This document shows positions 1 through 35,124 of a DNA stretch of 35,124 nt, one piece after another. The notes beneath the pieces were generated by a model. The model had not been told where the DNA came from. It saw only the letters and a program-made list of their open reading frames with translations, and ran no database searches. Positions within the stretch are counted from its first letter, which is position 1, and every line of letters starts with the position of its first letter. The DNA is from Akkermansiaceae bacterium (GTDB lineage Bacteria > Verrucomicrobiota > Verrucomicrobiia > Verrucomicrobiales > Akkermansiaceae), in the NCBI GenBank assembly GCA_028822695.1, contig JAPKDA010000015.1, positions 1 through 35,124 of the forward strand. The letters run 5' to 3'. The translations under genes were made by a program, and so were the position numbers.

Positions 1-1
1 G

Positions 2-379
2 CCCACCGAGTTCGTGCCGCAACGCTTCGCCTACAATCACATCCTGCTGCATCCAACCAACCGCGCAGATGGAAAGCCACACAAGATCAGTGTCACACTG
101 CGAGGCAAACCGAATGCAGACGAGAGCGCTGATTGGCGCTTCGGTTTCTGCGTAATCACCAGTGACGATCAGCCGCGCTATGTCAGTCCCGCAACTGATG
201 GAAAACGCGCAACCGTCAAGCTGGCCGCGAACGACAAACGGGTCTACCTGGTCGTCATGGCCACGCCGGACAATCTGCTCCCATTCGACGTCCTCGACCC
301 GAAGGAGGAAGATGTCCCACGCTATCCCTACACAGTGAAGATCCAGGGAGCCGTCCCGGACCAGGAGACTGATGATTGA
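2..379 (+). CDS. C-terminal part of a probable DUF6055-like secreted protein (5' end outside window)
   Basis: The frame is open from the first base to a TGA at 377-379, so only the last 125 or so residues are visible. The fragment has a beta-rich look, with a run of short strands and a closing YPYTVKIQGAVPD segment, which resembles the C-terminal sandwich domain of large secreted DUF6055/Svx-type proteins. That assignment is tentative because the catalytic part is missing. Codons end mostly in C (gcc, atc, acc), unlike the G-ending codons of most plus-strand genes farther on, which suggests recent arrival or relocation. A 72-bp dispersed repeat starts 20 bases after the stop. The GTG at 14 is not a believable start because the reading frame continues upstream. 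Confidence 0.6.
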   Translation, partial: PTEFVPQRFAYNHILLHPTNRADGKPHKISVTLRGKPNADESADWRFGFCVITSDDQPRYVSPATDGKRATVKLAANDKRVYLVVMATPDNLLPFDVLDPKEEDVPRYPYTVKIQGAVPDQETDD

Positions 380-398
380 ACCCATGCGAACGCGCGCG

Positions 399-470
399 GC
401 TGCTAGGAATTTGCTTTTGGGGTGGGGCGCTTGGGGCGCCGTTGAGGGGATCGGAGAGGGGTGAAAGGGG
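399..470 (+). repeat. 72-bp direct repeat, copy 1
   Basis: This segment begins gctgctaggaattt and ends gtgaaagggg. It recurs in the same orientation at 2301-2373 with about five differences, one of them a single-base indel. Sequence diverges at both edges in both copies. The two copies bracket the FAD oxidoreductase gene and a broken gene. Confidence 0.85.
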
Positions 471-500
471 GTTGTTCGTTACACTTGAAAAATAACAGTT

Positions 501-2126
501 ATGAGAAAATTCGGAATGAATGGCGGCGCGAAAGGTCTTTGGATTGCGATCCTCGGACTTGGCATGACGGTTGCATCAATGGCTGATCTCACCGAGGTGG
601 ATCTGGTCTACGACATTGTCGTGTATGGCGACTCATCCGGCGCGGTGACGGCGGCGGTTTCCGCGAAGCGGCAGGGGCGCTCGGTGATGCTCGTGAACCC
701 GACCGGCTTTCTCGGCGGGATGAGTGCGAGCGGCCTCGGCGCGACGGATTTCCTCGGCAGGCGAGACACCTTCGGGGGGATCGCCTCGGAGTTCTACGAT
801 GCGGTCGCCGCAGCGTACGGGCAGAAATATGTGCGCAGCTTCGAGCCGCATGTGGGGCAGGGAGTTTTCGCGAAACTTATCGCAGATGCAGGCGTGGATG
901 TCGTTTTCAACGAGAGGCTGAACCGCGAGCCGGGCATGGGGGTGAAAATGGAAAACGGGCGCATCGTTTCCATCACCGCCCTCAGCGGGAAGACCTATCG
1001 TGGCAAGATGTTTATCGACGCGACCTATGTCGGAGACTTGATGGCCGCCGCAGGAGTGACCTTTACCGTCGGGCGCGAGCCGGAGAGCCAATACGGCGAG
1101 AACCTGGCCGGAGTCCGACGCGGCGATACCAAGCCCCGCGTCCACTACACGCAGCGCGACAAAGACCATTTCATCAAGGATGTGGATCCCTACGTCGTCC
1201 CCGGCGATCCGGCGAGTGGACTGCTGCCGCAGGTGCAAAATATCGAGAGCCTCACCAACGGTCAGAGCGACAAAAAGATCCAAGCCTACAACTACCGCGT
1301 CTGCCTGACAACGGATCTAAAGCTCCACATTCCCATCGAAAAACCCGAGGGCTACCGCGCTGTCGACCATGAGCTTTTGCTGCGGAACTTCGAGGCGGGA
1401 GACAAACGCTTTCCCGCCTTGGTTGAGCCGCTGGCCGGAACCGGATCGAAGGTGGACTGGAACCACATGCACGCGATCGGCTCCGACCACCCGGGTGCGA
1501 ACTGGGACTATCCGGAGGCGAGCTACGAGAGGCGGCGGGAAATCGAGAAGGAGCACGAGACCTACATCCGCGGGTTTCTCTGGACCATGTCGAACAGCCC
1601 TCGGGTTCCAGAGGCGCTGCGCAAAAAGGTCACGGCATACGGCCTGCCCAAGGACGAGTTCAAGGACAACGGCGGCTGGCCCTATATGATCTACATCCGC
1701 GAGGCGCGGCGCATGGTTTCCGACTACGTGATGACCCAGCACAACTGCGAAGGGAAGCGGAAGGCGGAGGATGCTGTCGGGCTTGGCTCGTTCGGCATGG
1801 ACTCGCACGTGGTCCAGCATTTCGTCACCGAGCGGGGCTTTGTCCGGAACGACGGGACGATCTGGCGCGTCCCGCCGAAGCCATACGGGATTTCCTATCG
1901 CTCCATCATCCCGCGCAAGAGCGAGTGCGCGAACCTGTTCTCGCCCATCTGCCTATCGACATCGCACGTCGCTCATGGATCGATCCGGATGGAGCCGGTG
2001 TTCATGGTGCTTTCCGAAAGCGCTGCCATCGCGGCGGGGCTTGCGATCGACAGCGGCAAGGACGTGCAGGAAATTGAATGGAAGGAACTGCGGAAGCGGC
2101 TGCGTAGCAATGGGCAGAAGTTTTGA
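501..2126 (+). CDS. Secreted FAD-dependent oxidoreductase (FAD_oxidored family)
   Basis: The 541-residue product starts with a basic N-terminus and a hydrophobic stretch (about residues 10-28) that looks like a signal peptide. Next come the dinucleotide-binding region DIVVYGDSSGAVTAAVSA (about 38-55) and the LGGMSASGLGATD segment (about 71-83), which match the N-terminus of secreted FAD-dependent oxidoreductases common in Planctomycetota and Verrucomicrobiota. The glycine motif is degenerate (YGDSSGA where YGGTSAG is usual), so FAD binding may be altered. The C-terminal SAAIAAGLAID segment is also typical. The substrate is unknown; family members sit among polysaccharide-use genes. The gene stands alone between two direct repeats, and its codon use mixes C- and G-ending codons, unlike its downstream neighbours. 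Confidence 0.85.
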   Translation: MRKFGMNGGAKGLWIAILGLGMTVASMADLTEVDLVYDIVVYGDSSGAVTAAVSAKRQGRSVMLVNPTGFLGGMSASGLGATDFLGRRDTFGGIASEFYDAVAAAYGQKYVRSFEPHVGQGVFAKLIADAGVDVVFNERLNREPGMGVKMENGRIVSITALSGKTYRGKMFIDATYVGDLMAAAGVTFTVGREPESQYGENLAGVRRGDTKPRVHYTQRDKDHFIKDVDPYVVPGDPASGLLPQVQNIESLTNGQSDKKIQAYNYRVCLTTDLKLHIPIEKPEGYRAVDHELLLRNFEAGDKRFPALVEPLAGTGSKVDWNHMHAIGSDHPGANWDYPEASYERRREIEKEHETYIRGFLWTMSNSPRVPEALRKKVTAYGLPKDEFKDNGGWPYMIYIREARRMVSDYVMTQHNCEGKRKAEDAVGLGSFGMDSHVVQHFVTERGFVRNDGTIWRVPPKPYGISYRSIIPRKSECANLFSPICLSTSHVAHGSIRMEPVFMVLSESAAIAAGLAIDSGKDVQEIEWKELRKRLRSNGQKF

Positions 2127-2146
2127 AATTTTCGACCAGAGAGTTT

Positions 2147-2308
2147 ATGAGAGCGATACGAATCACATCGGCCTTCGTGCGGTTCACTTGCATCGCGGGC
2201 GTTTTTTCGGTGCAGGGGAAAAGCTCATCCCAATACAAAGTCACCGAGTCCTTGGACATCGCCGAGGTTGTGTCGGATTTTTGCGTGGGCTTCCGCTTGA
2301 GCTGCTAG
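2147..2308 (+). pseudogene. 5' remnant of a secreted BNR-repeat-like protein
   Basis: An ATG at 2147 opens a 53-codon frame with a signal-peptide-like start followed by SLDIAEVVSDFCVGFRL. This resembles the mature N-terminus of BNR_4-type proteins, where a 'VWSGHPVGFxLLT'-like segment is expected. The frame ends at a TAG that lies inside direct repeat copy 2, exactly where homology to the family would continue. The simplest reading is a gene cut by the repeat or by recombination at it. It sits 20 bases after the oxidoreductase stop, so the two may once have been co-transcribed. The family assignment rests on one short motif. Confidence 0.4.
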
Positions 2309-2373
2309 GAATTTACTTTTGGGGCGGGGCGCTTGAGGTCGCCGTTGAGGGGATCGGAGAGGGGTGAAAGGGG
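2301..2373 (+). repeat. 73-bp direct repeat, copy 2
   Basis: This is the second copy of the element at 399-470, in the same orientation, with roughly 93% identity by eye. Its left edge truncates the plus-strand BNR-like remnant. On the minus strand its right half supplies the last codons and stop of another remnant (2313-2513). Confidence 0.85.
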
Positions 2374-2513
2374 TTATCCATTGGGATGGGATCGGTGGGG
2401 AGGACTTTCTTGCCCTCCCAGATGACTTCCTTGGTTTCGGAGTCGTAGGTGAGGATGCGGGAGTGGCTGCCGGGGGCGGGTTGGCGGCTGACTTTGGGGA
2501 TCCATTTTTTGCG
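2313..2513 (-). pseudogene. C-terminal remnant of an unidentified protein
   Basis: A minus-strand frame with no start codon of its own runs 66 codons to a TAA at 2315-2313. It contains a protein-like segment with HSRILTYDSETKEVIWEGKK, which reads like a beta-hairpin from a repeat or propeller protein. The upstream frame is closed by a TGA at 2516-2514. The final residues are encoded by direct repeat copy 2. No family was recognised with confidence. It is best read as the 3' scrap of a decayed gene, possibly frameshifted from the minus-strand fragment at 2580-2728. Confidence 0.4.
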
Positions 2514-2579
2514 TCATGATCGATGAGAGAATGGACTGTGGTAGCCTGATGTTTGCCCCGCGTTACCTTTTGGGCTGCC

Positions 2580-2728
2580 GGGGATGTCAAAATTGGACGA
2601 ATGATCTTTTTTTGGACGCGTTGATTAGCCGTTTCATACGGGTCTTCACTGACCACCCGGGCGATGGTGATCTCGTCGAGCGGGAAGGCACAGGAAGTGT
2701 TCATAAAAGCACCATCTACTTGGGGCAA
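2580..2728 (-). pseudogene. Possible minus-strand gene fragment
   Basis: The frame starting at an ATG at 2728 reads PLDEITIARVVSEDPYETAN with C-ending codons typical of minus-strand genes in this window. It then loses any protein-like character. With the remnant at 2313-2513 it could belong to one decayed gene joined by frameshifts. The rest of the 2.5-2.9 kb gap holds G-rich noncoding sequence and no other supported feature. Confidence 0.25.
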
Positions 2729-2910
2729 GGTTCTCCGGGTTGGGATGGATGGGGAGGGTAGGGAGGTCGTGGGAGTTGGAGCGAAAGCGGTGTCGCCGGT
2801 CGTTCCTCCCCCTGCCTCCGCAGTCCAAAAGGCTTCGGCTCCTGCCGCGCCTTGCGCCCTTTCCTGTATGGTGTAGGACTTCTGGGCCGTAAGGACGGGG
2901 TTGAATTGTG

Positions 2911-3975
2911 ATGAGCACTGAAATTTTGGAGAGCAAGGGGGCGCTGGATGCGCATACGCGGGAGATGGTGGCCTGGCATTTTTCGGGGGAGACGGGGTGT
3001 GCGTATTGGTTGGAGAGGGCGAAGGGGTTTGATTTTGATCCGTTGAAGGACATCACCTGTTTTGCGGATATGGTGAAATTTGACCATTTCGACGATGAGG
3101 TGCTGCGGAAGGAGGATCCGGCGCGGTTTGTGCCGCAGGCGTTTGCGGGGAAGCCTTACAATGTCTTTGAGACTGGTGGGACGACGGGGATGCCGAAGCA
3201 GAGGATTGGGTGGGAGGATTTTCGGACGGATTATTCGGAGTTTTCGGATCACTATCCGGCGGACTTTTTCCCGCAGGGAGCGAATTGGTTGATGGTGGGG
3301 CCGACGGGGCCGAGGCGATTGCGGATGGCGATCGAGCACCTCGCGAATCGGCGGGGTGGGGCGTGTTACTTTATTGATCTGGATCCGCGCTGGGTGAAGC
3401 GGTTGATCGGGATGGGGGAGATGAAGATGGCGAAGTTGTATCAGGAGCACGTCATCGATCAGGCGGCGACGATCATTCGGCATCGGGATATTGGCTGTCT
3501 GTTCACGACGCCGAAGTTGTTGGAGAGTTTGGCGGAGCGGATGTCGCTGGTGGATGCGGGAATTAAAGGAGTGTTTGCGGGAGGGACGACGATGACGCCG
3601 CAGTATGTGCGGTTTATTGAGGAGGAGGTGTTGGAAGGGAAGATCAACTATGCGCCGACTTACGGGAACACCTTGATGGGGTTGGCGATCAGCAAGAAGC
3701 GGGAGCCGGGTGAGTATTCGCTGACTTACTACGCGCCACAGCCACGGGCGATGCTGCGGGTGGTGAATCCGGATGAGCCGGATGAGTTGGTTGGCTACGG
3801 CGAGTATGGCCGGGTGGAGTTGACGACGATGACGAAGGAGTTCTTCATGCCGCGGTTTTTGGAGCGGGATGAGGCGATACGAAGGGAGCCTTGTGCGGAA
3901 TTTGCTTGGGATGGGGTGGGGGATGTGAGGCCGTTTCAGTCTGATGGGAAGGCGGTGATTGAGGGAGTTTATTAA
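2911..3975 (+). CDS. LuxE/PaaK-like acyl-adenylate-forming enzyme
   Basis: This 354-residue protein belongs to the adenylate-forming superfamily. The phosphate-binding loop ETGGTTGMPK lies at about residues 87-96. A G-G-T-T segment (FAGGTTMTP) and a conserved Y-G-N-T region follow at mid-length. The length is close to LuxE acyl-protein synthetases (about 370) and shorter than phenylacetate-CoA ligases (about 430), so the mobile C-terminal lid may be reduced. It probably activates a carboxylic acid as acyl-AMP for transfer to a thiol or to a partner enzyme. It leads a tight plus-strand set with an aldehyde dehydrogenase and an alcohol dehydrogenase. I chose the ATG at 2911 over the GTG just before it. 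The substrate is unknown. Confidence 0.75.
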   Translation: MSTEILESKGALDAHTREMVAWHFSGETGCAYWLERAKGFDFDPLKDITCFADMVKFDHFDDEVLRKEDPARFVPQAFAGKPYNVFETGGTTGMPKQRIGWEDFRTDYSEFSDHYPADFFPQGANWLMVGPTGPRRLRMAIEHLANRRGGACYFIDLDPRWVKRLIGMGEMKMAKLYQEHVIDQAATIIRHRDIGCLFTTPKLLESLAERMSLVDAGIKGVFAGGTTMTPQYVRFIEEEVLEGKINYAPTYGNTLMGLAISKKREPGEYSLTYYAPQPRAMLRVVNPDEPDELVGYGEYGRVELTTMTKEFFMPRFLERDEAIRREPCAEFAWDGVGDVRPFQSDGKAVIEGVY

Positions 3976-3976
3976 C

Positions 3977-4001
3977 GGAGGTCAGTGGTCGGAGGTCAGC
4001 G
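3977..4001 (+). repeat. Dispersed GGAGGTCAG-type repeat
   Basis: The 38-base gap between the adenylating enzyme and the aldehyde dehydrogenase is filled by a tandem-like ggaggtcagtggtcggaggt sequence. Similar text occurs at 32834-32851, at about 11996 and at about 17945, so this is a dispersed repeat and not a dedicated control site. Confidence 0.5.
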
Positions 4002-4013
4002 GAGAAAGAGATT

Positions 4014-5522
4014 ATGAGTAAGAGAAATGAAATACCGATTTTGAGGTTGGGGGAGACTTATCGGTCGATGGACCAGGTGGAGCTGGATTTGGGGGAGAAG
4101 GGGACGCTGGTGACGCATACGGCGAATCCGGGGCTGATTCGGAGGGATCTGCTGCAGATCGGGAAGGCGAAGGCGGCGTTGGATGCGATTCCGGCGGAGA
4201 CGTTGGCGGATTATTGTGAGGAGGCGGCGGGGTTGTTTTTGGAGGGGGATTTGGAGTGTGGGGTGGAGAGCGGGGACGATGCGGGGACTGGGGCTGGGGG
4301 GCGGGGTTGTGGAGGCGGGTTGGAAACCCACGCTCCTGTAATTCAGTCGCCGCAGGATTATGTGGAGTCGTTGTCGGCGTTGACGCGGTTGCCGCATACG
4401 TTGGTAAGGATGAATATGGGGAAGATCCATTCGGCGATGTCGGAGATCCGGACGGTGATCGGGGGGCTGACGCGGAAGATGCCGCTGGAGATTTTTGATA
4501 AGGGGCTGACGCGGGATGGGGATCTGACGATCAATTATTTTCCGACGACGACGTCGCTGGGGGTGTCGCTGCCGAGTAATGCGCCGGCGGTGAATTCGTT
4601 GTGGATTCCGGCGCCGGTGATGAAGATTCCGGTGCTGTTGAAGCCGGGGCGGGAGGATCCGTTCACGCCGCTGCGGATCGTGCAGGCGATGATTGCGGCC
4701 GGGTTTCCGAAGGAGGCGTTCGGGTATTATCCGACGACGCACGAGGGTGGGGACACGCTGTTGACGTCTTGTGGGCGCGGGATTTCGTTCGGGTCGGATG
4801 TCACCGTGAAGAAGTATGCGCCTTACCCGAGCATTTCGGTACACGGGACGGGGCGGTCGAAGATTTTGATCGGGGAGGACATGATCGATCGGTGGGAGGA
4901 GTTTGTGGATGTGATGGTGCAGTCGATTTCGGCGAATGGGGGGCGGTCGTGTATTAATACGTCGGCGATTTTGGTGCCGCGGCATCGGGAAAAAATTGCG
5001 GAGGCGGTGGCGAAGCGCTTGGCGGAGATTGAGCCGTTGGCGCGGGATGATGAGAATGCGTTGTTGTGCGGCTTTGCGAATCCGGCGATGGCGGAGGGGA
5101 TTGATGGGATGATTTCATCGCAGTTGAAGGGGGAAGGGGCGGAGGATGTGACGGCGAGGTTTCGGAAGGGGGAGTTGAAGGTGGAGGCGTTTGAGCAGAC
5201 GTATTTGTGTCCGACGTTGGTTTCGTGCACGGATCGGGATCATGCGCTGGCGAATACGGAGTTCATGTTTCCGTATGCGAGTATCGTGGAGATGCCGCAG
5301 GCGGAGATGGTGGGGAGTATCGGGGCGACGCTGGTGGTGTCGGCGTTTACGGAGGATGAGGGGTTTATCGAGGAGTTGTTGTTGAGTGCTGATATTGAGA
5401 GGCTGAATATTGGACCGTATCCGACGAACCGGGTGCAGTGGGAGCAGCCGCATGAGGGGAACTTGTTTGAGTTTTTGTATCGGAGGCGGGCGATCCAGGG
5501 GGATACGGCGGGGTTGGCGTAA
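4014..5522 (+). CDS. Aldehyde-dehydrogenase-fold enzyme, possible acyl reductase, with an in-frame repeat insertion
   Basis: The 502-residue product has the aldehyde dehydrogenase fold. The nucleotide-binding half is around 170-260 (SLPSNAPAVNSLW, then PVLLKPGREDPFTPLR), and the catalytic cysteine is in ANGGRSCINTS, Cys313. The closing NLFEFLYRRRAIQ also looks family-specific. Between an adenylating enzyme and an alcohol dehydrogenase, it could reduce an activated acid to an aldehyde, as LuxC does after LuxE, or oxidise an aldehyde; the sequence cannot decide. Residues about 81-111 are a low-complexity Gly/Asp-rich insert encoded by a palindromic intergenic-type repeat. The stop TAA overlaps the next ATG (TAATG), which indicates translational coupling. 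Confidence 0.8.
   Translation: MSKRNEIPILRLGETYRSMDQVELDLGEKGTLVTHTANPGLIRRDLLQIGKAKAALDAIPAETLADYCEEAAGLFLEGDLECGVESGDDAGTGAGGRGCGGGLETHAPVIQSPQDYVESLSALTRLPHTLVRMNMGKIHSAMSEIRTVIGGLTRKMPLEIFDKGLTRDGDLTINYFPTTTSLGVSLPSNAPAVNSLWIPAPVMKIPVLLKPGREDPFTPLRIVQAMIAAGFPKEAFGYYPTTHEGGDTLLTSCGRGISFGSDVTVKKYAPYPSISVHGTGRSKILIGEDMIDRWEEFVDVMVQSISANGGRSCINTSAILVPRHREKIAEAVAKRLAEIEPLARDDENALLCGFANPAMAEGIDGMISSQLKGEGAEDVTARFRKGELKVEAFEQTYLCPTLVSCTDRDHALANTEFMFPYASIVEMPQAEMVGSIGATLVVSAFTEDEGFIEELLLSADIERLNIGPYPTNRVQWEQPHEGNLFEFLYRRRAIQGDTAGLA
4256..4347 (+). repeat. Palindromic repeat inserted in frame within the aldehyde dehydrogenase gene
   Basis: This stretch is a G-rich run followed by a hairpin gggtt-gga-aaccc at 4317-4329 and the text cacgctcctgtaattcag. 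That resembles an intergenic repeat and not enzyme sequence. It adds about 30 residues without breaking the frame, before the conserved core. The GGA loop matches the hairpins at 14036, 18028 and 22172. Confidence 0.6.
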
Positions 5523-6643
5523 TGCAGAGTTTTGAAACCAGATCGACGCCGCGGTTGGTGGCTGGTGCGGGGGCCTTGGCAAAGTTGCCGGACTGTGTGC
5601 AGGGCGTTGGCGGGACGCATGTGTTGTTGGTGACGGATGCGGGGCTGATTGAGGCGGGGCATGCGGGGCATGCGATCAAGTTTCTGGAGGATGCGGGGGT
5701 GAAGGTGACGTGTTATGATCATGCGCATGTGAATCCTTCGGAGTCGGATATTGAGGCGTGTCGGGAGTTTGCGGCGGGGGTGTCGGTAGATTGTATTGTG
5801 GGGTTTGGTGGGGGGAGCAGCATGGACACGGCGAAGGGGTGTAATTTTCTGCTGAGCAACGGGGGGCGGATGAGTGACTACAAGGGGTATGGGCTGGCGA
5901 AGGAGGCGATGTTGCCGTTCATTGCGGTGCCGACGACGGCGGGGACGGGGAGTGAGTGTCAATCGTATGCGGTGGTGAGTCGGGATGGCTCGCATGAGAA
6001 GATCGCGTGTGGTGATCCGAAGGCGTTGGCGAGGGTGGCCTTGTTGGATCCGGAGTTGACGGTGTCGCAGCCCTTGAAGGTGGCGTCGCTGACGGCGCTG
6101 GATGCGCTGTCGCACGCTTTGGAGGCGGCGGTGTGTACGCGGAAGAATCCGGTGTCGGCGATCTACGCGAAGGAAGGGTTTAAGAGGATCGCGTCGGGGA
6201 TCGAGATGGTGTTGCAGGATGCGGCGCTGCTCGAGCATCGGGCGTCGATGCAGATTGGGGCGGCCTTTGCGGGGATGGCGATTGAGAACAGTATGTTGGG
6301 AGCAGCGCATGCTGCGGCGAATCCGTTGACGGCGAAATTTGGGGCGGTGCACGGTCATGCGGTGGCGCTGATGTTGCCGGAGGTGATGCGGTGGAATCGG
6401 GAGGAGCGGTCGGCGACAGCAGTGTATTTGGAGTTGGCGGGGATGATCCAGGAGCCGTTGGTGGAGTGGGTGGAGCAGGTGATTGGTTTGGCGAAGCTGC
6501 CGGATCTGGCGGGGTGTGGGGTGACGAAGGAGGCGATTCCGGACTTGGCGGCGGATGCGGCGACGCAGTGGACGGGGCAGTTTAATCCGCGGCCGTTGAC
6601 GGAGGAGGATTTTGCGGGGTTGTATGGGAGGGTGTTGGGGTAG
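5522..6643 (+). CDS. Iron-containing alcohol dehydrogenase
   Basis: The 373-residue protein has the length and motif order of group III iron-dependent alcohol dehydrogenases. A GGGSSMDTAKG nucleotide-binding segment lies near residue 98, then PTTAGTGSE near 139. The metal-binding part includes DALSHALEA near 195, a histidine in AHAAANPL near 264, and HGHAVALMLP near 279. It would interconvert an aldehyde and an alcohol with NAD(P)H in the cytoplasm. The ATG overlaps the aldehyde dehydrogenase stop, so the two proteins are made together. With the upstream adenylating enzyme they form an acid-to-aldehyde-to-alcohol set. The substrate is unknown. Confidence 0.9.
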   Translation: MQSFETRSTPRLVAGAGALAKLPDCVQGVGGTHVLLVTDAGLIEAGHAGHAIKFLEDAGVKVTCYDHAHVNPSESDIEACREFAAGVSVDCIVGFGGGSSMDTAKGCNFLLSNGGRMSDYKGYGLAKEAMLPFIAVPTTAGTGSECQSYAVVSRDGSHEKIACGDPKALARVALLDPELTVSQPLKVASLTALDALSHALEAAVCTRKNPVSAIYAKEGFKRIASGIEMVLQDAALLEHRASMQIGAAFAGMAIENSMLGAAHAAANPLTAKFGAVHGHAVALMLPEVMRWNREERSATAVYLELAGMIQEPLVEWVEQVIGLAKLPDLAGCGVTKEAIPDLAADAATQWTGQFNPRPLTEEDFAGLYGRVLG

Positions 6644-6691
6644 GGGCCGAAGGCCCGTCGGAGAGAGGGCCTGCTGCGAGCCGCAGCAGGC
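6644..6691 (+). terminator. Two hairpins after the alcohol dehydrogenase gene
   Basis: Directly after the stop lie gggcc-gaa-ggccc (6644-6656) and a perfect 10-bp stem gcctgctgcg-agc-cgcagcaggc (6669-6691). No T-tract follows, so they may be dispersed hairpin elements, or only stall or stabilise the transcript. The tail gcaggcacggg recurs at about 18045-18055. Confidence 0.45.
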
Positions 6692-6773
6692 ACGGGTTTG
6701 GAATGGGAGTGGGTCGCCGAATTGTGACCTCGGCCTTGACGAAGTGCTGGAGCGGGGCAGGGTTTGGGGCGAG

Positions 6774-7949
6774 ATGAACGGGATGAGATTAGTATTGGTG
6801 GGGTTGATGGCCGCGGCCTTGTTGGGGTGCGAGAGGGAAGCTGTGGTTGAGAAGGAGCTTGAGGAGCAGGGGCTGCAGGCGGCGGGTGGGGGGCGGAAGG
6901 ATTGGACGGGCCCGCGGGGTGGGCTGGCGATGCAGGGGCGGGTGAATGAGGCGGTGCCGAAGAATGTGGGGGAGGCTTGGACGTTTACGGCGGATGCGGG
7001 GATCATTGCGCCGGCGGCGATTGCGAATGGGGTGGTGTTTGTGGGGTCGGTGTGGGGGACGCTGTTTGCGCTGGATGCGAAGACGGGGGAGAAGATGTGG
7101 AGTTTTGAGGCGGAGGATACGATCGAGGCGGCGCCGACGGTGTCTGAGGGGAAGGTGTTTGTGGGGTCAAACTACGGGACGCTGCATGCGCTCGATGTGA
7201 AGACGGGGAAGGAAGTCTGGCACATCACGATCGCGGACAAGGTGTCGGCGGCGGTGAATATTGTGAAGAGTCCGGATGGGACGGAGGATTGGATTTTGAT
7301 GAACGGTTACGACGGGGTGGCGCGGTGTTTGCGGGTGAAGGATGGGTCGCAGGTGTGGGAGTTTTCGACGGATGAGTATTTGAATGGATCACCAGCGGTG
7401 GTGGGGGGGAAGTATGTGGTGTTCGGGGGATGTGATGCGGTGATTTACACGTTGAACTTGGCGGATGGGAAGATGGTGAATGAGCTGGTGACGGAGGCAT
7501 ACATCACGGCGTCGGTGGCGACGTACGGGGAGATGGTTTATGTGGGGAACCATGCGAACCAGGTGATGGGGGCGAACGTTCTCAAGGAGGATTTGGTGTG
7601 GGTTTATGAGGATAGTGAGTTTCCGTTCTTTAGTGCTCCGGCGGTGACGGAGGAGAGTGTGTTTATTGGAGGAAGGGATAAGCATCTGCATGCAATTGAT
7701 CGGAAGACGGGGAAGGGCCGGTGGAAGGTGAAGACGGGTGGGCGGGTGGATTCGTCGCCGATCGCGTTTGATGATGCGGTGGTGTTTGGGTCGACGGATG
7801 GGCGGCTGTATGCGGTGAGCCCGAAGGATGGGAGTGAGGTTTGGACGCTGGATTTGGGGGAAGGGCTGATGGCGGCGCCGGTGTATGCGGAGGGGATGAT
7901 TGTGGTGGGGGGCGGCGGGGATACGGTGTTTGGGGTTTCTTCAAGATAG
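6774..7949 (+). CDS. PQQ-type beta-propeller lipoprotein (BamB-like)
   Basis: The start at 6774 gives a lipoprotein signal with the lipobox ALLGC (Cys19), so the 391-residue protein should be anchored in a membrane facing the periplasm. The rest is a chain of PQQ-like propeller repeats of about 40 residues, each with a VFVGS-x-GTLFALDAKTG-x-W pattern (for example FVGSVWGTLFALDAKTGEKM and FVGSNYGTLHALDVKTGKEV). Such propellers act as assembly scaffolds (BamB) or, with extra residues, as quinoprotein dehydrogenases; no dehydrogenase-specific residues were recognised. The 130-base gap with hairpins suggests it is separate from the upstream dehydrogenase set. ATG 6783 is an alternative start. Confidence 0.8.
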   Translation: MNGMRLVLVGLMAAALLGCEREAVVEKELEEQGLQAAGGGRKDWTGPRGGLAMQGRVNEAVPKNVGEAWTFTADAGIIAPAAIANGVVFVGSVWGTLFALDAKTGEKMWSFEAEDTIEAAPTVSEGKVFVGSNYGTLHALDVKTGKEVWHITIADKVSAAVNIVKSPDGTEDWILMNGYDGVARCLRVKDGSQVWEFSTDEYLNGSPAVVGGKYVVFGGCDAVIYTLNLADGKMVNELVTEAYITASVATYGEMVYVGNHANQVMGANVLKEDLVWVYEDSEFPFFSAPAVTEESVFIGGRDKHLHAIDRKTGKGRWKVKTGGRVDSSPIAFDDAVVFGSTDGRLYAVSPKDGSEVWTLDLGEGLMAAPVYAEGMIVVGGGGDTVFGVSSR

Positions 7950-8096
7950 AGTGGAAGGTGGCAGGTCGAAGAGGAGGAGCTGGGGCTGGGGGCAGGCTGG
8001 TCATGCCACGTTGGGGAAGACTGGGTGTAAAAAAGGAGGGACTGGGACGTATTCTTGGGGCAGGGTGCGGCGCGGCACTCGAAAAATTACGAACTG

Positions 8097-9413
8097 ATGG
8101 CTACTGACACGAAAACGAAGGCGACGACGGCGGGGAATTATTTTATTTCGAACTATCCGCCATTTTCGTTTTGGGAGGAGGGGCATCGGGAGGAGGTGCG
8201 GGAGGCTTACGATTCGAAGGGGCCGGATGGGGTGCCACTGGGCGTTTACCATCACACGCCGTTTTGTCGGAAGCGTTGCCACTTTTGCTATTTCCGGGTC
8301 TATACGGACAAGAGTGCGGATGAGATTAAGGAGTATCTCGATTGCACGATGCGGGAGCTCGAAGCGCTGGCGAAGAATCCGTTGGTGGAGGGAAGGAAGC
8401 CGAACTTTGTGTACTTTGGTGGCGGGACGCCGTCGTATTTGTCGGCGAAGCAGCTGACGGCGTTGACGGATCGGATGAAGGCGGTGTTGCCGTGGGACGA
8501 GGCGGAGGAGGTGGCGTTTGAGTGTGAGCCGGGGACATTGAATGCGGGGAAGCTGGCGGCGATCAAGGAGATCGGAGTGACACGGGTGAGTTTGGGGATT
8601 GAGAACTTTGATGATCGGATCCTGGAGATCAACGGTCGGGCTCACCGGACGAAGGAGGTTTATCGCGCTTACGAGCGGGCGAAGGCGGAGGAGTTTGAGC
8701 AGATCAATATCGATTTGATCGCGGGGATGATCGAGGAGACGGAGGAGAACTGGCAGAGGAATATTGAGAAGACCCTGGAGTTGGATCCGGATAGCGTGAC
8801 GATTTATCAGATGGAGATTCCGTATAATACGACGATCTACAAGGAGATGAAGGATACGGGGGCGTTGATCGCGCCGGTGGCGGATTGGGCAACGAAGCGG
8901 CGGTGGGTGAAGGAGGCGTTTGCGGCGCTGGAGAGTGCTGGGTATACGATCAGCAGTGGCTACACGGCGGTGAAGGATCCGGAGCGGACGAAGTTTATTT
9001 ATCGGGATGCGCTGTGGAGTGGAGCTGATTTGCTTGGCTTGGGCGTGGCGTCATTTTCGCACGTGGCCGGGGTGCATTATCAGAATCTGACGGAGATCGA
9101 TGAGTATATGAAGGTGGTGCAGGAGGGTGGGATGCCTTTGAAGCGGTCGTTGAAGACGACGGAGGAGGAGCGGATGATTCGGGAGTTTATTCTGAAGATG
9201 AAGTTGGGGCATGTGGAGGCGGGTTACTTCAGCGAGAAGTTTGGCGTGAACATTCTGGAGAAGTTTGCGGGGCCGCTGGGGCATTTGCAGGAAGAAGGGT
9301 TTTTGGAGGTGAAGGGTGGAACGATTCTCTTGGATCGGGATGGGTTGTTGTGCGTGGATAATTTGCTGCACGAATTTTTCCTGCCGCAGCACCAGGGCGA
9401 TCGGATTGTTTAG
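8097..9413 (+). CDS. HemN/HemW-like radical SAM enzyme
   Basis: The 438-residue protein has a radical SAM core with the 4Fe-4S motif CRKRCHFC (Cys57, Cys61, Cys64) preceded by HHTPF, and GGGTPS at 108-113, the pattern of the coproporphyrinogen oxidase family. A HemN_C-like region follows (about 350-430). The cysteine cluster lies about 35 residues deeper than in HemW, after an N-terminal NYFISNYPPFSFW segment. It may be a haem chaperone, a coproporphyrinogen III dehydrogenase, or a HemN-like (class C) methyltransferase of specialised metabolism. I took ATG 8097 because upstream residues are not protein-like; no clear ribosome site is present. The 148-base gap upstream holds only G-rich spacer. 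Confidence 0.8.
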   Translation: MATDTKTKATTAGNYFISNYPPFSFWEEGHREEVREAYDSKGPDGVPLGVYHHTPFCRKRCHFCYFRVYTDKSADEIKEYLDCTMRELEALAKNPLVEGRKPNFVYFGGGTPSYLSAKQLTALTDRMKAVLPWDEAEEVAFECEPGTLNAGKLAAIKEIGVTRVSLGIENFDDRILEINGRAHRTKEVYRAYERAKAEEFEQINIDLIAGMIEETEENWQRNIEKTLELDPDSVTIYQMEIPYNTTIYKEMKDTGALIAPVADWATKRRWVKEAFAALESAGYTISSGYTAVKDPERTKFIYRDALWSGADLLGLGVASFSHVAGVHYQNLTEIDEYMKVVQEGGMPLKRSLKTTEEERMIREFILKMKLGHVEAGYFSEKFGVNILEKFAGPLGHLQEEGFLEVKGGTILLDRDGLLCVDNLLHEFFLPQHQGDRIV

Positions 9414-9423
9414 GGCAGGAAGG

Positions 9424-9463
9424 GGAGAACGCCGAATATCGAACGCAGAAGGTTTGGGCTTTT
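9424..9463 (+). repeat. Dispersed 'aatatcgaac' repeat, degenerate copy
   Basis: The text gagaacgccgaatatcgaac plus a purine-rich tail resembles the copies at 13941-13981 and 23194-23236. It lies between the radical SAM gene and the small membrane protein gene. Confidence 0.4.
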
Positions 9464-9495
9464 CGGGGCGGCGGGGGGGTGGTAACGTCTTGGCT

Positions 9496-9912
9496 ATGTT
9501 GCGGACTCGGGCTGGGTGGAAGACGGTGACGGCGATCGTCCTGTTTCTCTTTGCGAGAGCAGTGGTGGCGACGGTGATCGAGGTGAAGGTGGTGGGGAGC
9601 GAGGTGATGGCGATTCGGGTGGGGGCGACCTTGGTGTGGACGATTTTGTTGGTGGGGATCGCGGTGGGGAATGAGCCGGCGCGGTTCTTCGTGACGATGG
9701 CGCTGGCTGTGGGCTCGGCGCTTGCGGTGGTGGTGTTGATGGATCCGGAGATGATGTGGTACGATTCGGAGGGGTTCCGGATCGAGTGGGTGCGCTACTA
9801 CCTGATGGTCTTCATCGCGACGAATCTGGCGTTGGTGCCGTTGCTGGCGTTTTCGAAGCGGGTGCGGAGCTTTTTTAGTCGGGTGCCAGCGTATGCGGGG
9901 CCGATTCAATGA
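9496..9912 (+). CDS. Small integral membrane protein, unknown function
   Basis: The 138-residue protein has about four hydrophobic segments: roughly residues 9-27, 38-57, 64-83 and 102-120. A charged loop (MDPEMMWYDSEGFRIEW) lies before the last one, and the tail is basic. No family was recognised. The ATG at 9496 is preferred because the upstream part of the frame is repeat sequence. It follows the radical SAM gene by 82 bases in the same direction and may be co-transcribed. The sequence supports membrane location only. Confidence 0.6.
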   Translation: MLRTRAGWKTVTAIVLFLFARAVVATVIEVKVVGSEVMAIRVGATLVWTILLVGIAVGNEPARFFVTMALAVGSALAVVVLMDPEMMWYDSEGFRIEWVRYYLMVFIATNLALVPLLAFSKRVRSFFSRVPAYAGPIQ

Positions 9913-10024
9913 GGGCTTCGCCGTCGAAGGTCCCAAATCGAAGGTCGGAGAGGACGGTTGAAGGTGGGGTGGCGGTGGCTTCTGTGGCCCGCTGCCGGGG
10001 CTTGAGAGGTTGGGGGGGTGATTC

Positions 10025-10070
10025 CACGGGTTTGCACCCGTGACTAGATTCTGGTCACCCCTACCGGGGT
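10025..10070 (+). terminator. Paired hairpins between convergent genes
   Basis: A perfect 7-bp stem cacgggt-ttgc-acccgtg (10025-10042) and a 5-bp stem acccc-tacc-ggggt (10057-10070) lie between the plus-strand membrane protein gene and the minus-strand oxidoreductase gene, which converge. The position suits a bidirectional terminator, though neither hairpin has a strong T-tract. Confidence 0.4.
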
Positions 10071-10092
10071 TGGGGAGGGGCGGAGAGAGGCC

Positions 10093-10118
10093 GGTGACCG
10101 GGACGGGTCACGCCACGG
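10093..10118 (+). repeat. Dispersed ggtgaccgggacggtca repeat
   Basis: An imperfect palindrome, ggtgaccgggacgggtca followed by cgccacgg, ends exactly at the stop codon of the minus-strand Gfo/Idh/MocA gene. Related copies are at 17992-18022, 23263-23290 and 25304-25326; the last likewise touches a minus-strand stop. Confidence 0.6.
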
Positions 10119-11504
10119 TTAGATGTTGGGGGCCCAGCCTTCGCGGTAGGTGCGTTTGACGAGGGCGCTGGCGGCGTCGTTGCCTTTGGCTTTCATGTTC
10201 GGGCCGTCCCAGTGGAGGGGATGGCCTTCGCCGATGCGTTGGGCAACGCAGCCGAGGAGGATGACCTCGTTGAGGTAGGCGGCGATTTCGAAGTTTGAGT
10301 AGGCGGGGGCGCCGCCTTTCATCATGTCGATCCATTCCTGGTAGTGACCGGGAGAACGAGCGATGACTTTGGGGATGTCCTTGGTGGCGGGGTGTTGGCT
10401 TCCGAGGGTGTATTCTTTCTCGCCCTTCATCATGATGTAAGGATCGCCGCCGTAGTCGTCTCCTGAGTAGAGGATGCCTTTGCTCCCGACGATGAGGCAG
10501 CCGCTTGTGGGGGTCTTGCCTTTGAGTTGGGTGACCTCCTTGATGAGGTCGGGGTAGGGACGGAGGGGTTTCAGATCGTATTTCGGATTGCCTTCATACC
10601 ACCAGAATTTGAGTGGTTTGAGGCCCTCGCGTTCAGGGAACTCGAAGCGGACGCGGGACGTGAGCGGGTAGGTTTCCGCGTAGACGCGGGAGGAGACTTC
10701 GCATTCGATTTTGTCGGGGTAGCCGAGTTTGAGGGCGCGGAAGGGCATGTTGACGGTGTGGCAGGCCATGTCGCCGAGGGCGCCGGTGCCGAAGTCGTTC
10801 CAGCCGCGCCATTTGAAGCGATGATAGATGTCCTTTTTGAAGGGCCGCTGCATGGCGGGTCCGAGCCAGAGGTCCCAGTCGAGGTTTTCAGGGACGGGGT
10901 CGGCGCCGGCGGGGCGTTCGAGGCCTTGGGGCCAGACGGGGCGGTTGGTCCAGACGTGGAGTTCGAGGGCGTCGCCGAGGACGCCGGTTTGGATGACCTC
11001 GACGGAGCGGCGGAGGCCTTCGCCAGCGCTGCCTTGGTTGCCCATTTGGGTGGCAAGCTTGTTCTCCCGGGCGAGGTTGCGCATGGTGCGCGACTCCCAG
11101 ACGGTTTGAGTGAGTGGCTTTTGGCAGAAGACGTGCTTTTTGGCCTGCATGGCCATGATGCCTGCCACGCCGTGGATGTGGTCGGGGGCGGAAATGGTGA
11201 CGCCGTCGATTTGGTCGTCCATCTCCTCGAGCATGATGCGGAAGTCCTGGTAGTGCTTCGCCTTGGGATGGCCCTGCTTGATTTTGTCGATGTAGTTGGT
11301 GTCGACGTCGCAGAGGGCCACGAAGTCGCAGCCGCATTTGGCGACTTCCCTGATGTCGGTTGAGCCCTTTCCGCCCACTCCAATAGCGGCGATGCGGGGG
11401 CGTTCGTTAAGGTTTTGTCCGCGGACGATGGCGGGGAACCCGAGGACGGCGCCGGCGCCGAGGCCGGAGGTGCGGAGGAATTTACGACGAGAGAAAGAGC
11501 TCAT
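10119..11504 (-). CDS. Tat-exported Gfo/Idh/MocA family oxidoreductase
   Basis: The 461-residue product opens with a twin-arginine signal (SRRKFLRTSG, then a hydrophobic Gly/Ala stretch ending near ...AIVRGQ), so it is folded with its cofactor and exported through Tat. A Rossmann motif IAAIGVGGKGSTD follows, and KKHVFCQKPLTQTVWES is the family's EKP-like segment with Gln in place of Glu. The C-terminal half matches the GFO_IDH_MocA sugar-binding domain. Such proteins are highly expanded in Planctomycetota and Verrucomicrobiota and act on sugars or sugar derivatives; the substrate is unknown. It stands alone on the minus strand and uses mostly C-ending codons. Confidence 0.92.
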   Translation of the reverse strand: MSSFSRRKFLRTSGLGAGAVLGFPAIVRGQNLNERPRIAAIGVGGKGSTDIREVAKCGCDFVALCDVDTNYIDKIKQGHPKAKHYQDFRIMLEEMDDQIDGVTISAPDHIHGVAGIMAMQAKKHVFCQKPLTQTVWESRTMRNLARENKLATQMGNQGSAGEGLRRSVEVIQTGVLGDALELHVWTNRPVWPQGLERPAGADPVPENLDWDLWLGPAMQRPFKKDIYHRFKWRGWNDFGTGALGDMACHTVNMPFRALKLGYPDKIECEVSSRVYAETYPLTSRVRFEFPEREGLKPLKFWWYEGNPKYDLKPLRPYPDLIKEVTQLKGKTPTSGCLIVGSKGILYSGDDYGGDPYIMMKGEKEYTLGSQHPATKDIPKVIARSPGHYQEWIDMMKGGAPAYSNFEIAAYLNEVILLGCVAQRIGEGHPLHWDGPNMKAKGNDAASALVKRTYREGWAPNI

Positions 11505-11741
11505 ATCTACTGACAGATACGGGGGGAAGTGAGGGGTTTGTCAAGAAAGTGATGGGCTTGAAGCTGTGGGCAAACCACGGAATTCACTGAAGGTAGTGAT
11601 TGGGGCGGAGGCGAATGCGAAGAGCGGCTGTGTCGCGGGGCAGGTCGTGTGTCATGTTGGGCGATGATCTGAGGGGTTGTTTATCAGCGCGCGGGAGCGG
11701 ATTTTGGGGTATGTTCGAGGTGTCGAAAGGAGACTAAAACT
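11505..11741. other. Divergent intergenic region
   Basis: This 237-base spacer separates the minus-strand Gfo/Idh/MocA gene from the plus-strand DUF6868 gene, so promoters in both directions are expected here. A weak hairpin (cactgaaggtagtg) lies near 11586. I could not pick convincing -35/-10 pairs. Confidence 0.4.
11728..11732 (+). promoter_or_regulatory. Strong Shine-Dalgarno site of the DUF6868 gene
   Basis: The sequence AAAGGAGA contains AGGAG nine bases before the ATG at 11742. It is one of the few clear Shine-Dalgarno sites in the window and fixes this start. Confidence 0.7.
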
Positions 11742-11984
11742 ATGACAGTAGAACTGACTCGCGAATTCCTTGGGTGGTGTGTGCTGATCAACGTGGGACT
11801 GCTGCTCTACTGGAGCTTCTTCATCATGTTTGCCCGGAACTGGGTGTATCGAATGCATTCACGATTCCTTCCGGTGGATGAGGAGCGCTTCAATGCGATC
11901 CACTATGCGGGGATGGCGTTCTACAAGATTGGGATCGTTGTGTTCCTGCTCGTGCCTTGGATTGTGTTGCACATCATGGGGTAG
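11742..11984 (+). CDS. DUF6868-like small membrane protein
   Basis: The 80-residue protein has two hydrophobic segments, about residues 11-29 (WCVLINVGLLLYWSFFIMF) and 58-78 (MAFYKIGIVVFLLVPWIVLH). Between them is a soluble loop with RMHSRFLPVDEERFNAIHY. Length and loop fit the DUF6868 family of short inner-membrane proteins of unknown function. A good ribosome site supports the start. It stands alone; the chorismate-lyase-like gene follows after a 115-base gap containing dispersed repeats (weak 'aatattgaat' copy near 12011). Confidence 0.75.
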   Translation: MTVELTREFLGWCVLINVGLLLYWSFFIMFARNWVYRMHSRFLPVDEERFNAIHYAGMAFYKIGIVVFLLVPWIVLHIMG

Positions 11985-12099
11985 GCTTGGAACCCGGAGG
12001 TCGGAACCTGGAATATTGAATGGGGAGCCTAGTCCCGGGGGCGAAATTGGCACGATAAGTTCATGGGCTGGACGTCGTATTAATGAGTTCATAGAATCG

Positions 12100-12660
12100 A
12101 TGGGAGTGGAAGAAGTCAGTCAGCCGGTGATGCCGGAGTCGTTGGTGAAGTTTCTCGGGGGATCCCGGGTGGCGGGGGTGGAGTTTGGGTGGGTGGAGGC
12201 TGATGCGGTGCCGGAGCCTTATCACGGGCTGTTGGTGCATCATGGGGACATGACGTCGCGGCTGGTGGAGTATCACGAGGAGGCGATTGTTTTGGAAATC
12301 CTGCAGGCCGGGCAGGTGGAGGGGGAGTATTTGCGGGAGGTGGTGTTACGTGGGGCCGGATCGAAGAATGCGGTGGAATATGGGGTCATCGAGGTGCTCT
12401 TGGTGAATTTTTTGCCGTCGATGCAGGCGGCGATTTTGGAGGGAGGGCAGCCCTTGGGCGGGATACTGGTGGAGACGGGGACGGTGTTCGGGAGCAGTCC
12501 GCTGGGATACTTTCGGGTGAAGACGGATGTGATGGGTGATATTTTTTCTGCAAGTCCCGATGGCGCGGTTCTGTTTGGGCGGTATAATCAACTGCTCGGA
12601 GAGGACGGGGCTTGTTTGGCCCGGATCATTGAGATCCTCCCGGGTGTGCCGGAATCATGA
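12100..12660 (+). CDS. Chorismate-lyase (UbiC)-like protein
   Basis: The 186-residue protein resembles chorismate pyruvate-lyase, which makes 4-hydroxybenzoate and pyruvate from chorismate in the cytoplasm. Visible matches to E. coli UbiC in order are GDMTSRL (49-55; UbiC DSMTKR), YLREVVL (77-83) with Arg79 at the place of catalytic Arg76, GGQPLGGIL (115-123; UbiC GKTPLGRYL), and IIEILPG near the end with Glu178 at the place of Glu155. Both key residues are therefore kept. The start at 12100 gives the usual family length; upstream codons are repeat-derived. Its TGA overlaps the ATG of the next gene (ATGA), tying it to a halogenase-like enzyme. No ubiquinone genes are nearby, which suggests specialised metabolism. 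Confidence 0.65.
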   Translation: MGVEEVSQPVMPESLVKFLGGSRVAGVEFGWVEADAVPEPYHGLLVHHGDMTSRLVEYHEEAIVLEILQAGQVEGEYLREVVLRGAGSKNAVEYGVIEVLLVNFLPSMQAAILEGGQPLGGILVETGTVFGSSPLGYFRVKTDVMGDIFSASPDGAVLFGRYNQLLGEDGACLARIIEILPGVPES

Positions 12661-13922
12661 GTAAGGACGAAGAAGGATACGACGCGATCGTGGTGGGAGG
12701 AGGCCCGGCGGGCGCCACAGCGGGGGCGCTGTTGGCAGAGAAGGGGCGGCGGGTGTTGATTTTGGAGAAGGAGAAATTTCCGCGGTACCACGTGGGGGAG
12801 TCGTTGATGCCATTTTGTTATTTCACGCTCGAGCGGTTGGGGGTGATCGAGGAGTTGAAGGCGTTCGAGTTTACGGAGAAGCACAGTGTGCAGTTTGTGC
12901 CGCAGAGTGGAAAGGTGTCGCAGCCGTTCTACTTTTTTCAGCACTTTGATCATCCGGCGGCGACGACCTGGCAGGTGCAGCGGTCGGAGTTTGACGAAAT
13001 GTTGTTGCGGAATGCGGAGAAGAAGGGTGCGGAGGTGCGGGAGGAGACGAAGGTGGTGAATTTTCTGTATGACGGTGAGCGGGTGGTGGGAGTGAAGGCG
13101 AAAGGGAAGGGTGGTGAGGAGTATGAGGTGACGGCGCCGGTGACGCTGGATGCGTCGGGGCGGGATGCGGCGTTTCAGACGAAGAAGAAGTGGCGGAAGA
13201 GGGATCCGATGCTGAACAAGATTGCGATTTGGACACTCTACAAGGGGGCGAAGCGTGATCCGGGACTGGATGAGGGGGCGACGACGATTGCGTATTTGGA
13301 CGGGAAGGGGTGGTTTTGGAATATCCCGATGAAGGATGGGATCGTGAGCTCGGGGATCGTGGCGGAGCGGGATTATCTTTACCGCGACACGCGGGATCCG
13401 GCGGAAATTTTTGAGCGGGAGATCAAGAACAACAAGTGGGTGGAGGATCACCTGTCCTGTGGTGAGCAGTTTGGGGAGTATTGGGTGACGGGCGAGTATT
13501 CCTACCGTGCCAAGCATTGTGCGGCGGACGGGGTGGTGTTGATCGGGGATGCCTTTGCGTTTTTGGATCCGGTATTTTCGTCAGGGGTGTTCCTGGCCTT
13601 GAAGAGCGGGGAGATGGCGGCGGATGCGGTGGATGCGGCGTTGGAGAAGGGGTCGGTGGATGGAGCGGATTTCGCAGAGTATGGGGAGCAGTTGTGTCGG
13701 GCGATGGAGGTGATGCGGAGGATGGTGTATGCGTTTTATGATGAGGATTTTTCCTTTGGGAAGATGATCAAGAAGTACCGCGAGCTTCGCCCGCAGCTGA
13801 CGGATTGTTTGATTGGGGATTTGGTGGGGAAGGAATATGACGATTTGATGGCGGCGATGGGGGAGTTTGCGGAGCTGCCGGAGGCCTTGGCGCATGGGCG
13901 GGCTGCGGTGGGGGTGGAGTGA
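12657..13922 (+). CDS. FAD-dependent halogenase-like oxidoreductase
   Basis: The 421-residue flavoprotein has the FAD motif VVGGGPAGA (12-20) and FPRYHVGESL (41-50), both typical of the flavin-dependent halogenase branch. GWFWNIP (218-224) fits the WxWxIP halogenase signature, and GDAFAFLDPVFSSGV (297-311) is the second flavin motif. Lys75 in FTEKHSVQF sits where halogenases carry their catalytic lysine. These signs favour a halogenase acting on phenolic or pyrrolic, possibly carrier-bound, substrates. Related hydroxylases and reductases share parts of the pattern, so halogenation is not proven. ATGA coupling with the UbiC-like gene points to a 4-hydroxybenzoate-derived substrate. Confidence 0.75.
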   Translation: MSKDEEGYDAIVVGGGPAGATAGALLAEKGRRVLILEKEKFPRYHVGESLMPFCYFTLERLGVIEELKAFEFTEKHSVQFVPQSGKVSQPFYFFQHFDHPAATTWQVQRSEFDEMLLRNAEKKGAEVREETKVVNFLYDGERVVGVKAKGKGGEEYEVTAPVTLDASGRDAAFQTKKKWRKRDPMLNKIAIWTLYKGAKRDPGLDEGATTIAYLDGKGWFWNIPMKDGIVSSGIVAERDYLYRDTRDPAEIFEREIKNNKWVEDHLSCGEQFGEYWVTGEYSYRAKHCAADGVVLIGDAFAFLDPVFSSGVFLALKSGEMAADAVDAALEKGSVDGADFAEYGEQLCRAMEVMRRMVYAFYDEDFSFGKMIKKYRELRPQLTDCLIGDLVGKEYDDLMAAMGEFAELPEALAHGRAAVGVE

Positions 13923-13940
13923 TTGCTGGGGGGAGGGGAG

Positions 13941-13981
13941 GAACACCCAATATCGAACAAGGAAGGGCCAATTTTCAGGGG
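13941..13981 (+). repeat. Dispersed 'cccaatatcgaacaagg' repeat
   Basis: The element gaacacccaatatcgaacaa plus ggaagggccaattttc is nearly identical to the copy at 23194-23236. Weaker relatives lie at 9424, 12007, 15902 and 24239. Confidence 0.75.
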
Positions 13982-14035
13982 AAGAGGATCGTGCTGCCGA
14001 AACAACGCAGTTGTTCCGCTACGTGGGATTGGGCT

Positions 14036-14059
14036 CAGCACACGGAGTGTGCTGGCTAC
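14036..14059 (+). repeat. Hairpin repeat cagcacac-gga-gtgtgctg
   Basis: A perfect 8-bp stem around a GGA loop (14036-14054) followed by gctac. The same text, with loop GGG, is at 32334-32357. A version with a compensatory base-pair change lies inverted at 32306-32324. It sits in the 240-base gap upstream of the glycosyltransferase gene. Confidence 0.8.
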
Positions 14060-14162
14060 TTTTGGGAGCGGATCGGGTTGCCAAATTTGGGAGAGGGGGC
14101 ATGCTGGCGGCGGAGGGTGATGCCGCCGGACGGTGACGGAGCGCCGTCCTTGCCTTATTGAT

Positions 14163-15449
14163 ATGAAGATCACGTTTTTGTCGCCTGGGACGGGCAGTTA
14201 TTTCTGTGGGGCTTGTATGCGGGATAATGCGTTGGCGAAGGCGTTGTTGGTGGCGGGGGAAGAGGTGGAAATGTTGCCGATGTATTTGCCGATGTCGCTG
14301 GATGAGGAGGTGTTGGAAGGGTCGTTGGACAAGCCGGTGTTTTTCGGAGGGATCAATGTGTTCTTGCAGCAGAAGTGTTGGCTTTTTCGGCACACGCCGG
14401 CGTGGTTGGATCGGATGTTGAACAACGTGACGCTGTTGCGGAGTGCGGCAGCGAAGAGTCACATGACCTCGGCGCGGACGCATGGGGAGTTGGCCTTGGC
14501 GATGTTGCGTTTGGAGCACAGCAACCTGAGGAAGGAACTGGATAAGTTGGTGGACTATCTTGAGGAGAACAAACCGGATCTGTTGGTGCTCTCGACGGCG
14601 TTGCAGGTGGGGATGATTGGGGAGTTGAAGGAGCGCTTGGGGGTGAAGGTGCTGTGTTGTTTTCAGGGGGAGGATACTTTCATCGATGGATTGCCGGAGC
14701 CATACTGTGAGGGGGTGTGGCAGGAATTGCGGGAGCGTTTGCCGGAGGCGGATGGGTTGTTTGCGCCGAGTCGGTTTTATGCGGAATTGATGAAGGAGCG
14801 CTTGGGGAATGAGAACTTGGAGATCGAGGTGATTCCGAACGGGATTGATTTGGAGGGCTACGGGCCGACGGATCGGAGTGGGCCTCCGAAAATTGGTTAT
14901 TTGGCGCGGATGATACGGCCGAAGGGGATGGAGGTGTTGGTGGATGCGTTCATCGAGTTGCGGAATGAGCTGAAGCATCCGGATGCGAAGCTGGCGATCG
15001 CGGGGTCGGCGACGGCGGAAAATCAGGCGTTTGTTTGGGAAATGCAGGACAAGCTGGATGCGGCGGGGTTGGCGAAGGAGGTGGGGTGGCACACGAATAT
15101 TTCGCGGCATGAGAAGGAGGAATTTCTCGGGGGATTGACGCTGTTTTCGGTGCCGGTACTGTATCCGGAGGCCTTCGGACTCTATGTGGCGGAGGCCTTG
15201 GCGTCCGGGGTGCCGGTGGTGCAGCCGGAGGCGGCGGCGTTTCCGGAGTTTATCGAGGCGACTGGTGGTGGGGTGATGGTGCCGGCGAATGACGCCGGTG
15301 CCCTGGCGCGGAAGTGGAAGGAATTGTTGGAGAACCGGGAGGAGATCAAGGCGATGGGAGAAAGGGGTCGCCGGGTGGTCGTGGAGCAGTTTAGTATCGG
15401 GAAAATGCAAGAGCGCTTCATGACGCTGGCGAAGAAGCTGGTGGGATGA
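14163..15449 (+). CDS. GT4-type glycosyltransferase
   Basis: The 428-residue protein has the GT-B two-domain layout. The N-terminus (SPGTGSYFCGACMRDN, 7-22) matches a GT4 subfamily. The C-terminal domain begins near IGYLARMIRPKGMEVLVDAF, and the nucleotide-sugar site shows the E-x7-E pattern in PEAFGLYVAEALASGVPVV. It transfers a sugar from a nucleotide or other activated donor to an unknown acceptor at the cytoplasmic face. ATG 14163 is chosen since upstream codons are not family-like. The thioesterase gene starts 10 bases after its stop, so they are likely co-transcribed. The acceptor could be a small molecule or a cell-surface glycan. Confidence 0.85.
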   Translation: MKITFLSPGTGSYFCGACMRDNALAKALLVAGEEVEMLPMYLPMSLDEEVLEGSLDKPVFFGGINVFLQQKCWLFRHTPAWLDRMLNNVTLLRSAAAKSHMTSARTHGELALAMLRLEHSNLRKELDKLVDYLEENKPDLLVLSTALQVGMIGELKERLGVKVLCCFQGEDTFIDGLPEPYCEGVWQELRERLPEADGLFAPSRFYAELMKERLGNENLEIEVIPNGIDLEGYGPTDRSGPPKIGYLARMIRPKGMEVLVDAFIELRNELKHPDAKLAIAGSATAENQAFVWEMQDKLDAAGLAKEVGWHTNISRHEKEEFLGGLTLFSVPVLYPEAFGLYVAEALASGVPVVQPEAAAFPEFIEATGGGVMVPANDAGALARKWKELLENREEIKAMGERGRRVVVEQFSIGKMQERFMTLAKKLVG

Positions 15450-15459
15450 GCGACCGACG

Positions 15460-15903
15460 ATGATGAGTAAAGCAGGCGATAGCAAACGGAGCGGGCCCCC
15501 GAGATTTGAGATGACTCGGGGGGTGGAGTTCAACGAGACCGACATGGCCGGGCTGGTGCACTTTGCGAATTTCTTCCGTTATATGGAGGTGGCGGAGCAT
15601 GAGTTTTTGCGGAGTATTGGTCATGTGATCCACGGAGGGCCCGAGGGGCGGGAGAATGGGTGGCCGCGGGTGAATGCGAACTGTGATTATCGGAAGCCGG
15701 CGCGGTTTGGTGATGAGATTCTCGTGCGGGTTTATGTGGAGGAAGTGCGGACGCGGTCGGTGCGGTATGGGTTTGATTTTTTGATTGGCGAGGAGCTCAT
15801 CGCGACTGGGTCGGTGACGACGGCGCATGTGGAGATGGGGGAGGAAGGGATTCGGGCGGTGCCGATTCCGGAGGGGTTGCGGGAGGTGTTGGTGGGGGGG
15901 TGA
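15460..15903 (+). CDS. YbgC/4HBT-type acyl-CoA thioesterase
   Basis: The 147-residue protein is a hot-dog-fold thioesterase. The segment FNETDMAGLVHFANFFRYME (24-43) matches the YbgC active-site motif, with Asp28 equivalent to catalytic Asp18 of E. coli YbgC. It would hydrolyse an acyl- or aroyl-CoA, or an acyl-ACP thioester. The same fold class includes 4-hydroxybenzoyl-CoA thioesterase, which is notable given the UbiC-like gene 2.8 kb upstream. Two adjacent ATG codons open the gene; either could be used. There is a 10-base spacing from the glycosyltransferase. There is no tol-pal cluster nearby, so a housekeeping YbgC role is not supported. Confidence 0.85.
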   Translation: MMSKAGDSKRSGPPRFEMTRGVEFNETDMAGLVHFANFFRYMEVAEHEFLRSIGHVIHGGPEGRENGWPRVNANCDYRKPARFGDEILVRVYVEEVRTRSVRYGFDFLIGEELIATGSVTTAHVEMGEEGIRAVPIPEGLREVLVGG

Positions 15904-16154
15904 GGGGAGAATGGCGGATATTGAATTGGGCCGGGGTGGGCGGAGAATTTGACCACTGATTTCACCGATTGCTCTGATTGGGGAAGTGCTGATCGGCTTT
16001 GGGGGCGGGCGTTGGGGGCCGGGGTTTGGGGGAGGCTCCTCGCGAAAGCGCCGGCGACGTTCGTTCCTCACTCTGCCGGCGCACTCCAACAGCTATTTCC
16101 GGCGAATGAAGTGGTCAGGGTGGGGCGTATCGTTGAGACTTCCTGCGACGACGG
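15902..16154. other. Intergenic region with degenerate repeats
   Basis: The gap holds a weak 'gatattgaat' repeat copy (about 15913), a ccactgatttcaccgatt motif of the sort seen as dispersed repeats in related genomes, and complementary gcgccggc / gccggcgc arms (about 16048-16083). No gene was seen. Confidence 0.4.
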
Positions 16155-16715
16155 ATGGAACAACGAAAAAATATGAACTGGTTGATTTTTGCGCTGATGA
16201 CGGTGGCTTGTTGGGGGCTGTATGGGATTTTACTGCATGCCGGACAGGTGGGGATGAAGGATCCGGAGTTAGGTCGCTATAAGGCGTTTCTGTTTGTGGG
16301 GATTGCTTATTTCATCACGGCGGTGGTGGCGCCGTTGGTGGTGTTGTTGATGTCGAAGAACATGAATTGGTCAATGCCGCCGAGGGGGATGTGGTTGTCG
16401 TTGTTGGCGGGGATTCTCGGAGCGATTGGCGCGTTTTGCGTGTTGCTGGCGATGGGGGCTGGCGTGAAGGGCGGGATGGGACCGGCGGTGGTGGCGGTGT
16501 CGGTGATGTCGATTGTTTTTGCGGGCGCGCCGATCGTGAATGCGATTGTGGCGTTGGTGCAGCATCCACCAGAGGGCGGGTTCAAGGCGATTCCGGTGCC
16601 GTTTGTTTTGGGGATTATGTTGGCGGCAATCGGAGGGTTCATGGTGACGAAGTTCAAGCCGACGCCTGGTAAACCGCATGCGCCGGCGGCGGTGAATGCT
16701 GAGAAATCGAGCTGA
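16155..16715 (+). CDS. EamA/DMT-like half-size membrane protein
   Basis: The 186-residue protein has about five hydrophobic segments: near residues 8-27, 44-66, 81-104, 112-134 and 146-162. Its length is about half that of a ten-helix EamA (drug/metabolite) transporter, so it may dimerise. The segment WGLYGILLHAG near the N-terminus and IGGFMVTKFKP at the end of the last helix fit the fold. A methionine at 16173 is an equally possible start. Its TGA shares a base with the ATG of the next gene, coupling it to a PaaK-like ligase. It may move a precursor or product of that ligase; the substrate is not known. Confidence 0.7.
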   Translation: MEQRKNMNWLIFALMTVACWGLYGILLHAGQVGMKDPELGRYKAFLFVGIAYFITAVVAPLVVLLMSKNMNWSMPPRGMWLSLLAGILGAIGAFCVLLAMGAGVKGGMGPAVVAVSVMSIVFAGAPIVNAIVALVQHPPEGGFKAIPVPFVLGIMLAAIGGFMVTKFKPTPGKPHAPAAVNAEKSS

Positions 16716-17941
16716 TGAAATTGGCGGAGTTTCAGCTGGGTGCGTTGAATGCCTTGGTGGGAGCGATCCTACCGGGGAACAAGTTCTACGCGGCGAAGTT
16801 GGGAGAGGTGGAGGCCTTTTCGAGTCTCTCGGATTTTGTGGAGCGGGTTCCGTTTACGACGAAGGAGGAATTGGCGACGGATTACGAGGCGCATCCACCC
16901 TACGGGACGACGCACACGCTTCCGTTGGAATTGTACAATCGGTTTCATCAGACGAGTGGGACGCGGGGGAAGCCGTTGATTTGGATGGATGATCCGGAGA
17001 GTTGGGAATGGATCCTTGGAAATTGGGAAGCGGTGTGGCGTGGTGCGGGAGTGGAGGCGGGGGATTGTGCGCTGTTTCCGTTCTCGTTCGGGCCGTTCCT
17101 GGGATTTTGGGCGGGCTTTGAGGCGGCGGCGCGGATGGGGGTGCGGGCTGTGCCGGGTGGGGGGATGTCGAGTGAGGATCGTTTGGGTTTGCTGGAGCGA
17201 TGCGGGGCGAATGTGCTGTGTTGCACGCCGACTTATGCGATCAGGCTGGCGGAGGTGGGTGAGGCGATGGGGAAGTCAGTGGCGGATTTGGGAGTGAAGA
17301 CGATCGTGGTTTGCGGTGAGCCGGGGGGAAGCATCCCGGCGGTGCGGGAGCGGATCGAGGCGGCGTGGCAGGCGAAGGTGGTGGATCATCACGGGATGAC
17401 GGAGATCGGGCCGGTGACGGTGAGTCATGAGGAGAATGCCGATTGGTTGAGGGTGCTGCACTTTTCGTATCATGCGGAGGTGATTGATCCAGAGACCTTG
17501 GCGCCGGTGGAGTTGGGGGAAGTTGGCGAGTTGGTGCTGACGACCTTGGGACGATTTGGGGCGCCGTTGTTGCGGTATCGGACGGGAGATTTGGTGAAGC
17601 CGGTGGCGGTGCCGGGGGGGGATCCGGCGGCGTTTGTGTTGGAAGGCGGGATCATCGGGCGGTCCGACGACATGGTGGTGGTGCGTGGAGTGAATATTTA
17701 TCCGAGTGCGGTGGACGCGGTGGTGCGGGGCTGTGAGGGGATTGGGGAGTATCAGGTGGAGGTGGATCAGCGGGCGGCGTTGCCGGAGTTGTTGATCCGG
17801 GTGGAGGGCGGGGAGGCGGAAGCGAAGGGATTGGAGAGGGCGTTGCGGCAGGCGTTTGGTTTGCGGATTCCGGTGGTGGGGGTTGGGGCAGGGAGTTTGC
17901 CGGTGTTTGAGGTGAAGGCGAAGCGGTGGGTGGGTTTATAG
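16715..17941 (+). CDS. PaaK-like acyl/aryl adenylate-forming ligase
   Basis: The 408-residue enzyme shows the ordered motifs of phenylacetate-CoA ligase relatives: TSGTRGKP (80-87), the ATP-phosphate loop; HHGMTEIGP (225-233); RYRTGDL (287-293), with the ribose-binding Asp; and GRSDDMVVVRGVNIYPSAVD beginning the C-terminal lid. It activates an aromatic or short acid as an acyl-AMP and transfers it to CoA or a carrier protein. It is longer than the adenylating enzyme at 2911 and keeps the lid, so the two are distinct. It is coupled to the preceding membrane protein gene. With the UbiC-like gene upstream, 4-hydroxybenzoate is a reasonable but untested substrate. Confidence 0.85.
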   Translation: MKLAEFQLGALNALVGAILPGNKFYAAKLGEVEAFSSLSDFVERVPFTTKEELATDYEAHPPYGTTHTLPLELYNRFHQTSGTRGKPLIWMDDPESWEWILGNWEAVWRGAGVEAGDCALFPFSFGPFLGFWAGFEAAARMGVRAVPGGGMSSEDRLGLLERCGANVLCCTPTYAIRLAEVGEAMGKSVADLGVKTIVVCGEPGGSIPAVRERIEAAWQAKVVDHHGMTEIGPVTVSHEENADWLRVLHFSYHAEVIDPETLAPVELGEVGELVLTTLGRFGAPLLRYRTGDLVKPVAVPGGDPAAFVLEGGIIGRSDDMVVVRGVNIYPSAVDAVVRGCEGIGEYQVEVDQRAALPELLIRVEGGEAEAKGLERALRQAFGLRIPVVGVGAGSLPVFEVKAKRWVGL

Positions 17942-17991
17942 AACCCGGAGGTCGGACTTCGGAGGAGGCTTTCGGCTTTGCCGGAGGGATT

Positions 17992-18022
17992 TGATCATGA
18001 CCGGGACGGATCATGCCACGGG
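17992..18022 (+). repeat. Dispersed tgatcatgaccgggacgg repeat
   Basis: tgatcatgaccgggacggat followed by catgccacggg is a copy of the element at 23263-23290 and is related to those at 10093 and 25304. It contains complementary gatca arms. Confidence 0.6.
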
Positions 18023-18027
18023 ATGGG

Positions 18028-18048
18028 CCTGCGGCGGGACGCCACAGG
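18028..18048 (+). repeat. GGA-loop hairpin
   Basis: cctgcggcg-gga-cgccacagg forms a 9-position stem with one mismatch and a GGA loop. The flank gcacggg recurs after the hairpin at 6669-6691. It lies between the ligase and the ABC transporter genes. Confidence 0.6.
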
Positions 18049-18143
18049 CACGGGGGAGTTTTGGTGATTGATGGGCTGGTGGAATTGGCGTTGGAAGTCG
18101 AAGCGGGTTGCAAAGATGCGGTGGGTGTTCGATGTTGTGGGGG

Positions 18144-18824
18144 ATGATTGAGGTATCGGGGCTGACCAAGGAGTATGAGACGCCAGGGGAGGTGGTGAAG
18201 GTGTTGGAGGGTGTGGAGATGAAAGTGGCGGATGGGGAGGCGGTGGCGATTGTGGGGCCGTCGGGGAGTGGGAAATCGACCTTGTTGAATTTGTTGGGCG
18301 CCTTGGATCGGCCGACGGCGGGGACGATCAAGATCGGGGAGAAGGACATTGCGGGATTTTCGGAGGAAGAGGCGGCGGTGTTTCGGAACCGGTCGCTGGG
18401 GTTTATTTTTCAGCAGCATCATTTGTTGCCGCAGTTGTCGGTGATGGAGAATGTCCTGGTGCCGCGGTTGGCGGGGGGCTGGGAGGAGAGTGAGAAGGAA
18501 ACGGAGGACCGGGCGAGGGAGTTGTTGGAGGCGGTGGGTCTTTCGAATCGACTGAAGCATTTGCCGTATCAGCTGTCGGGAGGGGAGAAGTTGCGGACGG
18601 CGGTGGCGCGGGCTTTGATCAATGAGCCGGCGTTGGTGTTGGCGGATGAGCCGACGGGGAGTCTGGATGGGGAGACGACCGGGAAGGTGGCGGATTTGCT
18701 GATGGAGTTGAACACGAAGCGCGACGTGACGCTGATCGTGGTGACGCACAACGAGGCATTGGCGAAGCAATTGGGGACGGTTTGGGAATTGGGTGGGGGT
18801 CAGCTGACAAAGACATTAGCATGA
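18144..18824 (+). CDS. ABC transporter ATPase (LolD/MacB/YbbA type)
   Basis: This 226-residue nucleotide-binding subunit carries Walker A GPSGSGKST, Q-loop FIFQQHHLLPQLSV, signature LSGGEKLRTAVARAL, Walker B LVLADEPTGSLD and H-loop VVTHN. The sequence class is the one that drives LolCDE, MacB and YbbAP mechanotransmission systems rather than ordinary channels. Signature LSGGE-K is slightly unusual where Q is common. ATG 18144 is the natural start because MIEVSGLTKEY begins the domain. Its TGA overlaps the ATG of the permease (ATGA), so subunits are made in step. Confidence 0.92.
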   Translation: MIEVSGLTKEYETPGEVVKVLEGVEMKVADGEAVAIVGPSGSGKSTLLNLLGALDRPTAGTIKIGEKDIAGFSEEEAAVFRNRSLGFIFQQHHLLPQLSVMENVLVPRLAGGWEESEKETEDRARELLEAVGLSNRLKHLPYQLSGGEKLRTAVARALINEPALVLADEPTGSLDGETTGKVADLLMELNTKRDVTLIVVTHNEALAKQLGTVWELGGGQLTKTLA

Positions 18825-21800
18825 CTGGTTGGGCATTTGTGAGACGCGGGCTGGCGCATTATCAGGCGTCGTATGTGGGGGTTCTGTTGGGCTCGGCCTT
18901 GGGGGCGATGGTGTTGTTGGGGGCCTTGTTTGCGGGGGATTCGGTGAAGGAAACGCTGCGACAGAAGGCGGAGGCGCGGGTGGGGCGGGTGGACTATATA
19001 TTCACGGGTGGGGATCGATTTTTTCGGGAGGGATTGGCGACGGTGGGGAATGAAGCGCCGTTGATGATGTTGAAGGGGAAGGCGACCGCGCAGAAAAGTG
19101 GTCGCGGGGCGGGCGGGGTGCAGGTGTTGGGGGTCGACAATTCGTTTTGGTTGATGGCTCCGGAGCCCGGGCCGGGGTTGAAGCTGGGGGAGCGGGAGGT
19201 GGCAGTGAACAAGGAGATGGCCACGCAGTTGGATGTGACGCCGGGAGATGTGGTGGTGTTGCGGTTTCAGAAGCCGGGATTGTTTTCGCGGGATGCGCCG
19301 ATGTCGGGTGAGGCGGAAGAGCCGCTGGTGGTGCGCGGGGTGGTGACGGTGGTGGTGGGTGATGATCAGTTTGGAGGGTTTCAACTGGAGGCGACGCAGC
19401 TGCCGGTGGCGACGGTGTTCATGCCGCTGGGGCGTTTGCAGGAAGTGATCGAGCAACCGGGCCGGGTGAATGTGATGTTGGCCAATGCGCCGGACGGGGA
19501 GACGGAGGAGGAAATGTTGGCGGCGATCCGGAAGCGGATGAATTTGAAGGACTACGGGTTGAAGTTGGTGGGTGTGCCCTTGGGTGAGGCGATTGAGCTT
19601 CGGTCGGAGCGGATCTTCATGGACCGGCATGTTGAGGACGTTGTCTCGGAGCTTTATCCAGATGCGGAGCCGGTGGTGACCTATCTGGCGAATACCATTG
19701 CCGCGAACGGGAAGGAGACGCCCTACTCGATGGTGGGTGCGGTGGATCGTGGGGCGGCGCCATTTTTGCCGGAAGCGCTCGGGGAGGACGGGATCGTGCT
19801 CAATGCGTGGGAGGCGGAGGATCTCGGGGCGAAGGTGGGGGACGCAGTGCGGGTGAGCTATTATCAAGTGGCGGAGGGGAATCGTTTGGAGGAGGAGAGT
19901 GCGGATTTTGTGGTGAAGGGGGTGGTGCCGTTGGAGGGGTTGGCGGCGGACGAGACGTGGATGCCGGATTTTCCGGGGATGGCGGAGGCGGAGACATCGG
20001 CGGATTGGAGTCCGGGCCTGCCTTTGGACATGACGCGGATCCGGGACAAGGATGAGGACTATTGGGATGAGTATAAGGGGACGCCGAAAGCGTTTATTTC
20101 GGCGGAGGTGGGACGGCGCTTGTGGGGGAACCGGTTTGGGGAGGTGACGGCCTTGCGGATTCCGAGGTCGGTGGCGAAGCCTCGTGAGATCAGGGCGGCC
20201 TTGAGGGAGAAACTGCGACCGGAGCAGGTGGGGATGGTAGTGACTGATTTGCGTGCTTCGGGATTGGCGGCGGCGAGTTCGCCGGTGGATATCGGGCAGC
20301 TGTTTTTGTCGATGAGCTTCTTTCTGATCGTGGCGGCGATCACGTTGGTGGCGATGTTGTTCCGGTTTAACGTGGAGTTGCGAAACCGGGAGAGTGGTCT
20401 TCTGGCGGCGGTGGGGGTGCCGGCGCGAAAGGTGATGCGGTGGAGGATGTGGGAAGCGCTGGTGGTGGTGACGGTGGGGAGTGCGGTGGCCCTGCCGCTG
20501 GCGATGGCTTACTCGGTGGGGATTTTGAGATTCATTGAAACGATCTGGGATGCGGAGGGTGACGAGAACTTCTTTGTCTTCCAGGTGAACCCGGCGACGG
20601 TGGGCATTGGAGTGGTCTCTTATATTGTGTTAGTGATGTTCGCGGTGTGGTTGGTGGCGCGGAAGCAGCGGAAGCAGGGAGTGAATCTGCGTCTGGAGGC
20701 GGGGACTGAGGAGGCGCTGCCGAGGTCGGGCGCGAAGAGTTTGGTGGGAGCAGTTATCTGTGCCTTGCTAGGACTGGCGACGATGGGGATGGGTGGAGCG
20801 ATGGGGCCTCAAGGGGCGTTTTTTGCGGCGGGATTCCTGCTTTTGTTGGCGGGGTTGTTCCTTTATCGCTGGCGATTGGGGAAGGTGGAGAGTGGGGGGA
20901 AGGGGCTGAGCATCAAGCATTTGGCGCAACTGAATGCCTCGCGGCGTCCGGCTAGAAGCCTCACTGTAACAGGGATCATGGCGAGTGGAGTTTTCCTGGT
21001 GGTGGCGGTGGCGGCGTTCCGGAAGGACACCTCTGATGACTGGAAAGAGCCGGCGGGCGGGACGGGCGGTTACGCGTTGTGGGTGGAGACGGCCGGGGTG
21101 GTGAACCGGGTGGGAGATGGGGAGGAGGCGGTGGACTATTTTGAACTTGGAGATGACAAGGGAGTGGTTGGGGCGGTGTTGCCGTTTCGGATGGGGCCGG
21201 GGGATGATGCGAGTTGTTTCAATTTGAACACGGTGCATCGTCCGCGCTTGTTGGCGACGGATACTGGTGAGCTTGCGGAGCGGGAGTCATTTACGATCAA
21301 GAAAATCGCGGAGGGTTTGGAGAAGTCGTGGAGTGTGTTGGCGGAGGAAGGAACGATGCGGGCCTTTGTGGATGAGACAACCTTGATGTGGGTCTTGAAG
21401 GCGAAGGTGGGGGATCTCATCGAGTATGAGGACGAGTTCGGGAATGCCTATGATGTGGAGATTGCGGGGGCCTTGGCTGACTCGGTTTTCCAAGGGCACT
21501 TCGTGGTGAATGAAGATCGGTTTTTGGAGCACTATCCCTCGGCGGGTGGCTACGGGATGTTTTTGGCGGAAGCGAGTGGAGAGGCGGGAGCGGCGCAGGC
21601 GGCGGTGCAGAAGAGCATGGCGGACCGAGGAGTGGAGGTGGGGATGACGACGGGGCGGCTGAAGGCGTTTCACGGGGTGGAGAATACCTACATTGCTATT
21701 TTCCATGTGTTGGGAGGACTGGGCGTGATTCTGGGTGCGGCCGGGTTGGGATTGGTGACGGCGCGGAATTTGGCAGAGCGGCGGTATGAGTTTGCGGTGC

Positions 21801-22066
21801 TGCGGACGGTGGGGATTCCTGCGGCGGTGACGCGGCAGATGGTTTTCAAGGAAGTGGGGCAGTTTCTCCGATGGGGGCTGGGGATCGGGATGGTGGCGGC
21901 AGTGGTGGCGATTGTTCCGAATTTGAGTTTGGTGAATCCGGTGGTGGCTCTGGGTTGGGTGGCGGGGTTGGTGGTGGCGGTGGCGTTGAATGCTTGGGCG
22001 TGGACGTGGTTGGGGTATCGGAGATACATCAAGCGGGTGCTGAGTGTGCCGCAGGAGTTTGCGTAG
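18821..22066 (+). CDS. FtsX-family ABC permease with duplicated membrane half (YbbP-like)
   Basis: The 1081-residue permease starts with one helix (about 16-36), then a large extracytoplasmic MacB_PCD-like domain (about 40-500). Three FtsX helices (about 505-640) and two central helices (about 665-710) follow. A further helix (SLTVTGIMASGVFLVVAV) leads to a second extracytoplasmic domain and three final helices. This ten-helix, two-domain layout is like YbbP and combines in one chain what LolC and LolE do as two. Such complexes extract or push lipids, lipoproteins or hydrophobic molecules. It is coupled to the ATPase gene. No MacA-type adaptor gene is next to it. Confidence 0.88.
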   Translation: MTGWAFVRRGLAHYQASYVGVLLGSALGAMVLLGALFAGDSVKETLRQKAEARVGRVDYIFTGGDRFFREGLATVGNEAPLMMLKGKATAQKSGRGAGGVQVLGVDNSFWLMAPEPGPGLKLGEREVAVNKEMATQLDVTPGDVVVLRFQKPGLFSRDAPMSGEAEEPLVVRGVVTVVVGDDQFGGFQLEATQLPVATVFMPLGRLQEVIEQPGRVNVMLANAPDGETEEEMLAAIRKRMNLKDYGLKLVGVPLGEAIELRSERIFMDRHVEDVVSELYPDAEPVVTYLANTIAANGKETPYSMVGAVDRGAAPFLPEALGEDGIVLNAWEAEDLGAKVGDAVRVSYYQVAEGNRLEEESADFVVKGVVPLEGLAADETWMPDFPGMAEAETSADWSPGLPLDMTRIRDKDEDYWDEYKGTPKAFISAEVGRRLWGNRFGEVTALRIPRSVAKPREIRAALREKLRPEQVGMVVTDLRASGLAAASSPVDIGQLFLSMSFFLIVAAITLVAMLFRFNVELRNRESGLLAAVGVPARKVMRWRMWEALVVVTVGSAVALPLAMAYSVGILRFIETIWDAEGDENFFVFQVNPATVGIGVVSYIVLVMFAVWLVARKQRKQGVNLRLEAGTEEALPRSGAKSLVGAVICALLGLATMGMGGAMGPQGAFFAAGFLLLLAGLFLYRWRLGKVESGGKGLSIKHLAQLNASRRPARSLTVTGIMASGVFLVVAVAAFRKDTSDDWKEPAGGTGGYALWVETAGVVNRVGDGEEAVDYFELGDDKGVVGAVLPFRMGPGDDASCFNLNTVHRPRLLATDTGELAERESFTIKKIAEGLEKSWSVLAEEGTMRAFVDETTLMWVLKAKVGDLIEYEDEFGNAYDVEIAGALADSVFQGHFVVNEDRFLEHYPSAGGYGMFLAEASGEAGAAQAAVQKSMADRGVEVGMTTGRLKAFHGVENTYIAIFHVLGGLGVILGAAGLGLVTARNLAERRYEFAVLRTVGIPAAVTRQMVFKEVGQFLRWGLGIGMVAAVVAIVPNLSLVNPVVALGWVAGLVVAVALNAWAWTWLGYRRYIKRVLSVPQEFA

Positions 22067-22079
22067 TCGTGGCTGTCGC

Positions 22080-22212
22080 GTCTCGCGGCAGGCCGTTCCT
22101 GCGGCGTCTCGCCGCAAGGGTTGGAAGGAGGGGAATTAGCGAGTGTCGAAATTCGGTTTGTTGTGCTAAGGCCTCGGCGGGACGCCGAGGGAACGGCCTG
22201 CGGCAGGATGCC
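22080..22212. repeat. Inverted pair of palindromic repeats
   Basis: The left arm (about 22083-22115) contains gcggcg-tct-cgccgc and caggccgttcctgcgg. The right arm contains cctcggcg-gga-cgccgagg (22172-22190) followed by gaacggcctgcggca. The arms are near reverse complements over about 32 bases, giving a composite element like a bacterial interspersed mosaic element. It fills the gap between the permease and esterase genes. Confidence 0.75.
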
Positions 22213-22270
22213 TCAGCCACGAGGAGAAGATGTCGATTGAATTGGTGGATTGGGATCGTAGGGTGGGGTG

Positions 22271-23296
22271 ATGAAGGCGCTTGCGATATTGATGCTGATG
22301 ACGGGGATGGCTTTGGCGGGGGAGTGGGTGAATTTGTGGCCGGGGGAGGCACCGGGAGCGAAGCGTCCGCCGGCGGGGACAGAGGAGGTCAAAGGTGGCT
22401 GGAGGTTTTCGCAGATCGAAGTGCCGCAGTACATCCTGTTCAAGCCGAAGAATGCGAATGGGACGGGGGTGGTTGTTTTTCCAGGCGGTGGGTACGGGGG
22501 GTTGGCGGCAGATCACGAAGGGAAGCAAGTGGGCGAGTGGTTTGCGGAGCGTGGGGTGACGGCGGTGGTGGTGAAGTATCGCGTGGGGAAAGCGGAATTG
22601 GGGTATCATTTTCCGGTGCCGTACATGGATGCCCGACGGGCAATTCGGACCATGCGGGCCAAGGCGGGGGAGCTTGGAGTGGATCCGGGGAAGGTCGGGG
22701 TGATGGGATTTTCGGCAGGCGGGCACTTGACATCGATGTGTGCGACGATGTTTGAAGAGAAGTACGCGGAGGAGACGTCGGATGTGATTGATGCGGTGAG
22801 TTGCCGACCGGACTTTGCGATTTTGTGTTATCCGGTGATCGCGATGGGTGAGCGGTATTGCCACAGCGGTTCGGTGAAGAATTTGTTGGGTCCGAATCCG
22901 ACGAAGGAAGCCTTGGCGCGGTGTAACACGGCGCTACGGGTGACGGAGAAGACGCCGCCGATTTTTATCGTGCATTCTGCGGATGATGGAGCGGTGCCCT
23001 TGCGGAACGGGACGGAGTTTGCGGCGCGATGTGCAGAAAAGAAGGTGCCGGTGAATGCGGCGATCTTCAGCCAGGGCGGGCACGGCTATGGTTTGGCCGG
23101 GCGGGGGGATTCGGCGGGGTGGCCGGTGAGGTTGGAGGAGTGGTTGATAGGGCGGAAGCTGGCGGAGCGAGGGGAGGAATGGGGAATGGGAAGAGAACAC
23201 CCAATGTCGAACAAGGAATGCCCAATTTCCAAGGGACAGCTTGCGGCTAGCGCCGTGGATTTTGATCACGACCGGGACGGTCATGCCGCGTTCTAG
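22271..23296 (+). CDS. Secreted alpha/beta-hydrolase (BD-FAE/acetyl esterase type) with a repeat-encoded tail
   Basis: The 341-residue protein has a short signal peptide (MKALAILMLMTGMALAG) and the alpha/beta-hydrolase order: oxyanion segment FPGGGYGGLA (70-79), nucleophile GFSAGG (Ser148), Asp in HSADDG (Asp239) and His in GGHGYG (His271). This is the layout of xylan or acetyl esterases, so it probably removes acyl groups from sugars outside the cytoplasm. The natural domain ends near residue 300. Residues about 303-341 are encoded by two dispersed intergenic repeats, an apparent read-through extension. The stop TAG shares CTAG with the stop of the convergent protease gene. ATG 22271 was chosen over the GTG just before it. 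Confidence 0.88.
   Translation: MKALAILMLMTGMALAGEWVNLWPGEAPGAKRPPAGTEEVKGGWRFSQIEVPQYILFKPKNANGTGVVVFPGGGYGGLAADHEGKQVGEWFAERGVTAVVVKYRVGKAELGYHFPVPYMDARRAIRTMRAKAGELGVDPGKVGVMGFSAGGHLTSMCATMFEEKYAEETSDVIDAVSCRPDFAILCYPVIAMGERYCHSGSVKNLLGPNPTKEALARCNTALRVTEKTPPIFIVHSADDGAVPLRNGTEFAARCAEKKVPVNAAIFSQGGHGYGLAGRGDSAGWPVRLEEWLIGRKLAERGEEWGMGREHPMSNKECPISKGQLAASAVDFDHDRDGHAAF
23194..23236 (+). repeat. Dispersed 'cccaatgtcgaacaagg' repeat within an esterase tail
   Basis: gaacacccaatgtcgaacaa plus ggaatgcccaatttccaagg matches the intergenic copy at 13941-13981 almost base for base. Here it is translated in frame as part of the C-terminal tail of the esterase. Confidence 0.8.
23263..23290 (+). repeat. 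Dispersed tgatcacgaccgggacgg repeat at convergent gene ends
   Basis: tgatcacgaccgggacggtc followed by atgccgcg matches 17992-18022. It encodes the last residues of the esterase tail and ends two bases before the stop codon of the minus-strand protease gene. Confidence 0.7.
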
Positions 23297-24186
23297 CGAT
23301 GTTTGCGGCGGTCCTCGGCGATGAGGGTGGCGACGGTGGCGGGGTCGAGGGTGCGGAGGGAGCTGTGGCGGAGTTTGGGGTAGGGTAGGAGTTGTGAGGG
23401 GATGACGCGGCTGGCGATGCCGACGAGGCGACCTTCGGCGTCGAAGACCGGGCCGCCGCTGTCTCCTTTGGCGAGGGGGACGGTGGTGCGGATGACAATC
23501 GCGGAGGGATGGTTGGAGTTGAGGGAGGTCATCTTTCCGGCGGAGGTGCCGCGGTAGGGAGTGGCCCAGTTGCCGGAGGAGAAGAGGATGTCTTCGTCGC
23601 CTGGTGGTTTGTTGCGGAGTTTGAAACACGCGGAGGTGCGGACGGGAAGTTTGATGAGGGCGATGTCGCGTTCGGGGAAGCTCTTGACGATGCGCAGGGT
23701 GCGGACGGTGATGTGGCTGACGGGGACGGCGGTGCCGGATTCGAGGTCGGGGCTGTAAGCGATGAGCTTGTTGGGGAAGGTCACGCGAGTCGGGGCCTGG
23801 CTGTTTCCGGTGGACTTGAACCGGCTACTTTGTCGATGGACGTGGATGGTGGGGCCCGGGGCGGAGCTTGATCCGGAGATGGAAAGAACGGTGTCGAGAG
23901 GGGGGTCGGTGATGACATGCGCCGCGGTGAGGGCATAGCCATCGCGGGTGATGAGGGTGCCCATGCCGAGGCCGCCATCGTAGGAGAATCGGTTTTTACT
24001 CCGGATGATACTGCTGCCCTTGATGATTTGCACGGAGCGCGAGAGGCCGAATTCCTTGGGGGTCTCCTCGAGGTGCCAGGCGGAGCGGTGGTTGGAATAG
24101 GCGGCGAGTTTCTCCTCCGGAGATGAGCTGTAGAAGCTGCTGCAGCCGGTGAGGGCGAAGGCTGCGATGAGGAGGAGGCGGAGCAT
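23293..24186 (-). CDS. Trypsin-like serine protease lipoprotein
   Basis: The 297-residue protein has a lipoprotein signal with lipobox ALTGC (Cys15). A trypsin-like (S1) domain shows the catalytic triad: His90 in LTAAH, Asp174 in RDIALIKL and Ser243 in KGDSGGPVF. It should be anchored in a membrane on the periplasmic or outer side and degrade or process exported proteins. No PDZ domain follows, unlike DegP. The length is typical for a single protease domain plus a linker. It is monocistronic on the minus strand; the end meets the esterase gene at a shared CTAG. Confidence 0.88.
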   Translation of the reverse strand: MLRLLLIAAFALTGCSSFYSSSPEEKLAAYSNHRSAWHLEETPKEFGLSRSVQIIKGSSIIRSKNRFSYDGGLGMGTLITRDGYALTAAHVITDPPLDTVLSISGSSSAPGPTIHVHRQSSRFKSTGNSQAPTRVTFPNKLIAYSPDLESGTAVPVSHITVRTLRIVKSFPERDIALIKLPVRTSACFKLRNKPPGDEDILFSSGNWATPYRGTSAGKMTSLNSNHPSAIVIRTTVPLAKGDSGGPVFDAEGRLVGIASRVIPSQLLPYPKLRHSSLRTLDPATVATLIAEDRRKHR

Positions 24187-24193
24187 GGGGGGG

Positions 24194-24220
24194 CAGTTAT
24201 CCGTTATTGGTGATCAGGGA
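24194..24220 (+). repeat. Dispersed gttatccgttattggt repeat
   Basis: cagttatccgttattggtga followed by tcaggga recurs at 29844-29871 with few changes. It lies in the 108-base gap between the protease and PpiC-like genes. A weak copy of the 'cgaacatggaa' repeat (24239-24273) follows it. Confidence 0.65.
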
Positions 24221-24294
24221 GGAGGCGGGGCAGTGAGGAGAGAAGATCCAATGGCGAACATGGAATGTCCAGGGGGGAGAGGCTGGGGATGGAA

Positions 24295-25167
24295 TTACGC
24301 ATCGTCATCGCCGCTGAAGTCCACCTGTTCGACGGTGGCATTTCCGCGAAGGCTGGCGGCGAAGGTTTTGAGGGCTTCACGGCGGTGGTGGAAGTTGTAG
24401 CGCTCCTTGAGTTGATCGCGGAGTTCCTCAAAAGGGGTGACGATGGAGGGTTTGAGCTCGGCGACCTGGACGATGTGCAGGGCGTGCTCGTAGGCGAGGA
24501 CGGGGCTGACTTCCTTTTCGCGCATGGTGAAGATCATCGACTCGAAGTGGTTGCCGGGCCGGTCGAGGGTGATCCAGTCGAGGTCGATTTCGCCGGAATC
24601 CTTTTCAGTTTCCTTTTTGGCGAGTTCTTCGAAGTCCGCGCCTTCGAGCGCTTTTTCGCGGATGCAGCGCATGTCCTCGAGGAGGGCGATGGGGTCGTTG
24701 TGGCGGTCGAGAAATTTGACGAGATGGAGGCAGTGGGCTTCGGCGATGCTGCGGTACTCGGTGCGGTGTTCCTCGTAGTAGGTGCGGAGATCCTCTTCGG
24801 TGGGGTCGGCGAGGTCCTTGGTGAGATCCTTGAGGAGGGTTTCCATGCGGAGGTTTGCTTCGCACTCGTCGCGGAGTTGGTCACGTTGGGCTTCGAGCAT
24901 GTCCCAGCTTGCGCCGTGCCCGCGGTAGGTTTTGATGATTTCCTCGAGGCATTCCCGGACTTCGTCTTCGGGCATCTTTGGGTAGCGGATCTCGGCTTCC
25001 TGGGCGATGACGATGGAGTCGACGACCTCCTCTTCGGCCTCCTTCATGAACTCGGGGTCGCGTTCACAGCAGGAGATTTGCAGGCGGGTTTCGGCTTCGG
25101 CTTTGATGCGGGAGAAAGTCTCCTCGATCAGGTTGGGGTCGATGAGTTCGCCGTTAACGCGGAGCAT
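24295..25167 (-). CDS. PpiC-type (parvulin) peptidyl-prolyl isomerase, SurA-like layout without signal peptide
   Basis: The 290-residue protein has an N-terminal helical, highly charged part (1-145) resembling SurA_N/trigger-like chaperone arms. A parvulin-like rotamase domain follows at about 146-255 (AEAHCLHLVKF, GADFEELAKKETEKDSG, DLDWITLDRPGNHFESMIFT, PVLAYEHALHIVQV). No signal peptide or membrane segment is seen at the chosen ATG, so it may act in the cytoplasm. Conserved parvulin features such as the GG-x-LGW motif are altered here to GEIDLDWIT, so isomerase activity may be weak. It lies between a lipoprotein protease and glycyl-tRNA synthetase, separated from both by repeats. Confidence 0.78.
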   Translation of the reverse strand: MLRVNGELIDPNLIEETFSRIKAEAETRLQISCCERDPEFMKEAEEEVVDSIVIAQEAEIRYPKMPEDEVRECLEEIIKTYRGHGASWDMLEAQRDQLRDECEANLRMETLLKDLTKDLADPTEEDLRTYYEEHRTEYRSIAEAHCLHLVKFLDRHNDPIALLEDMRCIREKALEGADFEELAKKETEKDSGEIDLDWITLDRPGNHFESMIFTMREKEVSPVLAYEHALHIVQVAELKPSIVTPFEELRDQLKERYNFHHRREALKTFAASLRGNATVEQVDFSGDDDA

Positions 25168-25238
25168 GGGGGAGGTTAACCCGATTTTTTGGAGGGGCTA
25201 GGGTTTATTGGGGGGTGGGTGGAGATGGCGGAGGCGAA

Positions 25239-25254
25239 GCCGCCGGACGGCGGC
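25239..25254 (+). repeat. Hairpin gccgcc-ggac-ggcggc
   Basis: A 6-bp perfect stem with a GGAC loop lies in the 159-base gap between the PpiC-like and glycyl-tRNA synthetase genes. It fits the GGA-loop hairpin family and could also act as a terminator for glyQS transcription. Confidence 0.5.
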
Positions 25255-25303
25255 GGGTGCCAGCCACCACTGAGGAGTGCGGCTGAGGCCGGGGGGGTTA
25301 GAT

Positions 25304-25326
25304 GGTGACCGGGACGGTCAGGCCAC
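25304..25326 (+). repeat. Dispersed ggtgaccgggacggtca repeat
   Basis: ggtgaccgggacggtcaggc plus cac directly abuts the stop codon of the minus-strand glycyl-tRNA synthetase gene, as the copy at 10093-10118 abuts the Gfo/Idh/MocA stop. tgacc and ggtca arms can pair. Confidence 0.65.
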
Positions 25327-26769
25327 TTACCGGATTCGTGCTGAGAGCCAGTTGAGGAGCTCGGCGATGGGGACGCGTTCCTGCTCCATGGAGTCACGGT
25401 GGCGGATGGTGATGGTGTCGGTGAGGGATTGGTCGTCACCTTCGGCTTGGCCGATCGTTTCGAAGTCGATGGCGATGCAGAAGGGGGTGCCGACTTCGTC
25501 CTGACGACGGTAGCGGCGGCCGATGGCAGCGGTTTCGTCGTAGAAAATGTTCATGAAGGGCTGCAGGAGAGCCTGCACTTCCCTGGCCTTGGCGACGAGC
25601 TCGGGCTTGTTCTTCAGGAGGGGAAGGATGGCGGCCTTGATGGGCGCGACGTTTGGGTTGAAGCGCATCACGGTGCGGATGTCGGTCTTGCCGCCTTCCT
25701 TGGTGAGGTCTTCTTCGTCGTAGGCTTCGCAAATGAGGGCGAGGACGGTGCGGTCGCAACCGGCGGAGGGCTCGACGACGTGGGGAAGGAACTTCTCCTT
25801 CGTTTGCTCGTCGAAATACTCGAGGGGCTTCTGCCAATTCTCGTCAATGGGGTTTCCGTCATCGTCTTTTCGGGCCAGGGCTTTGGCGTGGGCGCCGAGG
25901 TCGTAGTCGCCGCGGTAGGCGACGCCTTCGAGTTCCTGTTGGCCGAAGGGGAAGTCGTATTCGATGTCGTAAGTCTTCTTCGAATAGTGGGCGCGTTCGC
26001 CGTCCGGGATGTCGAGGACGTGGAGCTTGTCGGAATCGAGTCCAATCTCGGCATAGAACTCGAGGCGCTTGGCGAGCCATTCCTCGGTGAGGCGCAGGCC
26101 GTCTTCGGGGCGGCAGAAGTATTCCACTTCCATCTGTTCGAATTCACGGGAGCGAAAGGTGAAGTTGCGCGGATTGATTTCGTTGCGGAACGACTTTCCG
26201 ATTTGGGCGATGCCGAAGGGAAGTTTGATGCGGTTGGAGTCCATCACGTTCTTGTATTGCACGAAGATGGACTGAGCGGTTTCGGGACGGAGATAGGCGG
26301 TGGCGTTCGGATCGTTTTCGTCGGCCGAGGCGCCCATCTGCGTTTTGAACATCAGTTCGAAGTCACGCGGTTCGGTGAGTTCGCAGGACTTGTCCTCTCC
26401 TTTTGGGAGCTGGGCCTTTTTCTCGCAGGTGGGAGGGCCATCAAGTGTGTCTGCCCGATAGCGTTTCTTGCAGACCTTGCAGTCGACCATGGGATCGGAG
26501 AATCCGCCGACGTGACCGGAGGCGGTGAGGACGGCGTGGTGGGTTAGAATTGATCCGTCGAGGCCGAGGATGTCGTCGCGTTCCTGGACGTTTTTGCGCC
26601 ACCAGTATTCCTTGAGGTTGCGTTTGAGTTCGGTGCCGAGCGGGCCGTAGTCCCAGCATCCGTTGAGGCCGCCGTAGAGTTCTGCGGACTGGAAGATGAA
26701 GCCCTTGCGCTTACAGAGGGAAACGATCTTTTCCATGCGGGCGGTGTCGGTTTGCTCTTTGTTGGCCAT
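25327..26769 (-). CDS. glyQS: Glycyl-tRNA synthetase, single-chain class II type
   Basis: The 480-residue protein is the alpha2-type glycyl-tRNA synthetase, which charges tRNA-Gly in the cytoplasm. Evidence includes the N-terminal KRKGFIFQSAELYGGLNG and WDYGPLGTELKRN. A cysteine-containing insertion (CKVCKKRY...TCEKKA) follows, then class II motif 2 IAQIGKSFRNEI and EFEQMEVEYF. PHVVEPSAGCDRTVLAL is motif 3. The C-terminal anticodon-binding domain runs from about residue 385. Most bacteria outside the Bacillota and Actinobacteria use an alpha2beta2 enzyme, so this form is a useful lineage marker. It is apparently monocistronic. Confidence 0.96.
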   Translation of the reverse strand: MANKEQTDTARMEKIVSLCKRKGFIFQSAELYGGLNGCWDYGPLGTELKRNLKEYWWRKNVQERDDILGLDGSILTHHAVLTASGHVGGFSDPMVDCKVCKKRYRADTLDGPPTCEKKAQLPKGEDKSCELTEPRDFELMFKTQMGASADENDPNATAYLRPETAQSIFVQYKNVMDSNRIKLPFGIAQIGKSFRNEINPRNFTFRSREFEQMEVEYFCRPEDGLRLTEEWLAKRLEFYAEIGLDSDKLHVLDIPDGERAHYSKKTYDIEYDFPFGQQELEGVAYRGDYDLGAHAKALARKDDDGNPIDENWQKPLEYFDEQTKEKFLPHVVEPSAGCDRTVLALICEAYDEEDLTKEGGKTDIRTVMRFNPNVAPIKAAILPLLKNKPELVAKAREVQALLQPFMNIFYDETAAIGRRYRRQDEVGTPFCIAIDFETIGQAEGDDQSLTDTITIRHRDSMEQERVPIAELLNWLSARIR

Positions 26770-26843
26770 AATATCCCGGGTGACCGGGCGGGGATGGAAG
26801 CAGGCCGGGAGGCCTCCGGCAAGGCGGGATTCCCGGGAGAGAG

Positions 26844-28271
26844 CTACTGGGCGGGGGCCATGAGACGGGCGCCGCGGCAGGCGGCCCGGAAGAGGAAGGA
26901 GCGGGAATTGAAGTCTTCCACGGTCGCCTCACGGGCCTCTTGGAAGTCCTTGGAGAGCATCGTTTCGATTTCGCTGAGGAAGGCGGGATCGGAAGAGAGG
27001 GCGGTGATTTCGAAATTCAGGCGGAAGGAGCGGTTGTCGAGGTTGGCGGTTCCCACGGCAGCGTGGTCGTCGGTGAGGAGGGTCTTCTGGTGGAGAAAGC
27101 CCTTCGTGTAGCGGTAGAGTTTGACCCCGAGGGGGATGGTCGTTTCGTAGAAGGAATAGGAGGAGAGGTAGACGAGGAGGTGGTCGACTTTTTGAGGGAG
27201 GAGAACGCGGACATCGACTCCGCGGATGGCGGCAGCTTGCAGGGCGGCGAGGACGCCGGGGTCCGGGACGAAATATGGAGAGGTGATCCAGAGGCGTTTG
27301 TGGGCTGTGCTGGCGGCCTCCACGACGAAGAGTTGCCATGACTCCTGTGGGTCGGCCGGGCCGGTGGGGAGGATTTGGCAGCGTTGATTTTTCTTCTCGG
27401 GCTCCGGATGGACTTTCACTTTGGGAACGTCGGCGGCGGCCCAGAACCAATCTTCGAGAAAGACCATTTGCACGGCCTGCACCGCTGGACCTCGGATGCG
27501 CAAGTGTGTGTCGCGCCAGGCACCGAAGCGGGGGTTGCGGCCGAGATAGTCGTCACCGACGTTCAGTCCACCGACGAATGCGTCTTCGCCATCAACGATG
27601 ACAACTTTGCGGTGGTTGCGGAAATTAATTTGCAGACGGGACCACCAGTAGCGGTTGGTCCCGAACGAGCTGCACTGGATGCCGGCTTCACGCATCTCGC
27701 GAAGGTAAGAGGAGGGAAGTTTGTGGGAGCCGATTTCGTCGAAGAGAAAATGAACCCGGATGCCTGCCTTGGCCCGGGCCACGAGGGCGTCTTTGAACGC
27801 GGAGCCGAGTCTGTCGTTCATGACGATGAAGAAGTTGACGAAGATGTAGTCCTTCGCCTTCTCCAGCGCTTCGAACAGGGAGTCGAAAGTAGCCTCGCCA
27901 TCGATGAGGACCTTGATGTCATTGCCGTGGACCTCCGGGAAGCCGCCGAGACGTTCGGCGGCTTCCATCAAAGGGGAGGGGTCCTCGACCTGGTATTTGA
28001 GGAAGGCGGTGCGCAGGTTCATGGAGTTCTGGACGAGACGTTCATCGTCGGCTCTCCGGGCGCGGACATAGCCAGTGAATTTGTTTCTACCAAGGATCCA
28101 GTAGAAAGGAATAGCGATGTAAGGCATCGCGGCGAGGGAGACGATCCATGCGATGGTGCCCTGCGCGGTGCGCCCATTCATGATGACGTGAATGGTATGC
28201 AGAACACCGATGATGTGCACAAGCAGCACTCCGAGGGCGGCTGGCAAGGCAATGGTTTCTGTTGGAGGCAC
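26844..28271 (-). CDS. cls: Cardiolipin synthase (phospholipase D family)
   Basis: The 475-residue protein has two N-terminal helices (about 10-30 and 40-61), then two phospholipase D halves, each with an HKD motif: HRKVVIVD (His220, Lys222, Asp227) and HQKTLLTD (His394, Lys396, Asp401). The layout and length match bacterial ClsA, which joins two phosphatidylglycerols (or PG and another phospholipid) at the inner membrane. GGLNVGDDYLGRNPRFGAWR after the first motif is typical. It lies 74 bases downstream of the glyQS start on the same strand, but no operon is implied, since it is transcribed first. Confidence 0.94.
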   Translation of the reverse strand: MPPTETIALPAALGVLLVHIIGVLHTIHVIMNGRTAQGTIAWIVSLAAMPYIAIPFYWILGRNKFTGYVRARRADDERLVQNSMNLRTAFLKYQVEDPSPLMEAAERLGGFPEVHGNDIKVLIDGEATFDSLFEALEKAKDYIFVNFFIVMNDRLGSAFKDALVARAKAGIRVHFLFDEIGSHKLPSSYLREMREAGIQCSSFGTNRYWWSRLQINFRNHRKVVIVDGEDAFVGGLNVGDDYLGRNPRFGAWRDTHLRIRGPAVQAVQMVFLEDWFWAAADVPKVKVHPEPEKKNQRCQILPTGPADPQESWQLFVVEAASTAHKRLWITSPYFVPDPGVLAALQAAAIRGVDVRVLLPQKVDHLLVYLSSYSFYETTIPLGVKLYRYTKGFLHQKTLLTDDHAAVGTANLDNRSFRLNFEITALSSDPAFLSEIETMLSKDFQEAREATVEDFNSRSFLFRAACRGARLMAPAQ

Positions 28272-28362
28272 CCTGAAACCATAAGCGCAAAGGTGGGGAA
28301 GGTCAGGAGAAAAGAAGTGCGGTCGGCGGGATATGGGGTGATTGTGGATGGATTGGATGGAG

Positions 28363-28383
28363 ACCGGGGGCGGGCCGCCCCCG
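28363..28383 (+). repeat. GC-rich hairpin between divergent genes
   Basis: ccgggggc-gggcc-gcccccgg forms a perfect 8-bp stem, followed by cacggcctgcgg, which resembles the right arm of the element at 22172-22212. The 187-base spacer separates the divergent cardiolipin synthase and exonuclease VII genes and must also contain their promoters. Confidence 0.6.
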
Positions 28384-28458
28384 GCACGGCCTGCGGGAAG
28401 ACGCCACTGCGTCAGTTAGGGGGTTGTCACCGGGAATTGGTTGGCTAGGGTTTTGGGC

Positions 28459-29829
28459 ATGCGGGTGAACGAGCAGGGCAGGCAGTATACGGATCGGGAG
28501 GACCGGGCCTTGAGTGTGTCGAAGTTGGTGCGGCGGATGCGGAATATTCTGGAGATCGAGATTGGGGAGTTGTGGGTGGAGGGGGAGGTGTCGAACATGC
28601 GGATGCAGGCGAGTGGGCATGCGTATTTTTCGTTGAAGGATGAGAAGTCGCAGATTTCCTGTGCGATGTTTGGGGCGAAGCGTCGGGAGGGATGGCAGGC
28701 TCTGGAGGACGGGGCGAAGGTGCGGGTTTTTGGGGAGGTGACGATTTACGAAGCGCGGGGGACGGCGCAGTTGGTGGTGAAGCGGGTGGAGTCGGCGGGC
28801 CAGGGCGATTTACAGGCGCGGTTTGAGGCCTTGAAGCGGAAGTTGCAGGAGGAGGGGTTGTTTGCGGCGGGGGAGAAGAAGGCGTTGCCGAAATTTCCGA
28901 AGACGATTGGGTTGGTGACTTCGCCGACCGGGGCGGCCTTACAGGACATGATGAATGTGTTGTCGCGGCGGGCTCCGTGGGTGACGGCGGTATTGTATCC
29001 GGTGGCGGTGCAGGGGAAGGGTGCGGAGCGGGGGATTGCCCGGGCGATTGAGCAGTTGGGAGAGGCGGAGAAGTATGGGATGCCGCAGTGTGATGTGTTG
29101 ATCGTGGGGCGCGGCGGTGGATCGCTGGAGGACTTGTGGAATTTCAACGAGGAGATCGTGGCGCGGGCGATTCATGCCTGTCCGATTCCGGTGGTCTCGG
29201 CGGTGGGGCATGAGATTGATTTTACGATTGCGGATTTTGTGGCGGATGAGCGTGCTCCCACGCCGAGTGCGGCTGCGGAGTTGGTGGTGCCGGACGGGGA
29301 GGAGTTGGGGTTGCGAGTGAAGAGGATGGGGGAGAGTTTGAAGCGGCCGGTGTTGGAGGCGTTGCGGCGGGGTGAGGATGTGTTGCGTTATGCGCGGCGC
29401 GGGGTGATGGCGCGGGGGGCGGAGAAGGCTTTGCGGGAACCGGTGCTGCGTATGGATGAGCTACGAGGGCGGCTTGGGCAGGTGGTGAAGGATCGGTTGA
29501 ATGAAGCGGAGGCGGAGGCGCGGGATCACCGGGCGTCGTGGAAGATGTTGCATCCGTTGGTGATAGTGGAGCGGCGGCGGGAGGGGCTGGCGCAGATCCA
29601 GATGCGGTTGAAGCACGGGATGGAACGGCGGGTGGAGGGGTGTGAAGCGAAGTTGGCGAGGTTGGGTGGGTTGGTGAAGGCGCTGGGGCCGGAGTCGGCG
29701 TTTGAGCGGGGTTTTTCGATTACGTTTGGACCGGACGGGAAGGTGGTGCGGAGTCCGGAGGAAGTGAAGGAAGGGGATGCGTTGGAGACGATGACGAAGG
29801 GTGGGGTGGTGGGGAGTACGGTGGATTGA
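28459..29829 (+). CDS. xseA: Exodeoxyribonuclease VII large subunit
   Basis: The 456-residue protein has an N-terminal OB fold (about 12-105, with LWVEGEVSNMRMQASGHAYF). The catalytic domain contains FPKTIGLVTSPTGAALQDM, VLIVGRGGGSLEDLWNFNEE and HEIDFTIADFVADERAPTPS. A long helical region follows, and a C-terminal strand segment ends at FERGFSITFGPDG. With the small subunit XseB it degrades single-stranded DNA in either direction. No xseB frame was recognised directly downstream, so the partner must be elsewhere. ATG 28459 gives the standard N-terminus. Confidence 0.95.
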   Translation: MRVNEQGRQYTDREDRALSVSKLVRRMRNILEIEIGELWVEGEVSNMRMQASGHAYFSLKDEKSQISCAMFGAKRREGWQALEDGAKVRVFGEVTIYEARGTAQLVVKRVESAGQGDLQARFEALKRKLQEEGLFAAGEKKALPKFPKTIGLVTSPTGAALQDMMNVLSRRAPWVTAVLYPVAVQGKGAERGIARAIEQLGEAEKYGMPQCDVLIVGRGGGSLEDLWNFNEEIVARAIHACPIPVVSAVGHEIDFTIADFVADERAPTPSAAAELVVPDGEELGLRVKRMGESLKRPVLEALRRGEDVLRYARRGVMARGAEKALREPVLRMDELRGRLGQVVKDRLNEAEAEARDHRASWKMLHPLVIVERRREGLAQIQMRLKHGMERRVEGCEAKLARLGGLVKALGPESAFERGFSITFGPDGKVVRSPEEVKEGDALETMTKGGVVGSTVD

Positions 29830-29843
29830 GGGGGCTGCTGCGC

Positions 29844-29922
29844 AGCGGTTATCGGTTATTGGTTATCAGGGGTTGGGAAGTGCGGCTCTCGCCGGGGGAT
29901 TTAGTGGGGACCGGGACTGTCC
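29844..29922 (+). repeat. Two dispersed repeats after xseA
   Basis: cggttatcggttattggtta (29844-29871 in full) matches 24194-24220. It is followed by ggggac-cgggact-gtcccc (29904-29922), a 6-bp stem related to the tgaccgggac family. Together they fill most of the 115-base space between xseA and the microprotein gene and may help end transcription from both sides. Confidence 0.55.
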
Positions 29923-29944
29923 CCTTACTGTTGGGACGGACAGC

Positions 29945-30085
29945 CTACTTTTTGTAGGCGGGATCGAGCAGAAGCTCTTCTCCGGACTCCTTGGTGAGCG
30001 AGAATCCGGTGGCGAGCCAATCGAGGCGGGTGACGGCGAGGAGGGGCCAGAAGAGCGAAAGAAGGCGGAGGGTGAAGGGGGTCAT
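29945..30085 (-). CDS. Possible 46-residue single-pass membrane microprotein
   Basis: An ATG at 30085 on the minus strand opens 46 codons: [18 protein letters not shown], then [13 protein letters not shown], ending LLLDPAYKK. It has one hydrophobic segment (about 4-19) with a Trp-Pro kink and a charged tail. The composition is protein-like, with ordinary codons, and the adjacent frames look random. A methionine four codons upstream is another possible start. No family was recognised. It lies divergent to sucC, so the 112-base gap between them would hold both promoters; an AT-rich patch at 30130-30145 is the only hint. Confidence 0.45.
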
Positions 30086-30197
30086 GGGGGGGAGCATGAG
30101 GGGTGTCTGTATGGTCGATGTGAGGAAAGCATTAAGAATTGATAAAACCGGGGTTGCAAGGCTGGGGAAGGTCGTTAGCGTCGCGGCGTTTCGCGCC

Positions 30198-31379
30198 ATG
30201 AATATCCACGAGTATCAAGCCAAGGAGTTGTTCGATAAATTTTCGGTAGGGAGCCCCAAGGGGACCGTTGCCAGCACTCCGGAAGAGGCCGAAGCGGCAG
30301 CGCAGGCGATTGGAGGAGGGGGTCTTGTGATCAAGGCACAGGTCCACGCCGGTGGACGGGGCAAGGGGACCTTCAAGAATGGTTTTCAGGGGGGTGTGCA
30401 TCTCGTCGACACGCCGGTGCAGGCGAAGGAATTCGCGGCGAAGATGTTGGGAGAGACTTTGGTGACCAAGCAGACCGGTGAGGCGGGCAAGTTGGTGCGC
30501 AAGGTGATGGTGGCCGAGTCGGTGGACATCGCGCATGAGTACTACTTGGCGATCCTCATGGACCGTGAGTCTTGTTCGCCGGTGATCGTGGCCTCCACGG
30601 AAGGCGGGATGGATATCGAAGAGGTGGCGGAGAAGACGCCGGAGAAAATGTTGCGTGAGTTCATTCATCCGCTGGCCGGGCTGCAGAGTTACGAAGTGCG
30701 GAAGTTGTCGGCGGGGCTTGGCCTGAAGGGCGCACAGGCGAAGGCTTTTGGGAAGTTGCTGGTGAATCTCTACAAACTCTTCCTGTCCTGTGATTGCTCG
30801 ATGGTGGAGATCAACCCACTGGTGGAGACGACGGACGGCGAGGTCCTCGCGCTGGATGCCAAGTTTGGATTCGATGACAACGCGCTTTATCGTCATCCGG
30901 ACATTATGGCCTACCGCGACACGGACGAGGAAGATCCTCGGGAAGTGGCGGCATCGGAGTCGGATTTGAACTACATTGGACTCGATGGAAACATCGCCTG
31001 TTTGGTGAACGGTGCGGGGCTGGCGATGGCGACGATGGACATCATCAAGTATGCCGGTGGCGAGCCCGCCAACTTCCTCGATGTGGGTGGTGGGGCGACC
31101 AAGGAGCAGGTGGTGGCGGCGTTCAAGATCATCACGAGTGATCCGAACGTGGAGGCGATCTTGGTGAATATTTTTGGAGGGATCATGGACTGCAACGTGA
31201 TCGCGGAAGGCATCGTGGCGGCGACGAAGGAAGTCTCCCTGGAGATTCCCCTGGTGGTTCGCCTTGAGGGCAACAACGTGGCGGCTGGCAAGAAGACGCT
31301 GGCGGAGAGCGGGTTGAACCTGATCACAGCAGACGACATTATGGATGCGGCGAAGAAAGTCGTGGCGTCCACCAAGTAA
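30198..31379 (+). CDS. sucC: Succinyl-CoA synthetase beta subunit
   Basis: The 393-residue protein starts [12 protein letters not shown], the standard SucC opening. It continues with an ATP-grasp domain ([38 protein letters not shown]) and a C-terminal CoA-ligase domain with [15 protein letters not shown] and [17 protein letters not shown]. In the TCA cycle it couples succinyl-CoA cleavage to nucleotide triphosphate formation. Codons are richer in C-ending, translationally favoured forms than other plus-strand genes, as expected of a highly expressed gene. Its sucD partner starts 19 bases downstream. Confidence 0.97.
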
Positions 31380-31398
31380 CTTTTAACCGAACGATACG

Positions 31399-32304
31399 AT
31401 GGCAATTCTAGTTGATGAGAACACGAAGGTCCTGGTTCAGGGCATCACCGGTGGGTTTGGCGGCAAGCATGCGCAGCTGAGTCTTGATTATGGGACGCAG
31501 CTCGTGGCGGGAGTGACCCCCGGCAAGGGTGGGCAGGTCTTTGAACACGGTGGCCACAAGGTGCCGATTTTTGATACGGTCGAGGAGGCCAAGGCAGAGA
31601 CCGGAGCGACCGCTTCGGCGATTTTCGTGCCGCCTCCGTTTGCGGCGGATGCGATATTGGAAGCGGTAGATGCGGGAATGGATTTGGTGGTGGCGATCAC
31701 GGAAGGAATTCCGGTGATGGACATGATGAAGGTGAAGGAAACGATGAAGGGATCGCAGGCGCGGCTCATCGGACCGAACTGCCCGGGGATCGTGACTCCT
31801 GGAACTGGCCCTGATTCTTCCGGTGGTTGCCGGATTGGGATCTCGCCGGGCTACATTCACCAGCGTGGCAAAGTGGGTATTGTTTCGCGTTCTGGAACGC
31901 TGACTTACGAGGCGGTTTGGCAGACCACGCAGCTTGGATTTGGTCAGAGCACTTGTGTGGGGATCGGTGGCGATCCGATCAACGGGACTTCGCACATCGA
32001 TTGTTTGCAGATGTTCAACGAGGACCCCGAGACTGAGGCGATCATCATGATCGGTGAGATCGGTGGTAGCGCGGAAGCGGAAGCAGCTCGTTGGGCGAAG
32101 GAGTATTGCAAGAAGCCGATTGCGGGATTCATTGCGGGAGCGACGGCGCCTCCGGGACGTCGGATGGGTCACGCGGGAGCGATTGTTGGTGGCGAGGAAG
32201 ACACCGCGGAGGCCAAGAAAGCAATTTTGGCGGAGTGTGGGATCGAAGTGGCGCAGACGCCCGCGGAGATCGGCACGGCTCTGGCCAAAGCGGCTGGCTG
32301 GTAA
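31399..32304 (+). CDS. sucD: Succinyl-CoA synthetase alpha subunit
   Basis: The 301-residue protein begins [18 protein letters not shown] and has the CoA-binding Rossmann domain, then [11 protein letters not shown], and the phosphohistidine segment [10 protein letters not shown] with His258 as the phosphorylated residue. It forms the catalytic complex with SucC. The 19-base spacing and shared codon style indicate one sucCD operon. Two short hairpins follow directly after the stop and probably end the transcript or belong to the dispersed hairpin family. Confidence 0.97.
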
Positions 32305-32305
32305 G

Positions 32306-32324
32306 CGGCACACTCCGTGTGCCG
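32306..32324. terminator. Hairpin cggcacac-tcc-gtgtgccg after sucD
   Basis: A perfect 8-bp stem begins one base after the sucD stop. Read on the other strand its loop is GGA and its stem differs from the copy at 14036 by one compensated base pair. It may double as a sucCD terminator, but no T-tract follows. Confidence 0.55.
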
Positions 32325-32333
32325 AGGGGGCGT

Positions 32334-32357
32334 CAGCACACGGGGTGTGCTGGCTAC
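32334..32357 (+). repeat. Hairpin repeat cagcacac-ggg-gtgtgctg
   Basis: A perfect 8-bp stem (32334-32352) and the flank gctac match 14036-14059. The minus-strand ispF stop codon (32356-32354) lies inside the flank, so the repeat supplies the end of ispF. Confidence 0.8.
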
Positions 32358-32827
32358 ACCTCGACCGTGGCGATGGCCATGGCGGCGATGCCTTCTTTGC
32401 GGCCGACGAAGCCCATCGTTTCGTTGGTGGTGGCCTTGACTCCGATTTGTCCGGGGGTGATGCCGAGGGCTTTGGCGATGTTTGCCTTCATGGCTTCGGC
32501 GTGGGGGAGGACTTTGGGGGCCTCAGCGATAAGAGTGCTGTCGATGTTGTTGAGGGTGGCTCCGTGTTCGGTGAGGAGCTCGCGGCATTTGGCGAGGATG
32601 TCGAGGGAGCAGATGCCTTCGATGGAGGCATCGGTGGGTGGGAAGTAGTGGCCGATATCGGGGAGGCCGAGGGCACCGAGGACGGAGTCGGCGATGGCGT
32701 GGGAGAGGACATCCGCGTCGGAGTGTCCGGAGAGGCCGTGGGTGTGTGGGATGTCGACGCCGCCGAGGATGAGGGGGCGGTTTTCAGCGAATTGGTGGAC
32801 GTCGTAGCCGATGCCGGAGCGGATCAT
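32354..32827 (-). CDS. ispF: 2-C-methyl-D-erythritol 2,4-cyclodiphosphate synthase
   Basis: The 157-residue enzyme of the MEP isoprenoid pathway makes the cyclodiphosphate from CDP-methylerythritol phosphate. Metal ligands are visible as GYDVH (Asp9, His11) and His43 in the SGHSDADVLSHA segment. The C-terminal KATTNETMGFVGRKEGIAA is the CMP-binding signature. Length is standard. It is the last gene of a minus-strand run, 27 bases after the inositol-monophosphatase-like gene, with a short gaggtcag repeat in between. The stop codon is in a dispersed hairpin repeat. Confidence 0.97.
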   Translation of the reverse strand: MIRSGIGYDVHQFAENRPLILGGVDIPHTHGLSGHSDADVLSHAIADSVLGALGLPDIGHYFPPTDASIEGICSLDILAKCRELLTEHGATLNNIDSTLIAEAPKVLPHAEAMKANIAKALGITPGQIGVKATTNETMGFVGRKEGIAAMAIATVEV

Positions 32828-32833
32828 GATTTT

Positions 32834-32851
32834 TCAGAGGTCAGAGGTCAG
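32834..32851 (+). repeat. Short tandem gaggtcag repeat
   Basis: cagaggtcagaggtcaga fills the gap between ispF and the upstream phosphatase gene. The same unit is seen at 3977-4001. Confidence 0.45.
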
Positions 32852-32854
32852 AGC

Positions 32855-33604
32855 TTAGAGGATTTCGTCGAGGGGGATTTTGCCGTTGGAGGCGGCGATG
32901 GACCAGGAGTCTTCGGCGCCGGGAAGGGGGGTGAGTTCGACATTGCCGCCGGCGGATTCGACGAGGAGTTTGCCGGCGGCGATGTCCCAGAGGGAGATTT
33001 TGGATTCGATGTAGGCGTCGAGTCGGCCGGTGGCGATGTAGGCCATGCCGAGTGCGGCGGAGCCCATCATGCGCATTTTGCGTGCTTTGAGGGAGGCGCG
33101 TTTGAAGCGGCCGAGTCCGGTGGCGAGGGCTTCTTCGTCCTTGCCGCAGCCGACGAAGACGATGGCTTCGTTCAACTGGGTCCGTGGCGAGGCGCAGATG
33201 TCCTTGCCGTTGAGTTGTGGTTTGCCGCCTTTTTCGACGGTCCAGAGTTCATCGACCATGGGGTCGTAGATGACGCCGAGGATGATGTCTCCTGCTTCGC
33301 GGAGGGCGATGGAGATGCAGAAGTGGGGGATGCCGTAGAAGAAGTTCACAGTGCCGTCGATGGGATCGACGATCCATTCCAGCGATGAGTCCTGGTTTCC
33401 GGCAATGCCTTCTTCGCCGTAGATGGCGTGGTCGGGAAAGGCGTTGAGGATGATGTCGGTGATGAGGTCCTGGGACTCGCGGTCGAGGGCGAGTTTGATG
33501 TCGTGATGTTTGGCTTCATCGACAGAGAGGTTGGTGCCGAAGTTCTCGCGGAGAAGTTTTCCGGAGGCGTGGCAGGCTTGGATGGCGGTTTCGAGGTGGC
33601 TCAC
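32855..33604 (-). CDS. Inositol monophosphatase family protein
   Basis: The 249-residue enzyme has the metal-binding motifs of this phosphatase family: GEE (Glu64, Glu65), WIVDPIDGTVNF (Asp80, Asp83) and WDIAAGKLLVESAGG near residue 200. It dephosphorylates inositol monophosphate or a related sugar phosphate or nucleotide (SuhB/CysQ-like roles are possible). The only suitable start is a GTG at 33604; upstream of it the frame is just the antisense of the peptidase gene. It lies 19 bases after the S1-like peptidase gene in a minus-strand run. Confidence 0.9.
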   Translation of the reverse strand: MSHLETAIQACHASGKLLRENFGTNLSVDEAKHHDIKLALDRESQDLITDIILNAFPDHAIYGEEGIAGNQDSSLEWIVDPIDGTVNFFYGIPHFCISIALREAGDIILGVIYDPMVDELWTVEKGGKPQLNGKDICASPRTQLNEAIVFVGCGKDEEALATGLGRFKRASLKARKMRMMGSAALGMAYIATGRLDAYIESKISLWDIAAGKLLVESAGGNVELTPLPGAEDSWSIAASNGKIPLDEIL

Positions 33605-33623
33605 AAGGAAGGGATGGTGGGGT

Positions 33624-34535
33624 TCAGGGGACTGGGGCGGTTTTGATCTTGTACTGTTTCGTGCCGCCGAGTTTGTCGATGGCTTCTTGGATGGCGGTTT
33701 GGACTTCGGGGTTGCCGTAGTTCGGGCCGGAGCCGGTGCCGGTGAAGGTGCTAGCGAGGACGAGGCCGGATTTGGTGACCCAGAAGAGAGGGTGGGAGCT
33801 GTCGCCGACGTTGATGATTTCGTGGTAGGAGGGATGGACGGCGGGTTCGCCACGGGGGCCGTATGTCCAGCCCATGGCTCCTCCGCTGATGCGTTTGAGC
33901 AGAACCGGGTGTGCGGAGCGGGTGATGCGCCATTGTTGACCTTCCTTTGGATCGGCAGGGTTCTTCTTAGGAACTGGGTTCCTCCAATCGGTGGCGAGGA
34001 GTAGGGGGCGCTGATTTTCTGGGAGGGAACACCAAGAGATGCGCTGTTCGTCGGTCTTCGGGTCAGGGAGCGGGTAGATCCGAGCTCCTTTTGGAGCGGG
34101 GCTTTCCAAGCGGGCGACGCGGATGTCGTTGGGAAGGTTGGTTCGTCGCGTGAGATTGTTGGCATCGCGAGCGACGGCGCGGGAGCCGAGGAACTTTCCA
34201 TTCTTGTCGTAGAAGTGGACGCCTTCCTTGTAGTTATTACCGTAATGGCCGGCGGAGAGAGTGTGTTCCGGGGTGACGAGGACACCGGCGCGGGGGGTGC
34301 CCCAGCCGATGCCGGTGAATTGGTCGAAGCCGAGGGAGGCGCCCCAGAAGTTGGGATTCCACTGGGAATCTCCGTCGATCTTGAAGGTTTTGAAGAGGTT
34401 CTTGTCCTTGCCGGGTGATTTGACGAGGGGGAGGATGACCTTTCTGCAGTAGCTGGAGTTGTCCTCTCCGGCGGGTTCGCATTGGGCGAAGGTGCCAGCG
34501 AGGAGGAGGCCGAGCAGGAGGAGGGTCGGATTCAT
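33624..34535 (-). CDS. Secreted trypsin-like (S1) peptidase-like protein with an altered serine motif
   Basis: The 303-residue protein has a signal peptide (MNPTLLLLGLLLAGTFA). Three segments fit a chymotrypsin-like triad: TLSAGH with His97, NDIRVARLE with Asp137, and NVGDSSHPLFW with Ser246, where GDSGGP is usual. The change of GG to SH around the nucleophile would alter the oxyanion hole, so it could be a divergent active protease or a pseudoenzyme. The ATG overlaps the TGA of the upstream coaB gene (ATGA), which is an odd partnership: a secreted protein coupled to a cytoplasmic coenzyme A enzyme. Confidence 0.65.
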   Translation of the reverse strand: MNPTLLLLGLLLAGTFAQCEPAGEDNSSYCRKVILPLVKSPGKDKNLFKTFKIDGDSQWNPNFWGASLGFDQFTGIGWGTPRAGVLVTPEHTLSAGHYGNNYKEGVHFYDKNGKFLGSRAVARDANNLTRRTNLPNDIRVARLESPAPKGARIYPLPDPKTDEQRISWCSLPENQRPLLLATDWRNPVPKKNPADPKEGQQWRITRSAHPVLLKRISGGAMGWTYGPRGEPAVHPSYHEIINVGDSSHPLFWVTKSGLVLASTFTGTGSGPNYGNPEVQTAIQEAIDKLGGTKQYKIKTAPVP

Positions 34536-35122
34536 GGGGAATTGGGGGTGGGGGAGCGGAGTTCGAGGGCGGCTTCGAGGATGTGGAAGGCGAGGTGTTC
34601 TTTTTCGTCCTTGGGGAGGGTCACGGTGCGATCGGGATAGACGAGGAGGACTTCGTTTTCGTTGGAGTCGAAGCCGATGTCGTTGCGGGAAACGTCGTTG
34701 GCGACGATGAGGTCGCAGCCTTTGCGGGTGAGTTTATCACGGGCATTGGATTCGAGGTTCTCTGTTTCTGCGGCGAAGCCGACGAGGGTGCCGGTGAAAC
34801 CGAATTCGCTGCGGGTGGATCCGAGGACATCGGGGTTGCGCACTAATTCGATGGTCATCGTCTCGCCGGTCTTCTTGATTTTTTGATCGGGCACATTGGC
34901 GGGCCGGTAGTCGGCCACGGCGGCAGCGAAGATGGCGACATCCATGCGGCCGATCCAGTGTTGGACGGCGTCGAACAATTCCGCAGCGGATTCGACGGGA
35001 AGGAAGTCGGCTCCGTCGGGGACATCGAGGCAGGTGGGCCCGGAGATGAGTAGGACTTCGTGGCCTTTCCGGAGGGTGGCGGCGGCGAGGGCGTAGCCCA
35101 TTTTTCCGGAGGATCGATTCGT
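34532..35122 (-). CDS. coaBC: CoaBC, phosphopantothenate-cysteine ligase domain (5' end outside window)
   Basis: The frame is open to the window edge. The visible part reads TNRSSGKMGYALAAATL, the nucleotide-binding start of the CoaB domain. Next come AIFAAAVADYRPANV, KIKKTG, LVGFAAETENL and IVANDVSRNDIGFDSNENEV, all typical of phosphopantothenoylcysteine synthetase. In coenzyme A synthesis it joins 4'-phosphopantothenate to cysteine; the CoaA/CoaC-type decarboxylase half should lie beyond the edge. The ATG at 35101 is internal. It leads the minus-strand run to the peptidase, phosphatase and ispF genes. Confidence 0.92.
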   Translation of the reverse strand, partial: TNRSSGKMGYALAAATLRKGHEVLLISGPTCLDVPDGADFLPVESAAELFDAVQHWIGRMDVAIFAAAVADYRPANVPDQKIKKTGETMTIELVRNPDVLGSTRSEFGFTGTLVGFAAETENLESNARDKLTRKGCDLIVANDVSRNDIGFDSNENEVLLVYPDRTVTLPKDEKEHLAFHILEAALELRSPTPNSP

Positions 35123-35124
35123 CA

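Follow-up and report, generated by a model that had tools for sequence, protein, structure and literature searches.

Short solo right ends of an IS91-family element at gene-fragment joints in Verrucomicrobiota

We identify, from sequence comparison, the pair of direct repeats near the start of the window (the whole stretch of 35,124 nucleotides analysed here) as short copies, about 65-80 bp long, of the right end of a rolling-circle (HUH transposase) element of the IS91 family, widespread in Verrucomicrobiales. Copies of this end are found at joints of unrelated gene fragments and in co-oriented clusters, and because of this position the repeats probably help to shuffle genes. We consider it likely that solo IS91-family right ends stand at these joints and in these arrays through the action of a transposase in trans, which would have captured adjoining DNA; no transposition was observed.

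The two window copies match over their full length with 94.5% identity and one gap, lie in the same orientation with 1.83 kb in between (Table 1), and have dispersed matches far beyond chance, which confirms that the direct repeat pair reported in the original prediction is real. The aligned limits are 399-470 and 2301-2373, and the left copy reaches 474 if its inner GTTG is included. Its outer end is GCTG (399-402), followed by CTAGGAATTTGCTTTT, and its inner end is GTTG (471-474), whereas the inner end of the right copy is GGGGTTA. Viewed on the minus strand, the left copy corresponds to the 3′ end of an IS91-family element, ...AAATTCCTAGCAGC.

As had been noted from the sequence, the left copy follows a DUF6055-like gene (Table 1). 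For the oxidoreductase gene between the copies, a search of 38 genomes gave, apart from its own match, a best DNA match of 71% identity, found in G022 in a different setting. The right copy had also been described as truncating a BNR-like frame; a frame is indeed ended by the TAG of the repeat, but the label 'BNR' is without Pfam support, as the 53-codon frame at 2147..2308 gave no Pfam match. On the other side of the right copy, the adjoining 135 bases match a gene end in G008 (90% identity) and G020 (86% identity) and correspond to residues 441-484 of a 486-residue sulfatase (39 of 44 identical to the G008 orthologue), a gene of 486 aa that is intact in relatives and is here joined to the repeat two residues before its stop. 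Each solo end is followed on its inner side by DNA cut on the far side, namely the oxidoreductase gene and the cut frame after the left copy and the sulfatase tail after the right copy. The segment at 475..2300 may be regarded as a captured or trapped piece. The earlier statement that no transposase is present, and hence no standard insertion sequence, stands for the segment itself, and none of six ORFs scanned in 1-6640 is a transposase; the repeat, however, is a solo IS91-family end with its transposase gene on another contig.

Table 1. Coordinates of the repeat copies, adjoining genes and LexA-like sites (window positions unless a locus is named).
Feature	Position	Strand	Basis or remark
DUF6055 gene, 3′ part	2..379	+	PF19527, E 2e-19; 20 bases before left copy
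Left copy, solo right (origin) end	399..474	+	Pairwise comparison, family model, link to transposase
Segment between co-oriented copies (left copy inner end to right copy outer end)	475..2300	.	Position
FAD-dependent oxidoreductase gene, complete, 541 aa	501..2126	+	PF12831, E 2e-99
53-codon frame	2147..2308	+	Cut by right copy outer end; stop is TAG in repeat head
Right copy, same orientation as left	2301..2375	+	Inner end GGGGTT, then A
Sulfatase gene fragment	2377..2511	-	Joined to right copy inner end
LexA-like palindrome	L012:2249-2262, L126:351-364, L051:16219-16232, L204:11472-11485		TGTTC-N4-GAACA

The link to a parent element came from 889 ORFs found no further than 2.5 kb from any of 342 copies, spread over 170 loci (duplicate loci and loci judged irrelevant were removed beforehand). 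Clustering of these ORFs yielded a largest cluster of 71 ORFs in 49 loci and one small cluster (5 ORFs, 5 loci) of IS91-like transposases. A tblastn search with one IS91-like protein returned 15 loci on 14 independent contigs (L134 being the same as L051), and at 13 of these 14 the C-terminal end of the transposase gene or its remnant faces the inner end of the repeat, at a distance of 202-234 bp in 12 loci and 434 bp in one; a fragmentary locus, L230, is the exception. When seven elements, from different genomes, were aligned in pairs, the similarity extended through gene and copy to the outer end of the repeat and essentially ended there, eight 3′ regions align as far as CCTAGCAG and diverge beyond it, and the elements compared end 3′ of the transposase gene at CCTAGCARY, a constant origin end. 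The transposase genes facing the repeat, together with alignments ending at its head, show that the repeat represents an IS91-family element's right end, on the origin side.

The element of the source genome, on contig C190 (L012), is about 1.8 kb long, and its transposase frame is open (L012:749-2242, 498 aa, without internal stop), with HPHLH at 175 and YYG at 322. The transposase domains Y2_Tnp (PF04986) and Zn_Tnp_IS91 (PF14319) were matched, and the NCBIfam IS91 model NF033538 scored 169 and 181 bits, above its cut-off of 125, while the ISCR clade Ia model NF052416 gave 101 and 95.7 bits against a cut-off of 925. Terminal inverted repeats were not found within the repeat, and the far (ter) end was placed only to ~20-40 nt upstream of the start codon. 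The window copies are of a different subfamily from the full-length C190 element, and the closest link for their type is a decayed element in G039 (L214).

Copies share a layout in which the head ([AG][CT]TGCTAGGAATTTGCTTTT) is constant, the middle varies, and the tail is rich in G and mostly ends in GGGGGTTG. When 216 copies were compared with element ends, 127 stopped at 60-84 bases, 45 ran further and 44 were shorter. Among 91 copies with a G-run and TTG, 78 turn to unrelated sequence directly after GTTG and 13 continue into the element; copies with additional CGGGGGAAA after GTTG are longer pieces of the element. The window copies, homologous to the right end, are cut at this inner tetranucleotide, although the right copy has GGGGTTA there in place of GTTG. 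At the outer end, 220 distinct copies were examined, and RYTG immediately precedes the head in 44 of them, compared with 0-16 at the other 24 offsets; tetranucleotide-specific insertion is weak because RYTG is found there in only these 44. Tandem head-truncated units are present as well (L114). Some copies, in L071, L125 and L014, carry a nested insert of ~30 bp (GTCGGTCGAAGCCTTGGCGAAG...) in the variable middle.

The repeat is far from unique to the window. BLAST gave 30 matches in the source genome (2.69 Mb, 226 contigs, the window being contig C69; E<=0.001) and matches in 6 of the 38 genomes searched, own included, and a covariance model found at least 43 copies in the source genome (E<=0.01; best 150 of 1878 candidates scored), which bears out the expectation of copies elsewhere in the genome and excludes a repeat occurring only here. 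Covariance-model counts, for genomes most of which are MAGs, were 43 in the source genome, 34 in G001, 47 in G020, 100 in Rubritalea profundi, 106 in G039, 91 in G040, 22 in G042 and 2 in G041. Both G041 copies (a 5.5-Mb MAG) lie on one 6-kb contig, C300 (L088), with flanks that nearly match contig C39 of the source genome, and this contig is likely a binning stray. An exact 20-base head pattern occurs in at least 108 stretches of genome contigs, where about one is estimated by chance, and nearly all of the 80 listed are from Verrucomicrobia or a genus of that phylum; the family is found almost only in Verrucomicrobiota. In plasmids, the single match (41 bases, Aeromonas) was taken as chance. 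Titles and abstract openings of the open-licence literature yielded no description of the repeat or of IS91 right-end arrays in Verrucomicrobia. An allele with a single repeat copy and without the oxidoreductase gene, anticipated for related strains, is roughly what G001 of the same genus has: the orthologous AMP-binding gene (89%) there is preceded, 1.4 kb upstream, by one head-only copy, and that locus gave no oxidoreductase match, but the other contents differ.

Clustering was assessed in the isolate R. profundi, which is assembled as one 4.16-Mb scaffold. Here, 49 neighbouring pairs of copies lie within 5 kb of each other, against 11 expected and a maximum of 23 in 2000 random placements. 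The two copies of a close pair mostly share their orientation, in 42 of 49 cases here and in 10 of 11 in the source genome. All 16 copies between 2.23 and 2.31 Mb are on one strand, and in three R. profundi regions tested for a replication-strand bias, copy orientation does not track GC skew. Copy boundaries also coincide with the ends of duplicated segments: of 108 such ends, 18 are no more than 6 bases away from a copy boundary, and this in just one of the two duplicates (mean 1.4 and maximum 4 when copies were slid 56 times as a control), a number in which some joints are counted repeatedly and four or five joints involve copies retaining inner element sequence. In several cases the duplicated flank adjoins the head, a position that does not follow directly from one-ended capture.

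Genomes G040 and G039, which have stretches up to 99% identical in common, allowed individual copies to be followed between strains. Of 42 G040 copies, those on L170 and L171 were compared with the whole of G039 and the rest with selected G039 stretches, and 22 have at least one flank alignable to G039. Eleven of these are common to both strains, one is absent from G039 at the same site, two have flanks at two different G039 loci, six have one flank that is present in G039 without the repeat, and two have one flank near a repeat. The sole present/absent site (L173/L181) differs by 9 bp as well, and the copies compared included no instance of a clean empty site bordered by intact sequence on both sides. 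In G040, the stretch L170:17234-18320, exactly between two copies, is the interior of an operon that in G039 is without the repeat; it starts within one gene and stops in the middle of an ATPase gene, presumably MoxR-like. The G040 copy at L173:3315 has on its head side the sequence that flanks one G039 copy there, and on its tail side the sequence that flanks a different one; over the 52 bp compared, all three copies are alike.

The last two cases bear on an alternative in which the solo ends are old and passive, and the window segment results from homologous recombination or deletion between dispersed copies with no capture. The swapped flanks at L173:3315 are in its favour, and PMC3189936 ascribes most genomic IS801 fragments to recombination. 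The donor operon of L170:17234-18320, however, is repeat-free in G039, so that recombination between existing repeats alone is insufficient, and neighbouring copies are strongly co-oriented. We hold a purely passive origin to be rather unlikely, although ordinary recombination between copies probably occurs as well. The proposal that the window segment was formed, and could be lost, by recombination between repeats therefore holds in so far as copies are associated with rearrangement; for the two copies of the window such an event was never observed, and one-ended capture rivals it. The truncated gene pieces and the arrays of one orientation agree with one-ended rolling-circle transposition no less well than with recombination.

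Under one-ended transposition, the element's transposase, acting in trans on solo ends, would nick at the outer end (the head) and peel off one strand. A stop at the inner GTTG would give the 77-bp form, a stop further on at a similar flanking tetranucleotide would carry gene pieces along, and repeated insertion beside an existing head could build arrays of one orientation. On this view the window would hold two captured pieces, the oxidoreductase segment and the sulfatase tail, unless these are remains of recombination between copies.

IS801 offers the closest parallels (PMC3189936). Its right end is constant, its left end is variable at a tetranucleotide, its transposase acts in trans, adjacent DNA is captured and fragments act as recombination sites. 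One-ended transposition there produced right-end miniatures of 229, 360 and 679 nt, amounting to 26.3% of IS801 insertions, and IS801 rarely carried along 290-1431 nt of neighbouring DNA, each piece ending at a left-end-like tetranucleotide (PMC3189936). The IS801 miniatures measure 229-679 nt and are few per genome, whereas the Verrucomicrobiota repeat is ~65-80 bp long and forms co-oriented arrays of gene fragments; of eight genomes in which its copies were counted, seven have 22-106 each and one has 2. ISCR elements (PMC13023784, PMC13393415) are similar in having an IS91-related HUH transposase, an oriIS downstream of the gene and a LexA-like palindrome ahead of it, and ~100 bp of oriIS is given as enough for one-ended transposition of ISCR1 (PMC13023784). 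The 22-bp ISCR1 oriIS and our repeat have TTCCTA in common, at the same 5-nt distance from the end, but the host phylum is another and, as reported above, the ISCR clade Ia score is far below cut-off.

The sequence TGTTC-N4-GAACA, which we take to be the LexA motif of Verrucomicrobia, immediately precedes the start of the transposase gene in each of the four independent elements whose 5′ end is included (Table 1), and occurs at only 10 sites in 2.10 Mb of collected sequence, L134 duplicating L051. Its position suggests that transposition may be damage-induced, as is reported for ISCR1/2/8. ISCR transposase genes are LexA-controlled in E. coli (PMC13393415). We tentatively extend this to a possible scenario in which an SOS-linked IS91-family transposase would act in trans on ~75-bp solo ends and build long co-oriented arrays of captured gene pieces across Verrucomicrobiales, by one-ended transposition as a counterpart of Helitron gene capture and integron-like in appearance. 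Helitrons share the rolling-circle logic, a loose terminator, transduction of flanking gene fragments and short non-autonomous forms; they differ in their RepHel proteins and in being eukaryotic (PMC4778049).

Short-read assemblers could in principle have mis-joined contigs at a short repeat, and many MAG copies do lie at contig ends while N-runs touch some R. profundi copies. We consider such an artefact improbable, as the isolate R. profundi has the same joints, clusters and orientation bias, diverged subfamilies recur in MAGs of many studies, and an assembler mis-threads repeats but makes no repeat-to-gene joints.

Sites of integron recombination (attC) have complementary ends, RYYYAAC...GTTRRRY. 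Copies that follow each other in one orientation every 0.3-5 kb, separated by single genes, resemble cassette arrays with an attC-like repeat; the copy ends, however, are not complementary (head GCTGCTAGG, tail GGGGGTTG), no palindromic fold exceeds that of shuffles, joints lie inside genes and the repeat is directly linked to an IS91 element, all of which makes an integron-like system very improbable. Mobilisation of REP-type repeats by a Y1 (RAYT) transposase is equally hard to sustain: Y1_Tnp genes are present in all six BLAST-positive genomes and one copy lies ~1 kb from a Y1 gene (L009), but such genes are also found in the repeat-negative G007 and G012, no copy occurs in 16 larger Y1_Tnp stretches or 10 loci of a Y1_Tnp search, and there is no end palindrome. 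A bacterial SINE, reverse-transcribed from the head, would show tail truncation and 4-nt iterations at the head; R. profundi has 15 head-only and 2 tail-only copies, and in 37 of 220 copies the four bases just before the head duplicate the first four of the copy (mean 13.4, maximum 22 in shuffled flanks). This origin seems scarcely credible all the same, since no RVT_1 match was found in the repeat-carrying G000, G020, G008 and G010, there is no RNA structure signal and the IS91 link explains the constant end.

Three further readings were rejected. In the reading as a coding C-terminus (reverse strand ...KANS* in some variants), variant positions often alter the residue and further variants shift the frame (judged by eye). 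A structured RNA had no Rfam match and an RNAalifold energy of -4.4 kcal/mol, and mean fold z-scores of -0.12 and 0.30 for the two strands across 33 clusters gave no structure signal. For a site-specific recombinase, the 2.7-3.5-kb loci of the three Phage_integrase genes in the source genome contain no copy.

MIRU and REP-type repeats (for REP, PMC3733652) are short, dispersed and mostly intergenic. The Verrucomicrobiota repeat is likewise short, dispersed and mostly intergenic, but it is non-palindromic and its parent transposon is identified. One-ended transposition of IS91/ISCR elements is held responsible for the movement of resistance genes, but PMC4778049 terms the evidence for capture circumstantial. 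With at most ~100 solo origin ends per genome, at joints and in arrays, the solo-end lineage would be a natural record of one-ended capture, from which the stop signal, capture length and orientation rules could be read. The repeat also accounts for breaks in many MAG contigs of this group.

A few observations stand beside these results. One copy on a viral contig (L229:4549-4627, IMG/VR) has a tail-gene-like ORF on one side and an integrase-like ORF of 445 aa on the other, and ORFs similar to these are found in G001 beside four identical copies (L032; all names by eye). At L005:2326, a copy cuts the apparent first codons of an IS3-type transposase gene, again by eye. The window itself contains four copies (9427, 13941, 23195 and 24242) of a second dispersed repeat, GAACACCCAATATCGAACAAGGAA..., and, at 22067-22222, a long imperfect inverted repeat with 48-nt arms and a 60 nt spacer.
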